Origin: Methanobacteriota archaeon
Lineage (GTDB): Archaea; Thermoplasmatota; Poseidoniia; Poseidoniales; Thalassarchaeaceae
Length of the DNA stretch: 64,000 nucleotides
Assembly (NCBI GenBank): GCA_018650285.1
Contig: JABIGF010000017.1
Coordinates: 1 to 64,000, forward strand
Direction of reading: 5' to 3'
The notes under the pieces were generated by a model. That model was not told where the DNA came from. It made no database searches and worked only from the letters and a program-made list of their open reading frames with translations. A program made the position numbers and the translations under genes. Below are positions 1-64,000 of this stretch, piece by piece (positions within the stretch are counted from its first letter, which is position 1; the number at the start of each line of letters is the position of its first letter).

Positions 1-22
1 GAATGAACTTCGCACCCAGACA

Positions 23-436
23 TCACAATGCAAATAATATTGCTTGCCGAGACCTAGTCATCCTACCATCAATATCTTCTGCGACTTCTTTTAACTCGGG
101 CATATTTACCATTTGCATCATCATTGTAACATCAATCATGGCTACTTCACTACCCCCACCAATAATTTCTCTAACTACAACATTGCAAGGTAAGAAAAGT
201 CCAATCGCAGGGTCTGCAAGAGTTACAATATCGGCTGAGGGAGGATGGCATGCACCAATTATCCGATAAGCAGGGCGTTTGACTCCCAACTTTTCTTGAA
301 GAACTTCATCAACATTAATTTGAGAGGGAAAACCAAAATGTTCCTCGATTAATGCCTTCTTGACAATTATTTCTAAGTCGTCAATAGATAGTGCCGTTTC
401 AAGTCTCCAGCCGTAGCGATCAAAGGTCCACTCCAT
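23..436 (-). CDS. DUF302 family protein
   Basis: A 137-residue protein resembling the DUF302 family, small alpha/beta proteins of unknown biochemical role. The family hallmark is visible in the centre: a YRIIGACHPP motif followed by an LxxDPAIGLFLPCNVVVRE stretch. The reading frame stays open up to position 535, but the extra 33 residues look unlike the family, and the ATG at 436 gives a start (MEWTFDRYGW) that fits family length, so I chose it. No Shine-Dalgarno site is seen. It lies downstream, on the same strand, of a dehydrogenase-tail remnant and a membrane glycosyltransferase-like gene, but nothing links it to sugar metabolism. The family call is fairly sure; the function is unknown. 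Confidence 0.75.
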   Translation of the reverse strand: MEWTFDRYGWRLETALSIDDLEIIVKKALIEEHFGFPSQINVDEVLQEKLGVKRPAYRIIGACHPPSADIVTLADPAIGLFLPCNVVVREIIGGGSEVAMIDVTMMMQMVNMPELKEVAEDIDGRMTRSRQAILFAL

Positions 437-588
437 GGATGATGTCCGAGGGGGGTGGTACTTGAAAGGTTGGAATTGCCAAAAGAAAGAATAGTACAAT
501 TGAAAGGACATTCCAACTAACACCGTTGGTTGCAAAAGGGCATGGGAAAAGATGAGTTAATGGTATATGGAAATGAATAATCAAATAA

Positions 589-663
589 TTAGTCATCTTG
601 CGTTTCAACATCACTCGGCTTCCCAGTTAGGATATTACGAAGATTGTCATTGTCAGATAGATA
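589..663 (-). pseudogene. Remnant of a second dehydrogenase-like C-terminal tail
   Basis: Immediately after the stop of the 637-residue membrane protein gene, and in the same frame, the minus strand encodes a 24-codon tail ending TGKPSDVETQDD and a stop. The UDP-sugar dehydrogenase gene at 2552-3373 ends TGKESDVETQDD, and both tails have an SDN...LR element just before. At DNA level, 592-615 and 2555-2578 match at 22 of 24 bases. The simplest reading is the 3' scrap of a second copy of that gene, left when the intervening membrane-protein gene was inserted or exchanged. It has no start codon or RBS of its own. Confidence 0.55.
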
Positions 664-2577
664 TTATTTAGTCGATTCTATCCATGCATAGGTGTATTTA
701 TCAGGTGGGGAAATTAGTTGTTCATGTGAATTGAAAAATGAAACTTCTCCTCCATCAAGAGAACCATTCCTCATCAATCCCTCTTCGCCAGCAAGGATTT
801 TCATTACTTGTTGATAGGGACGTATTGTTGTTACCTCAATCCATTTGATTGAAAGGTTAGAATCTCCAACCGTAAATGATTCATTCGGGCCAAGAATCAA
901 TAAATCACCAGTGACATTTCCAGTGTAATTTGAATAATATTCGTCAGGAGAAAGATAAGTTGTGTCATCAACTCGCCATAAAGCAGCACTCCACCAACCA
1001 TCAGTGTGTATTGTTTCTAGTTCTATTGAACCATGTCCTAACTGCCAATCAAAATCTTTTTCTATGGTAAATCTTGGATTTATATTAGTTGTTAATACAT
1101 GTGTGGGGTTGTAATAAATTACAGCATCTGTAATTGGGTAATCAGATCGTTCAAAACGGTATGCTGGAATATTTGTGTGTAAAGAAACATGCATATTTTG
1201 CCCAGCAATAAGTACAGTATCTTCAGGTAAATTTGTGAGAGGTGATAATTGAAATTCAAGAAAAACCGTTGCGTTTTCATTTTCCATCAATACATTGTCA
1301 TGTTCAACATAAATTGTTCCAATATGTATGCAACTGATTAGTATTAGCATGATTACCCCAATATTTGATAATAAGTAATAAATTCTTGAATATCCGTCTT
1401 TATTTAAATCGAATTCAAAATTAGGTTGTACTACAATAATAATAATAAATAACAATAACCATGGCGTATGGTATCTTACTTCACCCCAATCTAAGATGAT
1501 TATATGAATTATTAAAAGAGGAATTAGTAATACACAAGTAAGAATAAATTCTGAACGATTCCTCCTCCAAAGAAAATAAAAGCCAACAAAAACCCCAATA
1601 ATCCCTATCAATGTAAGTTGCGATAAGAGGTCATAATACCAATTTATAGCTGTGTATTGTTCAATGTTAGTTGTTAAACTAACAACAATATATGATGTTT
1701 GTTGACTAAAAGTACCATTAAACTTTTGAGTAATTTGAGACAATATAAATGGGGCGGATATTATTAACCAACCATAACAGAAAAATTCTACCAATTTTTT
1801 ATTCTTTTCTTTTATTGCAATCCATCCTGTTAATCCTAACATATAGATGTGCACATATTTAACTAGGAATGCAGCACTAGAACTTGCTCCAAGTAATAGA
1901 TACCAATACTTATTTTTATTTTCAATTGTTAATAGCAAGTGCAATGTGAAAATCCATATTCCAGCAGATGTTAAATCAGCATAATCTAATTGCCCCCAAT
2001 ATCTTATTACAGGTAATAATGAAATAGTAATAACGACAATAATTCCGTGAAATTTTGAAGCCCATCTTTCCACTAGATGCTGTGCTTGCCAAAGTACAAA
2101 ACTCAATAACAATAGAGGCATAAATCGAATCTCAGCATAATTATTAGTGATTAACATTTCTAACGAAAATATACCTGGGATAATTGGCGGGCGTGTATGG
2201 TATCCAGAATGGCTGCTTGGGACCTCTAAGTTTAGAAAAATCCTCCCTTCAATAAGATGATATGCTCCATCAGAAAGATTCATTGATAAAGTGTTCCAAT
2301 GTGGTAGATACCAAGCAATAATTATGGTAATTATTGGAGCAATTAGCCAACGTGAATCTATAATTGAGAAAGTTCTATATTTGTTTAAGTAGTATAAGCA
2401 GTAAGTGATAATAATCAATGATGGAATTGGACTCCACCACCCGCCAAAACCGATCGTCCAAAATAAAAAAATACTCCAGCCAAGCAATAATAAAATTGGT
2501 AAACTGTAAAGAGTAATTATATTTGCAGTTTCATGTTTTTCAAAAAGCATCTCAATCATCTTGGGTTTCAACATCAC
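664..2577 (-). CDS. Polytopic membrane glycosyltransferase-like protein (GT-C / PMT-ArnT type)
   Basis: A 637-residue protein with about ten or more hydrophobic segments and a soluble C-terminal region of about 170 residues. An acidic motif in the first external loop (SDGAYH, near residue 100), followed by RPPIIPG, is the pattern of GT-C enzymes of the GT39/ArnT/PMT_2 group, which transfer sugars from lipid-phosphate donors outside the membrane. The first ATG (2577) overlaps the dehydrogenase gene by 26 bases; ATGs at 2559 and 2550 are equally possible and would shorten it by 6 or 9 residues. It lies in the surface-polysaccharide island and is flanked by a 24-base direct repeat, so it may be an inserted cargo gene. 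The topology class is likely; the substrate is unknown. Confidence 0.6.
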   Translation of the reverse strand: MMLKPKMIEMLFEKHETANIITLYSLPILLLLGWSIFLFWTIGFGGWWSPIPSLIIITYCLYYLNKYRTFSIIDSRWLIAPIITIIIAWYLPHWNTLSMNLSDGAYHLIEGRIFLNLEVPSSHSGYHTRPPIIPGIFSLEMLITNNYAEIRFMPLLLLSFVLWQAQHLVERWASKFHGIIVVITISLLPVIRYWGQLDYADLTSAGIWIFTLHLLLTIENKNKYWYLLLGASSSAAFLVKYVHIYMLGLTGWIAIKEKNKKLVEFFCYGWLIISAPFILSQITQKFNGTFSQQTSYIVVSLTTNIEQYTAINWYYDLLSQLTLIGIIGVFVGFYFLWRRNRSEFILTCVLLIPLLIIHIIILDWGEVRYHTPWLLLFIIIIVVQPNFEFDLNKDGYSRIYYLLSNIGVIMLILISCIHIGTIYVEHDNVLMENENATVFLEFQLSPLTNLPEDTVLIAGQNMHVSLHTNIPAYRFERSDYPITDAVIYYNPTHVLTTNINPRFTIEKDFDWQLGHGSIELETIHTDGWWSAALWRVDDTTYLSPDEYYSNYTGNVTGDLLILGPNESFTVGDSNLSIKWIEVTTIRPYQQVMKILAGEEGLMRNGSLDGGEVSFFNSHEQLISPPDKYTYAWIESTK

Positions 2578-3373
2578 TTTCTTTTCCAGTTCGGGTGCCT
2601 CTTAGGCGTACGTTGTCTGATTGAAGAGCATCGAAGATGTCGTAGTTCACACCGAGTTCTTTCGCGAGTACTCGAAGCGCATTGGAATCTTTTGGCAGGC
2701 ATTTACCACCAAAACCACGGTTAAGTCCAAAGATTGGATCAAGGTGACTGGGGCCAATTGGTTGAGCTTGTTCAGCCGTGATGATATCTCGAACAGCATA
2801 CCAGTCTTCACCCAATGCTTCACAGATGTCAAACATTTGATTGGCGAAGATAACTTTCATCGCGTAATATGTGTTCTTTGTGTATTTGACAAGTTCAGCT
2901 TGTGTCGGTGTGACTTGGAAGGTTTGGTCGCGTTTGAGGACACCTGCTTCTCTGTGTTGTTGGAATACTCGTTCAGCAACATCTGCATAGTGTGTGCCAC
3001 AAACAAGAATGTCTTGATTTCCAAAATCTTCTAAGTGGCGCCTCTCAACTAGAAACTCAGGGCTGTATGCAACCTTTAGGTGGGGGTATTCATCGTGATA
3101 ACGTTGAGTAGTTCCTGGTACCACTGTACTCTTAATCACTGCAGTAAAACCATCAGGTAATTCATCAAGCACAGATTCTACGATTGAGAGATTGCAAGAA
3201 CCATCATCGGACATTGGTGTAGGGACAGCAATGTATGCCATGTCTACATGGTCTGTGACATCGGCTAAGGTAGTCCCGCGAACGGGGTCATGAATGAACA
3301 GTTCGTGAGCATCTGCGAACCAATGTTCGATAGCACCGCCAACGATACCCGCCCCAATAATGCCGACCTTCAT
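2552..3373 (-). CDS. Short UDP-glucose/UDP-ManNAc dehydrogenase-family protein
   Basis: A 273-residue NAD-dependent nucleotide-sugar dehydrogenase. Visible are the N-terminal Rossmann motif (GIIGAGIVGGAIE, residues 4-16), the IAVPTP and KSTVVPGT motifs, SPEFLVE, and the catalytic-cysteine motif FGGKCLPKD (Cys225). Typical Ugd/WecC enzymes run to about 400-450 residues; this one stops soon after the catalytic motif and lacks the C-terminal UDP-binding domain. No missing half is seen in another frame. With two UDP-GlcNAc 2-epimerases nearby, oxidation of UDP-ManNAc to UDP-ManNAcA is a plausible role, but a UDP-glucose substrate cannot be excluded. It is divergent from the methyltransferase gene at 3553. 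Confidence 0.8.
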   Translation of the reverse strand: MKVGIIGAGIVGGAIEHWFADAHELFIHDPVRGTTLADVTDHVDMAYIAVPTPMSDDGSCNLSIVESVLDELPDGFTAVIKSTVVPGTTQRYHDEYPHLKVAYSPEFLVERRHLEDFGNQDILVCGTHYADVAERVFQQHREAGVLKRDQTFQVTPTQAELVKYTKNTYYAMKVIFANQMFDICEALGEDWYAVRDIITAEQAQPIGPSHLDPIFGLNRGFGGKCLPKDSNALRVLAKELGVNYDIFDALQSDNVRLRGTRTGKESDVETQDD

Positions 3374-3437
3374 TGTATTGGGCGAACCGCTCGCTGGTTA
3401 TCATTTTCACCCATACTCAAGTTTTGAAAGGTCATTA

Positions 3438-3469
3438 TAGTGGTTGAATGAATAGTTAAACAACCACTG
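3438..3469. promoter_or_regulatory. Inverted repeat in a divergent intergenic region
   Basis: AGTGGTTG (3439-3446) and CAACCACT (3461-3468) form a perfect 8-bp inverted repeat around a 14-base AT-rich spacer. It sits in the 179-base gap between the divergent dehydrogenase (start 3373) and methyltransferase-like (start 3553) genes. It could be an operator for both or an RNA hairpin in a leader. The AT-rich tract from about 3471 to 3530 probably holds the plus-strand promoter, but I cannot pick one TATA box. Confidence 0.35.
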
Positions 3470-3552
3470 AGAATAATATTATCCAATTATAGCCACGATA
3501 TTCTAATATTTTCAAATAATAGGTATGTATAGCATTAGTTGTTGAGTTACCC

Positions 3553-4398
3553 ATGGTTGTTGAAATTGATATGGAAACAGTCGTTGAAATGATGGATAAT
3601 AGTGTGTTCTGTGCTATTAAAACAGATATGGATAATTGCCAATTTGCTTTCTATGTGGATATAAATGGCGAAGGCCGAGAACAGCGTTGGTATACTGAAG
3701 ATAGTTCATACAAACATGAATTCGGTGAACAAATTGTGTACTTTGTTGTAGTTACTTCATTCTTGAAGGATGAACAGGGGAATATTCATTCTCAAGTGAT
3801 TCGGAAAAAAACAAATTGGGCAATTTGTGAAGGTGTGTTGTTGGCTGCAAAATTATTAACCAATAAAACATCAACAATTTTAGAATTTGGTAGCGGGGTA
3901 GGAAGTCAGGAATTAGCACAACATTGTGAGATATATTCAATTGAGCACAATGAAAAGTTCGTCAACGCGTTTGCTGATGTTAATTACATTCACGCACCCC
4001 TTTCTAAATCAAATAACATAGTTAATTTTAGAGAAGATGTTTGGTATGATTCTGATTCAATTTTAGAATCGTTACCAGGCTCAATTGATTTGGTATTAGT
4101 TGATGGCCCCCCCTCTTCAATTGGCAGATTCGGATTACTCTCCCATCTTGATTGGTTCAATGATAGTGTATATTGGATAATTGATGATGTTTTGCGAGAA
4201 AAAGATCAGAAACTTGCTAATTACATTTGCTTAAAATTCTCCTTGATTCAATACCGGTTTTGGAATTTCTCCATTCTATCAAAAACACCTCTTGATATTG
4301 AAATATTGAAGTTGATTAATGAAGCATCATTGGTGGTGTTCACTCAGCATTCTGATAAATATTTACAACAGTTTTACCCAAGTTTGAATTCTTTGTGA
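3553..4398 (+). CDS. Class I SAM methyltransferase-like protein
   Basis: A 281-residue protein. Residues around 115-130 (ILEFGSGVGSQELAQ) look like a Rossmann motif I that binds S-adenosylmethionine, followed by IYSIEHNEKF as the acidic motif II strand and LVLVDGPPSS as the motif IV-like strand, an arrangement seen in FkbM-like and related sugar or lipid methyltransferases. The N-terminal 100 residues resemble no domain I recognise. The ATG at 3553 gives the longest open frame; the ATG at 3568 is an alternative. It is the first plus-strand gene of the glycan export and assembly run, so modification of a glycan or its carrier is a reasonable guess. Confidence 0.5.
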   Translation: MVVEIDMETVVEMMDNSVFCAIKTDMDNCQFAFYVDINGEGREQRWYTEDSSYKHEFGEQIVYFVVVTSFLKDEQGNIHSQVIRKKTNWAICEGVLLAAKLLTNKTSTILEFGSGVGSQELAQHCEIYSIEHNEKFVNAFADVNYIHAPLSKSNNIVNFREDVWYDSDSILESLPGSIDLVLVDGPPSSIGRFGLLSHLDWFNDSVYWIIDDVLREKDQKLANYICLKFSLIQYRFWNFSILSKTPLDIEILKLINEASLVVFTQHSDKYLQQFYPSLNSL

Positions 4399-4475
4399 AT
4401 AAGTCATTTGGCTCAAAATTTAATACTTGGAATAATCAGATAAATGTTCTTTTAGAAGTACAATTGAAAAACTAA

Positions 4476-5330
4476 GTGCCAACAGCAACATTTGTGAATC
4501 ACAATAAGAAGGTCATTTTGTTGAATGAAACACCGCCCCTTCTTCTCGCTCCATTCCATATGATTTTAAATTTAATTGCCTACCGAAATCTCCTGAGGAA
4601 TTTCATTTCAAGGGATTTCAAAGTAAATTACCATGGACATGTTTTGGGTTATCTTTGGTCATTCTTAGAACCACTAGCCTTAACGGGAATTTTCTTTTTG
4701 GTGTTCGTAATTCTTCGTGGGACAACAGATACCATGCTACCCTTGAAAATCATGATTGGGATTCTAATCTTTAACTCATTTTCAAGGACACTAAGCAGTT
4801 GTTCAACTTGTTTGATTCAAAATTCATCTTTAATAAAGCAAGTATATTTTCCTAGAGAGATATTTCCAAGTGCAATCGCAGGGTTTCGATTACTCAGTTT
4901 AATATTGAGCATGTTTATTGTAATTCCATACATGATTTATGAATCAATAATGCCAACGTTGTATATGTTTTTACTACCCCTTTCGATGGTATCAGGAATC
5001 CTTCTTGGCCAAGGAATAGGTATGATGGCATCAGTAATTCAAGTACGTGTTAGGGATTTGAAACAAGTCACTGATTTGTTATTACGAGCAGGCTTCTTCT
5101 TGTCAGGGGTTTTCTTTGGCGCAGAAATAATTCCAGAGGAGCACTTAGATTTGTATTTCTTGAATCCAATTGCAGTGTATATTGAAATGGCTAGGGCTGG
5201 TGTTTTGGGTGACCTTGGAGTTTTAGACACAACCTCAATGATCCGTGCAGTTTTAGTTTCATTTTTGGTCTTTTTATTAGGCGCCATGATATTTATTAAA
5301 AATGAGAGGAAGGCGGTGAAATACTTATGA
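4476..5330 (+). CDS. ABC-2 type polysaccharide exporter, permease (Wzm-like)
   Basis: A 284-residue membrane protein with about six hydrophobic segments and the layout of Wzm/TagG/KpsM permeases, which move finished polysaccharide chains across the membrane. The N-terminal amphipathic stretch (RNLLRNFISRDFKVNYHG) followed by LGYLWSFLEPL is characteristic of ABC-2 polysaccharide permeases. It starts at GTG 4476, and its last four bases overlap the ATPase gene (ATGA), so the two are translationally coupled. Confidence 0.85.
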   Translation: MPTATFVNHNKKVILLNETPPLLLAPFHMILNLIAYRNLLRNFISRDFKVNYHGHVLGYLWSFLEPLALTGIFFLVFVILRGTTDTMLPLKIMIGILIFNSFSRTLSSCSTCLIQNSSLIKQVYFPREIFPSAIAGFRLLSLILSMFIVIPYMIYESIMPTLYMFLLPLSMVSGILLGQGIGMMASVIQVRVRDLKQVTDLLLRAGFFLSGVFFGAEIIPEEHLDLYFLNPIAVYIEMARAGVLGDLGVLDTTSMIRAVLVSFLVFLLGAMIFIKNERKAVKYL

Positions 5331-6085
5331 ATGATGATAATGCTATAGTCTTGAGCAACATTGTTCTTGATTTCCCATTAAATAAAACAGGCCCAGCGTT
5401 TTTCAAAGAATTGATGACAGGTCGAAGTAAATGGGGTAAAAATAAATCATTTCGGGCTTTGAACAATGTTTCATTGAATATTAACAAAGGGGAAGTGTTT
5501 GGGGTAGTTGGGCCCAATGGGGCAGGGAAAAGTACAATTCTTAGAGTCATGGGTGGAATTTATGCGCCTGATGAAGGGTCAATCTCAGTTAACGGAAGGA
5601 TTGTATTACTCGCAGGATTAGGTGCGGGATTTCAAAGTAATTTAACAGGAAAGGAGAATATATACTTGAGTTCAAGCATTTATGGGCTCTCATCTTTTGA
5701 GATTGGAGAATTGGAAGAATCAATCATATCATTCTCAGGGGTAGGGGAGTTTATCGATAGGCCTTTACGAACGTATTCGTCAGGGATGAAGGCTAGGCTC
5801 GCCTTCTCAATAGCCTCACATTTGGAACCAGAAATATTGTTGATAGACGAAGTCTTGGCTGTTGGTGATTCAGCATTTAGAGAGAAGTCTAAACGAAGAA
5901 TCATCAATATGGTAAAGGGTGATACGACAGTCGTTTTAGTATCACATAGTGAGAAGACATTGAAAGACCTATGTGACAGGATTGCATGTTTTTCTAACGG
6001 GGAGATTGTTATTTTGTCGGAAGATGCAGATCAAGTGATTACCAAGTATAAGGAATTATCAGAAGAAAAGAAAGGAAGTTCCTAA
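5327..6085 (+). CDS. ABC polysaccharide exporter, ATPase (Wzt-like)
   Basis: A 252-residue ABC ATPase: Walker A GPNGAGKST at residues 62-70, the signature YSSGMKARLAF near 147, Walker B ILLIDEVLAVGD near 170 and a switch histidine (LVSHSE). The N-terminal extension before the core (KTGPAFFKELMTGR) is typical of the Wzt/KpsT/TagH branch. It lacks the C-terminal carbohydrate-binding domain present in Wzt proteins that recognise a capped O-antigen, so export is probably independent of a terminal sugar modification. It overlaps the permease gene by four bases. Confidence 0.9.
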   Translation: MNDDNAIVLSNIVLDFPLNKTGPAFFKELMTGRSKWGKNKSFRALNNVSLNINKGEVFGVVGPNGAGKSTILRVMGGIYAPDEGSISVNGRIVLLAGLGAGFQSNLTGKENIYLSSSIYGLSSFEIGELEESIISFSGVGEFIDRPLRTYSSGMKARLAFSIASHLEPEILLIDEVLAVGDSAFREKSKRRIINMVKGDTTVVLVSHSEKTLKDLCDRIACFSNGEIVILSEDADQVITKYKELSEEKKGSS

Positions 6086-6100
6086 TCAGGGTGTGACTTA

Positions 6101-9100
6101 TTGAGAATAGTAAAATCATTACTAAAAAAGTTAGGTGTACTTCGCCATCACCCCCCCTTTTCTACACCATTTAGAAGACAAATAATTCTTTCAATGGAAA
6201 GGCCAGTTGATATCAAATCTATTGAATTAGGGTTCAAAAATAAACTTGAAACTGATAAAGAAACTGATAAAGAAAAACTTAGGCAATCAATTGATTATTT
6301 ATTGAGCAAAGGTCGTAAAAAAGATGCAAGTAATTTTTTCGTAGCTGCGCTTCGTGCTATGTATGCAACAAATTCACCACACGCAACATCTTTTGGATTG
6401 AGAATTATTGATTTCATCCCCGATTCAAGAGCAATAGTAACTATAGTAAATAATTTGATGAATGAAAATGATTACGAAGGTGTGCCAAAATTATTGTCAT
6501 TGGTCGGCCCATCTCCTTGGAAAGTAAATATTAATACACAACTCATGAAAACATCTGGTGAAGTGAAATATGTTCGTTCTGAAGAAGAAGAACCGACAAC
6601 TAGTGTTTGGGGCATAAATTTTTCACCAGCTGAAACACCACCGGATTTGTTAATAGATGGTCGCCAAATAAGTGAATTAAAAGTTGCATGCATCTTAGAT
6701 GAATTCTCATTTAACTCTTTCAAATATGAAAGTAATTTTTGGCAACTATCAGTATCAGATTTTGGCAATGAATTAGAAAATTTCCAACCAGATATACTAT
6801 TCGTCGAATCTGCATGGAGAGGTAAAGATGGATTGTGGGGGAGCAAAGTTGGGCACGCAGATATTGAAGTAATTGAGATACTTCAATGGTGCCAATCAAA
6901 TAATGTTCCAACAGTATTCTGGAATAAAGAAGACCCTGTACATTTCAGATCTTTTCTGAACATAGCTCGTTTATTTGATTATGTGTTTACGACAGATATT
7001 GATTGTATCCAAAGATACAAGTCTTCTCTTAAACACGATCGCGTATACTTATTGCCATTTGCTTTCCAACCCATAACACACAACCCCATTGAAGAATTTG
7101 AGCGAATTAAAGGCCTGTGTTTTGCTGGCGCTTATTACAAAAAATACGCTGAAAGAAACAAAGATTTCAATAACATATTGGGGGGTCTTAAATCATCAAT
7201 GAATGTAGATATTTATGATAGAAACTACCTTGATGATAATCCTGATTATTCATTCCCCGAAGAATTCTCGGATTTAATTATTGGGACACTCAAATTTGAT
7301 GAAATCAACTTAGCATACAAGGGGTATGATTTTGGCTTAAATCTGAATACAATAAAACACTCTCAATCGATGTTTGCTAGAAGGGCATTTGAATTAGTCG
7401 CATCAAATACAATAGTTTTTAGTAACTTTTCAAGAGGAATAGAATTGTTATTCGGGGATATAATTTTCACATCTGATAGTGGTTCTGAAATTTTAAAAAG
7501 ATACCAACAATACGATGAAATTAAATTAAGAAAACTAAAATTAGCAGGACTAAGAACTGTTTTCTCTCAGCATACATATGGGCATCGGTTCAAATATATT
7601 TTATCAAAAGTAACTCAATCAAATATTAAGAATGTGGAAAAAGGCGTTCTTGTAATTTCGTTGGTTAATTCTACTGAAGAAATAGAAAAAGTCGTAAATA
7701 ATTTTAATAATCAGATTTATGGCATCACAAAACTAATTTTATTATCACATGTCTTGAATAGTACAGAACATGAAAAGGGTATTGAAATCATTAATTTTGT
7801 TGACCTTGAGGCACATTTCTTTGAAGAATTAATGTCGGAATTTGAGTATCTTAGTTACTTTAACCCCTCTTCTTATTATGGGAAAAATTTCCTAACCGAT
7901 TTAGTTCATTCAACCACTTACGTTCATGATAGGGCCATTACTAAAATGACTCGATATTATGTCAATAAAGAAGGTGTAATTGATTTACTAATTGAATATC
8001 CCAGATATTCAAAATGTCCTAACCTTAATTTCAATTCAGCACTAATTCCTAAATCAATGATAATGAATAAGCCAGTTATCCCATCCATTAAAAAATGGGT
8101 TGCTAATCCAATAATCGATATCCGTTCTTTTTCCATTGATGAATTTAATTATTGTGAAAATGGCAGTTCTCAGGTTGAAAAAGTAACTATTGTTGATGAT
8201 ATTTCAATTAATACTGGAGTCAACTACAATGCAATGCTAACTTTTTCTGAATGTATTGACTCAGACGAAATCCAAACAGAAGGAAAATATTTCTCATCAG
8301 CAGAATTTTATCAGGAAATATGTGACTTTTCACACGAGCGAGTAAATGTTCAATACAAAAACGGCAAGACTCAAATAGAATCTGTTTTAGATCAAGGTGA
8401 ACACACATATATTTACTGGCCCGATTTTATTGAGCCAAATAAAGTTGGTTTCAAAGATGGTATTGGCAAATTCTTCTTAGATTCATCACCCGGTTTGAGA
8501 TTGATGCTAGCGGTGGTGTTTTATGATGAAAGTAGAAATAAAATAGGTTTTGATTTATCTCTCGCAAACTCAAATATCGAAATAAAATTACCACCTGAAA
8601 CGACCCATGTAAGAGTGGGTCTCAGGCTATATCAACAAGGCATTACTGAACTGAACAGTTTGGATCTGTACCATCACCAATTAACACCGAAGAAAATTTT
8701 CACATCAGAGAAAGTCATTGTAATAAGCAATAATTATCCATCATATGATGAAAAGTATCGCAATGGATTTTTACATACTAGGTTGAAAGAGTACAAAGAA
8801 AAGAGCCTTCTTGTTGATATGTTTATTTTCAGGCCAGGAGGTCAGATTGAATTTAGTGAATATGAGGGGATTAGGGTAATTTCCGGCTCAGAAACGGCAT
8901 TGCACAACATTTTGAATGAAAAAACACATTCCAAGATTCTCGTGCATTTCCTAGACAATGAAATGTGGCAGGTAATCAAATCCCATCTTGATGACAGGGA
9001 GCTTTTGGTTTGGATACATGGCTCAGAAATTCAGCCCTGGCATCGCAGGTTATTTAATTTCTCAACGAAAGATGAAATTAAGGAAGCAAAAGTGTTGAGT

Positions 9101-9835
9101 CAAGAGAGAATGAGTTTTTGGAAACCGTTCTTGAAAGATATTAAAAGCAATATCAAACTAATATTTGTTTCAAAATATTTTGCCGAAGAAGTCATGGAAG
9201 ATACTGAGGTTGATATCCCCAAAACATCTTATGAAATAATTCACAATCCAGTCAATACTTCAACATTTAATTATGTTGAAAAATCTCCCTCTCAAAGATT
9301 CAAAATCCTCACCATTCGTCCATTTGCATCTAATAAATATGCAAATGACTTGACAGTGAAAGCAATAGTTCATCTATCTAAGATGAGTATATTTTCAGAT
9401 TTGCAATTCTTAATTGTTGGTGACGGTAGATTATTTGATGAAACTATAGAACCACTAAGAAAGTTCAACAATGTAGTCATTCAACAAGGATTCCTATCTC
9501 ATGATGAAATATCATCACTCCACAAAGAGTATGGGATATTTATCACCCCAACCCGAATGGATTCCCAAGGGGTATCTAGGGATGAAGCAATGTCATCAGG
9601 GATGGTTCCCATCACTACTAATGTTACTGCAATCCCGGAATTCGTTGATAATCAATGCGGTATGCTTGTTGAGGGCGAAGATTGGGAAGGTATGGCTAAA
9701 GCAGTTCTAACTCTTGTTGAAAATCCCGAATTATTCATACGACTATCTCGTTCTGCAGCAAAAAGAGTGAGGGATCAAACCGGTTCAAATATTGTGATTC
9801 AACAGGAAATTGATTTGATTATGGGTGATTTATAA
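6101..9835 (+). CDS. Giant glycosyltransferase fusion (CgeB-like plus GT4)
   Basis: A 1244-residue protein. Residues about 190-500 resemble the CgeB/DUF3880 family of GT-B enzymes, including YLLPFAFQP, CFAGAYY and a SMFARRAFELVASNT stretch. The middle (510-870) has no domain I recognise. The C-terminal 370 residues are a GT4 glycosyltransferase: VWIHGSE, ILTIRPFASNK, VGDGRLF, and the E-x7-E-like region DSQGVSRDEAMSSGMVPI where nucleotide-sugar donors bind. It most likely adds two different sugars to the exported glycan. It starts at TTG 6101; the ATG at 6194 (MERPVDIKS) is the alternative. Its stop overlaps the next start (TAATG). The DNA is extremely AT-rich, suggesting exchange of the island. 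Confidence 0.75.
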   Translation: MRIVKSLLKKLGVLRHHPPFSTPFRRQIILSMERPVDIKSIELGFKNKLETDKETDKEKLRQSIDYLLSKGRKKDASNFFVAALRAMYATNSPHATSFGLRIIDFIPDSRAIVTIVNNLMNENDYEGVPKLLSLVGPSPWKVNINTQLMKTSGEVKYVRSEEEEPTTSVWGINFSPAETPPDLLIDGRQISELKVACILDEFSFNSFKYESNFWQLSVSDFGNELENFQPDILFVESAWRGKDGLWGSKVGHADIEVIEILQWCQSNNVPTVFWNKEDPVHFRSFLNIARLFDYVFTTDIDCIQRYKSSLKHDRVYLLPFAFQPITHNPIEEFERIKGLCFAGAYYKKYAERNKDFNNILGGLKSSMNVDIYDRNYLDDNPDYSFPEEFSDLIIGTLKFDEINLAYKGYDFGLNLNTIKHSQSMFARRAFELVASNTIVFSNFSRGIELLFGDIIFTSDSGSEILKRYQQYDEIKLRKLKLAGLRTVFSQHTYGHRFKYILSKVTQSNIKNVEKGVLVISLVNSTEEIEKVVNNFNNQIYGITKLILLSHVLNSTEHEKGIEIINFVDLEAHFFEELMSEFEYLSYFNPSSYYGKNFLTDLVHSTTYVHDRAITKMTRYYVNKEGVIDLLIEYPRYSKCPNLNFNSALIPKSMIMNKPVIPSIKKWVANPIIDIRSFSIDEFNYCENGSSQVEKVTIVDDISINTGVNYNAMLTFSECIDSDEIQTEGKYFSSAEFYQEICDFSHERVNVQYKNGKTQIESVLDQGEHTYIYWPDFIEPNKVGFKDGIGKFFLDSSPGLRLMLAVVFYDESRNKIGFDLSLANSNIEIKLPPETTHVRVGLRLYQQGITELNSLDLYHHQLTPKKIFTSEKVIVISNNYPSYDEKYRNGFLHTRLKEYKEKSLLVDMFIFRPGGQIEFSEYEGIRVISGSETALHNILNEKTHSKILVHFLDNEMWQVIKSHLDDRELLVWIHGSEIQPWHRRLFNFSTKDEIKEAKVLSQERMSFWKPFLKDIKSNIKLIFVSKYFAEEVMEDTEVDIPKTSYEIIHNPVNTSTFNYVEKSPSQRFKILTIRPFASNKYANDLTVKAIVHLSKMSIFSDLQFLIVGDGRLFDETIEPLRKFNNVVIQQGFLSHDEISSLHKEYGIFITPTRMDSQGVSRDEAMSSGMVPITTNVTAIPEFVDNQCGMLVEGEDWEGMAKAVLTLVENPELFIRLSRSAAKRVRDQTGSNIVIQQEIDLIMGDL

Positions 9836-10977
9836 TGAAAGTGTTGACTATATTTGGTACGAGACCCGAAGCAATAAAAATGGCACCATTAGTCAAATTA
9901 TTAGGTAATCAGAAATCAATTGAAAGCAAATTATGTGTTACGGGTCAGCACAGAGAAATGCTTGACCAAGTTTTAGAATTATTCGAAATTGTGCCAGATT
10001 ATGATCTAAATATAATGAAGAGCGGGCAATCATTATCTGACATAGCATCTAGGATAATGAACGAAATACAATATGTATTTGATGATTTTAATCCGGACTT
10101 AGTGTTAATTCATGGCGACACATCTACTACATTTTTTGCCGCATTATCTGGATTTTACCATCAAGCAAAAATAGGCCACATTGAAGCAGGATTGAGAACG
10201 GGAAACATTTACTCTCCTTGGCCAGAAGAAGCAAACAGAAAGTTAGTGTCTTGCATTGCGAATTACCATTTCGCACCCACATCCCAAGCAAGAATTAATT
10301 TAATGGGGGAGGGTATTCAAGAATCAAGTATATTTGTCACAGGAAATACTGTTATTGATGCATTATTGTTTGTTAAAGGCCTAATTAAATCTGATTCAGA
10401 ATTAGAACGAAAGATGGCAGTGCTTTTCCCCATGCTTTCAGAATCTAGAAAAATGATTCTTATCACTGGGCATCGAAGAGAAAACTTCGGTGGTGGTTTT
10501 GAGAGAATTTGTAATTCTATACTACAGTTAGCTACTTTACATCCCGATGTTGATTTTGTATATCCAGTTCATCTTAATCCTAGAGTTAGGGAACCAGTTA
10601 ATGAAATTTTAACATCATGCCCAAATATCCATTTAATTGAACCACAAGGATATATTGAATTTGTTTATCTGATGATGAATAGTGATATTATTCTCACGGA
10701 CTCCGGTGGCATTCAAGAAGAGGCCCCATCTTTAGGAAAACCTGTATTAGTAATGAGGGACACAACTGAACGACCCGAAGCGTTAGATGCGGGCACCGTA
10801 AAATTAGTTGGGACAAATGTAGAATTGATAGTAAACTCAGTGAATGAATTGTTGACCAATCCAATTGAATACGCTAAGATGAGTGAGGCACATAACCCAT
10901 ATGGGGATGGAAAAGCAGTGAATAGAATTATTGAAATCATAAATCAAGAAAAAGGAGATGGTAAAAGTGCCCGGTGA
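9835..10977 (+). CDS. wecB: UDP-N-acetylglucosamine 2-epimerase (non-hydrolysing), copy 1
   Basis: A 380-residue WecB-family enzyme that interconverts UDP-GlcNAc and UDP-ManNAc. The N-terminal motif KVLTIFGTRPEAIKMAPL, IHGDTSTTFF, GHIEAGLRTGN, ITGHRRENFG and LTDSGGIQEEAPSLGKPVL are all present, and length is typical. It overlaps the upstream glycosyltransferase by one base and is followed by a second epimerase in the same operon. It would supply ManNAc units, or ManNAcA together with the dehydrogenase at 2552-3373. Confidence 0.93.
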   Translation: MKVLTIFGTRPEAIKMAPLVKLLGNQKSIESKLCVTGQHREMLDQVLELFEIVPDYDLNIMKSGQSLSDIASRIMNEIQYVFDDFNPDLVLIHGDTSTTFFAALSGFYHQAKIGHIEAGLRTGNIYSPWPEEANRKLVSCIANYHFAPTSQARINLMGEGIQESSIFVTGNTVIDALLFVKGLIKSDSELERKMAVLFPMLSESRKMILITGHRRENFGGGFERICNSILQLATLHPDVDFVYPVHLNPRVREPVNEILTSCPNIHLIEPQGYIEFVYLMMNSDIILTDSGGIQEEAPSLGKPVLVMRDTTERPEALDAGTVKLVGTNVELIVNSVNELLTNPIEYAKMSEAHNPYGDGKAVNRIIEIINQEKGDGKSAR

Positions 10978-12073
10978 GATTGTATTAGTTGTTGGTGCCC
11001 GCCCTAATTTCATGAAAATCGCACCACTTCATGCTGAACTTTCTCGTAGGGGGGTTAAGCAATTATTACTTCATACAGGTCAGCACTATGATGAAAATAT
11101 GTCGAAAGTTTTCTTTGAAGATTTAGGGATGCCAGAACCGGATATTTATTTAGGAATTGGATCCGGTTCCCATGCAGAACAAACAGCAAAAGTCATGGTT
11201 GAGTTTGAGAAAATTTGCATTGAACACAAACCTTCGATGATTGTTGTCGTGGGTGATGTTAATTCTACAATTGCTTGTTCAATGGTGGCTGCTAAATTAT
11301 GGATCCCCTCAGCTCATGTGGAAGCAGGTTTACGTTCATTTGATAGAAAAATGCCAGAGGAAATCAATCGTATTCTTACAGATACTATTTGTGATTTGTT
11401 ACTAACACCATCGCTTGATGGTAATGAAAATTTATTGAAAGAAGGGGTTGAAAAACATAAGATTCATTTTGTAGGCAATATTATGATTGACAGTTTGATG
11501 ATTAATTTGGAGCGCGCCCGTAATTGTAATATTCATTCTCTGCTTAATATTGAGAAGGGAAAATATGGTGTGGTCACCCTCCATCGTCCATCTAATGTGG
11601 ACAATCAAGAAGCCTTTGAAAGAATAATAACTGCACTTGAGGTTGTGGGGGGCAATATTCCACTAGTGTTGCCATTACACCCAAGGACCAAAAAGCAGGC
11701 AGAAAATTTTGGTTTATCTGATAGATTGAAATCAATTCCTAATATTATTATCACTGAACCTGCGGGATATTTAGATTTTGTATCATTAATGGCCTCAGCA
11801 AAAATAGTATTAACAGATTCAGGTGGTTTACAAGAAGAAACAACAACACTTAGCATTCCATGTGTTACATTGCGTGAGAACACTGAGCGACCCATTACTG
11901 TGACAGAAGGAACCAATACAATCGTTGGTAATGATACCGATACCATAATATCTACAGTACTGGATATTCTTGAGAATGGTGGTAAGACTGGTTGCATACC
12001 TGATTTGTGGGATGGGAAAACTGCGGTGCGAATATCTGATATTCTACTTTCTCACATAAAAAATAATGATTAA
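10967..12073 (+). CDS. UDP-N-acetylglucosamine 2-epimerase family, copy 2
   Basis: A 368-residue second member of the same family: VVGARPNFMKIAPLHAEL, GDVNSTIACSMVA, AHVEAGLRSFDR, VTLHRPSNVDN and LTDSGGLQEETTTL. It belongs to a different branch from copy 1 (ARPNFMK instead of TRPEAIK), the branch often annotated as UDP-GlcNAc 2-epimerase or WbpI-like. I chose GTG 10967 because GGAG lies nine bases upstream (10954-10957); the ATG at 10958 would touch the GGAG directly. It overlaps copy 1 by 11 bases. The substrate may be UDP-GlcNAc or an acetamido-uronic derivative. Confidence 0.88.
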   Translation: MPGEIVLVVGARPNFMKIAPLHAELSRRGVKQLLLHTGQHYDENMSKVFFEDLGMPEPDIYLGIGSGSHAEQTAKVMVEFEKICIEHKPSMIVVVGDVNSTIACSMVAAKLWIPSAHVEAGLRSFDRKMPEEINRILTDTICDLLLTPSLDGNENLLKEGVEKHKIHFVGNIMIDSLMINLERARNCNIHSLLNIEKGKYGVVTLHRPSNVDNQEAFERIITALEVVGGNIPLVLPLHPRTKKQAENFGLSDRLKSIPNIIITEPAGYLDFVSLMASAKIVLTDSGGLQEETTTLSIPCVTLRENTERPITVTEGTNTIVGNDTDTIISTVLDILENGGKTGCIPDLWDGKTAVRISDILLSHIKNND

Positions 12074-12086
12074 TGGGGTGCTGTAG

Positions 12087-13460
12087 TTGCCTAGTGAAGA
12101 ACCGCTACGTATACTGCATGTTTTGGCAAATGGTCCACCTGATGTAAATGGTTATGCAATACGCACTCATTCCCTGTTGACCTCCCAACTTAATTCAAAA
12201 GAAGCATCTCCGATAGGACTCACATCTCCATGGTATCCTGAACGTGAATCAATGATTGAAGACACCGTGATCGATGGTATTCAATATTTTAGAACTAAAC
12301 ATCCAACACATATTAAAAATAATTCCAAAAATAGTTTTAAATGGGTAAAAAAACGTGGTTACGGGAAGATTAAACGTATTAATAAACCAAAGAATACAAT
12401 AGTGCAAAAAAGCAAACCCCGCCCTTTTATTACAGTGTTTCAGAAATTATTAGTTCCGTTTAACATGGGGTTAACTTGGTTAGAAGAGAAAATTCTATTC
12501 CGCCATTTTCAAAAGAGAATTATTGAGATTGCCGTGAAAGAGAAATCACAAATCATTCACGCCCATACCCCTTATCGAGTAGGGATTCCAGCGATACGCG
12601 CAGCTCGAAAATTAAAATTGCCATTCGTATATGAGATGCGGGGGATGTGGGAAGAAACAGCAGTTGCCAATGGTCGTTGGAAATCATGGGGCCCATCATA
12701 TAAGAGATTTAGATTTCATGAGACAAGGGTACTTCGTAAGGCAGATGCCGTAATTTGTATTAGTGAAACATTACGTAAAGAAGCAATTTCGCGTGGTGTT
12801 AATCCCAAGAAAATATCATTGGTACCAAATGCAGTTAAACTCAATGAGTCGGATCATGTTTCAGAATTATTACCAGTTGCTCAGTCAAAGTTAGAAAAAA
12901 GTATTGTTGTAGGTTATATTGGTAGTTTACGCGATATTGAAGGAGTGGATGCTACTGCTGAAGCAGTGGCCTTGTTGATATCTAAGGGTGTGAATGTAAA
13001 ATTATTCGTTCTTTCATCTCAAGCGGGGCAAGAGGAATTGAAAACCCATTGTGAATCATTGGGAATGGGGGATAATACAGTAATTTTGGGTCCAGTCCCC
13101 CACGATGAAGTAGCACCATTTTATGATTTGATAGATATTTTTGTAGTTAGTCGCCCAGACACAAGAGTAACTCGTTTAGTAACGCCTCTCAAACCATTTG
13201 AAGCAATGCAACGAGGCCGTGCATTAGTGATGACAGATCTCCCAGCTCTCTCAGAAATAGTTGAACACGGTGTAACTGGTTTGTTATATCCTCCTGGAGA
13301 CATTGAAGCACTTTCTAAGTCAATTTTTTCATTAATTGAAAATGAAAACCTCCGTCAAAAGTTAGGCCAAAATGCAAAATCATGGGTTGAAGAAAATCGC
13401 ACATGGGAGAATGTAATTGATGGTGCATTGGAGGCTTATCACCGAGCGATTCAAAATTAA
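12087..13460 (+). CDS. Glycosyltransferase family 4
   Basis: A 457-residue GT-B fold glycosyltransferase. N-terminal ILHVLANGPPDVNGYAIRT marks the acceptor-side Rossmann domain, IHAHTPYRVGIPA follows, and the C-terminal half has VVGYIGSLRDIEGVD, VSRPDTRVTRLVTPLKPFEAMQ (the donor-binding acidic region) and SEIVEHGVTGLLYPPGD. A very basic insertion (residues about 80-125, rich in K and R) is unusual and might contact the membrane. It starts at TTG 12087, 13 bases after the epimerase gene. Confidence 0.88.
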   Translation: MPSEEPLRILHVLANGPPDVNGYAIRTHSLLTSQLNSKEASPIGLTSPWYPERESMIEDTVIDGIQYFRTKHPTHIKNNSKNSFKWVKKRGYGKIKRINKPKNTIVQKSKPRPFITVFQKLLVPFNMGLTWLEEKILFRHFQKRIIEIAVKEKSQIIHAHTPYRVGIPAIRAARKLKLPFVYEMRGMWEETAVANGRWKSWGPSYKRFRFHETRVLRKADAVICISETLRKEAISRGVNPKKISLVPNAVKLNESDHVSELLPVAQSKLEKSIVVGYIGSLRDIEGVDATAEAVALLISKGVNVKLFVLSSQAGQEELKTHCESLGMGDNTVILGPVPHDEVAPFYDLIDIFVVSRPDTRVTRLVTPLKPFEAMQRGRALVMTDLPALSEIVEHGVTGLLYPPGDIEALSKSIFSLIENENLRQKLGQNAKSWVEENRTWENVIDGALEAYHRAIQN

Positions 13461-13477
13461 AAATTATAGTGATTAGA

Positions 13478-15370
13478 ATGAAACCTTACAACGGCGGAAT
13501 GATAAAATTTCTACTATTGGGTTTAGTCATTTTTTCCTTTATTAGTCCCTTTTATACTTCATTTTTCATGTCTTGTGATGTTGAAGATATTGAATATAAC
13601 TTAGAAGATAGTAATCAAGTTTGGAATCAATATGAAGAGCATTATTATTCAAAAAGGACGCCAGTGTATAATAGTTCGATTGAAATAGCTGATAATTTAA
13701 TCAATAAAAATGAAATTTTTTTGTTAAGATATTGGGAACCGTTTGTTTTTGACGAAGATGAATTGGATTGGTCAGAGAACCCGTATGATGATTGGACCTG
13801 GCAATTTTATTTCCATAGCTTAAGGATGGTTAGTTATTTGATTAATGCGTATGAATTGAAAGGAGATATTGTATATTTAGAAAAAGCCAAATGGTTTATT
13901 CAAAGTTGGGATGAACACAATCCATGTAGATATCAACAGGCAAGTATTTTTGGATGGGATGACCATAGTACTGCAAATAGAATCACCACGCTAATTTATT
14001 TCTGGGATAATTACCGCACATCAGAAATTTATGACGATGATTTTGCAAACGAAATTCTCAATATGTTACGAAAGCATGGTGAATTTACTGCCGATGATGG
14101 AAATTACATTTGGAAACACAATCATGGAATATATCAAGACAAGTCATTGTTACAATTAGCAGTATTATTTCCGAACTTTGATGAAAGTGATAAATGGCTA
14201 GAAATTAGTATTTCTAGACTTTCAGATCAAATTGATTATGGCGTCACACCTACAGGCGTGCATAAGGAACATAGTGTTGCATATCATTATTTAGTATTGA
14301 AATTATTCACTAGCATATCCAAATTTACGGATCATTACAATATTAGTTTTGATAAATTAGATTCAACAATTTACAATATGGAGGAATATTTGGTACACGT
14401 TACTAAACCAAACGGACTTACCCCCTTGGTCGGCGATTCTAATAGTGTAAATGTCCTAAAAATCCCAGTTAGTGATGTTAAAAATGAACATTTATTATAT
14501 TTGGTAACAGATGGAAACAATGGGGAAAAGATAGTTGAAAACAGCATTGTATACGAAGATGCTGGGGTTGCAGTTTTCAAAAATAATTGGGATACAACCG
14601 CTCCAATTTATTTTGCATTGTTTAATTCATACCATTCAAATGTGCATAAACAAAGCGATGACTTGTCATTTGTATTGTCTTACCAAGACACGGATTATTT
14701 TGTAGATTCAGGTAAATATGCTGCAGATTCAGCTTATCATGAAGAAAACATATATCGTACATTTGTAAAAAGTGTATTTGCACATAATTCAATAGCAGTA
14801 GATGATTCTTCATTCAATATACGAGATAAGCATAATGTTGGTGAATCAATAATTGAATCATACGGGATTACACCAAACTATAGCTATGTTAAAGCAAGTC
14901 ATACACAATATGATGGAGTAAAAATAACACGTACTGCAATATTTTTTGAAGAAGGGGCCGTTTATTTCCATGATGAAATTGAATCGCATGACTTTCATAA
15001 ATATACACAAATATTCAACATAGGACCTAATGTAAATGTGTCCGAAATCAATGAGAATGATTTACTATTAACTAGCGGAAAAGATAATTCTAACTTGACA
15101 TTGAAACAGTTGAGAGATGTTTCTGAATTGGAAATATTTAGCGGTTCTCTTGAACCGATGAGGGGGTGGCAATCTACTGTATTAACTGAGATTAATCCGA
15201 TAACAAGCCTCAATTTTTATCAAGAGGGAAAAAATGTTGAATTTGAAACATCAATAAACATCAATCTAATTATTACTAGTGTTGAAAAATCACAACAAGG
15301 GGGGATAGACATCTATGAAGTTACATTTGATAACGGTAGTTCTGAAAAAATTGAAATCAGCAACAATTAG
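13478..15370 (+). CDS. Heparinase II/III-like polysaccharide lyase, membrane-anchored or secreted
   Basis: A 630-residue protein with an N-terminal hydrophobic segment (FLLLGLVIFSFISPF) that should act as a signal or anchor. The N-terminal half fits the alpha/alpha toroid of heparinase/alginate lyases (KHNHGIYQDKSLLQLA near residue 215). The C-terminal half fits the Heparinase II/III beta-sandwich, with HKQSDDLSFVL, FVDSGKYAAD and FAHNSIAVDD. These enzymes cleave uronate-containing polysaccharides by beta-elimination. In an export cluster it probably trims or releases the organism's own glycan, as AlgL does, which also fits a uronic acid in the polymer. The start may also be GTG 13469 or ATG 13499. 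It converges on the next gene with a four-base gap. Confidence 0.75.
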   Translation: MKPYNGGMIKFLLLGLVIFSFISPFYTSFFMSCDVEDIEYNLEDSNQVWNQYEEHYYSKRTPVYNSSIEIADNLINKNEIFLLRYWEPFVFDEDELDWSENPYDDWTWQFYFHSLRMVSYLINAYELKGDIVYLEKAKWFIQSWDEHNPCRYQQASIFGWDDHSTANRITTLIYFWDNYRTSEIYDDDFANEILNMLRKHGEFTADDGNYIWKHNHGIYQDKSLLQLAVLFPNFDESDKWLEISISRLSDQIDYGVTPTGVHKEHSVAYHYLVLKLFTSISKFTDHYNISFDKLDSTIYNMEEYLVHVTKPNGLTPLVGDSNSVNVLKIPVSDVKNEHLLYLVTDGNNGEKIVENSIVYEDAGVAVFKNNWDTTAPIYFALFNSYHSNVHKQSDDLSFVLSYQDTDYFVDSGKYAADSAYHEENIYRTFVKSVFAHNSIAVDDSSFNIRDKHNVGESIIESYGITPNYSYVKASHTQYDGVKITRTAIFFEEGAVYFHDEIESHDFHKYTQIFNIGPNVNVSEINENDLLLTSGKDNSNLTLKQLRDVSELEIFSGSLEPMRGWQSTVLTEINPITSLNFYQEGKNVEFETSININLIITSVEKSQQGGIDIYEVTFDNGSSEKIEISNN

Positions 15371-15374
15371 TTGA

Positions 15375-16148
15375 TTATTGTAATGCTGAATCCCCATCTC
15401 TTATGTTACATGGTTCTGGTGAGAGTATTCCTTTCTTAGCGAGAACAGATGCTTCCAATAATGCATCAGGCGTTCCACAGTCGAGCCATTGATAATCATC
15501 GATATTGACAAGTTTAACTTTCTGTTCACGTAGATAGTGGCGATTTACATCAGTTATTGTGAATTTATTTCCAATTTGGTTGTATTCATCGTCCATGATT
15601 CTCCAAAAGTTTTCATCAAACAGATATATTCCCCCAATTGCTACTGCAGAAGGCGGCTCAACCGGTTTCTCAATAATATCAACAATTTCTCCACTGTCAC
15701 CAAATACCGCTACTCCAAACCTCTCTGGGTCTGGCACAGTTCTGCCAAGTAGTAAACAACCAGGTGGGTCAACTGAATTTTTCCACGCTTCAACATCTTT
15801 GTCTAATTCATAAGTAACAATATTGTCTGAAAAATAGATGAGAATTCTACTGCCTTCCACATGTGGGCGGGCCAAGTTTAGCGCGTGATGAACTCCCCTC
15901 GGCTCCTCTTCAATCACATAGTGAATATTCTCACCCGGCAAACCTGTACCCACGTGTTGAGCAATTTGTCCAATGAATTGGTTTCCAATGATTGTGATAT
16001 CTTTAATTCCAGCTCTTCGAATTGTTGCCAGAGCATAGTCAATCACTGGTCGTCTGTGAAGTGGTAACAGAGTTTTGTGGGTGTACCGAGTAAATGGAAA
16101 AAGACGGGACCCGTGCCCACCTGCAACTAGAACAGCCTTCATCTCCAT
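15375..16148 (-). CDS. Sugar-1-phosphate nucleotidyltransferase (RmlA-like)
   Basis: A 257-residue nucleotidyltransferase that joins NTP and a hexose-1-phosphate. The signature KAVLVAGGHGSRLFPFT with K in HKTLLPLHRRPVI, FSDNIVTYE (metal-binding Asp), IIEKPVEPPS and YQWLDCGTPDAL match the RmlA/GlmU N-terminal family; the length matches RmlA-type enzymes. The start is ATG 16148 or, two codons later, 16142. It is probably part of the polysaccharide supply though on the opposite strand. The actual sugar and nucleotide cannot be read from the sequence. Confidence 0.85.
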   Translation of the reverse strand: MEMKAVLVAGGHGSRLFPFTRYTHKTLLPLHRRPVIDYALATIRRAGIKDITIIGNQFIGQIAQHVGTGLPGENIHYVIEEEPRGVHHALNLARPHVEGSRILIYFSDNIVTYELDKDVEAWKNSVDPPGCLLLGRTVPDPERFGVAVFGDSGEIVDIIEKPVEPPSAVAIGGIYLFDENFWRIMDDEYNQIGNKFTITDVNRHYLREQKVKLVNIDDYQWLDCGTPDALLEASVLAKKGILSPEPCNIRDGDSALQ

Positions 16149-16213
16149 TCCTCATCCCTAACTTGGCGGCGCCCCTTCCCCCTTTTATCGGTTGATGTTT
16201 CAAAACAGTTATG

Positions 16214-16915
16214 TCAAGGCTTATTTTCAGGCCCTTTAAAGTGCCCAGAGGCAACTAAATCGCCCAATTTGTCAACTCCTGCCTCTATTAATTCAGGGTC
16301 GGCGGCTTCTGCAGCCTCCCACTCTTTGAGTGCTTTCTCAGCTGCAATTTCATTTGCCTCTTCAACCATTTTTTCAGTCTTTGTTAGTGGCCCTTCAATC
16401 CCTTCATGTTCTGGCCGAGGCATCATTGCATCAACACGTGTTACAATATCACCAAATGTATCAGCACCTTTTCCTGCTGCAGGGCCCCGTGGGTCTTTAC
16501 CTCGAGTTTTGTATACTTCTCCACCTTTCCAATCAACACTTTTTGCTAATTCTCCATCTTTACCAATGTTGTCAAATAATTCGTTTAGTGCCCGTGCCAT
16601 TTCTGGATTTCCAAAAAAACCACCAAGTGAAATATTGTCTTGAGAGTCGCCAAATAATTCACTTGCATCCAATTTTCCTGCTAATACATCATCAATCATT
16701 TTCATCATTTTTTGGGTTTGATGATTTGCATATAGATATGTTAAGAGAATTAATCCAATAAGGAAAAGTGGAAATGAAAACGTCTGTTGAAAAGGTAATA
16801 ATGGCCATATGAAAACGCTTGAAAAACCTCCCAAAAGAACAACAATAAGTCCACTACGGAGGAGTTTCGTCAAAAAGTACTCACGTCTTATTTGTTGACG
16901 TAATTCGTCGTCCAT
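16214..16915 (-). CDS. Unknown protein with two N-terminal membrane helices
   Basis: 233 residues, function not recognised. Two hydrophobic helices at about 20-38 and 46-63 form a hairpin; the rest is polar, with a Gly/Lys-rich loop and an acidic helical stretch (KTEKMVEEANEIAAEKALKEW). It lies nine bases downstream of the coiled-coil membrane protein at 16925-17728, on the same strand, so the two are probably one operon and may act together at the membrane. Confidence 0.6.
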   Translation of the reverse strand: MDDELRQQIRREYFLTKLLRSGLIVVLLGGFSSVFIWPLLPFQQTFSFPLFLIGLILLTYLYANHQTQKMMKMIDDVLAGKLDASELFGDSQDNISLGGFFGNPEMARALNELFDNIGKDGELAKSVDWKGGEVYKTRGKDPRGPAAGKGADTFGDIVTRVDAMMPRPEHEGIEGPLTKTEKMVEEANEIAAEKALKEWEAAEAADPELIEAGVDKLGDLVASGHFKGPENKP

Positions 16916-16924
16916 TATTAGCCC

Positions 16925-17728
16925 TCAAGTCAAATCCGTTGGGAGAGACTTTAGCCACTCCACTTCGGTGGTTCTTTGAGGGCGGCCAATTGGTATAGCC
17001 TCTACAGTGGGAATTGATTGATGAGTTGGTACACTGTGTGCAATAATTTCTGGGCTATTGCGCATCACCACCGAGTCTTGTACATTGACATTAGAGGTGC
17101 GAGGTTCCATAGCTAATTCATGGAGGAGATCGGTCAATGTTTTCTGTAGTTCTCTATTACCGTGAGTTACTTCATCAAGGAGTTGTTGTTCAGTAGTTTT
17201 GTTGTGACTTGCTTGATTTGAAAGCATTCTCTCAAGTGTGGCTAGTGTATTTTCCCAGCGTTCGTGGCCTGAACTGGTTTGTGATTCAAGTTTATTCAAC
17301 AATCTTTGCTGGGCGCGAATAAGTTGTTGCGCTTCTTCCATCGATTTTTTTTGTGCTTTGAGAGCATCGCGTTGACTTTCAATCAGTTTTCTTGCTTCTG
17401 GCGCTCCTACAGTATCTCTTCTTTCTAGTTCTGTTAAAGCACGTTTCAATTGTCCATCTTTGTTATGGACCATAATTTGAAGTTGTTCAGTTTGGGAGAC
17501 CATGGAAATCAATTGTTTTTCACCATAAAAAATTTGGATTGCTTGTTCTGATGCAATTTTTCCAAGTCTTTTTCGTTCGCGTGATGAATGGGGCGCATCG
17601 TAAAGAACTGTGGCAATTATTCCAGATACCACAGAATACTCAAATAATATTTCAACCGTGTTGAATAACCATATTCCGACTAACGCCCCACCGACAATCG
17701 CCCTTAATCTTGGCATTCTAACAAACAT
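16925..17728 (-). CDS. Unknown membrane-anchored coiled-coil protein
   Basis: 267 residues. The N-terminus carries one or two hydrophobic segments (VGGALVGIWLFNTVEILF and VVSGIIATVLYD) and the region from about 75 to 200 is a long charged, Gln-rich coiled coil. No enzymatic motif is seen. The C-terminal 60 residues are low in predicted structure. It precedes the two-helix protein on the same strand, and 56 bases separate it from the acidic protein upstream. Confidence 0.6.
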   Translation of the reverse strand: MFVRMPRLRAIVGGALVGIWLFNTVEILFEYSVVSGIIATVLYDAPHSSRERKRLGKIASEQAIQIFYGEKQLISMVSQTEQLQIMVHNKDGQLKRALTELERRDTVGAPEARKLIESQRDALKAQKKSMEEAQQLIRAQQRLLNKLESQTSSGHERWENTLATLERMLSNQASHNKTTEQQLLDEVTHGNRELQKTLTDLLHELAMEPRTSNVNVQDSVVMRNSPEIIAHSVPTHQSIPTVEAIPIGRPQRTTEVEWLKSLPTDLT

Positions 17729-17783
17729 TACATCAACCGCGTAGTTATTGAGAGTTTCTAGAATTAACCCAAAAGAATTATTT

Positions 17784-18482
17784 CTAATTTAAGGCAAATT
17801 GGTCCTCATCAACCTCAATTATTTCCCCACGCTCAAGTAACCACTCTAGCGCCTCAATCACTTCATCAGGATTAATTCCTTGCGTTTCTAAAGTGTCTCC
17901 AAGGATTTCAAGAGAGAGTGGTTGATTTACAGAAGCAGACACTTCTTCCATTTGGAGTAAGATGTGTTGTGCAACGATAGCCAATAGCGGGTCGTCACAT
18001 TCATTTCCAGGGAGATAGTCCAGTAGCATTGCTACTGGATGTTCTTCTTCAGATTCTTCTTCAGATTCTTCTTCAATAATATCTTCCTCAATGCTGCTTT
18101 CAGATGAAAAGATATCAAATAAATTTCTTTGATGCGGGTCGGTCCAATTTATTTCATCAATAGGAGCGCCTGCTTTTCGCATTCTTTCAGATAATGTTTT
18201 GACTCGCCCTAATCGTTGTTCAAGACGCATTCTTTCTTTTGATAAGTTTGCTTCAACAAGCTTCAACTCTTCACTCGCTCGTTTGACCAACCAATCCTCA
18301 ATACGCCATGTAGGATCTAACCTCAACATCATTTCCCATAGGTCACGAACTTCCACTGGAAGCGATGCTGCATCTATCTTAGCACTTTCATCACTATCGT
18401 ATGGGCCGCGGGATGTCACTACCGTGTTGCCTGTCGTGACGGTTGATGAAGTAATCCCTCGTAAACAGGGGTAAGAGGCCAA
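17784..18482 (-). CDS. Unknown acidic helical protein
   Basis: Up to 232 residues; I do not recognise the family. The central part is helical with coiled-coil character (residues 75-110), then comes a Glu/Ser-rich low-complexity stretch (IEEDIIEEESEEESEEE) and a C-terminal 65-residue helical segment (LSLEILGDTLETQGINPDEVIEALEWLLERG) reminiscent of a winged-helix fold. The first 28 residues look weak; an in-frame GTG (VTSRGPYDSDES) is a credible later start. The gene is divergent from the dehydrogenase at 18522. Confidence 0.55.
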   Translation of the reverse strand: MASYPCLRGITSSTVTTGNTVVTSRGPYDSDESAKIDAASLPVEVRDLWEMMLRLDPTWRIEDWLVKRASEELKLVEANLSKERMRLEQRLGRVKTLSERMRKAGAPIDEINWTDPHQRNLFDIFSSESSIEEDIIEEESEEESEEEHPVAMLLDYLPGNECDDPLLAIVAQHILLQMEEVSASVNQPLSLEILGDTLETQGINPDEVIEALEWLLERGEIIEVDEDQFALN

Positions 18483-18521
18483 ATGGTGGTGTTCATGTAG
18501 GTTGAGCCTTTGGCCGACACA

Positions 18522-19697
18522 ATGCCCACCTACCGGATAACCATCTTGCCCGGCGATGGCACTGGGCCCGAAGTCATGAAAGAGGCCGAAAAACTTCTTG
18601 ATTGCATTGAAAATAATTCAAATTTGCAATTTGATAGAACCCACATCCCTTGTGGCGGCCAGTATTGGTTAGAAACTGGTGAAGAGTGGCCGGCAGGGTC
18701 ATTTGAACACTGTCGTGATAATTCGGATGCAATTCTGTTGGGAGCGATTGGTTGGCCTGGGGCAAACCTGCCAAATGGTGATTTGGCTGGCGGGCAAGTA
18801 ATTCTTGGATTAAGAAGCGGCCTCAATCTTTATGCAAATGTTAGGCCAATCAAACTATATGATGGCGTTAAACATAAAATTCATGATGAATTTACTCAAG
18901 TATGGGACCCCAAAAATGTAGACCTTTTGGTGCTTCGTGAAAATACAGAAGGCCTTTATCACAGTCTTTTGCGAAGATCAGCATTGCGTGCACAAGGAAT
19001 CGAGCCCAAAGAAGCGGAAGACATGGTGTTTGATGGAATTGAAGGAGAAGTTGCATGGGACAACCGCCCAATTTCTAAGAATGGCTCTGAGAAATTAATC
19101 CGTCTTGGTTTTGAATATGCGATTCGAAGGAATGGTTCTCCAATTGACGGTTCTTCTAGTGTTACTTGTGTTGACAAAAGCAACGTGACTAGGGGGTGCC
19201 AACTTTTCCGTCGTGTATTCCATGAAATCGGAGAAGAATTCCCTGATATTGGTAAGGAGGAAGCATATATTGATGCATTTACAATGTGGTTAGTCCGTAA
19301 CCCTGAATGGTTTGATGTAGTGGTGACTAGCAATATGTTTGGAGATATTGTTACTGATTTAGGAAGTGTATTACAAGGCGGGATGGGAATGGCAGCAAGT
19401 GCCAATATTGGAGATAATCACGGCTTGTTTGAACCAGTTCACGGTTCATCCCCAAAGCATGCTGGGAAAGGAAAAGTCAATCCTATTGCCACTTTAAATT
19501 CTGTACAGATGATGATTGAGTGGTTAGGCATTCGTAATGATGATGATGAGGCCACCCAAGTTTCTAAATTGATTGAACAAGCAATTTCTGAGCATCTTAA
19601 AGAAGGTTCCATAATGACTTATGATTTAGGTGGAAGTGCGTCTACTTCAGAAGTAGGAACAAACGTTGTGAAACACTTGTCTGCGTTGTTTGAATAA
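18522..19697 (+). CDS. Isopropylmalate/isocitrate dehydrogenase family enzyme
   Basis: A 391-residue beta-decarboxylating dehydrogenase. Seen are ITILPGDGTGPEVM at the N-terminus, LRSGLNLYANVRPIKLY, RENTEGLY, VDKSNVTRG, the metal-binding signature TSNMFGDIVTDLGSVLQGG, and FEPVHGSSPKHAGKGKVNP. The N-terminal part and NANVRP-type motif fit the LeuB / tartrate dehydrogenase side of the family better than Icd, but substrate assignment is uncertain and no leucine genes are adjacent. I chose ATG 18522; a TTG at 18510 would add four residues. Confidence 0.85.
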   Translation: MPTYRITILPGDGTGPEVMKEAEKLLDCIENNSNLQFDRTHIPCGGQYWLETGEEWPAGSFEHCRDNSDAILLGAIGWPGANLPNGDLAGGQVILGLRSGLNLYANVRPIKLYDGVKHKIHDEFTQVWDPKNVDLLVLRENTEGLYHSLLRRSALRAQGIEPKEAEDMVFDGIEGEVAWDNRPISKNGSEKLIRLGFEYAIRRNGSPIDGSSSVTCVDKSNVTRGCQLFRRVFHEIGEEFPDIGKEEAYIDAFTMWLVRNPEWFDVVVTSNMFGDIVTDLGSVLQGGMGMAASANIGDNHGLFEPVHGSSPKHAGKGKVNPIATLNSVQMMIEWLGIRNDDDEATQVSKLIEQAISEHLKEGSIMTYDLGGSASTSEVGTNVVKHLSALFE

Positions 19698-19703
19698 TAC
19701 TCC

Positions 19704-20324
19704 TTATTCTGATTCATTTTGTTGTTGACGCAGCATTTCTTCAAATTGTACCCACATTTCCCTTTCAACGTCTTGGCGGATTTGAACTTCGATTTCTTGT
19801 TTAATTAATTCATATAATTCTCCAACCAATTCACGTCGCAATTCCTCTTCCATTTCTTTTCGAATGGCATCATGACGTGCTTCAATGTAGCGATGAACTT
19901 GTAATTCTAATTTGAGACAAATTTCCAACAACCAATCTTCATTTGGTTCTGGTAATTGTAGTGATTTTGCTTGCTGTTTTAGGCTCTGAATAGCTTGCGT
20001 TCTTACTGGGTCACCTTCAAGATAATCAGCAGCGCCAGTTGCAAATGAAATTAATGCATCAACAAAATCCCCCTCTTCAACTTTAGTTCCACAACCAGGG
20101 CAGCAAGTGATTTCATCAGTCTGAACAGGGATTTCTTCATGATTTAGTTTTGAATTGTTGGTTTCTGATTTTTGATAATCATTTTCTCCAATACTTACTG
20201 GTTTAGAGCGTTTTTTCCCGTCTCTAGAACGTCTCTTTTTCTTGGCATTTTCTTCTAAATCAAAAGTAGTCTGGGATGAAAAAAAATCACCCGCATCCGC
20301 CGACGCCTTTGTTCTATCAACCAT
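19704..20324 (-). CDS. Unknown protein with a CPxC knuckle and coiled coil
   Basis: 206 residues. A basic, low-complexity N-terminal third is followed by a single zinc-knuckle-like half site (ITCCPGCGTKVEEGDF, near residue 75) and a helical, charge-rich C-terminal 100 residues likely to form a coiled coil. The second cysteine pair of a zinc ribbon is not seen, so metal binding would need dimerisation. It converges on the dehydrogenase gene with a six-base gap. Function unknown. Confidence 0.55.
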   Translation of the reverse strand: MVDRTKASADAGDFFSSQTTFDLEENAKKKRRSRDGKKRSKPVSIGENDYQKSETNNSKLNHEEIPVQTDEITCCPGCGTKVEEGDFVDALISFATGAADYLEGDPVRTQAIQSLKQQAKSLQLPEPNEDWLLEICLKLELQVHRYIEARHDAIRKEMEEELRRELVGELYELIKQEIEVQIRQDVEREMWVQFEEMLRQQQNESE

Positions 20325-20388
20325 TATTAGTCAATAGTTATGATTAGTGCTCACGGAAAAACCTTTTTCCGAACGGTTCTGCAAGCAT

Positions 20389-21174
20389 TCAGTTTTCTAA
20401 CTTTGAAAGCATTACCGCCAATGAATTATCTAAATTCTTTTCATTATTCCATTTAACAGGGCTCAAATCATCAATATTTATCAAATCCAAGAGTAGAAGG
20501 GGTGCCATTCTTCTTAATTCATCAACTATTGTGATTGTAGCCATACGGGCGGTGCGTGAAAGAGGATTCAAATCTACGACAATGACCTTTTTCCCCATTG
20601 CTATCAGTGCTTCACATCTATCTCCATCTTCTAGTGGTACAAAAATCACATCCGCCCCAAGAATTCCATCTGTGCAACAGTTTGCCCTCGGACCTTCAAG
20701 GTTAGGAATTTTGCCACTTGGTTTTGCCCCTAGAATGACGACAGATTCAACCGCTTTTTGCCAATCTCCAGCCCAGTTTGAGGGCGCCTCACAATGAGAA
20801 ACCTCTCCCTTTACTTTCTCTAGTCGTGAATTTAAAGCGTCCATTCTTTCGTCTGTCCGATAGTATATGTTCACCTCAATGGGGCATTGAAGTATTGCAG
20901 CGCATCGGATTAATTCGTCTGCTGCTAATGCAACGGTATTCCCATTTACTGAAATCACACAAGATTCTGCATTTTGCATCATAATTGCGGCTTGAGAAAT
21001 TGCTTGTCGTGCACTATTACACGTTTTTTCACCTAGTAAGTAATCGTAAGCTTCTCCACGCCCATGGGCAATTAAAGCAGAATCAGCAAGTAATCCATCT
21101 GATGCCGCATCAGTCAGCAACTTTCGGCCCATTAGAGAATTGTAGCGAGGATGGCTAAGGGGAACATCTCCCAT
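20389..21174 (-). CDS. 4-phosphopantoate--beta-alanine ligase (archaeal PPS)
   Basis: 261 residues. This is the archaeal phosphopantothenate synthetase, which makes 4'-phosphopantothenate from phosphopantoate, beta-alanine and ATP in archaeal coenzyme A synthesis, in place of the bacterial PanC/PanK route. The family pattern is clear: SHPRYNSLMGRKLL, LIAHGRGEAYDYLLGE, VISVNGNTVAL, IEVNIYYRTDER, VFVPLEDGDRCEALIAMGK and DLNPLSRTARMA. Length is as expected. It lies ten bases after nadC on the same strand, suggesting a cofactor-synthesis operon with Pcc1. Confidence 0.9.
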   Translation of the reverse strand: MGDVPLSHPRYNSLMGRKLLTDAASDGLLADSALIAHGRGEAYDYLLGEKTCNSARQAISQAAIMMQNAESCVISVNGNTVALAADELIRCAAILQCPIEVNIYYRTDERMDALNSRLEKVKGEVSHCEAPSNWAGDWQKAVESVVILGAKPSGKIPNLEGPRANCCTDGILGADVIFVPLEDGDRCEALIAMGKKVIVVDLNPLSRTARMATITIVDELRRMAPLLLLDLINIDDLSPVKWNNEKNLDNSLAVMLSKLEN

Positions 21175-21184
21175 GTAGCATCAC

Positions 21185-22171
21185 CTATGCTCCATCAAAC
21201 AGCATTGACACATCAAGAGGTGCCGCGCCGCGATGTAGCCCACTAGAGGAAATCACATCAACTCCCAATTTACTCCAAGTGGGCAGGTCATCAAATTTGA
21301 TTCCACCACTTGCTTCAATAATCACAAGGTCGCGGAACAACCTTGAATCTAAATCATGAATTACTTCCATTGCTATTTCTGGCTCCATGTTGTCTAGCAT
21401 GACAGTTAATCGCTCTTTTTTGTTTTCTCTTCTCATCCGCTCAGTCCACTCTTCAGCAGCAGCAATTGTTTCGTCAATAGTTTGAACCTCTAAGACAATG
21501 AAAGCGCCAAGAGTATCAAGATCTAATTCGTTGATAATTCTTCTAATGCCAAGAACTTTCTTTTCATCTTTACTTATCATTGCTGCAAGGTCGTTTTCTT
21601 TTATCATGCAAGCATCCTTTCTAGTAAGTCGGTGAGTTAGTCCGCCGCCTAAGTGAACTGCCCATTTATCCAATAATCCCCAGTGAACTTTTCTTGTTGA
21701 AGCGATACGAACCGGTGTTGCTTTTTCACACCAGCGAGCGGTATTTGTTGCTATCCCAGATAGCCTACCAATCAAATTGAGAATTATTCGCTCGGCAGCG
21801 AGAACTTGCTCTCTTCCCCCTTCAATTTCAAGAATAACTTTGCCTGGCTGTACAATAGTACCATCGCCTACTGGCCAGTGCCAAGTGGCTCCAGGCATCC
21901 ATTCTCTAAGCAAGTGGTCTGCGGCATAAAGTCCTGCGACAACACCTTCTTCTTTTGCCCAAACCTTTGCCTTTACAATTTCACTGTCTCGGGCTAGTGG
22001 ATTGCTAATTCCTTCATCATGCATTAAGGTAGTAACCCACCTTCGAATACTTGCATTCAATTTCTCTGTTGCCCTATGCTCAACCCACAATTCTAGACTG
22101 CGGTCGTGAGGCAGTGTATTGTGCTTGGATGCACTTTCCATCGCTTTACCGAAATCGCCACCATGTTTCAA
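21185..22171 (-). CDS. nadC: Nicotinate-nucleotide pyrophosphorylase (quinolinate phosphoribosyltransferase)
   Basis: 328 residues. It converts quinolinate and PRPP to nicotinate mononucleotide in de novo NAD synthesis. The motifs LNLIGRLSGIATNTARW, ASTRKVHWGLLDKWAVHLGGG and HRLTRKDACMIKEND carry the arginines, histidines and lysines of the active site, and LEVQTIDE, MLDNMEP and IEASGGI mark the later barrel strands. The N-terminus is about 30 residues longer than usual; the ATG at 22138 is an alternative start. Followed by the PPS gene after ten bases. Confidence 0.93.
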   Translation of the reverse strand: MKHGGDFGKAMESASKHNTLPHDRSLELWVEHRATEKLNASIRRWVTTLMHDEGISNPLARDSEIVKAKVWAKEEGVVAGLYAADHLLREWMPGATWHWPVGDGTIVQPGKVILEIEGGREQVLAAERIILNLIGRLSGIATNTARWCEKATPVRIASTRKVHWGLLDKWAVHLGGGLTHRLTRKDACMIKENDLAAMISKDEKKVLGIRRIINELDLDTLGAFIVLEVQTIDETIAAAEEWTERMRRENKKERLTVMLDNMEPEIAMEVIHDLDSRLFRDLVIIEASGGIKFDDLPTWSKLGVDVISSSGLHRGAAPLDVSMLFDGA

Positions 22172-22213
22172 TGGTGCGATATGTGAATAATGGCAAAAAA
22201 CATGATAAAAACT

Positions 22214-22450
22214 TTAATTTAACTCATTAATTGAAGATTCAGCAGCAGAAAGACAAGCCAAAATGTCGTCGACAGTAGCCCGTAGGGTCCGCAGCGAATC
22301 ATCTGTTACTGTAATGGTCAAAATAGCGACATCACCTATGGTGATGATTTCAAAATCGAAAGCCGTTGAATCATCTGGGGAAATAGATTGCACGAGAGTT
22401 TGAGCATCTTCCTCAGACCCTTCCCAAGTGATAACCATCTGCTTTGTCAT
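22214..22450 (-). CDS. KEOPS complex subunit Pcc1-like
   Basis: 78 residues, matching the small Pcc1/CTAG family in size and in the C-terminal helix pattern DSLRTLRATVDDILACLSAA. Pcc1 dimerises the KEOPS complex, which makes the t6A modification of tRNAs in archaea. The N-terminal strands are weakly conserved, as is usual. It lies 42 bases upstream of nadC on the same strand. The other KEOPS subunits are not in this window. Confidence 0.65.
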   Translation of the reverse strand: MTKQMVITWEGSEEDAQTLVQSISPDDSTAFDFEIITIGDVAILTITVTDDSLRTLRATVDDILACLSAAESSINELN

Positions 22451-22526
22451 TAAGTAAGTCGAGTAGGTTCACCCTTTTCTTCTTTGGTTGTAAAGGTGCA
22501 TAAGTGACAGCCTTCTCCGCTTCATT

Positions 22527-23399
22527 ATGGCTGATGAACTACCTTCTGAAGAGAGGGAGCCAATCTTGACGGGTCTTCCAGAAGTAGAAGACCCAATTTT
22601 TTCATCATCCGGTGCGCGAATAATTTTGCCATCAGAACAAAAACGCCACCCCATGGTCTTCTGGTTATGTGGTCTGTTATTCATCACAGCAATTCTTGGT
22701 ATTGTAAATGGGCTTGATTATGTCAATGGCGATACAGGCTTAATCAATCATCGCAGATTTATCAACATGGATGCTGAAGCGGCAGCTCCTGGCAGTGCTG
22801 TATTAATTGGTACAGTCAATTTTGAAGACGGCTCTTCTGCAGCCAATATCATTGTTCAAGTTACAGTCAAAAGAGATGACGGGACAATCTTTGATAAATC
22901 AAATACGACAGACGAAAATGGTATGTTTCGTATTGAAGATTTAGATCCTGGTGTTCAAGTTCTTCTAATGGCCAATGGTTCGCGCGGAACGGCCCAATTA
23001 GCACAGCATTTGATTTTACTGAGCCCCCCTCCTAAGATGACTTTAGAGCCAATCGGATTCACAACCCTTAGCTTAACATTTCCGAGTGATGAGACTTTTG
23101 AAAAAGAGAGTGACGACGGTTCTTTCCTGAATTATGTGCCATATGAGGCTGAAAACGAATTGGAATTGTATGACACATCCGCTGCCGGATTGTATGTCAT
23201 GATTGGTGTTGGGTTTTCTGGTATTGCTGTAATTGGGATGGGTGCAACATTTCTTGGATATCGCGAAAATAGCCGTGGCATGTTGAGGATGGCTGCATTC
23301 CTAGTATTTTTGTCGCAAGGACCCTATGCTAGTGCCTGCTGCTTAGGGATGGTTGCTTTCGGTCTAACGTTTGCTTTACCAAAAATCAATTTTGATTGA
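22527..23399 (+). CDS. Membrane protein with a carboxypeptidase-regulatory-like beta domain
   Basis: 290 residues. A cytoplasmic N-terminus, one helix (VFWLCGLLFITAILGIVNGL, about 52-71), then an external domain with the shape of a carboxypeptidase regulatory/Cna-B fold (SAVLIGTVNFEDGSSAANIIV ... GMFRIEDLDPG), and three or so C-terminal helices. This layout is common for archaeal surface-exposed proteins of unknown role. Divergent from the Pcc1 gene; no operon partner. Confidence 0.6.
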   Translation: MADELPSEEREPILTGLPEVEDPIFSSSGARIILPSEQKRHPMVFWLCGLLFITAILGIVNGLDYVNGDTGLINHRRFINMDAEAAAPGSAVLIGTVNFEDGSSAANIIVQVTVKRDDGTIFDKSNTTDENGMFRIEDLDPGVQVLLMANGSRGTAQLAQHLILLSPPPKMTLEPIGFTTLSLTFPSDETFEKESDDGSFLNYVPYEAENELELYDTSAAGLYVMIGVGFSGIAVIGMGATFLGYRENSRGMLRMAAFLVFLSQGPYASACCLGMVAFGLTFALPKINFD

Positions 23400-23412
23400 T
23401 GTGTAATTACAG

Positions 23413-24150
23413 TTAGACGCCACAAGTTGCTTGCATTTTTTTCACCCACGGCCCTGCGGTTGAGTGGGATTGTACTATGTCCCAGCCACGAAGATTTTGC
23501 ATTGAACGTAAGATCCCATAGTTTGCAAAATCAGCACCATTGGGTGATGTCCCACCAAAGAATTCTCCGTTGAAGCCCTCTGACATGACTGTCAACTGAT
23601 GTGTGAGATTTTCTTCTGGCGGCAATTCAAACATTTTACCACGGCTTTTTCCAACCATGCGCATTATGATTCCACCAAGCCATACGGCTTTCCATTTTTG
23701 CATGCGGCTAAAACTTTCCACTTCCGATACATAGGCGAGCGCCTTTCGAGACGAACGATATGAATTGTAAATAACTGGCAAAATAGATTTCCCAAGAATA
23801 TCGCCACTAAATGCCATCCACTCATCTTGTTGAGTATTGTCTCCGGAGTTAGGGAATATTTCTCCCCCTTCAAAGTGTGAGTTAATGTAATGCAAAATAT
23901 CGTTTGAATCATTCACTTGTGTTCCATCACCATCAACAAAAACCGGTACAGCATTCCACTCTGACCATTTTAGTTCAGTCTTCTTCATAGGGTCAACTTC
24001 TACTTGGCGGTATTCTACCCCTTTCCAAGTTAGGAGAGCTCTGACTTTCCAGCAGAACGGACATGATTCAAAGGCGTATAATGTGGGTATTCCATCAATT
24101 ACTTGTTCGTGAACTTTCTTCTCTTGCACACCACTTGTCGCTTCACTCAT
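23413..24150 (-). CDS. Glutaredoxin/GST-like protein (mPGES2-type)
   Basis: 245 residues. The N-terminal 85 residues form a thioredoxin-fold GST-N/glutaredoxin domain with the redox motif ESCPFCWKVR (CPFC), NAVPVFV and a cis-proline region, then NDSNDILHYIN. The C-terminal part is helical and GST-C-like, closest in look to microsomal prostaglandin E synthase-2 type proteins. It probably uses a small thiol cofactor for reduction; the substrate is unknown. It converges on the gene at 22527. Confidence 0.75.
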   Translation of the reverse strand: MSEATSGVQEKKVHEQVIDGIPTLYAFESCPFCWKVRALLTWKGVEYRQVEVDPMKKTELKWSEWNAVPVFVDGDGTQVNDSNDILHYINSHFEGGEIFPNSGDNTQQDEWMAFSGDILGKSILPVIYNSYRSSRKALAYVSEVESFSRMQKWKAVWLGGIIMRMVGKSRGKMFELPPEENLTHQLTVMSEGFNGEFFGGTSPNGADFANYGILRSMQNLRGWDIVQSHSTAGPWVKKMQATCGV

Positions 24151-24170
24151 GGTTTAATCGCAGGACAAAC

Positions 24171-24202
24171 GATTTACAACACTTCGCCTTCATAGATTAA
24201 AC
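24171..24202 (-). promoter_or_regulatory. Candidate promoter for the glutaredoxin-like gene
   Basis: On the minus strand two TATA-like boxes precede the start at 24150: TTGTAAATC (about 24171-24180), about 25 bases upstream and therefore compatible with a leaderless transcript, and TTTAATCTA (24193-24201), giving a short leader. Which one is used cannot be told from the sequence. Confidence 0.3.
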
Positions 24203-24231
24203 AAGATATGTGGTGAATGAATCTTTCTTAC

Positions 24232-24242
24232 GATTATTAATA
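24232..24242 (+). promoter_or_regulatory. Candidate TATA box for truD
   Basis: GATTATTAAT lies about 29 bases before the truD ATG (24266), the spacing expected if transcription begins at or just before the start codon, as in many leaderless archaeal mRNAs. Confidence 0.4.
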
Positions 24243-24265
24243 GGGGGGTGGGTTAGGGTTGAATA

Positions 24266-25477
24266 ATGGTCAAGTTGAGGCAGATTCCCGAAGATTTTCG
24301 GGTCACTGAATTAGGTGGCCCCGAGCCGATAGTCGGCTCGGCGTTTGCCGATTGCGAACATCGACTATACCGTTTGGAAAAACGGGGCCATGATACAATT
24401 TCTTTGCTTGCTAGATTATCTCGTCATTTTCATTTAGCCCGCCGTTCATTTGGAATATCTGGTTTCAAAGATAGGCACGCAGTAACATCTCAGTTAGTTT
24501 CACTTCCATTTGGAAAAGGTGAAGGGTTGCCAACAGAAATCGGGCAGTCTGTTGGCGATTTAAGCGACGGGTTAACCGAAGAGGGGTGGCGTCTGACTTT
24601 GGAGGGTGGCAGCGATAAAAAATTACGTAGTGGCAGCCATTCTGCGAATCATTTTGAAATCACAGTTAGAGATATTCATCGTGAACAGTTGAGTGGTCTA
24701 GCATCTCGTCTTGAGCAAGCAAGGATTCATGGCTGGCCCAATTGGTTTGATACTCAACGCTTCGGTTCTGCAGTTGGCAATAGGCTTCCTGGTACACACA
24801 TTATCGCTGGCGAATATGAAGCGGCAATGCGTTTACATTTGACAGAGCGCAATAAATCAGACCGCTCGGATAAGCGGCGTGACAAGAAAAAGATGGCAGA
24901 GACATGGCCTGATATTGTTAAGCCAACACTCGAACATAAGCCATTTTTCAAACTTCAAAAGGCGTATACTAGGGCTATTGAAGGGGGAGAAAACAACCAA
25001 GAAATTTGGCGCCGAGTATACATGGCATTACCTTATGATATTCGTGGTATGTGGCTTTCAGCGTGGCAATCAAATGAGTGGAATAATATTTTAGCAGACC
25101 ATATTGAATCGAATTTCCCAAACCATTTGATATATCCAGTGAAGATTGGTATTGGTGGGCCACTTCTATTTCCTCAAGCACCATCAGGAAAACACGGGGT
25201 GCCAAAAAGCCACCTCGTCTCAGACATTGAAGAAACGTTAGAAAAATTGCCAGAAACAGTAGAGATGCCACATTCCGACCTTGACCTTACAGCGATTGAC
25301 CAATATCTTTCCAACCACCCTCGGCCATTATTGATTCATTCAGAGGTGGGTTCCACAGAGGAAGTACGTGATGAAATGAATAGCAGGTCAAAAGGCAAAA
25401 GATGGGCAATTACTTTTGATTTTGAATTACCACCCGGTGCTTATGCTACAGTGTTAATCAAACGATTATTTCACTAA
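24266..25477 (+). CDS. truD: tRNA pseudouridine(13) synthase TruD
   Basis: 403 residues. TruD isomerises uridine 13 of tRNA to pseudouridine. The catalytic motif GFKDRHA (residues 66-72, nucleophile Asp69) and NWFDTQRFGS (near 155) are diagnostic, as is the early PEDFRVTE. An insertion rich in Lys/Arg (about 195-220) extends the TRUD domain. Converges directly on the membrane protein at 25478 with no gap. Confidence 0.93.
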   Translation: MVKLRQIPEDFRVTELGGPEPIVGSAFADCEHRLYRLEKRGHDTISLLARLSRHFHLARRSFGISGFKDRHAVTSQLVSLPFGKGEGLPTEIGQSVGDLSDGLTEEGWRLTLEGGSDKKLRSGSHSANHFEITVRDIHREQLSGLASRLEQARIHGWPNWFDTQRFGSAVGNRLPGTHIIAGEYEAAMRLHLTERNKSDRSDKRRDKKKMAETWPDIVKPTLEHKPFFKLQKAYTRAIEGGENNQEIWRRVYMALPYDIRGMWLSAWQSNEWNNILADHIESNFPNHLIYPVKIGIGGPLLFPQAPSGKHGVPKSHLVSDIEETLEKLPETVEMPHSDLDLTAIDQYLSNHPRPLLIHSEVGSTEEVRDEMNSRSKGKRWAITFDFELPPGAYATVLIKRLFH

Positions 25478-26053
25478 TCATTTCATTCCATGATTGGCCA
25501 TAAATAACGGGATTGCTGCTAAAATCCCACAAAAACCTGCCCCACAGATTCCACCCAATACAGCACCCCCGGTACTTATCATTCTCATTGTTCCAGAATC
25601 CACTCCTTCTACATCTGGATAAGGTATTGCTGCTGCTAAAATGATACCAAAAATCATAGTAATACCCAGAATTATCCATGTGTAGTGAATTCCTCTGCGC
25701 TCAAAGTTTTGAGTTAGCCATCCAGAGTATAGGTAGGCCACACCTGAAATCAATCCAAGAAACCCTTGTACATAGTAGACCCAATTAGGTGTCATAAATT
25801 CTGCAGAAGCGGGATCCATATCCCCCATGATATTACTAAACCAAGGGCCAGCAAATGCGCTAAAAAGCCCACTAATTATTTGAAAACCACCATATATCAT
25901 AATGAGAATACCAATTACTTTTGCTGCTTCCGAAGGTGGGCCAGCATAAACTACTGGCTGACCATAAGGCGTTTGAGCAATCCCACCTTGTGCAACTTGA
26001 CCGCCAATCATCAGTTGTGGCGGAATCCCTTGTTGGGGTGGAATACTTTGCAT
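25478..26053 (-). CDS. Small tetra-spanning membrane protein, unknown
   Basis: 191 residues from ATG 26053. A Gln/Pro/Gly-rich N-terminal tail precedes four hydrophobic segments (about 48-70, 95-115, 127-147 and 160-185). No motif points to a function. The frame extends up to 26101, but that would overlap the hydrolase gene at 26086 and adds poor sequence, so the internal ATG is preferred. It probably shares a transcript with that hydrolase. Confidence 0.55.
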   Translation of the reverse strand: MQSIPPQQGIPPQLMIGGQVAQGGIAQTPYGQPVVYAGPPSEAAKVIGILIMIYGGFQIISGLFSAFAGPWFSNIMGDMDPASAEFMTPNWVYYVQGFLGLISGVAYLYSGWLTQNFERRGIHYTWIILGITMIFGIILAAAIPYPDVEGVDSGTMRMISTGGAVLGGICGAGFCGILAAIPLFMANHGMK

Positions 26054-26085
26054 ATACCGGCGTAGAAGGGCTCTTGGTTTCAACT

Positions 26086-28068
26086 CTATTCTTGGTTGCA
26101 TTGCGGATAAGGTTGCAACATAGGCGGTGTAAATAAGTCAGAGCAATCACGTTGAACCACAGAAAGTGATAGTATGCTTGATGCGGTTAAATCTACTGTG
26201 ATTGGTGTTAGACTAACTGGGCTAGGCACATAATCCTCAATAGTTTGAGTGATGATTAGTTGGATACTATCTCCAGCAGGAATTACAACATCCATACCAA
26301 AGAATTCCATCTTTGCATTCACTGTTTGCCCAGGAACTAGTGGCTGTCCATCTTTTCCACCTGCATGGAATCGTAAATCCATCACAGCGTGTCCTAGATG
26401 CATTCCATTACTAGCTAGCACCATTTCAACCCCAATATGGCCCGAAGTTCCGAGTAATAACAACGAGGTTGTAGCATCAATGTGAAGGGTTGGAGTACCT
26501 ATAATTCGGGTCTCATTTTCAAATTGGGAAGATGAAATTACCAATTGAGAAGTTGAAGTCACAAATGTACCCCCACTTACCACTTCAAATTGGTCTAATC
26601 CAAACTCTAACCACTCAACATCCAAGGGTGGATATTGTCCTTCAACTCGCCAGCCACCCATGTTATCTTGGATCTCTGCATGTAGTGCTGGTTGTGGTCC
26701 TTTGTTGTACAAATAGAAATCAAACCATTCAAGCAAATCGTCAGCCCAATCCCAACGCACAGTGAAGGGGTAGGCCTCACCACCTCTTCCTGAACTTAAG
26801 CCAGAGTGACTATCGTTGCGGTCCGGATAGTCGTGCCCCCATTGTCCGTACAGGCCTTTGGTGTCAAAACCAGCTTCAACCATTATGTTGTGAGTTGGGA
26901 AAGCCATGTGCGGGTCAACATTCCAATCTTGCATTCCGTGGATAATGTAGACCGAGCCATCGTAATTTGCTACTGCCTTGTCAAGGAAAGTACGTTCTTC
27001 CCAATAATCGCTCCCCATCCAAGATAAATCATCACCCGTAAGATAGGCTCCAACTCCTGCGTAGTAGCCTTCAAGGTAACCTTCACACCCGTTCTCAGCA
27101 TCTTCTAAATCTCCATCTAAGCCAAAACTTCCGTAGACACCATTGTGCATGATTGCACCACGTGCTTCCATGCTTCCATTGCGCCACATCAAGTCTTGTA
27201 CACCGATTAGCCCAGACATCGGCACGATTGTTTTGAGGTGTATTGAGCCCATTGCTGCGGCTTCCCAAGGTGTTGAACCATCGTATGATTTACCGATGAC
27301 GCCAACATTTCCGTTGGACCAAGGCTGAGTCCCAAGCCACTCAATAGCAGCATGGATTCCTCTTTGTTCATCGTCGCCCATCAAATCCATACAATGGTTT
27401 GATTCTCCAGTTCCAAAGACACTAACTTGCGCAACCCCAAATCCATGGGGGACGAAGTTTTCGATAAGAAATCTCCCAAGTCGATCTGCAGGAGTTAGGG
27501 CATCAACATCACCATCGTTGTAGTATGGCCCAATTTCAGATATGACAGGTACGGCACAAATTGTGACGCCATCTGCTGCCAAGGTGTCGTTAGTTGTGAG
27601 TGAGTCCCAATCGCAGCCTTCTATTTCAGGGAGCCAAAGTCCGAGATGGACTTCAGCATCTCCTGTTAATCCAGCCCCGCCATCCGCTGCAGTGATTGTT
27701 GTAACAGGAACATATACTGAACGAACACCTTCAATTCCAAACGAACCATTCCAAGAAACTCTACTGAAAACATCATCATTACGATAGTCAAGATTTGCTC
27801 GTTGATCTACTGGGGGCAACCAATGGTTACTATTTTCATCCCCGCCTATTTGGTCAACTAATCCACTTGAAAAAACAGACGCTATTATCATCATAATCAT
27901 GATGAAAAGTGCTGTAGCAGCTAAGGCGATGTTCAGTTGCCGCTTCTCACGTTGAGCAGAAAAGTCCTCTTCAATGGCAATTTCCGCCTCAAAAACAGAG
28001 GGGGCCTCATCCACCATCAATTGCTTGGGGGCAGCCCATTTGTTTTGAGTGCAGCGGGTAGTTGACAT
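26086..28068 (-). CDS. CocE/X-Pro dipeptidyl-peptidase-like hydrolase, membrane-anchored
   Basis: About 660 residues. One transmembrane helix near the N-terminus (ALAATALFIMIMMIIASVF) anchors an external alpha/beta hydrolase of the CocE/NonD type. The nucleophile elbow is GKSYDGSTPWEAAAMG; the downstream IIHGMQDWNVDPHMAF holds the Asp of the triad, and WGHDYPDRN probably the His. A C-terminal jelly-roll domain follows (about 510-650), as in X-Pro peptidases. It likely cleaves peptides or esters outside the cell. I chose ATG 28068; earlier in-frame ATGs would overlap the divergent gene at 28136. Confidence 0.8.
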   Translation of the reverse strand: MSTTRCTQNKWAAPKQLMVDEAPSVFEAEIAIEEDFSAQREKRQLNIALAATALFIMIMMIIASVFSSGLVDQIGGDENSNHWLPPVDQRANLDYRNDDVFSRVSWNGSFGIEGVRSVYVPVTTITAADGGAGLTGDAEVHLGLWLPEIEGCDWDSLTTNDTLAADGVTICAVPVISEIGPYYNDGDVDALTPADRLGRFLIENFVPHGFGVAQVSVFGTGESNHCMDLMGDDEQRGIHAAIEWLGTQPWSNGNVGVIGKSYDGSTPWEAAAMGSIHLKTIVPMSGLIGVQDLMWRNGSMEARGAIMHNGVYGSFGLDGDLEDAENGCEGYLEGYYAGVGAYLTGDDLSWMGSDYWEERTFLDKAVANYDGSVYIIHGMQDWNVDPHMAFPTHNIMVEAGFDTKGLYGQWGHDYPDRNDSHSGLSSGRGGEAYPFTVRWDWADDLLEWFDFYLYNKGPQPALHAEIQDNMGGWRVEGQYPPLDVEWLEFGLDQFEVVSGGTFVTSTSQLVISSSQFENETRIIGTPTLHIDATTSLLLLGTSGHIGVEMVLASNGMHLGHAVMDLRFHAGGKDGQPLVPGQTVNAKMEFFGMDVVIPAGDSIQLIITQTIEDYVPSPVSLTPITVDLTASSILSLSVVQRDCSDLFTPPMLQPYPQCNQE

Positions 28069-28135
28069 TTTGCGTATGGGTCTAGTTTTTGACAAAATAA
28101 GTGTACGAGCATTGATGAAATAAGTCATTATCGCA

Positions 28136-29017
28136 ATGCCAATGGTAGCCAATTCTCAGCGACGGTTGTTTGCTTTGCAACGAATGGAGGCTACTGAAGT
28201 TGAAGTTTATACTCGCCTTGCTAGAAAGCAAAAAGACCCTCACAATCGTCAAATCCTTCAAGAAATCGCCGAAGAAGAAAGCCGGCATGAAGAAATTCTA
28301 GCAAAAGAAACTGGTAAAGTGGCAAAACCCATTATGTGGAAAGTTTGGTTACATACTCGTTTAGCCTGGCTTTTTGGTCTTACTTTCACAATTAAAATGC
28401 TTGAGCGCATAGAGAGAAACGCCTCAACAGAATACCGGAAATTAGGATATGATGATCTAGCGGATGAAGAGGATTCTCACGAAGAGCGGTTAATTGGAAT
28501 GCTCAAAGAGGACCGGCTCAAGTATATTGGAAGTGTCGTATTAGGAATGTCAGATGCATTGATTGAATTGACTGGGGCTCTTGCAGGCCTTACTTTTGCT
28601 TTCGCCGATTTGAAACTTGTAGCCCTTGCTGGATTAATCACTGGAATAGCCGCAGCATTCAGCATGGGGGCTAGTGAATATCTCTCTTCGCGCACAGAGA
28701 AAAAGGACACAAATCCTCTTACTGCGGCAATGTTTACCTGGATAGCATATCTTCTAACCGTGTTTTTGTTGGTTGCGCCATACCTAATTATCTCCCCTGA
28801 TACTTCGCCTGTCTACGGACTTGAGCCTCACGTACTAGCACTGGTTTGCACCCTGATTATCGGAATAGTTGTGATAGCATCATTCAATTTCTACGTCTCA
28901 GTAGTTGAAGAGGTTTCATTCCTTCATCGGTTTAGTGAGATGGCTGGATTACTTTTTGCAGTCAGCCTCATTTCATTTGGTATTGGAATAGTTCTAAGCA
29001 ATTGGCTAGGGTTCTAA
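28136..29017 (+). CDS. Ferritin-like / VIT1 (CCC1) family metal transporter fusion
   Basis: 293 residues. The first 125 residues form a ferritin/rubrerythrin-like helical domain with paired acidic/His motifs (EEESRHEEILAKE; DEEDSHEERLIGML) that should bind di-iron. The rest is a VIT1/CCC1 transporter with YIGSVVLGMSDALIELTGALAG, FSMGASEYLSSR and four further helices. Such fusions are known and are thought to link Fe/Mn sensing or storage to transport across the membrane. Confidence 0.88.
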   Translation: MPMVANSQRRLFALQRMEATEVEVYTRLARKQKDPHNRQILQEIAEEESRHEEILAKETGKVAKPIMWKVWLHTRLAWLFGLTFTIKMLERIERNASTEYRKLGYDDLADEEDSHEERLIGMLKEDRLKYIGSVVLGMSDALIELTGALAGLTFAFADLKLVALAGLITGIAAAFSMGASEYLSSRTEKKDTNPLTAAMFTWIAYLLTVFLLVAPYLIISPDTSPVYGLEPHVLALVCTLIIGIVVIASFNFYVSVVEEVSFLHRFSEMAGLLFAVSLISFGIGIVLSNWLGF

Positions 29018-29023
29018 ACACAT

Positions 29024-30253
29024 TCAAATTTCGAGTGTGATTTCAAGGATATCACCCTTTAATTCGAATTTATGTCGGTCACTATTTAGTGGCTGAATTA
29101 ATTCAACTTGCCTACTTTTACCATTTGCTTCAATGAATAATTCACCATCTGTTACCCGTACAGACAATTCGTCTCTATTCACACCTGGCATGTGAACTTG
29201 AACAATTAAACGTCCAGTCTGTGCATCTTGATGAAGCCCTCTTCTAATTGAGAATGGTATACTAGACCCGACAGTAACCATTTCCATTCCTTGGGTTGGT
29301 TCGGGATATTCCCCATTCATTGAATTCCCTAGGTTTCGTAATGATTCTAAACCATGAATATCACTGGCTTCAAGTGGTACTTCAGCAACGGGAAGGTGTT
29401 CAAAACTTTGTTTCAAACTTGCAAGATGTTTTTGCTCAATATCTCGACGCTGTTGTAGAAAAGGATGGTCAAGGTCGGGTGTAATACGATTAACGATAAC
29501 ACCATTGATGTCAATTCCATATTCAGTAAGAGTATCTGCAGCACGGATGGTTTCTGACACAGCCATTTGTTCGGGGATAGTCACGAGTGTAAATGAGGAA
29601 ACCCATGGATTAGTTAGCACTCTTCTGACATGAGCAACTCTCTTCTGAAACTTGTCTAACTCTTCACGCATTGCTCGCTCTTGGTGCCTACCCATGAGAA
29701 TGCTTCGCACACCACCTGTTAGACGCGCCAATCGAATAATTCGGCCAGTCCAACTATCAAGAATTTCTGGCAAACCAAGAAACCTCAAAGTGTGCCCAGT
29801 CGGCGCAGTATCAAAGATTAGTGCATCGAATCTTGGGTCTTGAGCGAAGGACAGTAATTGGTCAAAAGCCAACGCCTCATCAAGCCCTGGTAGCAGTAAG
29901 TCAGCAGACCCCAGACTACTCATTTCATCAGCAATACCTTCGCTAGCCTGACTGCCTAGAATATTACTCATATTCCCCCCAAGCCCCGATCTCAACGCTT
30001 CTGAAAGGCGAGGGAGTAGTTCATCCATTCTTTCTGCTGGATCTAATTCTAACCCCCATAGGTTTTCCACGCCTTGGACAGGTGTTGGTTCTGAACCCAA
30101 CTCAACTTCTAAAGAATCACTAGTGCTGTGGGCAGGGTCACTAGAAACTAGTAGAACCCGATAACCAGAATCAGCAAGCCAAATTGCGGTTGCCGCAGCA
30201 GAAGTGGTCTTGCCAACGCCGCCCTTTCCACCGAACAAAAGAAGCCGAGCCAT
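29024..30253 (-). CDS. ArsA/Get3-type ATPase with C-terminal Hsp20-like domain
   Basis: About 409 residues from ATG 30253. It has a deviant Walker A, LLFGGKGGVGKTTSAAA, switch motif VSSDPAHSTSDSL, and FDTAPTGHTLRFLGLPE, the hallmarks of the ArsA/Get3 family that handles tail-anchored membrane proteins or metalloids. The last 80 residues (IVQVHMPGVNRDELSVRVTD onward) are an alpha-crystallin-like domain, an arrangement known as ArsA_HSP20. Absence of arsenic genes nearby favours a chaperone role. The upstream ATG at 30280 would add nine residues and is less typical. Confidence 0.88.
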   Translation of the reverse strand: MARLLLFGGKGGVGKTTSAAATAIWLADSGYRVLLVSSDPAHSTSDSLEVELGSEPTPVQGVENLWGLELDPAERMDELLPRLSEALRSGLGGNMSNILGSQASEGIADEMSSLGSADLLLPGLDEALAFDQLLSFAQDPRFDALIFDTAPTGHTLRFLGLPEILDSWTGRIIRLARLTGGVRSILMGRHQERAMREELDKFQKRVAHVRRVLTNPWVSSFTLVTIPEQMAVSETIRAADTLTEYGIDINGVIVNRITPDLDHPFLQQRRDIEQKHLASLKQSFEHLPVAEVPLEASDIHGLESLRNLGNSMNGEYPEPTQGMEMVTVGSSIPFSIRRGLHQDAQTGRLIVQVHMPGVNRDELSVRVTDGELFIEANGKSRQVELIQPLNSDRHKFELKGDILEITLEI

Positions 30254-30309
30254 CGGCAAGGCGAGGTGGCCCTCCTTCAAGCAATTATCGGGTCATTAAT
30301 AGATGCAAA

Positions 30310-31029
30310 TTAAGTTGCAGCTTCAATAATATCATCGGCTATTTCTTCAACAATATGTCTTCCACGTGGCCAAGCCCAACCAATTGCAGCCACTACTAAA
30401 CCGATAGAAGCCCATCCATAAGTTTGCCACCCATCAACACATTCAGTATCAACAACCTCTGCTTCAGTACAAAAATCAGCCTCACCGTAAGATGCGACTG
30501 CTGGAACTAAAGTTGCTACTGCAAACATCAAGATAGATGTAGCCATCAATGTGGCCCAAACTTGGCGCGAGCGCCCAGGATTCAATTGCGTTCGCTTCTT
30601 TCTTAATACAATAATAAAAGGCGCTAAACAAGCAACTGCAACCAATGGCCCCAATACCCCATCTGGCCAAAATCCTTGTTGTGTGGAAATATCTAGAGTC
30701 AGCATGATGGCAGATGAGCCCATTGCAACTAATACCGCTGGTGCGAGGTGGCGACGAAAAGCCAAAGCGAAACATGCAATAGGAGCAATGAATAATTGCG
30801 TCTGGAGCATCATATACATGACCAGTCCAACTATTGATTGAAGAGGCCCTAAACTGTCTAGGGCAGGATCTGTTCTCGGGTCATCCATTTGCATAAGAGC
30901 AGCGACTAATGGTGGTGTCACAATCAACAGAGCAACACACCAAGAAACAGGATGGTGGTGAATATCTTGCTCAATAGAATCTTCATCCATGAATTCTTCA
31001 ATCACATCTTCAATAATGAATTTAGACAC
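30310..31029 (-). CDS. Polytopic membrane protein, unknown
   Basis: 239 residues with about six hydrophobic helices and short loops, plus an acidic N-terminal tail (DVIEEFMDEDSIEQDI) and acidic C-terminus. No transporter signature is recognised. An external loop has three cysteines (FCTEAEVVDTECVDGW) that could form a disulfide. It follows the CBS-like gene at 31044 by 14 bases on the same strand. Confidence 0.55.
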   Translation of the reverse strand: MSKFIIEDVIEEFMDEDSIEQDIHHHPVSWCVALLIVTPPLVAALMQMDDPRTDPALDSLGPLQSIVGLVMYMMLQTQLFIAPIACFALAFRRHLAPAVLVAMGSSAIMLTLDISTQQGFWPDGVLGPLVAVACLAPFIIVLRKKRTQLNPGRSRQVWATLMATSILMFAVATLVPAVASYGEADFCTEAEVVDTECVDGWQTYGWASIGLVVAAIGWAWPRGRHIVEEIADDIIEAAT

Positions 31030-31043
31030 AAAATCTCCTCCTC

Positions 31044-31502
31044 TTAAGCACCAATCAAAGCAGGGTTTTCATCAAGTTGTTCAAGAGCAGTCCACAAGTC
31101 TTTGTTAGACAAGTAACCTGCAAAACGCCCTTTCTCATCTTTGAGCAATATTGCACTTGGCCTCTTGGTTGTTACTAATCCCCACGCTTGAGATACGTTT
31201 GCAGTCCACTCTATTGTAGCGATATTTTTGTTCATCACATCAGTGATAGTTGCTTTGTGAATACTATTTTTCCACTTCTTGGGCGGATTACCGTAAGCAC
31301 GGTGGAATTCATAGAGGTAAAATGAGCCATGAAATTTGTCCTCTTCTCGATCATAGATAAGCAGAACATCATCGGGGCGTTCGGCAAATTTTGCTGCAAC
31401 TTTTGGCATCAAAAGATCAGGGTCAACAACCTGATATTGGTCATGGTGCCCAACTTCTTTGATGAGTGGTTCGCCTATTGCCATACTTTCAACCCCATTC
31501 AT
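31044..31502 (-). CDS. CBS-domain-like small protein
   Basis: 152 residues forming a CBS-type pair: the second module is clearest (ITDVMNKNIATIEWTANVSQAW ... SAILLKDEKGRFAGYLSNKDL), the first is degenerate with a 20-residue insertion. CBS pairs bind adenine nucleotides and act as energy sensors. It is divergent from the CBS-repeat gene that opens the giant operon, so the two may share regulation. A minus-strand TATA-like TGCTATAATC (31531-31540) lies about 30 bases before the start. Confidence 0.6.
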   Translation of the reverse strand: MNGVESMAIGEPLIKEVGHHDQYQVVDPDLLMPKVAAKFAERPDDVLLIYDREEDKFHGSFYLYEFHRAYGNPPKKWKNSIHKATITDVMNKNIATIEWTANVSQAWGLVTTKRPSAILLKDEKGRFAGYLSNKDLWTALEQLDENPALIGA

Positions 31503-31824
31503 GAAGTGACCAGTAGTTCACTAACAAGCCGATTATAGCAAGTGGATATAGTGTTATCCTTAATCACCAAAGTCTATTTTTTATGGGTGTTGATAAGTAA
31601 ATGACAACTAAGAATATTGAGGTAAATCAAGTGATAGGTCTAATGATTAGTGAGCATAACAAATGAGCACTATTGGTAAATGATAGAAATTAGAATTAAA
31701 TACAAACAGTGGGATAAATTAGTGCCAAACAAATTCTTCAATTGGTGGTGGAAGGGGGGGGCAAATGATTTGAGCGGGACAACAGTTATCATCGCGTGGT
31801 AATGTTCCCTATAGGGGGTTTGGG
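31503..31824. promoter_or_regulatory. Divergent intergenic region upstream of the giant operon
   Basis: 322 bases with no gene. It should hold the promoter for the ten-gene operon (plus) and for the CBS/membrane pair (minus). A minus-strand TATA candidate is at 31531-31540. For the plus strand the best AT-rich candidate is around 31688-31707 (AGAATTAAATAC), which would give a leader of roughly 100 bases; a run of eight G at about 31756-31763 lies inside that leader. No inverted repeat of note was seen. Confidence 0.35.
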
Positions 31825-33318
31825 GTGTCGGGACCGACAGTTTCATTGCTTGAACTCAGAGATGAGTTTGCGTTTGTTCGCAACGATGCCAATTTTGCAG
31901 ATGTTGCCCGCTCTTTGGGCCAATCTTCGGTCAAGGTAATATTAGTCCGAGGGAAGAAAAACAAAGGGGTGGCGGGTGTTATCTCTCAAACTCATTTTCT
32001 CAAGGTTTGTGCAACTGGAATTAATCCAGTTTCAACTCTTGCACGTAACCAAATGCAGACAGATTTGTTGAGGCTAAGGGATGATACCCCTCTAGACCAT
32101 GCTGTTGAGGCGATTCAAGAGAAGGACCCCGATGCAGTTTTGATTCTTTCAGGTGAGAACAAATTTGTGGGATATCTAAGCCCCGAGGATTTCCGTCAAC
32201 TGAAACTAACTTCTGGGGCCAAAGGAAGGATGGGTAAAGCGGCTGAGAAAGTCATTGCTGCTCAAGCAGCCCCCCAAGATGTTGCTCACTCACTTGATAT
32301 AGGCGATGAGTTTGTGTTTGTCCGAAATGATGCAATATTTTCTGATGCATCAAGGGTGTTAGTCCCTAGTCACGTAAAGGTAATCTTGGTTCGTGCCAAG
32401 AAAGGCAAGGGGATCGCTGGAGTATTGACAGAACCCGAGTTCCTGAAGGTTTGTGCAACAGGAATTAATCCTAACAAGACACTGGTCTGCAAACACATGC
32501 TGACAGACCTTTTGCGTATCCGCAGTGACACACCTCTTGAAGAAGCGGTCAAAATTATTGGGGAGAAAGACCCTGATGCTGTACTTGTGTTGAATGCAGA
32601 GAAGAAGTTCGTTGGTTATCTAAGTCCAGCTGATTATAATGAGGCAATTGAATTACTCAAGAAGAAGAAGATAGAAGTCTTTGACGTCCCAGCAATCAAG
32701 CCAGAAATTGCCCCGCCACCACCGCCACCACCACCTGCATTGGAAACTACGTTGTTGGATGAATTAATTGAAGAAGAAAGCGACTTGGCACACACTATCG
32801 AGGATGACATAATTTCTGTTGATGCATCTAGCATCACAACACATATTCGTGACATATTATCAGACGGCCATGCCTCGCCTGTGATATGGCAAGAGGACGG
32901 TTCTGAACTCATCATACATTGTGATTCGGTTCAAGTAAACCTCAAGGATAGTTTTGCCACTTGTTCACTTGATGTTGAATGCGACCAAACTGGCAAAGCT
33001 TCAGTTGAGATGACATTTTGTTTGGGCTCAAAAAATTTGCTTACTAATCTTTCATCAACTTCGGAGGAAGCCCCCCGTGGACCGCCAATCATAATCGGGC
33101 GTTGGGGACCAATTCTCCAAGATGTGTTTTGGCATGGCTTGCTTGATCTCGTCGCCGTAAAGACAGAATCCCCCGAGATAGGTCCGAAAGGTATCGGTGC
33201 AGATGAGGGTGCTCTTTGGATAAGCACGCGACCTGCCCAAGAAATGCAAATCCAACTTATTCAGCAGGTACCAACTCAACTCATCGGTGCTGGCGATTCA
33301 GGAGGTGCAGTGATATGA
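31825..33318 (+). CDS. Tandem CBS-domain protein opening the giant operon
   Basis: 497 residues. Two tandem copies of a roughly 120-residue CBS pair: residues about 7-135 and 150-280 repeat the pattern DEFxFVRNDAxF ... VKVILVR ... FLKVCATGINP ... TDLLRxRxDTPLxxAV ... KDPDAVLxL ... KFVGYLSP. Then comes a poly-proline hinge (PPPPPPPP near 300) and a 180-residue C-terminal domain I do not recognise, strand-rich and ending at the junction with the next gene. It probably senses nucleotides and controls or docks to the downstream giant proteins. The start is GTG 31825. The stop overlaps the next ATG by four bases. Confidence 0.7.
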   Translation: MSGPTVSLLELRDEFAFVRNDANFADVARSLGQSSVKVILVRGKKNKGVAGVISQTHFLKVCATGINPVSTLARNQMQTDLLRLRDDTPLDHAVEAIQEKDPDAVLILSGENKFVGYLSPEDFRQLKLTSGAKGRMGKAAEKVIAAQAAPQDVAHSLDIGDEFVFVRNDAIFSDASRVLVPSHVKVILVRAKKGKGIAGVLTEPEFLKVCATGINPNKTLVCKHMLTDLLRIRSDTPLEEAVKIIGEKDPDAVLVLNAEKKFVGYLSPADYNEAIELLKKKKIEVFDVPAIKPEIAPPPPPPPPALETTLLDELIEEESDLAHTIEDDIISVDASSITTHIRDILSDGHASPVIWQEDGSELIIHCDSVQVNLKDSFATCSLDVECDQTGKASVEMTFCLGSKNLLTNLSSTSEEAPRGPPIIIGRWGPILQDVFWHGLLDLVAVKTESPEIGPKGIGADEGALWISTRPAQEMQIQLIQQVPTQLIGAGDSGGAVI

Positions 33319-36300
33319 TGCCCTCTATGGATGATTTTGGTGGGGATATCAAACCACTTGCCACCCAAATTGGGAAAATTCTTGGAGTTGTAGATACAAA
33401 TGGTGATCTTGATATCAACAATCTAAGTTGGGATACTGTAAAGGAATTATTTACCGATGGAGAGCGAATTGAACTCCTAATCGACCTCGTAGCAAGTATG
33501 ACTGGACGCTTACCCCGTATCATTCCTCGTTCAGCAGAGCAGACGTCACCTTGGTATGATGATTTGACCGATACCCATACACCCCAAACGGGCACTGGCA
33601 TCCTGTTGAAAGAAGGAAGTTTGGCAACAGGTACAACCGATGAAGAATGGTTCCGTCTTCATGAGATGGGTCCCGTCACTCTATATCTGACATTAATTCA
33701 CGACGGGGATGGAAATTTACAGATTGGCCTTGGTCTTTCGTTTTCTCACACAGAATCGAATAAATTCAGTTTTGAAGCTGATCTTTCTATTCCGATAATC
33801 CGACTGCTTCAGGGAAATCCGGACAAATGCTTGTTCGGTGATGGTCCGATGGAACGCGTTTCACTTCGCCTCTCACTGAATCCAGATGGCTCAACGACCT
33901 TCCCAGCATCCCCAGGTGTTGGTCCCTCTGCCACAGGTCTCAGTTTCAACTTTGCAATTGGTGGAGGAGGTGGAGTGGATACTGCTGGAGCACTTACTAT
34001 ACACGACTTCAAAGGTGTTGATTCAGCCACACCTACAGATTTAGTCATCAATTCACTAGCATCGATGGGTGACGATTTACTTGACACCGCTGTAGAAAGT
34101 CTCCTTTCTGCGATTAGTAATTCAGGCGGCACAAAAATCGTCGATCATCTACTTCCGCTACTTGGTCTACGCAAATCATCTGGCGTACCGAATTGGCCCA
34201 CATTGAATCTAATGTCGATGTTTCAGGGCATCAGTGTCACCCAAGATATTGGGCAACTTCTTGATCCCTTGCGAATCTGGCTTCAGGATATCATCAATTT
34301 GGGTAACGATGGTATTCCAAAATGGCTCGAGCATCTGGGTGAACTGTTCAAGCCAAGCGGAGGTCCTGCAATTCAAACCGGAGGTTCAGGTACGGTGGTC
34401 GACCCATGGTGGCTCGACATTGCAAGTTTGTTCCCCAATTCTGACCCAGCAGTTCAGATTTGTATCCTTGCAGCTCACACAGTGTCCTCAGATGGTACAC
34501 ATTGGGGACAAATCGGAATCTCGGTGAAATTCACCGAACCAATCGGGACCTCCGAATTGCGAGTGAATGGTGAGGCAACTGTTTGGATTCTGAAATTAGG
34601 TATCAGTGGACTTTCTGCTCTCGATCCAGGAATTGCGGATGCAATTTGGCTTCCCTCGCTTGAAGGCTTTGTACGGTTGTGGCGAGAAGGCGGAACCGGC
34701 AAACTCGTATCCACATCATGGGATTTGAACAATGACGGTTCTTCTTCCCCTCTTGCATTCTCAAGTGCCCGTGCAGGTTTATCATTGAATTCAAATCGTG
34801 ACCTTGATCCTATGCTTGAATTGCTAGGTGTCGAGGTTGGGGCTGAATATTGGCCTGTGATGGATCTTACAGATAGCAGCACCCCAGCATCTCTATTCAA
34901 CGCAAGTCTTTCTGTTGTGCGCGATGAACTGGCGAGTCTGTTAGAGGTGGATGATCTGCTTCGCTCTTTCGGTGCTCTTGTCGGCGTTTGCGCCCCTAGG
35001 GGCGGAGCATTCCAGACCGAATGGTACGGTAGTGGAAGTTGGGCCGACCAACGACCGACTGCACTTGATCTAATCACTGCCCCCCTTGATACTCTGATTG
35101 AATATCATCGGACACTTGCTCTAACCAATCTGGATATTGGAAGTGGAGAGACTGCAAATGGTTGGCTGTATCTGTTCGACAGCCTTGGCTTCATCCTGCA
35201 ATCAGCGCTCAGTTCCCCGAGCCCATTGATTACCACCGTATCTGCTCCAACGTGTACCTTGAATGGCGACCAGTGGACAATCCCGCTAATTGCAGGAGAT
35301 GTCGCTCTGGATTTGTCGTGTAATATTGATGCTGATACACCTTCAGCAACCATCTCTCTTGGCGTGCTAGCACACATCGGTGGCATGGACATCGCTCAAA
35401 TTGGTGGCGATCCACTGAGATTGTCCATGAATGCGGCACTTGGTTTGGTTTCTTTTGAACTGGATGATACCCCTTCATCTACCGTGAATGCATTGACTAG
35501 CGTCGAAATCTACGGTCGAGTTTTCGACCCATTAGATGATCGTATTGAATTGCCACGCATTGGTAGTTTTGAAGTCTCGATTTCAGATGTTAAAGGTGGC
35601 TTTGAATGGAGTCCTAGCACTGGAATAGGGGCATTCCTTGCTGTTGGAGCCCCACAATTGGAATGGCGAGTTCCTGATTTCAGCGGTCTGACATATGAGC
35701 AAATGCTCTTGGTTGATTGGGATGGGTGGACATTGGTTGGTCAAGATGGCCTAGATGTTGCCTTCACCGACACCCCTGTACTCCCACATATTGCATCAGT
35801 GGACCCGTTTACCTATACTTACAATCCTGGACACCCAACCCTTGAGTTTGATTTGGAATTCACAACAGAACTCATCACCTTGGGGAATTGTCGCATATCC
35901 ACTTCGGGATTTACTCCCCCCAGTGGTCTAGATCAATTCACTCCCTCTCGTTTTGGTCCATTTATCGGCGAACTTTTGCTGAATCAAGGGGGCGCATTCG
36001 GTTTCTTCGTGAGTGTGTTTTTCCGTATAGTGCCTTATGCTCCACAGATTAATCTGGCTACGCACGTGGTGCGACATGGCTTGACTATCCCAGATTGGTA
36101 TAGTGCCTCTAGCGTAGGTGATGTACCGTCTGAATGGCGTACACTCCACCCCTCAAACCCCGCACAATTCGGCCTTGGACCACTCAGTCTACCAATGGAT
36201 TGGCCAGCCCTAGACTTGGATGTGATGGTTGGAGACCCACTCGGTGCCCTACGTGATTTCGTCAACGAAATTTCGGCCAACCTTTCCGCAAGTGGTGAAC

Positions 36301-37454
36301 CATTCCTTTTCTCAGCAATGCGCTGGGTCCTTGCTTTGTTTGAGGGACATATCCCCAGTCTGCGCAAGTCGAATTTGAATTGGGGGTCGACAACAGATGG
36401 TTCTGATATCATGCTGACTGTTCCAGATATCGATGTTATTTTCACAGGCATGGGCACACCTTCGGACCCGTATCGATTGCGTATTTTCGGAACCGAGAGG
36501 GCTGCTTTCACATTCTACGTTGCCATTCACCCTGAAGGCCCACCTCGCACCGAAAATTTCGCCGCCAACATGCTCACAGGATTACCATCTTCCTTGCAAA
36601 ATGCGATTCGAGCGGGAGACCCAGACAGTTGGTTCAGAATGGGGGTTGACCCAAATTGGGCAGATGCGATGGCGCGACTCATATTCAACGTCGGACAATT
36701 CCGAACTCAAGTGAGAGAAGCATTGCGTGGATGGTCCATTGAGCGACTTGCTGAGAAGCTCACACTCTACGATGTTCACATGATGTTCTCCGATGGAATC
36801 ACTTCACTGCCTAGCCAATCAGACTTGGGCAATACGCTTGGTGTCACCAATCGCTTCGGCCCAGTTGAGGCCACAGCATCTGATGTTTTGCTCGACAGTT
36901 CGGTTATCGACGAGATATTCGGAAAATTTGGCGTTCTTCCAGAAGTTGATTGGTCCGATTCTCTAGATCGCCTCATTTTCCTGGCCCCTTCCTTCTTGCC
37001 CGTGGAAATGTGGAGTGGCTTGGTCAGTCGATACATCGAGTTGTGCTCTGGTGCGGGACAGGGAGTCTCGTTCAGTGAGGTCGACCTCCGAAATGATGTG
37101 CTGACTCTACCCACCGACCTAGACAGCGCAGATATTACACTAGTCTTGTTACCTGATGTGGTTGATCAAGCCACGCTCGCGACCCAATTTGCCACCATTG
37201 CCGCGGGTATTGGAACAGGTCCTTTTTCGTGTGTTGGACACCACATTGGTGGGTTGCATATGGGTACCCTAATCACTGCCATTGAGGCAACACAAACCGT
37301 CAACCATGGGGTTGCTGTTTGCACACCGACAGACGTTCCATCTGGGCTACCAGCCATAACGGTCGGTGGTGTGTCTGTGGACATGGCTCACATTGACCAG
37401 AGTGCATCTGATTTGAAGGACATCGCAGTCCTACTGAATATGGTAATGAGGTGA
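33315..37454 (+). CDS. Giant beta-rich protein with degenerate lipase-like C-terminus
   Basis: 1379 residues, no signal peptide or membrane helix. Most of the chain is strand-rich and Gly/Asp/Ser/Thr-rich with alternating hydrophobic residues, similar in style to the DUF6603-like giant four genes on, including a Gly run (FNFAIGGGGGVDTAG). The last 100 residues look like an alpha/beta-hydrolase half: ITLVLLPD as a strand, then FSCVGHHIGGLHMG (residues about 1305-1318), where the expected GHSxGG elbow has His in place of the nucleophile Ser, then GVAVCTP. I chose ATG 33315 (ATGA overlap with the CBS gene) over the longer open frame from 33216. Function unknown. Confidence 0.7.
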   Translation: MMPSMDDFGGDIKPLATQIGKILGVVDTNGDLDINNLSWDTVKELFTDGERIELLIDLVASMTGRLPRIIPRSAEQTSPWYDDLTDTHTPQTGTGILLKEGSLATGTTDEEWFRLHEMGPVTLYLTLIHDGDGNLQIGLGLSFSHTESNKFSFEADLSIPIIRLLQGNPDKCLFGDGPMERVSLRLSLNPDGSTTFPASPGVGPSATGLSFNFAIGGGGGVDTAGALTIHDFKGVDSATPTDLVINSLASMGDDLLDTAVESLLSAISNSGGTKIVDHLLPLLGLRKSSGVPNWPTLNLMSMFQGISVTQDIGQLLDPLRIWLQDIINLGNDGIPKWLEHLGELFKPSGGPAIQTGGSGTVVDPWWLDIASLFPNSDPAVQICILAAHTVSSDGTHWGQIGISVKFTEPIGTSELRVNGEATVWILKLGISGLSALDPGIADAIWLPSLEGFVRLWREGGTGKLVSTSWDLNNDGSSSPLAFSSARAGLSLNSNRDLDPMLELLGVEVGAEYWPVMDLTDSSTPASLFNASLSVVRDELASLLEVDDLLRSFGALVGVCAPRGGAFQTEWYGSGSWADQRPTALDLITAPLDTLIEYHRTLALTNLDIGSGETANGWLYLFDSLGFILQSALSSPSPLITTVSAPTCTLNGDQWTIPLIAGDVALDLSCNIDADTPSATISLGVLAHIGGMDIAQIGGDPLRLSMNAALGLVSFELDDTPSSTVNALTSVEIYGRVFDPLDDRIELPRIGSFEVSISDVKGGFEWSPSTGIGAFLAVGAPQLEWRVPDFSGLTYEQMLLVDWDGWTLVGQDGLDVAFTDTPVLPHIASVDPFTYTYNPGHPTLEFDLEFTTELITLGNCRISTSGFTPPSGLDQFTPSRFGPFIGELLLNQGGAFGFFVSVFFRIVPYAPQINLATHVVRHGLTIPDWYSASSVGDVPSEWRTLHPSNPAQFGLGPLSLPMDWPALDLDVMVGDPLGALRDFVNEISANLSASGEPFLFSAMRWVLALFEGHIPSLRKSNLNWGSTTDGSDIMLTVPDIDVIFTGMGTPSDPYRLRIFGTERAAFTFYVAIHPEGPPRTENFAANMLTGLPSSLQNAIRAGDPDSWFRMGVDPNWADAMARLIFNVGQFRTQVREALRGWSIERLAEKLTLYDVHMMFSDGITSLPSQSDLGNTLGVTNRFGPVEATASDVLLDSSVIDEIFGKFGVLPEVDWSDSLDRLIFLAPSFLPVEMWSGLVSRYIELCSGAGQGVSFSEVDLRNDVLTLPTDLDSADITLVLLPDVVDQATLATQFATIAAGIGTGPFSCVGHHIGGLHMGTLITAIEATQTVNHGVAVCTPTDVPSGLPAITVGGVSVDMAHIDQSASDLKDIAVLLNMVMR

Positions 37455-37455
37455 T

Positions 37456-38883
37456 ATGATGCCAGTTCGTGATTTTGATTTGATTCTCGGCCGAGACTCT
37501 ATTTTCGAATTCATGGCGAAGGGCCTTGCCTATGCTTACACTGATGCCGCTGTGTCTGAGAATCCCAGTTACGCAAGTTGGAGTGGGGCAGAATTGGCTG
37601 CAACCACTTCTACTGAATTGTTCATGATGGGTCAACTTGGCTATTCTCGCGTTAGAGATGCACCTGGAAAACACGGCCTATACCTATGGTTGCTACAATC
37701 AAACAGAGCAGATATGCCACACGTAATAGCATTCCGTGGCTCCGAAGAGTTCCTTGATGATACAGGGATTTCTTCAGATTGGGAGGCCGATCTGATTGAT
37801 TCCGAAGTCGGCTATCGCCAAATATACGGGCTTCCAGGGCAGGGTGACAATATCGGTTTGATTCAGGAGTTCTATGATGAAGCCGCAGCACTTCCTGGGT
37901 TTGATACCAAGGGTCTATGCGTCACAGGTCATTCTCTTGGAGGCGCCTTGGCCCAAAGATTCGCTGCCGATTCACGCTGGTGGGCCGGCGTGACAGAAAT
38001 CGTCACATTCCAAGCACCAGGGGTTGGTTCGCCTCGCCTTCAGCATTGGCAAGAATATACTGGTTCTGTAGCCACAGTTCGCCATCACATCAGTGGTGGA
38101 GATGTTGTCCACATGAGTGGTGGCCCTCATCTAAGAAACGGTTCCGGTAGTTTCTACTATCATCTGCACAACTCCTTGTCATCACCACTGCCTCCACATT
38201 GTGTCACACTGCTCTGTTGTAATCCGATTCATTCACTCTATCCAGCCAATGGAGATCTCCCAATCGCCGCAGACGGAACCCCTGGATTCAATCTCATGTC
38301 TGCTTATGGGTCTAGCATGACGACTCTCCGCAGCGAAAATTCCGATTCAGAAGCTTGGATACAGCTCGATCCTTACGATGGTACAATACCAGTTTCCACT
38401 ACAATTATCACTCCTAGCGTTGCAGCGTTACTGGGGCCGATTTGTACCAACATTCAATCCCTACAGACTGCGAATGGAAGGCGAAATCGAGAGCCACTCA
38501 TTTTGTCCTCTGAGGCTGGCTATTCCACATTTGACCGAATCATGAGTACCCTCAGTTCAGGTGTGGCACTACTCGGTTTGACATTGCCGGACATTGCGGA
38601 GCCAGTTCGCCGCACTTTTGGAACTGCAACCAACGCAGCAGAAGGGGCATGGGATGCCCTTACAACCCGTGTCGAACAGAGTGGTGGTGTTTGGCGATTT
38701 GTTGTCGACGTTGTTTCGCCTAGCACCAATCTGATTGTTGCCCCGCTTGTCATTGATATGGCTTCATCCGCGCACAGCAGAGTTAATCAGCGCTCTAACG
38801 CAATGCGAATGGAATTGGCAGAAGATGCTAGGCGAGCCCAGCAACAATCCGGATTTAATTCCGGTGGAGGAGGTGGTTGGTGA
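37456..38883 (+). CDS. Class 3 lipase-like protein, copy 1
   Basis: 475 residues of the Lipase_3 (fungal-type) alpha/beta hydrolase family. The strand HVIAFRGSEEF supplies the oxyanion region, CVTGHSLGGALAQRF the nucleophile elbow (Ser160), VTFQAPGVGSPR follows, and HHISGGDVVHM is where the catalytic Asp lies. The family acts on acylglycerols or phospholipids. No signal peptide, so activity is presumably intracellular. The tail after 400 is helical and ends in a Gly-rich stretch. It is paralogous to the next gene (N-termini share RD...xEFxAKxxAY). It starts two bases after the preceding stop. Confidence 0.8.
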   Translation: MMPVRDFDLILGRDSIFEFMAKGLAYAYTDAAVSENPSYASWSGAELAATTSTELFMMGQLGYSRVRDAPGKHGLYLWLLQSNRADMPHVIAFRGSEEFLDDTGISSDWEADLIDSEVGYRQIYGLPGQGDNIGLIQEFYDEAAALPGFDTKGLCVTGHSLGGALAQRFAADSRWWAGVTEIVTFQAPGVGSPRLQHWQEYTGSVATVRHHISGGDVVHMSGGPHLRNGSGSFYYHLHNSLSSPLPPHCVTLLCCNPIHSLYPANGDLPIAADGTPGFNLMSAYGSSMTTLRSENSDSEAWIQLDPYDGTIPVSTTIITPSVAALLGPICTNIQSLQTANGRRNREPLILSSEAGYSTFDRIMSTLSSGVALLGLTLPDIAEPVRRTFGTATNAAEGAWDALTTRVEQSGGVWRFVVDVVSPSTNLIVAPLVIDMASSAHSRVNQRSNAMRMELAEDARRAQQQSGFNSGGGGGW

Positions 38884-40220
38884 TGCTACTCAGGGACGTG
38901 TTGAAACGCGATTGCATCTACGAATTCTTTGCCAAGGAAATCGCATATGGCCGCCCCGATCATCACCACTCTGACACTTATGGTCGTTCTAGAGATCGTA
39001 CAAATTACAGTCATGACTATTTCATCGATGTCAATGGTAATGAAGAGAATAATCCGGCTTGGTCCGCTGAACTTAGGTACCTTTTCCTTCCGTGGTTGGA
39101 CGTTTACACCTATCCCGTAACTGGCGCGGCAATCGATTTGAATTTCGAAGTCATCCCTGGCCTTGAGTCAATGGTATTTCCAGATGGGCCTAGTGGTAGG
39201 GCTGTTGACCCTCGAAAGATTCTGTTGGGTCTCCTCGGATTTACGTTTGAGGGAATCGTCGACAAGCCGGACTTCGGTCTGTTTGCTTGGTTCTTCAAGT
39301 CTACAGGTAGTTATTATCCAAACATCGTAGCCATACGTGGAACTGAATTCAACACGGCAGACCTTCAAGCCAGTGAGGCAACAGCAAAGGATGCGTTCAA
39401 TGACTTGACAAAGTCCATTGGTCAATATCAATACTTTTCGGGGAGGTCGGAGATTGAAGAAAAGATGCAGCAGATTAAGGCAGATAATGGCAAAGATTTC
39501 GTCATTACTGGGCATTCGCTTGGAGGTGCACTAGCACAACAAGTTGTAGCTGGCGCATCTCCATCAATCAGTTCGATGATTGAGGAGTTGGTGACATATA
39601 TGTCGCCAGGTATTGGTAAAGAAACAGTCAGTCGTTTTGAAACGAAAATCGCAAATGGGACACATGTGATGCCTGAAATTCGTCATCATGTCAATTTCGG
39701 AGATTTCGTCGACTTGGCAGGAGGAGACAAGATATTGCATCATGGTGGCAATTGTGTATATCATCACATTTGCAACGAATATTATGCCACAAAAAGGTGG
39801 TGGAACCCAGATTGGGCAAGGCGAGCTGAGGTGTTGATTGGTGCTGGCATGGGTCCTCATTCTCTGACTTGTTGCTCAACACACCCGAATCTCAAGAAGA
39901 CAAGTTCTGGTTATACTGATCCTCTCGTTATTGGAGGCTTTGACTGGTCTAGAATTCTGAATCAGCGGCACATGGCTCAGGTGTTTAAGCCCATCATCGA
40001 AGATCGCTTCAATGTCTCGAGCCCACCCAATCCGTTTGATCACATGGCAGAATTCCTAAAGGGCGCGCAATGGAATGCTAAATTTCATCGGTGGACTGAA
40101 CCTACTGAGCCAGGCGTCAGTGCTACTGTAAGGTATAATACACCATATGGGTATGAAAAGAAAAGTGTGTTTGATTTTGTTGAGAAACAGCGGCTGAAGT
40201 TATTGGAGGATTTCCGATGA
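38883..40220 (+). CDS. Class 3 lipase-like protein, copy 2
   Basis: 445 residues, a paralogue of the previous gene. Oxyanion strand NIVAIRGTEFN, elbow FVITGHSLGGALAQQV (Ser212), then LVTYMSPGIGKE and HHVNFGDFVDLAGG with the probable catalytic Asp. A His/Asp/Arg-rich insertion near the N-terminus (RPDHHHSDTYGRSRDR) could bind metal. No signal peptide. I chose ATG 38883, which overlaps the stop of copy 1 by one base (TGATG), rather than the upstream in-frame GTG 38877. Confidence 0.8.
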   Translation: MLLRDVLKRDCIYEFFAKEIAYGRPDHHHSDTYGRSRDRTNYSHDYFIDVNGNEENNPAWSAELRYLFLPWLDVYTYPVTGAAIDLNFEVIPGLESMVFPDGPSGRAVDPRKILLGLLGFTFEGIVDKPDFGLFAWFFKSTGSYYPNIVAIRGTEFNTADLQASEATAKDAFNDLTKSIGQYQYFSGRSEIEEKMQQIKADNGKDFVITGHSLGGALAQQVVAGASPSISSMIEELVTYMSPGIGKETVSRFETKIANGTHVMPEIRHHVNFGDFVDLAGGDKILHHGGNCVYHHICNEYYATKRWWNPDWARRAEVLIGAGMGPHSLTCCSTHPNLKKTSSGYTDPLVIGGFDWSRILNQRHMAQVFKPIIEDRFNVSSPPNPFDHMAEFLKGAQWNAKFHRWTEPTEPGVSATVRYNTPYGYEKKSVFDFVEKQRLKLLEDFR

Positions 40221-43200
40221 CTGCACAAATTTCTCTAATCACTGCTGTGACCAGTCGGCAAATGTCAGTCGCTTCTGGAGTACTGGGTTGGGCTACTGAT
40301 GAGTACCATGCTCTGAACAAAACACTGGCCTACCTTGATGCTGAAGTGTACGACGCGGATATGCAAGGTGAAATCGCCCCACCTGAATCAATCGAATATG
40401 GGTTCGGCATGGAATGGACAAGCCAAGGCGCATCACCTGACGGCGGCATCTATTGCGACACGGAATTCCGAATGCCACTATTCAGCGGGCTGATTGATAA
40501 TTCGGGCAGTTCCACCACAGTAGACCCTCGAATCCATGCGGATATCGCAGTATATCGGTTAGATGATTCTGGAATGCCAGCCCACTTGGTTGGAGATTCC
40601 CGCGCCTCGACCCGCCTTCGTCGCCTCAAATTGTTCGCTGAGATTGGCTTTGATGGAACCAGTTCTCTCGATGTGGAACTGATTGATTCTGCCTTCCAAG
40701 GCCTCATCGATTGGAGAGGACAGTTACCCCAGTCCGCTCCCTCTCTTGCCTTGCTTCAATCTCCCACATACCATGCTGAATTGTTAGCATCATTGTTGTC
40801 TGGATTACCACACTCTGGTGACCCGACCTCACCGATACTCAGAGTCCTCGAACTTCTCAAAATCACCTCCAAATTCGACCCACCAGGGGGTCCTGATCCA
40901 CCGGGTTATGGTTGGGATGCAGACACCAATGCTGCGCAGGCTTTTGCTGCAGACCCAGTGAATTATGTTCGAACATTGATTGAGAACGGCGAGATTGACA
41001 CCGCAGCAGCCAAAGCGATGCTCGACGATTTACTCGAGTGGCTGAAGCCGGATCGGACTGTTGCCACTCCTGTTTCCTCATCATCTGCATCGAGTGGTGG
41101 TGGAGGTGGAGCCCCCGCTTCAGGTGGTGCAAGTAGTGGTGGTGGTGCAACCCCCACACCAGACCCTCCGGGAACCACCACGGGCAATTCCCCAACAATC
41201 ACCGACCTTGATCTGAACATCCATGTGACCACAGCGAACACCTGTTCGAATTGTGGTTTTGAGAATGATGACGGCACCCCGATTTGCGGTTTCTGCGAGA
41301 CAGCAGCACCGACGGCCAGCAGCAAGTGTGTGGAATTAACACTCGGCGATTGTGGAATTGCTGCGAGTGTAATAATTGACGATGATGGCCGAATCAGTGC
41401 CGGTTTAGATTTACCATTGTGGGGTGTTGCTCAAATTGGGTTGAATGTTCAGCCCATGTATGAGAAACAGGATGGCACAAAGAGTGTGGCTGCCTTGGTG
41501 GAAATCACACCTCAGCTTCCCGAATGCGGCCTTGGAGTCGTGACCATTTCGGCCTCTTACGACCCGGATGATTCAACGCCATTTGAGCTAGGATTTGTGA
41601 CCGAAAAGACACCACTACTCGCTTGGAGCGGCTCTTCATTCAGCATCAATCCGCGACCTGCTGCCCCCGATCCAGGATTTTACTCGGACGCGTTCCTCGA
41701 TTCGATTCTGACATTGGGTAGCCAGATTATCATCGATGGATTTGGCAACTTCGTCATCGAAGAATTCGTACTTCCGAATCTTTCCAACTCGATGCGCTCC
41801 GCTGTGTCAACCCTACTAGAAGATATTGAGGTCGCTGAAATTGATGCAAATGGTTCGACTCGAATGACTTCCTTACTACCCCTAATCCTTGACCCTGTAA
41901 GCCATTTGCGACAGTCCGACGTGTGGGGTGACGACGCATCAGGAACCGAATTCAGGGCAGGTAAAATCATCAATTCAACCGGTCCGTTAATCGATGCTTG
42001 TACTGGTGGTAGCATTAGTCTCACGGCCGACGGTTTCGAGATGTCATTAGGCTCAGACCTCACACTGACAGTGGAAAGGGATGGCGGCTCCACTGCTCAG
42101 CGATTGAATGTCACCCTTGCCACACTACCAGCCGGAATTTCGTTCGGTTCAAGCAATGGTGCGAATCTTGTTGGCACTGTTGCGCTTAACATCGGTACCG
42201 GCCCCCCTCCTCGTTTATCCGGTACAGCAGTTTCTTTCACGTTAGCCAATCAAAACACCTCTCAATTCTCTCTCAACAACATCGGTGCTGGATTCACCAT
42301 TGATGGTTCAGGGTCACTAGGAATTTCACTTGTTGTGAATAGTACGTCGCTTGAGATGTACCCCAATTTCGTTGGAATTGGGGCGCTGATAGACCTATTC
42401 CTCGATGATTTGGCTGGTAATTTACTGGCAAGGATCCTAAATGCTGGCCTCGAAGCATTACACGACGACGGACATACAAATATCGCAATCGCGATATCCA
42501 ATATTGCAGCAGCAGCCAACATCCATGGCCCTGTCTCCACTTGTGTTTGTCCGAGTACTTGCACATATGCTGGGGGATTCGATGGCACACTAATTGGTGA
42601 TATGATTGACGATTTGAACGCTTGGCGTTCAAGTTACATGATAAACACGATTCGCCAACTAGGAATCGAAATTGTTGCGGCCCTTCCTAGTGGTACACTC
42701 TCTAGCCTGGGTACACTTGTGTATAACCCCACAGCCCAAACCCTAACTTGGACACTTCCAATTGTGGATGGTCCAACCTTGTCCCTCACCCTTTTGACAA
42801 ACCCAAGTTTAGAACTTAACCTCAATGTTGATTTCGACAATGTGGTCGAAATCATGACTGGCGCCCATCTTGATGCAGTTCTCAGTGTAGATGTTCCGTT
42901 TAGTACACCAAACGATTTCACAATCAACCTTGGACTTCATGTAGATAGTGTCCTAGTATCATTTGGTCCACTAGGCCTCCAACCCAGTTTGAACCTTGGC
43001 TATGGTCCAAGCGGTTTCATTGTCTCGGCTGCAACCACCTCGTGGGATGGATCAACTCCGGCTTCCGGACCGGCGGATGCCATGTCATTTTGGGTTAAGA
43101 GCAATCCATTTGATCATGGCACTCCCTCTCTAGCAGCACTCGCCAAGGCTGCCCTCATTGAGGCCATTAATTTCCTACTTGGAATAGATGAAATCGATGA

Positions 43201-46200
43201 ATGGTTACGATCTTCTCTATACGATGGAGGAGATGGGGGACTTGATGAAGTCACCAAACCAGGTACAATTCTTGCCAATCTTAATTTCATTGAAAACCAT
43301 GTTTCATTACCACAATATTGTGTTCATAATGACTTTGAAAACAACTTGACTTTGTTCATCACCACCCCTCTACAAACCCTGCTGGGGGCCATCTTCGGTG
43401 CCATCGGTGACATTCAAATTTACCAAAGCCCATATGACGCAGATTTCCAGTTTGAAATCAATCTCGTTCGCAAGGATGTTGGTTGTGTTTCTGACTGGGG
43501 TGTCAATTTCGACTTTGTACAAATTCCATTACCTGATATTGGTGGTCTCAACTTTGAATTTGTTACACAGGCCAAAGAAACCCTCGATGCTTGGGCCCAC
43601 ACGGAAACGGGTGGCGTATGTGACTCTGCGGACTGGGCCACAGGTTTCTCGATATATTTCCTCACCAAGAATGGAAGCACTTTCAGCCCGAAATTGAGTG
43701 TTGAAGTTGGTGGAGTCGAGATACGCATATGGAAGGAACAGGGTCCGATACTTCAGAAATTCCTGACTCTGAATCAGGTTGGTCTCGCGCTAGCCTTTGA
43801 TTTTGATTACGACTTCACAACATCAACCTCTTCCTTCGCAGGTGGTGCACAGATTACCTTGGATGACTTTGGGATTGAACTTGGTGGAGGTGGTGATGAC
43901 TCGACCAACCCCATGGCTTCAAGTCTGATGTCAGGTGGTGGTGAAGGAGAACAGAAAGTGAATCCGACTTTTGATTTGGCCCTTTCCTACTACAGTAACG
44001 GTACTGGCCACACCCATTTCTCTTTGACCGACGGCGAATTAGAACGGTGGTTTAAGATTAACAAGAAATTCGGTCCGCTTGAGATTGATCAAATCGGTGT
44101 CGAAATTTATCAAGACGGCCAAGATAATTGGATGGTAGGATTCCTTGTTGACGGTAGGGCAGAAATATCAGGTTTCCTTTGTGAAGTTGACGACCTTCGT
44201 TTGAGTTTAAGACTGACCGAACCTTGGGAGACGGATTACTGGGCGTATGATCTTGCAGGTTTGGCCCTAAGTTACAGTGGACCCGGTGGCTTGAGTATCG
44301 TAGGTGCGTTGCGGAAGGCGGTGATGCCTGTTTATGATAATGGCAATCCTGTAATCGATAATGGTATTCCTGTGACATATATTGAGTACCAAGGACTTTG
44401 CTCGATAAAAGCTAGTTCATTCGGGCTCTCAGCAGTGGGGGCATTTGGACGGGTTAACGATGGGGCGAACCAATATGTCAGTTGTTTCGTGGTGGCTGCG
44501 GTCGATGCAACTCTTGGTGGCCCCCCCTTCTTCTTCGTCACAGGCTTGCTAGGTGGACTTGGCCTTAATCGACAGTTGAGCATCCCTTCAATCAATCAAC
44601 TTGATGACCAAATTTTCTTGATGGCCATGGATAGCTCCGCCCTTTGTGCCAATCCTATGGGGGTTCTTGACTCAATCCGTGACCAGATGCCAGCGGAATA
44701 CGGATCGTTCTGGTTTGCCATCGGTGTGAAGTTCACTACATTCAAGGTACTTGAGTCCAAAGCCGTTCTCTACCTAAAGTTCGGCTCGAATTTTTCGGTT
44801 GGAATTCTTGGTCTTTCTCGTATGGATTTGCCAAGTAAGGATTTCTCGCTTGGGTTGATTGAACTCGCGTTCCACGCGCGATATGAGAGCGAAGACAATG
44901 TATTCCTGGCTGAAGCAGCCCTCACAGACGCATCCTACCTGTTTACAGAGTCATGCCGCCTTACCGGTGGCTTTGCACTCGGAACTTGGTTTAACACCGG
45001 GGAATTCCTCCTTTCAATCGGTGGATACAACAAGCATTTCGTTGTGCCCAGTCATTATCCAAGTGTGGATCGAATCGGCATCAATTGGCAGCCGAACAGT
45101 GACACGGTTATCAAAGCGGAGGGGTACTTCACTATCTGCACTTCAGCGGTGATGTTTGGTGGTGGTTTCGACGTTTCGTGGGCATCTGGACGCGCGAAGG
45201 CATCCCTGTGGGTGAATGTTGATGCCCTCATTGTCTTCGATCCGTTTTATTATAATTTTGAGTTTGGAGTGGGCATCAGCGCGAGTTACAAGTTCCCAAT
45301 TTGGGGCTGGGAATCGTTCTCAATATCAGCGATAGTTAAGATTGAAGGACCTAAGATGCGCGGTTCTGCTAATGTTAAGATTGGCCCCTTCTCAACGACC
45401 ATCAGTTTTGGTAGCACCAAGCAGACCGCGCTTGCGGCAATGAATGGTTTCGAGTTCATCAACAAGCACGTTCGTCAACTTCCAGAGGATATTAGCGGCC
45501 AGAATACAGGCATGCCACTAGATTCAAAGGATGCTTCTTGGGCAGAAACCGTCCTTTCAGGTTCGGTTGCTAAGGGCCAAGTCCTTTCGTCTGAGAGAGA
45601 CCCACAGGGCCTCACTGCAAATGATGCATGGATGGTTGGGGCAGAGTTCTCTCTCAAATTTTTCTCCACTTTCCCGTTGGAGAAACTGTTCCTCCATGAA
45701 TACAATACCACCGCTGGAACTGGCCGGGAACTCCAGACTATTTTCCGTGAAGGAATTGAGTCGCTTTCAATCGCCCCGTGTTTCAAGACGTCATTTTCTA
45801 CTCCAAGTACGTTGAAATTGATGATTACTGCTGCAGGAGGTGTGGTGTCAGCGGGAGTTGCTATTGAACCAACAGTGAGCCTTCTACCTGAGACTATTTG
45901 GCGCTGTGATATGGTTGGGGGCAAACCGAAAGCAAAATCCTCGGTTGATGAACAAGTCCCTCTCTACACAGGGTCAACCATCATATTCTCCTCTGTTCTT
46001 GATCCTGGAAATTCAGGCATCATTGATCTCGATGGTGCTATTGAGACCTGTGAAAATCCCCTGCCGTTACCCTTCAACAAGACGCCTACCCCCATTGTTT
46101 CCCAAGTGTGGAGAGGGGGCCTTAACCCAGCACCTTCATCGCCTGCTGTGCTACGTTTAGTTTCATCTGGGGCGGAAATTCTCACTGGTGCGAATCGAAG

Positions 46201-46351
46201 GACACTTCTTGTTGCAATAGATGCCTCGGTTCAAACTGATGAGGTTGATTCAGCAAGAACCGCCGTGTTAGGTAGAATGCAGAAGGGTGGTTCGGGTGTA
46301 TCGGGGTTACGGAGGCGCGACTTAGAGCCTTTGGAGGTGGGTACTCGATGA
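40217..46351 (+). CDS. Giant DUF6603-like protein with zinc ribbon
   Basis: 2044 residues, the largest gene here. Order: an N-terminal domain (1-270), a Ser/Gly/Pro linker (about 285-330), a zinc ribbon with cysteines at 343, 346, 357 and 360 (CSNCG ... CGFC), then more than 1400 residues of beta-strand-rich sequence and a 250-residue C-terminal part. The segment near 1434-1457 (GGPPFFFVTGLLGGLGLNRQ) and its surroundings resemble, from memory, the bacterial DUF6603 family of giant uncharacterised proteins. No signal peptide or transmembrane helix. It could form a long beta groove or scaffold. It overlaps both neighbours by four bases (ATGA). The family call is moderate; the function is unknown. 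Confidence 0.6.
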   Translation: MTAQISLITAVTSRQMSVASGVLGWATDEYHALNKTLAYLDAEVYDADMQGEIAPPESIEYGFGMEWTSQGASPDGGIYCDTEFRMPLFSGLIDNSGSSTTVDPRIHADIAVYRLDDSGMPAHLVGDSRASTRLRRLKLFAEIGFDGTSSLDVELIDSAFQGLIDWRGQLPQSAPSLALLQSPTYHAELLASLLSGLPHSGDPTSPILRVLELLKITSKFDPPGGPDPPGYGWDADTNAAQAFAADPVNYVRTLIENGEIDTAAAKAMLDDLLEWLKPDRTVATPVSSSSASSGGGGGAPASGGASSGGGATPTPDPPGTTTGNSPTITDLDLNIHVTTANTCSNCGFENDDGTPICGFCETAAPTASSKCVELTLGDCGIAASVIIDDDGRISAGLDLPLWGVAQIGLNVQPMYEKQDGTKSVAALVEITPQLPECGLGVVTISASYDPDDSTPFELGFVTEKTPLLAWSGSSFSINPRPAAPDPGFYSDAFLDSILTLGSQIIIDGFGNFVIEEFVLPNLSNSMRSAVSTLLEDIEVAEIDANGSTRMTSLLPLILDPVSHLRQSDVWGDDASGTEFRAGKIINSTGPLIDACTGGSISLTADGFEMSLGSDLTLTVERDGGSTAQRLNVTLATLPAGISFGSSNGANLVGTVALNIGTGPPPRLSGTAVSFTLANQNTSQFSLNNIGAGFTIDGSGSLGISLVVNSTSLEMYPNFVGIGALIDLFLDDLAGNLLARILNAGLEALHDDGHTNIAIAISNIAAAANIHGPVSTCVCPSTCTYAGGFDGTLIGDMIDDLNAWRSSYMINTIRQLGIEIVAALPSGTLSSLGTLVYNPTAQTLTWTLPIVDGPTLSLTLLTNPSLELNLNVDFDNVVEIMTGAHLDAVLSVDVPFSTPNDFTINLGLHVDSVLVSFGPLGLQPSLNLGYGPSGFIVSAATTSWDGSTPASGPADAMSFWVKSNPFDHGTPSLAALAKAALIEAINFLLGIDEIDEWLRSSLYDGGDGGLDEVTKPGTILANLNFIENHVSLPQYCVHNDFENNLTLFITTPLQTLLGAIFGAIGDIQIYQSPYDADFQFEINLVRKDVGCVSDWGVNFDFVQIPLPDIGGLNFEFVTQAKETLDAWAHTETGGVCDSADWATGFSIYFLTKNGSTFSPKLSVEVGGVEIRIWKEQGPILQKFLTLNQVGLALAFDFDYDFTTSTSSFAGGAQITLDDFGIELGGGGDDSTNPMASSLMSGGGEGEQKVNPTFDLALSYYSNGTGHTHFSLTDGELERWFKINKKFGPLEIDQIGVEIYQDGQDNWMVGFLVDGRAEISGFLCEVDDLRLSLRLTEPWETDYWAYDLAGLALSYSGPGGLSIVGALRKAVMPVYDNGNPVIDNGIPVTYIEYQGLCSIKASSFGLSAVGAFGRVNDGANQYVSCFVVAAVDATLGGPPFFFVTGLLGGLGLNRQLSIPSINQLDDQIFLMAMDSSALCANPMGVLDSIRDQMPAEYGSFWFAIGVKFTTFKVLESKAVLYLKFGSNFSVGILGLSRMDLPSKDFSLGLIELAFHARYESEDNVFLAEAALTDASYLFTESCRLTGGFALGTWFNTGEFLLSIGGYNKHFVVPSHYPSVDRIGINWQPNSDTVIKAEGYFTICTSAVMFGGGFDVSWASGRAKASLWVNVDALIVFDPFYYNFEFGVGISASYKFPIWGWESFSISAIVKIEGPKMRGSANVKIGPFSTTISFGSTKQTALAAMNGFEFINKHVRQLPEDISGQNTGMPLDSKDASWAETVLSGSVAKGQVLSSERDPQGLTANDAWMVGAEFSLKFFSTFPLEKLFLHEYNTTAGTGRELQTIFREGIESLSIAPCFKTSFSTPSTLKLMITAAGGVVSAGVAIEPTVSLLPETIWRCDMVGGKPKAKSSVDEQVPLYTGSTIIFSSVLDPGNSGIIDLDGAIETCENPLPLPFNKTPTPIVSQVWRGGLNPAPSSPAVLRLVSSGAEILTGANRRTLLVAIDASVQTDEVDSARTAVLGRMQKGGSGVSGLRRRDLEPLEVGTR

Positions 46352-48057
46352 CAACTAGGAATAGAGGCCTTGGGCCTATGGCCCGAAAACGTATCTTGCA
46401 CCGTAGGGCGCCTCCAATAGTGACTACGATGACCGCAGATATGGTTGAAAAACCAGAATCAAAGGTAGTGCGTCAGATAACTGCTGTGAACGAGGCTCAC
46501 TCAGTAGTACTTCGAAAGTCACCCGAACTCATTACGACTATTCTCTCAAGAGCTGAGCCTCGGACGGATTTGCCAATCTCTGCACGGACCACAGTTCATA
46601 ACCATCCTAAAGCCAAAACGATGCCACGTTTTGATCCCCCTCGTGTCGCCTTGCCTCTAGGTATTGGTCTACTTGAATCTCGCCGCACCATTTCGCGTAG
46701 TGCACAGGGAGACCTTCAGAGGAAAACAGACACCGAGATTCGTACACGCGCCCATCGTAGTTCGATACAAACCCTACTCAAGGGAAGTGGTGCTCCGTTG
46801 GCCGCTGGACAAACACACATGTTCCGCCTACCGGGTAAGGGTGTTTCGAAGGAACTGAGTGCGGCAAAGAGGCGCCCCTCAATTTTTATCGAAGGTAATC
46901 AAGCAGTTCGCGTAACATTTCTTGATGGGGTCGGGGCCTCGATTCAAGACTGGGAATTCGGCCCTTCATCAAACGCCCGTGAAATCGCCTTCCCACCTGG
47001 CACGAAAGGATTCACGACGATGGGCTTAGGCGGCGCCCATCAATTGGTTTCGAATCTCGATGCTGGTGCGGGTACTATCACCTCTCGATTTTCCACCAGT
47101 AATCGTTCCGGAGTAGGATTCCTTGCACACAACTCATTAATTCAATCTGGACCCATTCATTACCTATTCCGAGGTGGTGTTTTGGAGGTGCGTGGTATCC
47201 CAGTGGGTTCTCCACAACACATGAACAAATCTCTAGTTCTTGCGCGTAATGCCCTCAAACATTCGACCGGATTCAGAGTGTCACTTCCAACCTCCATCCA
47301 AACATTCGCTCTCATCGTTCGTGGCGAGGGTTCCATAGAGGGAAGCAGTCGCGTTCGTTCAGATAAGCACTCACTCTCGGATGCTGGTACGATTGCATTA
47401 GGTGAGTCACGCTGGGTTCACCTGTTTGCGGTTGAGTTGAATTCGAATGTTTCCAAAGACACGCTTCCAATCAACGTCACGCTTGGTGAAGGTTGGGCTT
47501 GTGACGGCGCAGTTGGTCTACAGGGTACGCCCTCAACTTGGGCAACTCAATTGGGTGACGGCCGCTGGCGGAGTTTGATTGAAACGGGTCCACTGAGTTC
47601 AGATGGTTCTACCTTAGTCACTTGGCGAGATACAAAGGAACCGCTCATTGGTCAAGCAGTCTCGGTTGAGTCTTTCAAGTTCAAGCCGCGCACTGTTCAG
47701 GCTAAACCTTCATCAATCAAACCTCTCAAGACGCAATCTTCTCTTCCACGGCTGGCACTTCCACCTGCGACAATCGGCCAACCTTATTCGCACGATGTCT
47801 CGATATTGGCTTTTGACGCTGAGGGCGACTCACTTACTTTCCACAATATTGCTGGGGATCAATGGCTGGTGATTGGCGTAGATTCTGGCATCATCCAAGG
47901 AACACCAAGCGAAAGTGATGGAGATGCGGGTGAAATCACGGTCCGAGTTGAAGATGGGTCTGGTGAGTATTCTGATGCTCTGTTCATTGTCCCAATTGTT
48001 AGTTCGAACACTCCACCTGTATGGCGTTTAGATGAGAAAGGAGGTGTAAGTGAATGA
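46348..48057 (+). CDS. Unknown protein with C-terminal putative Ig (cadherin-like) domain
   Basis: 569 residues. The N-terminus is strongly basic (MTTRNRGLGPMARKRIL). The body (about 110-450) is strand-rich with no domain I can name. Residues about 475-560 form a putative Ig/He_PIG domain: LPPATIGQPYSHDV, FDAEGDSLTF, IIQGTPSESDGDAGEITVRVED. Such domains are usually binding or spacer modules in extracellular proteins, yet no signal peptide is present here. Overlaps both neighbours by four bases. Confidence 0.65.
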   Translation: MTTRNRGLGPMARKRILHRRAPPIVTTMTADMVEKPESKVVRQITAVNEAHSVVLRKSPELITTILSRAEPRTDLPISARTTVHNHPKAKTMPRFDPPRVALPLGIGLLESRRTISRSAQGDLQRKTDTEIRTRAHRSSIQTLLKGSGAPLAAGQTHMFRLPGKGVSKELSAAKRRPSIFIEGNQAVRVTFLDGVGASIQDWEFGPSSNAREIAFPPGTKGFTTMGLGGAHQLVSNLDAGAGTITSRFSTSNRSGVGFLAHNSLIQSGPIHYLFRGGVLEVRGIPVGSPQHMNKSLVLARNALKHSTGFRVSLPTSIQTFALIVRGEGSIEGSSRVRSDKHSLSDAGTIALGESRWVHLFAVELNSNVSKDTLPINVTLGEGWACDGAVGLQGTPSTWATQLGDGRWRSLIETGPLSSDGSTLVTWRDTKEPLIGQAVSVESFKFKPRTVQAKPSSIKPLKTQSSLPRLALPPATIGQPYSHDVSILAFDAEGDSLTFHNIAGDQWLVIGVDSGIIQGTPSESDGDAGEITVRVEDGSGEYSDALFIVPIVSSNTPPVWRLDEKGGVSE

Positions 48058-49775
48058 CAGACGGACTGAACCCGGGTCAATTCCGGATGCACGATAAGTT
48101 CTCTCCAGCCTTGAAACAAGGAATGCACTCTATTGGTCTCGATATCTTCCTCCCTTCAGAACTGGGGTTGGGCGTACATAGCACGGTTGAAAATGACCGT
48201 CACTTCGAGGTTACAGGTCCAAGGTGGACAGTTCCCATTACTGATGTTCATTCAGTACGTCCAGGTGTGAATCAAGAGGATGCTGATGTTGATTGTGTTT
48301 TGCCCATGTTTGTTTCAGGACGACGCACGTTACCATGGGAACGGAGCCTTGATCCAGTTGAAGGCACCTCATCAGACCACCCTTGGGTGGCCCTTCTCCT
48401 GTTCACTGAGGAGGAATTGACTCAAGGGGGAGAGTTAGGTATATTCAAGGGCGACAAAAGGTTGAAACTATTCGGTCAGACCAATGGTCACGCTGGTATT
48501 TTTGATCACAAAGTTGGCGATTCGGAATTCCTGACGAAGATGGGTTTGGACCGTCATGGCATCCATTCGAATTTCCAGGTTGATGCCATCAAGGTTAGTG
48601 ACAGCATACTATCTGATGTCACGCCTTACCTCAATGAACTCCCTCTTCTTGTCCACGCCCGAGAAGTCAGCACTGTGGACAAAGAACTGTGCGGTGAGGA
48701 TGAGGATGGTTGGTTCTCCGTGGTCTGTTGTAATCGTCTACCACGTGATACCAGCACGGTTTATCACGCCTGTTTGGTTTCACTTGAAGGGCGAACTAAC
48801 GAATCATGGTATCCTGAAATACCCACAGCAATCGCCGACCCTGAATCTCCTAAGTACAATCGGGAAGGGATGACGATGCCGGCGTTTCCAAAGACTTCCA
48901 CCACCACTAGCCTCATTCTTCTCCACCACTGGAGTTTCAAGACCAATGACACTGGTGGCGACTTCTCTTCGCGCATGGAATCACTCCGACTCCGTATCCG
49001 TGATTCGGTTGATCCAGACTACCGTGCGGGGACCTTGGCTCCGCGTGCCGATGTTGTAGGCAGTGACTCGGTTATCCTTGAGCCTTACATTTTTGGTAAT
49101 CAAAGCATTCCTGGCGTGGGGGAGACAGGCCATATTCTCCTTGAGCAAGTGGACGAAACCGGTGAAGTCAATTCAGCCTTATATCGCGGCCCTTTTTCTC
49201 CTGTGCGCACATACAAGTTAGGTGAAGATTCAGAGGGTCGGCTTGCGCCCTACCAGACCGCTGATGCAGCGCGACGTTGGATGGAGGATCTCGGCATGGA
49301 GGATATCAGTTTGGCAGCTGCCTTTGAGGTTGGGCGCTTACTTGCATTAAGTGACCCTGGATTTTTGCGCGACATGGCTCGTCTCCGAAGAGAGAAATCC
49401 ACCCAAAATCGACTTGATATGACATTTAATGTGCTTAGCGAAAGATTCGGTCTCTTAGATGTTCAGAAATCAGAAATGAATTTACAAACTCTCACGCGCA
49501 GTGAAATGTATCAAAACATCAACAAATTAGACATCGTTATTTCACCAATGATTGCAGCCTTGCGTATGGTGGTAGAGCAGGCTGAGCCGGTTGAATCAAT
49601 GCCCTCTGCTGCTGGGATAGCGGGAGATGGTCCTCTTGATGGCCCAGGTGGTACGGTAATCCCAGACACAAGTGCTCTTGATATGGGGTTGAGAGCAGTC
49701 GAGGATTTACCTATTACCGATGAAGGTGCTTTCCAAGATTTTGACTCCAGAAGGCCGGGGGGTGATATTGAATGA
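48054..49775 (+). CDS. Unknown operon protein with LPWER-type motif
   Basis: 573 residues. The conserved-looking core is RHFEVTGPRWTVPITDVHSV followed about 35 residues later by VSGRRTLPWERSLD and WVALLLFTEEEL. From memory this pattern occurs in uncharacterised bacterial proteins, which I cannot name further. The C-terminal 170 residues are helical (RRWMEDLGMEDISLAAAFEV, GRLLALSDPGFLRDMARLRR). No signal peptide. It overlaps both neighbours by four bases, so it is made with them. Confidence 0.6.
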   Translation: MTDGLNPGQFRMHDKFSPALKQGMHSIGLDIFLPSELGLGVHSTVENDRHFEVTGPRWTVPITDVHSVRPGVNQEDADVDCVLPMFVSGRRTLPWERSLDPVEGTSSDHPWVALLLFTEEELTQGGELGIFKGDKRLKLFGQTNGHAGIFDHKVGDSEFLTKMGLDRHGIHSNFQVDAIKVSDSILSDVTPYLNELPLLVHAREVSTVDKELCGEDEDGWFSVVCCNRLPRDTSTVYHACLVSLEGRTNESWYPEIPTAIADPESPKYNREGMTMPAFPKTSTTTSLILLHHWSFKTNDTGGDFSSRMESLRLRIRDSVDPDYRAGTLAPRADVVGSDSVILEPYIFGNQSIPGVGETGHILLEQVDETGEVNSALYRGPFSPVRTYKLGEDSEGRLAPYQTADAARRWMEDLGMEDISLAAAFEVGRLLALSDPGFLRDMARLRREKSTQNRLDMTFNVLSERFGLLDVQKSEMNLQTLTRSEMYQNINKLDIVISPMIAALRMVVEQAEPVESMPSAAGIAGDGPLDGPGGTVIPDTSALDMGLRAVEDLPITDEGAFQDFDSRRPGGDIE

Positions 49776-50833
49776 GTGCGACAGGCCCCCCTACAATTCA
49801 GCCCATTCGACCAAAACCTTCGCTAACTGAGACGCGTGTCTTTGATTGGTGTGCTAGATTACGCCTTCTGGAAGGCGTGCCTTTCACATACATGGTGCCC
49901 TATGAAGAGATGCTTCCAAGTGAATCAATTCGCTTCTTCCATTTGGACATGGAGTGGTTGGATTCGCTAGTGGACGGCGCGCTCTGTGCAACCTTAGCGA
50001 CAAGCAAGGATGCCAAACACGACATAGACACTTATGCTAACATCAAGAATGAAATTCGGTTGCGGGAAATTAAAAGACGTGCGAAAGCGCACATCGGGCT
50101 TGGTTTTGATGGATTGGATGGGGAGAAACGAATGACTGGATTTTTGTTCCGTTCATCCCTGGTTCGTGATCACCCTGGGCTTGAGGTAACTGCTTGGAAG
50201 ACAGCGAATGAAAATGAATTAACTCAGATGCGTATCCTTCGTCTTGAACGCCTCTCTAAGAACGTCATGCTTTGCATTGTCGACGGAGTCCCTTCAATGG
50301 TGCGATTCCAAGAACCTGCAGAGGGCATCATCCTCGGTTGTGAGGTTAGACCTAGCGATAAGAGCCTCTACCTAAAAGAAAAAGACTCTGAAACGGGATT
50401 AGTACCTAATCCAGCAACAGAGATTCCTCTTACAGTTCGGCAAGGATCAGTTCGGAGAAATTCTGTCTTGCGTATCCACAACCTAGCTTATGCGATTACC
50501 CCCGGTCCTAGTGCAACCACTTCTAGTGCAGCTATTGCACGCGCATTAGTACAGTATCCCGAACAGGTGGATTTCGTGACCGGTGTTGATGTTGGTGGTG
50601 CCACCACGATAAGGAATCCTAATGCTCCAAGCTCCATATCTTCCACCGGAAGCGGTATGAGTACTGGGTCCACATTTACTCTTAACACCAATGTCGCCCG
50701 CTCTCGTTCGATTAGTGTAGCGGAACCGGGAGTGTCTCCCCCGAGCGCGGTGAAGTCATTTCAGCGACCGACTACGAAGCCCGGGCGAAAGACGGGTGTC
50801 TCAAAGAAGAAGGGTCGTGGAGGTGGACGATGA
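49772..50833 (+). CDS. Unknown operon protein with LLEGVPFTYMVP motif
   Basis: 353 residues. The clearest block is LLEGVPFTYMVPYEEMLPSE, then SIRFFHLDMEWLDSLVDGAL (residues 31-70), a pattern I recall from uncharacterised bacterial proteins found beside similar giants. The last 20 residues are a Lys/Arg/Gly-rich tail (RPTTKPGRKTGVSKKKGRG). No signal peptide or membrane segment. ATGA overlaps join it to both neighbours. Confidence 0.6.
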   Translation: MSATGPPTIQPIRPKPSLTETRVFDWCARLRLLEGVPFTYMVPYEEMLPSESIRFFHLDMEWLDSLVDGALCATLATSKDAKHDIDTYANIKNEIRLREIKRRAKAHIGLGFDGLDGEKRMTGFLFRSSLVRDHPGLEVTAWKTANENELTQMRILRLERLSKNVMLCIVDGVPSMVRFQEPAEGIILGCEVRPSDKSLYLKEKDSETGLVPNPATEIPLTVRQGSVRRNSVLRIHNLAYAITPGPSATTSSAAIARALVQYPEQVDFVTGVDVGGATTIRNPNAPSSISSTGSGMSTGSTFTLNTNVARSRSISVAEPGVSPPSAVKSFQRPTTKPGRKTGVSKKKGRGGGR

Positions 50834-51936
50834 TGGCTAAAAAATCAAAGGGTAAGAAGAAACAAGGTTTTTTTAGTCGTAAAGCCAAGACAGACAGTAA
50901 GCAGGCATCACTTCCAACAGCCACAAAAAGTCCCGCCGTCACTGCTCCCCTTGCATCTGCCGTCCCACGTGTAGGAGATACATCCACTCGAATTCGCAAA
51001 GTCACTCCAAGCCTGCCACTGAGAACAACTGTTCAAGTGGTTGATGCGAGTGCGACAGATTCCGATTCACCTAGGGCCTCCGCAGGAGTGACGAGTGCCC
51101 TTTTGGAAGCAGCCGGTGAGCGCGTGCTCCAAATGACACCCACCCTTGATGAGAACTTGTGGACAGGTAGCCGTATCATGGTCCCTGTTGATGTTCAAGC
51201 ACTTGTTGTTCCTAGATTCTCAGATCATGGCGAAGGGCTGCCATTGATGAATGGCGAATCTTCGGGCGATGACAAATCATCTTCATTGATGCACGGGGAT
51301 CTTGAACCAGGTATTCATCTGCATTGGGCCATGCCAGATGGTCTATTGAGTGACGTGCCAACAGAATCCGAAGAAGATGGGTATGTGGATTCATTACCAC
51401 ACACGGCGACCATAGGTGTGGAACAGCCAGTTGAAGTAGCGGATGAAACCATTGAACTTCGACCTCTGCCTGACCGTTGGCTCGTTGTTCGGTTCTGGCC
51501 AGCATCGTATCACCCAACAAACGAGTCAACACAACTGAAGCGTGTGGCGGATTGGAATACTGAATCTTGGGTGATTAATGCCGCCGACGCGACTCGTTCT
51601 TCTCTTGCCACTTGGCGGGCCCCTCCTTTACCTCCTCAGGAATCGGAATGGCCTCTAGAGTTGACAGCGCTTGGCCCAGATGGCGACGACCCCTATTGGA
51701 CTGCACGATACGATAGCGTGCGTGAACGTTTCACATTTCATGACGTCCCCCCCGATAATGTCATTGGTCCTCTCAATTATCTAGTGTGTGGTTGGTACTC
51801 AAATCACACCGAAGATCCATTGTGGTTCCCTCCCGGTGCTAGCATGGATGACTGGGAGAAGACGATGGACGAATTGGGATGGAACGTCTGGGAACAATTA
51901 ATCCAAGACGCGTTGGATGCAAGGGGTGGTCGCTAA
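50830..51936 (+). CDS. Unknown operon protein with GIHLHWAMPD motif
   Basis: 368 residues. It opens with a very basic tail (AKKSKGKKKQGFFSRKAK), followed by a domain with IMVPVDVQALVVPRF, LEPGIHLHWAMPDGLL and LPDRWLVVRFWPASYH, and ends with LNYLVCGWYSNHTEDPLW. The motif combination suggests a conserved enzyme or structural fold, but I cannot assign a function. The next gene may be the continuation of the same ancestral protein (see findings). Confidence 0.6.
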   Translation: MMAKKSKGKKKQGFFSRKAKTDSKQASLPTATKSPAVTAPLASAVPRVGDTSTRIRKVTPSLPLRTTVQVVDASATDSDSPRASAGVTSALLEAAGERVLQMTPTLDENLWTGSRIMVPVDVQALVVPRFSDHGEGLPLMNGESSGDDKSSSLMHGDLEPGIHLHWAMPDGLLSDVPTESEEDGYVDSLPHTATIGVEQPVEVADETIELRPLPDRWLVVRFWPASYHPTNESTQLKRVADWNTESWVINAADATRSSLATWRAPPLPPQESEWPLELTALGPDGDDPYWTARYDSVRERFTFHDVPPDNVIGPLNYLVCGWYSNHTEDPLWFPPGASMDDWEKTMDELGWNVWEQLIQDALDARGGR

Positions 51937-54908
51937 TGGTAAAGACATCAGCCGCTGGCAGGAAGCGCGCGCAACGCAGCCCTGGATTGCAGACTCAAGT
52001 CACAGAAAATACTGGGGCTATGGACACAGGTTCAATAGCCGTAATACAGAATGAACATACGTTTGCCAGTGACGATAACAACCACGCCGATATAATTCAG
52101 CAATTGGAGTTCGACGTAAACAAATACATTCCAAATCCGATGGATGAGGATTGGCCGCGACAATCAATTCTTCACGGCTGTGTTCTTGATGTTGAATGGA
52201 AGGGTGGTGGTGGCCGATTGAACGACATGGTCCCCTCTTTCGACTCTGCGGAGGTTGATATTGCCGTAGGTAATAATCAAAGTGAAGCAGCCGCAGCACT
52301 CATCGCAAAAGAATCCTCTGATCAGGGTGGTGGTGCAACAAAAGCGGTAGTTGAGGAATCACTTGCTGCCTTTGGTGAAGGTTTGTTCTCTGAACTTGAT
52401 GCGCCTGATGGTGCCTACCGATTTGAACACGCCATTCACGACCATACTTTCACCTCAAACCAAGGTGGTTTTTACTATGATGAGGTGCGCGAACGGACCG
52501 AAGATGGTGAAACGAGCGGTTCAGAGAAATATGCAACATACGCCGCGCCGCGTTTCCACGAGCCTCGCGATCCAGTTATTATGTTCAGCAACACTCATCG
52601 TTCAACGCGCCATGGTGGTGATGGAGATGGTGAGGTTGATGGCCGTCTAGCGTGTAGGTATTCTACGGAATTGTTCAATTGCTGGTACGGGGATCCGACT
52701 GAGTTTGGAACAGTACCCGAACTGATGGTTCATGGTGGTATTCCAGTAGCTTGTTCCAACCTTCTCGCTGAAGCAAGTATCCTTGCACAGGGCATATCAG
52801 TAACTACTGGCCCAGGCGCCCAATCAACGCTGACTAGTTTGGAATCTCTATTGCTTGAAGCCTCTGAACATGTCGTTTCATCGGGTAGTAGCGCATCGCA
52901 TGCTGCATTTCATGAAGCAGGTCTTATTGCTCATTTTCGATGTTCATGGGATGGTGTGATGCCCTCACGTGTGGCCATTAATTTTTGGCGGCAGGCGTGG
53001 GTTCCGCTCAACGTAGACCTGCGAATGAATTGGCATCCTGTACCGAAGGGTTGGTCGTTGGGCGATTCGGACTTTGAATTGATAGATTTGGATCTTGACA
53101 ATCTTGCCACCCCAATCACAATCACGCGAACTTCCCCACTAACGGCCACACCGGGCAACCTGTTCGCAAATCGTATCCGCGCTATGCTAGAGGAAGAGGA
53201 CCTCCTTGATGAGCGTGATGCAGGTCAATTTGACGACGACTCTGGCGCGGAAGAGGATCTAGAACAACTTGCTGCGGAATTTGAGACGATGGACATTCTT
53301 GGTTGTGTATTGACCGGTCTCAATAAGACTCTTATTGATACTGGAGGACATTCTAACCGCGCCGGCGTAATGACAGTGGAGCGTGTGGTTATCAACGATG
53401 CTTATGGTCAGGTCCGAGTGGTTCAAGACTCTACTCTCACCGATGTTCAGGTGGCGAAGAGCCTTGAAACCGAAGACGATTCTCACCAGATACTATTCCG
53501 TCCAAGACTTCCAGTTCCAGCACGTTTGATGCTTCGTCTTCAGTCGCAAGATGACAGTGGTCCTGCGACACTGAGCACTTCACCAGTTTGTGGTTTCATT
53601 CTCCCCGATCACCTTGAATGGGCGATGGAATTCTTTGACAGAGATGGGATGCCCCTCGGACAATTAGATGTTGCTGAACGGGATTGGAGTCGACCCGGTG
53701 GTGATCAGGGTGGCCGAATTGTCTGGCAACCTCCCCCTGGTTCAGATATCCCTACGACTATATGGCCTGAGACGGACCAGCCTCACCTCAACGCTTTGCT
53801 CTTCTCGATGCTTCAACAAGGTCTTACCGACAGTACGAACTCAGTCCAAGAAAGTGCATTTTCTGCAATGATTCGTGCAATTGATACGACACTAGGGCAC
53901 ATGGATTCTACTGGGAAAGGTGGTGACCAGTATCTTTCAACATTCATCGGTCGCCCTATCGCAGTTGTTCGTGCGCAACTCCATCTTGAACTTGATTTGT
54001 CAAACCCTGATGGTGACCCATTATCTATGGACGTAGTTGAGACCTTGTCTAGTCAGGAAATTTCAGTACGACTTGGTGCAATTGCACGGGCGACAGACGG
54101 GCTCCTCGGTTATTTCGTGAATGATGATTACACTTTGTTCAACACCGTCTACCCAATCGACTCAGATAAGACGCAGCCTGAACTACCAGCGATGAGTGTT
54201 GGGAACCGGGATGCAAAGTTGATTGAGCATAACTCACTTGTTTTCGATCCCACAGTGGAACTTCAACACGGCCTGACGGTCAACCTGACTCTGCTCATGC
54301 ACCCTCAATCAGGGGTCCACGCAAATTGTGGATTCCTACCTCAGAAGGAAATTGTACTAATGCGCGAGCATTACGAGGATGCACTAGAGAGAATTGCACC
54401 TACGTTCAAGTTTGGCCCCGTCCTTATGAATCCAGAGGATATAGTCATGCCCAGTCCTGAACTTAAGGGCTTGCGATGGAGTTGGATCCATCGACCATCC
54501 TACACGAATTGGAGTGAAAAGGGAGTGAACCCCGAAGCGGGCTCCCTTCAGTTCCATGAGAGTCCGCCACAAGCCATTGAAGGTTGGCTGAAACTTGCGG
54601 ACCCCGATGCAACACCTCCTCCATATGATCCAGATAACTCTGGTAGTGTGGAAACGGATCCAGTGATAGAGGCGCCAAGTTCAGGGTGGACTGAGATGGT
54701 CATTGATCGAGCAGCAGTCGCTTCAGCGGCAGCCCGTGACATCCGAACTATTGATCGTGTTGGCCCAATTTCAGAACCTCCAACTTACACCCCTACTATA
54801 GATATTCCAATTGACATTGATATACCGGAATTGCCTCCTATGAGGGGCGGTGCAATTGACCCCCCGCCAATTGATGTTGATGAAGGTTTAGACCCCCGGT
54901 TTGATTAA
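51936..54908 (+). CDS. Large unknown protein closing the giant operon
   Basis: 990 residues from ATG 51936, which overlaps the previous stop by one base (TAATG). A basic N-terminus (KTSAAGRKRAQRSPG) is followed by SILHGCVLDVEWKGGG, a long mixed alpha/beta body and a Pro/Asp/Glu-rich C-terminal tail (IDIPIDIDIPELPPMRGG). No enzymatic motif, signal peptide or membrane helix is recognised. A spacer of 42 AT-rich bases separates it from the next gene, where base composition drops, so I take this as the operon end. Confidence 0.65.
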   Translation: MVKTSAAGRKRAQRSPGLQTQVTENTGAMDTGSIAVIQNEHTFASDDNNHADIIQQLEFDVNKYIPNPMDEDWPRQSILHGCVLDVEWKGGGGRLNDMVPSFDSAEVDIAVGNNQSEAAAALIAKESSDQGGGATKAVVEESLAAFGEGLFSELDAPDGAYRFEHAIHDHTFTSNQGGFYYDEVRERTEDGETSGSEKYATYAAPRFHEPRDPVIMFSNTHRSTRHGGDGDGEVDGRLACRYSTELFNCWYGDPTEFGTVPELMVHGGIPVACSNLLAEASILAQGISVTTGPGAQSTLTSLESLLLEASEHVVSSGSSASHAAFHEAGLIAHFRCSWDGVMPSRVAINFWRQAWVPLNVDLRMNWHPVPKGWSLGDSDFELIDLDLDNLATPITITRTSPLTATPGNLFANRIRAMLEEEDLLDERDAGQFDDDSGAEEDLEQLAAEFETMDILGCVLTGLNKTLIDTGGHSNRAGVMTVERVVINDAYGQVRVVQDSTLTDVQVAKSLETEDDSHQILFRPRLPVPARLMLRLQSQDDSGPATLSTSPVCGFILPDHLEWAMEFFDRDGMPLGQLDVAERDWSRPGGDQGGRIVWQPPPGSDIPTTIWPETDQPHLNALLFSMLQQGLTDSTNSVQESAFSAMIRAIDTTLGHMDSTGKGGDQYLSTFIGRPIAVVRAQLHLELDLSNPDGDPLSMDVVETLSSQEISVRLGAIARATDGLLGYFVNDDYTLFNTVYPIDSDKTQPELPAMSVGNRDAKLIEHNSLVFDPTVELQHGLTVNLTLLMHPQSGVHANCGFLPQKEIVLMREHYEDALERIAPTFKFGPVLMNPEDIVMPSPELKGLRWSWIHRPSYTNWSEKGVNPEAGSLQFHESPPQAIEGWLKLADPDATPPPYDPDNSGSVETDPVIEAPSSGWTEMVIDRAAVASAAARDIRTIDRVGPISEPPTYTPTIDIPIDIDIPELPPMRGGAIDPPPIDVDEGLDPRFD

Positions 54909-54950
54909 ATTTAACATAGATGAATCTCAAGATAATTAGGAAGTGGAAAA

Positions 54951-57383
54951 ATGGAAAATAAAAACATGAAACATATATTGTTGGTATTAATATTATCAGT
55001 TTTGATGGCTATGGTGCCATTTACTAGCCCCAAGTTGGTAGTAGATGATGCACCCAATGAGGGTGCGTCCGCTCGAAGTATTACTTCTACTCATATTGAA
55101 ATGTGGTCAGAATCTTCATCATTAAATCCACAGATTCCATTTGAAAATTGTATATTATCTGACATAGTTGTTGATTCCTATGGTAATACATATGTGTCTG
55201 GCACATTTACCTCAGAAATAGGCTTTGGTTCAACAACATTAAACACATTTACAGACGATTATTCAGTTTTTGTTGCTAAAATCTCTACAAGTGGGACATG
55301 GGATTGGGCAGTCCAATCAACAGGTGATAACGCTCACAGCCGTGCCATGACTTTGGATACCAATGAAACCAACTTATACGTTGTTGGAAACCTTGTAGGC
55401 AACAATTCTTTTGGCGAACATTTTGCCTCATCTGTAGATAAAAATATGTTTGTATTATCAATTGATGCGGATACAGGTGGATTCAAAAATATCTACACTC
55501 CTTCATCTTCCGTATCCTCTTCAGGAATTAGTAATGCCGAAGCGGTAATTGCTCGTACAGGTGGTGGCGTATACATAGCAGGAGAGTATGAATTAATGCT
55601 AGACCTTCCTGGAATACCCCCTCTTCCTTTCAGTAATGGACATACGAATGCATTTGTTGCTTCACTAAGTGAGCAAGGGTGGGAATGGAGCACATCCACG
55701 AGTTGTTACCTTTCCATCTGCGGGGATGAAAACGCAACATCTCTTACATTAGATCACAATGGGAATGTTGCAGTTTTAGGGGAAATGGTAGCGAACACAA
55801 CTTTTGGTGCGAATGGTGAGGATGCAGGTCCTGTTTTATTAGGCGCTGGATTTACTGATGTTTTTGTCTGGACAATAAATTCTGTAAATTCCTTTTCAAT
55901 TAATGCAATTAGTACCAATAGCACTGGCGTTGAAACTCCGGCAAAAATTATCGCATTAGGGGAGGAGTTAATTATTTCAGGTAATTTTGTTGGAGAAATG
56001 AATCTTAGTGGAATCAATGTTTCATCTTATGGTGGCCCAGTATCTTCTGGTTTTGTGGGTTCTCTAACGTTTAATGGGCAGCAAGAAAATTGGAATTGGG
56101 TAAGGACTGTTAATGGAAGTAGTGATTCCGGCCCGACTAGTGGGAGATTTACATCGATTCAGTTATACATCCCTTGGCAGATAACTGATATTGATGTCGG
56201 CCAAGATAATACAATAATCGTTGCAGGTGAATATTGGGGGGAGGCCCAACTTGATAGCCTTATTATGCCGGGAACAGGATCATTCAACAACCTCGATGCA
56301 TTTGTCGCCCAACTCTCTTCTCAGGGTGATTGGCTGAATATGATGATCGTTGGAGGACCAGGACCAGATGGTATGACAAGAGTAGCCACCTCTTCAAACG
56401 GCCAGATGCACATAGGGTTGGATTCAGATTCTGTTGCAATTACTTTTGGGGATTCTACCCATTATCCTAATGACCGTTCTGTAATAATTGGAGCTTTTGA
56501 GTGGGATAGAGATAAAGATTCAATTTCAGATGAAATGGATCAATGTGAGGGTTATGACGATAAAATTGATGAAGATAATGACGGGATTCCTGATGCCTGT
56601 GATCCGCTAATTGATTCAGATGGAGATAGTATTTCAGATACTTTAGACCGTTGTCCATTTATTCATGCTGGAGATTTAGATGAGGATGGAGATGGCTGCC
56701 CCGACGAAATTTTGGTGGGTTGTATGGATGATAATGCTCACAATTACACTAATTTGGCGAATTCAAACTCAACGACTTGTGATTATGATTGGGATAATGA
56801 TGGAACAGATGACGATGATGAAATTGTAGGTTGTATGGATGATACTGCAGACAATTTTGACCCTAGTGCTACAGACCCAGGGCAATGTAATTTCACGCCC
56901 TCTTGCCCGGATTGTTCAGTTGATGGTGATGATGATGAAGATGGGGTACCAAATGAAACAGATCAATGTCCTGAAACACCAGGTGGTACACCAGTGCACC
57001 CTGATGGTTGCGGGGGAGATGGAACGGTGGATCCACAAGGTAATGCATCTGTTTGGGGTGCAATTGGTGATTGTGACCCAACAAACACATCGGTTAATTG
57101 TCAAGAAGAGATGATTATTGCTGGTGTAGGTGGTGCGGGCTTATTTGGTGGTTCAATAATTACTCGTGTGCTTAGACCCGGTGTAGGAAAAGGAAGGGGC
57201 CCAGGACTGGGAATAGGTGACATAGCAGATGCCAAGGATGCATACGATTTCATCGCTAAAAAGGATGCTAAAAAGGTGAAGACAACTGGTGGCTCAGATC
57301 ACTATTTCAAACCAGGAGTTGAGCGTCAAGGAGCGATGTCTACTGCAGCAGATACTGCGCTTGATGATTATGTTGAGGATTGA
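54951..57383 (+). CDS. Secreted surface protein with beta-propeller-like and calcium-binding repeats
   Basis: 810 residues. A signal peptide (KHILLVLILSVLMAMVPFTS) leads into about 450 residues of SBBP/propeller-like repeats (DSYGNTYVSGTF, HNGNVAVLGEM, DNTIIVAGEYWG). Thrombospondin-3-type calcium repeats follow (DRDKDSISDEMDQC, DEDNDGIPDACDPLIDSDGD), two GCMDDxAxNxxxxA modules (near 585 and 630), and a short Gly-rich hydrophobic stretch (GVGGAGLFGGSIITRVL) before a polar tail, probably a membrane anchor. It is likely an archaeal cell-surface adhesin or structural protein. Composition is like the core genome, not like the operon upstream. Confidence 0.75.
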   Translation: MENKNMKHILLVLILSVLMAMVPFTSPKLVVDDAPNEGASARSITSTHIEMWSESSSLNPQIPFENCILSDIVVDSYGNTYVSGTFTSEIGFGSTTLNTFTDDYSVFVAKISTSGTWDWAVQSTGDNAHSRAMTLDTNETNLYVVGNLVGNNSFGEHFASSVDKNMFVLSIDADTGGFKNIYTPSSSVSSSGISNAEAVIARTGGGVYIAGEYELMLDLPGIPPLPFSNGHTNAFVASLSEQGWEWSTSTSCYLSICGDENATSLTLDHNGNVAVLGEMVANTTFGANGEDAGPVLLGAGFTDVFVWTINSVNSFSINAISTNSTGVETPAKIIALGEELIISGNFVGEMNLSGINVSSYGGPVSSGFVGSLTFNGQQENWNWVRTVNGSSDSGPTSGRFTSIQLYIPWQITDIDVGQDNTIIVAGEYWGEAQLDSLIMPGTGSFNNLDAFVAQLSSQGDWLNMMIVGGPGPDGMTRVATSSNGQMHIGLDSDSVAITFGDSTHYPNDRSVIIGAFEWDRDKDSISDEMDQCEGYDDKIDEDNDGIPDACDPLIDSDGDSISDTLDRCPFIHAGDLDEDGDGCPDEILVGCMDDNAHNYTNLANSNSTTCDYDWDNDGTDDDDEIVGCMDDTADNFDPSATDPGQCNFTPSCPDCSVDGDDDEDGVPNETDQCPETPGGTPVHPDGCGGDGTVDPQGNASVWGAIGDCDPTNTSVNCQEEMIIAGVGGAGLFGGSIITRVLRPGVGKGRGPGLGIGDIADAKDAYDFIAKKDAKKVKTTGGSDHYFKPGVERQGAMSTAADTALDDYVED

Positions 57384-57401
57384 TTTCAATTAATTCCATA
57401 T

Positions 57402-57938
57402 TCAACTTTTGACTAATCCACGAGCGACCAATCCAATACCAATCATTGCAAGGAACCATGCAATAGTTTGTGTCAAGATGATGTCGTACTTGTATGTGGT
57501 TTCAGTTGTTTGTGCAGTCCCATCAATTGAATTTCCCGCTACAAAACGGTAGTCTCCCCCAGATAGTGCCCAATCTATTTCGCCAGAACTATCGGGACCA
57601 CCTTCAATAAAGGTCAAGTCTTCAGTATCACACAATAAGTAGCCTTCACCACTATCTATGCATTTGTCAGCATCACTTGCATCAACAATGCCAATCCAAG
57701 CGTCAGGTGCATCCCATTGGATAGCAAAATTTGCAACAATAATTCCATTTACAGCATCAGGGATTGGAATATTCTGTTCAAGCATGGCAGATTTTTCACA
57801 GATATCTAGCCCTGCAATCCCTGTTGAACAGGAAGGCACATCCATGCTTTCTGTACCTTCTCCAGAAAAGCCGATGAAGCCGGCAAAAATGGCAACGAGT
57901 AAAATCACAGAACCAATAATTAGTGGAATCAACTTCAT
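57402..57938 (-). CDS. Small bitopic membrane protein, unknown
   Basis: 178 residues from ATG 57938. One hydrophobic helix at each end (LIPLIIGSVILLVAIFAGFI and IAWFLAMIGIGLVARGLV) brackets a 110-residue external domain with five cysteines and a beta-sandwich look (IVANFAIQWDAPDAWIGIVD). The frame extends to 57962. It converges on the surface protein gene. Function unknown. Confidence 0.55.
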   Translation of the reverse strand: MKLIPLIIGSVILLVAIFAGFIGFSGEGTESMDVPSCSTGIAGLDICEKSAMLEQNIPIPDAVNGIIVANFAIQWDAPDAWIGIVDASDADKCIDSGEGYLLCDTEDLTFIEGGPDSSGEIDWALSGGDYRFVAGNSIDGTAQTTETTYKYDIILTQTIAWFLAMIGIGLVARGLVKS

Positions 57939-58035
57939 GTCGGTCACTTGTCCACATTTCATTCACCTCTAAATCACTTTTTATTGTTAATTTTGATACC
58001 CGCAGGTTTGAGATATGTGGTGCATTCCCCAACTC

Positions 58036-59535
58036 ATGGGCGAAGCATACGACGCACTTATGGGGCGCATGCGAGAGTTAGATGTGATGGGACAAATTAG
58101 CGGGCTGCTAGGTTGGGACCAAGAAGTAATGATGCCTCCCAAAGCAGCAGCAATGCGTGCTGAACAATTAGCATGGCTGTCTAAAGAAGGGCACACGAGA
58201 ATGACAGACCCAAAAGTAGGGGAATTGCTTACAACAGCCGAAGCCGAAGTTGGTGATGATGAAGTTGAACAAGGAAACTTACGCATAATTCGCGACTCAT
58301 ACGACAAGGCCACAAAGAAGCCAGTAGAGTTTGTTGAAGAAAAGGCGCGCCATACTTCTAAGAGCATAGTGTCATGGACAGAAGCGCGTGAGAAAAACGA
58401 CTTCTCAATCTTCCGAGATGACTTGGCAAAAATGATTGACATGTCCCGCGAGTTGGCTGGATATCTTGGCTATGATGACAACCCTTATGACGCTCTTCTC
58501 GACCTATACGAATCAGGATTATGTGTTGCCAAATTAGACCCGCTATTTGCCGGTTTGAGAGAATCCTCAGTTCCGCTAATCAAGGCGGTATCAGAACTTG
58601 AAGTCAAACCAGATTGTAGTTGGGTACACAAACACCCTTGGCCAAAAGCAAGCCAGGAAGCATTGAGCCAAGCTCTATCTGAAGCAATTGGTTTTGATTT
58701 TCAAGCAGGAAGGCGTGACGAATCAACACATCCATTCTGCGGCGGTTCAAATCCTGACGATGTTCGTTGGACAACTCGTTATGATGAGAAAGAACCGTAT
58801 GGTGCTATTTTTGGGACCATGCACGAAACAGGTCATGCATTGTATGAACAAGGCCGGCCACGAAACTTAGATTTCCAGCCAGCAGGCGAAGCAAATGGGC
58901 TCGGTGTCCACGAAAGTCAAAGCCGGTTATGGGAGAATCAAATAGGGCGCTCTTTAGAGTTCTGCGAATGGTCATTCCCAATGTGGCAAGAACACTTCCC
59001 TGCTAATTTTGAAGGAGTCACACCTGAAATGTTGTGGCAGGCAGTCAACCAGGTTGAAGCCAGTTTAATTCGTGTTGAGGCTGATGAAGCCACATACAAT
59101 CTTCACATTATGATTCGATATGAGGTAGAGAAGAAACTCATCAATGGTGAGTTGGAAGTCGATGACCTACCTGATGCATGGGATGATATGTACGAGGAGT
59201 TTCTTGGTGTGCGCTCTCCAACACGTACTGAAGGTGTCCTCCAAGATATTCATTGGTCGTTTGGCGCATTTGGGTATTTCCCAACCTATACTCTAGGAAA
59301 CCTCTACTCTGCTCAACTCTTAGTTGCTGCTAGAAAAGAGATCACAAATTTGGATGAGCAAATTCGTAATGGTGAGTTTAGTCCACTTCTAGAGTGGATG
59401 CGTACGCACGTGCACGCGAGAGCATCTATCATTGAGCCCGCAGATTTGATTGAAGAGGCAACAGGTGAGCAACCAAAGCCTGATGCATTTGTCACTTACC
59501 TCGCTGATAAGATTGGCACCCTCTATGGTCTTTGA
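58036..59535 (+). CDS. Carboxypeptidase Taq (M32 metallopeptidase)
   Basis: About 499 residues of the M32 family, which removes C-terminal residues from peptides in the cytoplasm. The zinc motif HETGH (MHETGHALYEQG, near residue 263) and the downstream GVHESQSRLWEN with the third ligand Glu, GQISGLLGWDQEVMMPP near the N-terminus and FGAFGYFPTYTLGNLYSAQL near the C-terminus are all diagnostic. Length is typical. ATG 58036 (MGEAYDALM) is preferred; an in-frame ATG at 58015 would add seven residues. Its stop overlaps the next start. Confidence 0.93.
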   Translation: MGEAYDALMGRMRELDVMGQISGLLGWDQEVMMPPKAAAMRAEQLAWLSKEGHTRMTDPKVGELLTTAEAEVGDDEVEQGNLRIIRDSYDKATKKPVEFVEEKARHTSKSIVSWTEAREKNDFSIFRDDLAKMIDMSRELAGYLGYDDNPYDALLDLYESGLCVAKLDPLFAGLRESSVPLIKAVSELEVKPDCSWVHKHPWPKASQEALSQALSEAIGFDFQAGRRDESTHPFCGGSNPDDVRWTTRYDEKEPYGAIFGTMHETGHALYEQGRPRNLDFQPAGEANGLGVHESQSRLWENQIGRSLEFCEWSFPMWQEHFPANFEGVTPEMLWQAVNQVEASLIRVEADEATYNLHIMIRYEVEKKLINGELEVDDLPDAWDDMYEEFLGVRSPTRTEGVLQDIHWSFGAFGYFPTYTLGNLYSAQLLVAARKEITNLDEQIRNGEFSPLLEWMRTHVHARASIIEPADLIEEATGEQPKPDAFVTYLADKIGTLYGL

Positions 59536-60737
59536 GTGAAGTGTGGGATGCGAAGACCCAAAGGGTTGGACACTCACCAACAGTCGTGGCTGACATCTCT
59601 GAGTTTGCTTGGTTTGTGCGCGACATGCCTGCAGCAGCTACCGCTGTGCTGTTAGGCCAAACCCGCCTATATGCTGGTGACTGGGATGGCAATCTTCGTG
59701 CCTGGAGTGAAGAGGGCAAGCAACTTTGGATTGCTGAAGCAGAAGACCGTGTGGAAAGAATGTGTGGCGCAAGAGATGCTGAATCGCCATTCATCTGCGC
59801 AACCGCTGGTAGCCAAATCAGTTCTTTAGATGCTGCAAGTGGCGAAATGCGTTGGATTCGTCAACTAGTTGGCTCATCTGATTTAGTAGTCTGCTCTGAT
59901 GATGGAAGCCGAGTATTGGCAACATCATCAGTCTATGAAATTGAATTAAATGATTTTATTGAAACAACATGCTGGCGTTTTGATGCTGACGGAGAAAGTG
60001 TCCGCGAAGACACTTTCGAAGAAAGGCCATGGCATCTTCTTCTTGATGAGAAAGGTGTGGCGACAATGGGTATTGGTAGGCCAAGATGTGGTTTAATCAC
60101 TCAGAATGATAATGAAAGTAATCACATTAATTTAGCCGAAGACAACCCAATTTTATGCGGTTCAACAATTGGTGATAAGACAATTTTCGGCCACGCATCT
60201 GGGTTAGTTACCATGCTCAAAGAAAATAGTGATGGGTTGATAGAACTTGATTCTGGTCACGGCGACAGTGTTCACACATTGCATTTTGATGGCACCTCCA
60301 TTATTGCTGGTGGCGACGATGGTGAAGTCCGTTCAATTTCCACAAAGGGGGATGTGAAATGGTCTGAGAATCTCGGTTCCGCTTTGGATGAATGTACTAT
60401 CGGTTTCGAAATAGGTGGCGAAAAAAGTTGCTGGGTTGGCACCTGGGATGGGTTGAATGCCACACTATGGGTGCTATCAGGAAATGATGGTAAAACACTT
60501 CTCCAATTCACAAATTTATCTCGGATTCGAGCATTAGCTAGCCGCGAAGATCGTGTAGTAATTGGATTGGATGATGGAAGGGTATTATTGTTCAATCAAG
60601 AATTATTTTGCAGGCGATTAAATGACAATAATAATGTTGAGAATAATAGCGACAATAATGACGATGAGGCTGATGACAGCGTCGAGGGGGCCGGTCGCCT
60701 TTCATTGCAAGAGAGATTGCGTGCTTTGAGAAAGTAA
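59532..60737 (+). CDS. WD40/PQQ-like beta-propeller protein
   Basis: 401 residues with several propeller blades: LYAGDWDGNLRAWSEEGKQLW, SSLDAASGEMRWIRQL, IIAGGDDGEVRSISTKGDVKW and VVIGLDDGRVLLFNQ. It has no signal peptide and ends with an Asn/Asp-rich, then helical, tail. It starts at TTG 59532, overlapping the stop of the M32 gene (TTGA), so the two are coupled. Probably an interaction scaffold; partners unknown. Confidence 0.75.
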   Translation: MSEVWDAKTQRVGHSPTVVADISEFAWFVRDMPAAATAVLLGQTRLYAGDWDGNLRAWSEEGKQLWIAEAEDRVERMCGARDAESPFICATAGSQISSLDAASGEMRWIRQLVGSSDLVVCSDDGSRVLATSSVYEIELNDFIETTCWRFDADGESVREDTFEERPWHLLLDEKGVATMGIGRPRCGLITQNDNESNHINLAEDNPILCGSTIGDKTIFGHASGLVTMLKENSDGLIELDSGHGDSVHTLHFDGTSIIAGGDDGEVRSISTKGDVKWSENLGSALDECTIGFEIGGEKSCWVGTWDGLNATLWVLSGNDGKTLLQFTNLSRIRALASREDRVVIGLDDGRVLLFNQELFCRRLNDNNNVENNSDNNDDEADDSVEGAGRLSLQERLRALRK

Positions 60738-60768
60738 TGCACTTTGAGTACAATGGTTTTAGCCAGTT

Positions 60769-60812
60769 TCCATTTCTTTTTCTTTTGTTATTTTCATATT
60801 ATTTTCTTGTTA
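60769..60812 (+). terminator. T-rich terminator tract
   Basis: Three to four clustered T runs (CATTTCTTTTTCTTTTGTTA, then further TTTTC and ATTTTC repeats) lie 35-75 bases after the propeller gene. Oligo-T tracts without a hairpin are the usual archaeal termination signal. Confidence 0.5.
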
Positions 60813-60880
60813 CCATAGGAAATACTCCACTGGAAAATAAGGTTATTAGTGTTATTTTCTTGTAGAAAAGTGGTTGTATT

Positions 60881-60897
60881 ACCGAAAGATTTAATTG
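60881..60897 (+). promoter_or_regulatory. BRE/TATA promoter of the structured RNA
   Basis: ACCGAAAGATTTAATT is a good match to an archaeal BRE (purine-rich, CGAAA) plus TATA box. Transcription would start about 25 bases downstream, near 60912-60918, just before the first strong hairpin and far from any start codon, which supports a non-coding transcript. Confidence 0.6.
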
Positions 60898-60911
60898 CCT
60901 CCCCCCGCCTT

Positions 60912-61680
60912 GACTAAGTTGCTGCTCCTGAGGAGCGGCGGGGCTGGTTTCGACCGGACCCCGTGCCCGTCTGCCGGCGTGGGCCCCTCGGGGGTAGAAG
61001 TCGGCCGCCAAAACGAGTAATCGTGGAGGCGATGACTGGAAAGAAATCTGCTTCGGCAGAGGACTGGAAAGTCTTGCAGGAAGCGATGATCACTTCGGTG
61101 TGATTCCACCAGATAGACGGGGAGATGACCTTCGGGAAATCCACCCCATAAAATTTGGTTTATGACCGGGAAAACGAATGAGCTTGCTCGCTAGTGGAAC
61201 TAGTCAACGCTCTGGACAGGAAATCGAGTGGACACACGATGACCGGAATCGGAAGTGGAAGATGGAAGCTGTTGGAAAACAACTGAGATCAACTGTGGGA
61301 AATGGAGGAAGTCGAAAGACAACCAAAGTTAACTGCGGATGGTTGAGGATGTTGAAAGATGGCCAATGTTTACTACTGAAGAAGAAGGAAGTTAGTCCAA
61401 TGCTTGAGGAACTGGACAGGGTGGAGACGATACGGACCTTGAAAGAGGAAAGTATAGTCACCTGTGCCTAGGGAATCGGTAGGTTAGGATAACTCCTACT
61501 TGCTGTGAAACTGGGATGCGATGAGACAGAATCGAAAGAGGAAGTTGAGTCGTGTGGTGGAAGGAAGGCCTCGTGTCAACCGGAAGCCACAACCAGCGGA
61601 GGCTGGTGAGTGGGAGGAATTCCTCCTCCGGAACGAGACCCACTCACCAGTTCTCCCAACCCCCGTCTTTATTCAACGAG
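60912..61680 (+). ncRNA. Large structured non-coding RNA, family not recognised
   Basis: About 770 bases rich in hairpins: 60921-60928/60932-60939 (8 bp, loop TGA); 60939-60948/60953-60963 (10 bp, one bulge, loop TTCG); 60965-60968/60981-60984; 61047-61051/61056-61060 (loop TTCG); 61091-61093/61098-61100 (loop TTCG); 61119-61148, interrupted by internal loops and closed by a TTCG loop; 61191-61194/61200-61203; 61271-61274/61280-61283; 61311-61313/61318-61320 (GAAA loop); and a perfect 12-bp stem 61603-61614/61639-61650. Three loops are C(UUCG)G only when read on the plus strand. It has its own promoter. I do not see the conserved cores of RNase P RNA, SRP RNA or tmRNA. Open frames inside look like chance. 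Confidence 0.6.
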
Positions 61681-61754
61681 ATAATTTCTCGTCGATGTCT
61701 TTCCTATTCTAACTGTTACGCAAGAGTTGAGGTGCCGCGTGGTGATTTGACAAC

Positions 61755-63359
61755 CTATTCTTTCGGGCCGACCATCTCTTCAGGCTTCACCCAATCATCG
61801 AACTGCTCGTTAGTCAAAATCTCTAATTCTAGAGCAGATTCTCGCAAAGTGATCCCTTTCTTATGGGCATTTTTTGCAATTGCAGCAGCAGCATCGTATC
61901 CAATGTGGCGATTCAAAGCTGTTACTAGCATCAATGAGTTTTCCAAATGTGCTGAAATAGCATCATTGTTTGCTTTCAATCCAATAACACAGTGGTCTGT
62001 AAAGGAGTTACAAGAGTCTGAGAGTAATCTAATGCTGTGCAATAGATTGTGAATCATCATTGGTTTGTAGACGTTCAATTCAAAATTTCCTTGGCTACCA
62101 CCGACAGTGATGGCAGTATGGTTACCAAAGACTTGGCAGCATACCATAGTAAGCGCCTCGGCTTGAGTAGGATTCACCTTTCCAGGCATGATACTTGAGC
62201 CAGGCTCATTTGCTGGCAAAGCCAACTCGCCAATTCCACAGCGTGGCCCAGAGCCAAGCCAACGGATATCATTGCCGATTTTCATTAGTGATGCTGCTAA
62301 AGTATTGAGCGCGCCTGATGCAGCAACGACGGCATCATGTGCTGCTAACTGAGCAAATTTGTTTGGAGCAGAAATGAATCCTAGACCAGTCTTGCTTGCA
62401 ATTTTCACGGCTACTTTAGTAGCAAATTGTGGATGTGTGTTTAATCCAGTGCCAACAGCAGTCCCTCCAAGAGCTAGTTCTAGCAGGTCATCAAGAGCAT
62501 GTCCAATTCTTTTCACATCTGAATCAAGCATGGAAACATAGCCTGAAAATTCTTGCCCTAGTGTCAAGGGTACAGCATCCATTAAGTGAGTCCGGCCAAT
62601 TTTGACGATATCAGAAAACTCAGTTACTTTGGCAGCCAAAGCATTTCTTAAATGCAAGACTGCAGGTATTAGTCTGTGATGAATTTCTTCGGCCGCAGCG
62701 ATATGCATTGCCGTTGGAAAGGTATCATTACTAGATTGGGCACGATTCACATGGTCATTTGGATGTACAGGCGTTTTGCTTCCTAATACGCCTCCACTAA
62801 TTTCTATTGCTCGATTAGCAATCACTTCATTTGTATTCATGTTAGTTTGAGTGCCGGAACCTGTTTGCCATATTTTGAGAGGGAAATGATTGTCAAGTTG
62901 CCCAGAAATAACTTCTTCACAAGCATCTGAAATTAGTTGGCATGTTTTTTCATCAAGTTCATCTAATTCTAGATTTGTTTGAGCAGCGCATTGTTTGAGG
63001 ATTCCAAAGGCGCGGATTAATGCACGTGGCATGATATCATCGCCAATATCAAAATTCATCAGTGAACGAGCAGTTTGAGCGCCAAAATATTTCTCAGCAG
63101 GAACTTCTAGTTCACCCATGGTGTCACTTTCAATTCTGACAGCATCGCCATCACCACCGATATTTGCAGCGCGTGGAGCGACATTAGTTGCAGTCGGTGG
63201 CCTAGATTCTTGCTCTAGCCCAGAAGAGATGAGAGTGGCGATTGCTGCTGAGCGGCCACCCTTGCGTCCTTTGCCTGTTTTACGATCTAGGCGCTTGGCT
63301 AATTCTTCTGGAATACTAATGCTGATGATTCGTCTGTCGCCCGCTCTATGCTTTGCCAT
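61755..63359 (-). CDS. fumC: Fumarate hydratase class II with N-terminal ribbon-helix-helix domain
   Basis: 534 residues. From about residue 74 it is a complete class II fumarase, interconverting fumarate and malate in the citric acid cycle: [56 protein letters not shown] and the signature [17 protein letters not shown]. Residues about 8-52 form a ribbon-helix-helix DNA-binding motif ([19 protein letters not shown] ... [18 protein letters not shown]), joined by a Pro/Ala linker without any stop. Normal FumC lacks this domain. An AT-rich TATA-like tract (about 63382-63397) ends some 25 bases before ATG 63359, which supports this full-length start. Confidence 0.9.
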
Positions 63360-63379
63360 AATCAGTTTCGCATTTGCGG

Positions 63380-63398
63380 TTATTTATTAATTTAACGA
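63380..63398 (-). promoter_or_regulatory. Candidate TATA box for fumarase
   Basis: On the minus strand GTTAAATTAATAAATAAC lies about 25-38 bases before the ATG at 63359, consistent with a leaderless or nearly leaderless transcript that includes the RHH domain. Confidence 0.45.
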
Positions 63399-63473
63399 CA
63401 AGCAATTCTGTGATGCCGATTTATGCGCAGCACAACATTCAATCATCAAGAGTGACGCTCTTTAGAAACAAAT

Positions 63474-63980
63474 TCATATTTGTTTCATAGATATGATTTG
63501 AATTGGTTTTATTGGCCTATCCTGCATTCCAGTAGATGTGTTTTCAATCGCTTTGATAACATCCATCCCATCAACAACTTTTGCAAAAACAGGGTGTGCC
63601 GATGCAGTGCTATGGTCCCACCAATCAAGGAAACGGTTGTGATTTGTATTGATGAAAAATTGCGAACCTCCTGAGTTCGGTCTTCCAGTGTTTGCCATGG
63701 AAAGAGTACCTACATCATTGGTGAATTGTGCATTTGCTGGGTGTTCATCTTGGATAGTATATCCTGGCCCTCCAGTGCCACATCTTGGAGAGTTTGGGTC
63801 ACTTGAGTTTGAACAGCCACCTTGGATCATGAATCCTTTAATTACGCGGTGAAAGTGAAGCCCGTCGTAATAGCCTTCACCTACCAATTTTAGAAAATTT
63901 CCAGCCGTAATAGGCATCGTATCATCAAACACTTCGAGTGTCACATTTCCTTCGCTAGTCTGCATCAGTACTTGGGTCAT
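63474..63980 (-). CDS. Cyclophilin-type peptidyl-prolyl cis-trans isomerase
   Basis: 168 residues. A cytoplasmic folding catalyst. The active-site motif [13 protein letters not shown], then [28 protein letters not shown] and [17 protein letters not shown] are the full cyclophilin pattern, and the length is normal. The start may also be ATG 63965 ([13 protein letters not shown]). Its 3' side has a small 5-bp inverted repeat (63448-63462). Separate from the fumarase gene by 114 bases. Confidence 0.93.
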
Positions 63981-64000
63981 AGAGTCGGCCGGTAGCCACT

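Follow-up and report, generated by a model that had tools for sequence, protein, structure and literature searches.

A large structured RNA gene with an upstream ORB-like element at one chromosomal site in Ca. Poseidoniales

Marine Group II archaea rank high in abundance among surface-ocean archaea, yet nearly all knowledge of them comes from metagenomes. In an assembly of this group classified in the family Thalassarchaeaceae, we analyzed the first 64,000 nucleotides of contig JABIGF010000017.1 (hereafter, the window), where a gene for a beta-propeller protein and the gene fumC flank some 770 bases without a credible gene. What does this stretch encode, and what could its product do? A previous sequence-only reading had suggested a new large archaeal non-coding RNA, and this suggestion is supported by the lack of a match in Rfam, by conservation in 14 genera and by covariation. 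The locus is a gene for a lineage-specific, highly structured non-coding RNA. It has an archaeal BRE/TATA promoter of its own and is found at one chromosomal site in Ca. Poseidoniales; its transcription is inferred. That positions 60917-61666 represent a real structured RNA gene we hold to be almost certain, in the absence of transcript data.

The promoter read earlier from the letters alone is indeed present (ACCGAAAGATTTAATTG at 60881-60897). The TATA box is centered at about 60893, and the transcript is predicted to start near 60917, some 25 nt downstream, because this is the usual archaeal spacing from a TATA box. The spacing between the TATA box and the first hairpin, at the predicted 5' end, is constant in 46 distinct loci. 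On the other side, the conserved 3' element ends near 61666 with the invariant CUCCCA followed by a short pyrimidine-rich tail. The extent of the gene was thus defined by the conserved promoter spacing at the 5' side and by the end of the conserved 3' element. The span of 60881-61690 proposed in the sequence-only reading stands as an RNA gene, with its start refined to near 60917 instead of 60881. With the same borders applied throughout, the gene has about 750 bases in the window and 529-1277 nt in its homologues. An own promoter at a conserved distance, together with the absence of a conserved reading frame, served as a criterion for the gene, and the locus satisfies it. The coordinates of all features are collected in Table 1.

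Table 1. Features of the RNA locus and its neighbors (window coordinates)
Feature	Positions	Strand	Basis or remark
Beta-propeller protein gene (PQQ/WD-like)	59532-60737	+	Conserved upstream neighbor
ORB-like element TCCACTGGAAAATAAGGTT	60826-60844	+	14 of 16 points for the archaeal ORB motif; homologues keep the distance to the RNA
Second palindrome TTTTCTTGTAGAAAA	60855-60869	.	Degenerate here; reverse-strand score 10
BRE/TATA promoter ACCGAAAGATTTAATTG	60881-60897	+	Constant distance to the 5' hairpin in 46 distinct loci
Large structured non-coding RNA, predicted extent (ends +/- about 5 nt)	60917-61666	+	Borders and covariation
5' terminal hairpin GCTGCTCC-TGA-GGAGCGGC	60921-60939	+	Pairing and compensatory changes, 28 sequences
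Conserved 5' domain	60940-61036	+	GGGG..CCCC hairpin, GCCCGTCTGCCGGCGTGGG, CCCCTCGGGGG, GUC..GCC / GGCGAUGAC helix
Variable middle	61037-61593	+	UUCG/GNRA-capped hairpins, long rod-like helix with purine internal loops
3' domain	61594-61666	+	CAGCGGAG-G-[12-bp stem]-UU-CUCCCA, then ACCCCCGU
fumC (class II fumarase)	61755-63359	-	Convergent, conserved downstream neighbor

Folding of the plus strand was better than that of dinucleotide-shuffled sequences (z -4.6, with none of 20 shuffles as good), while the minus strand gave a weaker signal (z -2.2). The structural details claimed for this stretch were recovered, including C(UUCG)G in three places (61051, 61093 and 61130, with an extra UUCG at 60949), 14 GAAA and a perfect 12-bp stem (61603-61614 with 61639-61650), whose pairing is kept by compensatory changes in the homologues. 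In the 5' terminal hairpin, 99.6% of cells in the alignment are paired and two pairs show a compensatory change; the conserved G-U pairs of this hairpin identify the plus strand as functional. Within the adjacent 5' domain, GCCCGTCTGCCGGCGTGGG is near-invariant. In the 3' domain, the GCGGAG and CUCCCA segments are invariant in 26 sequences from both families of the order in which the RNA occurs, and the stem is 98-100% paired (98% of cells among 10 distinct sequences, where seven pairs are compensatory).

The full-length fold was assessed in an alignment of 15 homologues from one genus of the sister family (g15), which has 193 pairs with 96.2% of cells paired. Double-sided changes occur in 80 of the 193 pairs, compared to a mean of 38.7 in shuffles of the same alignment, none of which reached the observed value in 500 trials; sliding the partners by 1-3 columns reduced pairing to 36-43%. 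Because the structure was derived from this very alignment, more weight attaches to the shuffles and to the counts for single helices than to the percentage of paired cells. Compensatory changes were also found in 54 of 171 pairs within the genus of the window. Altogether, covariation above shuffled and shifted controls, our criterion for a structured RNA, is seen in three alignments. The comparison of homologous propeller-fumC intergenic regions proposed in the sequence-only reading has thus revealed both conservation at the junction and strong covariation.

The two ends of the RNA are conserved, and its middle evolves fast. In three relatives in the genus, both halves of the middle region are shorter by a 40-nt stretch, in positions that fit a joint loss of the arms of a single long helix. 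In genus g3 (loci L050-L057 and L063-L065), a 3' module of about 330 nt is duplicated in tandem, its pieces being 92-97% identical, and the resulting RNAs are about 1.25 kb long with two 3' stems. Within the RNA of one genus g9 genome (L088:464-1037), a purine-rich module of 63 nt (GAACYGGACGCAAGGAAGGGG...) occurs six times, and related copies are also present in other genera. From these duplications and the paired loss, we deduce an architecture of conserved ends and an expandable middle. A repeated CGATGA-N-GGAA motif was considered and rejected, as its frequency over the entire window does not exceed chance, and no repeated protein-binding motif such as a canonical kink-turn could be demonstrated in the RNA.

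The taxonomic distribution of the RNA was established by several searches. DNA similarity detected homologues in 13 of the 59 genomes searched, the window's own included, and already reached another family. With R1, a covariance model built on the 3' domain, matches were obtained in 46 of the order's 292 genomes, which belong to 7 genera, and a sample of 243 genomes from the phylum gave none beyond the order. The junctions of the remaining genera were read directly, which recovered the genera of Thalassarchaeaceae missed by R1, and the RNA was found at the propeller-fumC junction in all 11 sampled genera of this family. In the sister family Poseidoniaceae, it occupies the same junction in three genera (g15, g17 and g22), giving 14 genera in total, with promoter, 5' hairpin and 3' stem conserved among them. 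At the junctions read in three other Poseidoniaceae genera (g12, g13 and g16), there is either another gene or no gap at all, and the RNA is missing. A second model, built on the promoter and the 5' hairpin (R2), gave no match at any position in the genomes sampled from g12, g13, g14, g16 and g18, while it recovers the copy at the junction in the remaining genera to which it was applied. A relocated RNA in the genera without a junction copy was rejected on this ground, and likewise for stray ORB matches in g13.

Since one site is common to two families, its occurrence suggests that the RNA was present in their common ancestor and was subsequently lost, or diverged beyond recognition, in some Poseidoniaceae. 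The RNA is not universally essential, as five genera of this family have no detectable copy. Apparent matches in one member of Bacteroidales and in a Gammaproteobacterium were discarded; they are weak (23.9 and 15.4 bits, respectively) and lack the 5' domain. A single-cell contig labeled 'Deltaproteobacteria bacterium AH-558-G13' (JAOMAZ010000026.1, our L150) contains both RNA domains; it is probably mislabeled or contaminated, because it also carries a Poseidoniales propeller gene.

Upstream of the promoter lie elements resembling the origin recognition box (ORB), the site of the replication initiator Orc1/Cdc6. Most loci have TCCAGTGGAAAnnGGGGT-like elements upstream of the TATA box, frequently accompanied by an inverted second one. 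Of the two elements, just one is good in the genome of the window; at the position of the second palindrome, many homologues have a better, inverted ORB-like element (ACCCCTnTTTCCAGTG). We scored the elements on a scale of 16 points, using 3317 random windows from the same contigs as a control. A best score of at least 14 was obtained for 76% of the 46 loci versus 0.18% of the random windows, and a score of at least 15 for 43% of the loci versus none of the 3317 windows. Because the 46 loci are related, they cannot be counted as 46 independent cases; what matters is that the element was kept while its flanks diverged.

Two versions of the archaeal ORB consensus have been published, CTTCCAGTGGAAACGAAAGGGGT (quoted in PMC4153887) and TCCA[CG]T[TG]GAAA[TC][GA]AAGGGGT (PMC4164010). 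The elements at the RNA loci resemble them in the TCCA[CG]T[TG]GAAA core, the GGGGT run and the often inverted pairing, and so satisfy membership by dyad core (TCCASTKGAAA) and GGGGT run. They differ in the spacer between core and G-run, which is 2-3 nt long at 33 of the 36 scored RNA loci and 4 nt long in 28 of 30 other ORB loci of Poseidoniales. The criterion of an approximately 4-nt spacer is thus failed at the RNA loci, where the G-run lies 1-2 bases closer to the core than in the other ORBs of the order. A many-gene regulon based on the TTTCCRGTGGAAA palindrome was also considered and rejected, as there were 13 matches versus 13 for the control.

Our main reading of the function, to which we assign a probability of about 0.5, is that of a scaffold RNA of a ribonucleoprotein whose synthesis is governed by an initiator-like switch. 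This function is inferred without data on transcripts, protein partners or phenotypes. The RNA would act in trans as a stable scaffold, its conserved end domains anchoring and protecting it and binding fixed partners. The modular middle, lengthened in some genera by duplication of whole modules, could provide repeated binding surfaces. Transcription might be switched by Orc1/Cdc6, which has two genes in this genome, or by a related palindrome-binding factor, and the same switch could possibly operate at mcm, which likewise has an ORB upstream. Synthesis of the RNA would then keep pace with growth or replication. That Orc1/Cdc6 itself is the switch must be rated lower than the scaffold reading, and no binding data are available; because of the 2-3 nt spacer at the RNA loci, as opposed to 4 nt at the other ORBs of the order, the binding factor may not be Orc1/Cdc6. 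The ORB-like promoter element offers a concrete and testable link to replication control.

A dedicated protein scaffold may not be needed at all if the RNA forms a homo-oligomer on its own or is catalytic, in the manner of OLE, ROOL or GOLLD, an explanation we consider unlikely while ranking it ahead of the other rivals. Large structured RNAs of unresolved function have bacterial and phage precedents, and the closest resemblance of the new RNA is to these three families, which share with it a length of hundreds of nucleotides and an elaborate covarying fold. Such an assembly would account for the size and ornate fold of the RNA and for its module duplication, and the combination of one conserved end with a variable part is also known from GOLLD (PMC12286853). 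However, there is no sequence or structure match between the new RNA and any of the three. The search against Rfam 15 that the sequence-only reading had recommended returned no family at the gathering threshold, either in the window or in 16 homologous loci, and a scan of the window relaxed to E=10 gave only chance-level matches, among them sub-threshold C/D-box hits and none to OLE, ROOL or GOLLD. The RNA is therefore a new family relative to Rfam 15. It is also archaeal and chromosomal, lies at a fixed syntenic site behind an ORB-like promoter element and has no phage link that we could find, in contrast to ROOL and GOLLD, which are typical of phages and prophages; a strict 3' domain pattern had no match in the viral collection. 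Finally, no inter-subunit contact or catalytic core was identified. As a structured RNA of 0.5-1.3 kb that spans two families and is missing from Rfam, it would join the few large archaeal non-coding RNA families and provide a test case for the role of large ornate RNAs outside phages and bacteria.

Somewhat less probable still is that the RNA is made at, and acts in, a main or secondary origin of chromosomal replication, where the transcript or the DNA hairpins would help to open or regulate the origin. The ORB-like pair at a fixed distance upstream in most of the 46 loci fits this idea, as do the rarity of ORBs otherwise in the contigs scanned and the inverted ORB pairs known at archaeal origins (PMC4153887, PMC4164010). 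GC skew lends it no support: over seven stretches of contig, each 80-160 kb long, no consistent extremum falls at the locus, but the skew is weak throughout. Against it, the two cdc6 genes of the window's genome are on contigs C27 and C3, not on the contig of the RNA (C23), and neither has an ORB beside it. Junctions without the RNA have no ORB-like element; that is, the elements vanish together with the RNA.

Sites that look more like origins exist elsewhere in the order, where we obtained about a hundred ORB pattern matches versus a handful for a reversed control. Canonical ORBs with a 4-nt spacer are located in front of mcm and next to the gene of a beta-CASP nuclease (G000:C19:36965, locus L162, and G000:C17:81405, locus L256; in other genomes, loci L222, L233, L236 and L219). 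Several Poseidoniaceae genomes have an inverted ORB pair about 165 bp apart, which is likely a chromosomal origin. Because of the non-canonical spacer, the absence of the element at junctions without the RNA, the lack of a consistent skew extremum and the location of cdc6 on other contigs, we infer, without binding data, that the ORB-like element is not the main origin but belongs to the promoter of the RNA gene, where Orc1/Cdc6 or a relative would bind it, as in the scaffold reading.

The remaining explanations have very little left in their favor. An mRNA for a fast-evolving disordered protein, with RNA structure as a secondary feature, could be suspected from the purine-rich sense strand, which yields spurious K/E/R/G-rich ORFs, and from a Red Sea dRNA-Seq metatranscriptome in which 93% of Group II RNA-Seq reads were assigned to 13 'disordered protein mRNAs' (PMC5069720). 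We strongly disfavor it. As had been stated from the sequence alone, there is no credible gene here: no reading frame is conserved among four relatives at 84-86% identity, ORFs remain unconserved even at 84-85%, and the many indels, found throughout, are nearly all single bases and not in threes. The helices and their UUCG/GNRA loops, on the other hand, keep covarying.

The same report also describes an abundant, unidentified 229-nt non-coding RNA, Tan1, from Ca. Thalassoarchaea, for which a complex structure was proposed from six homologues with 75-79% identity (PMC5069720). Tan1 is like the new RNA in its archaeal group, unknown family and complex structure and unlike it in length, the new RNA having about 530-1280 nt. 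Tan1 could be a piece of the new RNA; without a sequence comparison, this identity is neither shown nor excluded. If it holds, a part of the RNA had already been seen, though not its length, gene, distribution or promoter. Likewise, the 13 'disordered protein' ORFs of that source may include the new RNA or spurious ORFs on it. We regard as improbable, on a par with the origin explanation, the full combination of these ideas, in which the Orc1/Cdc6-controlled RNA either serves as a cell-cycle-coupled ribonucleoprotein scaffold or is an RNA component in the control of origins, and also ranks with the most abundant Group II transcripts, until now mistaken for disordered-protein mRNAs or known only as the Tan1 fragment. 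Should the RNA prove abundant, the reading of Group II metatranscriptomes would be affected, since 'disordered protein' ORFs arise spuriously on its purine-rich strand.

That the locus is a divergent form of RNase P RNA, SRP RNA, tmRNA or a C/D or H/ACA precursor, suggested only by the general likeness of stable structured archaeal RNAs with genes and promoters of their own, is just as hard to sustain: it is neither RNase P nor SRP RNA, whose conserved cores the sequence-only reading could not find, because both have separate genes elsewhere in the assembly (C28:22632 with 223.5 bits and C20:142024 with 124.8 bits, respectively), while the locus contains the core of neither (8.6 bits against a cut-off of 84 for RF00373, and no match for RF01857) and no tRNA-like domain of tRNA or tmRNA detectable by ARAGORN, and its Rfam results are those given above.

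A minor observation concerns the downstream neighbor. The fumarase in the window has an N-terminal extension of about 70 aa with a weak match, at E 0.009 and below the cut-off, to RHH_1, a ribbon-helix-helix DNA-binding domain, and many Poseidoniaceae matches begin only past this extension.
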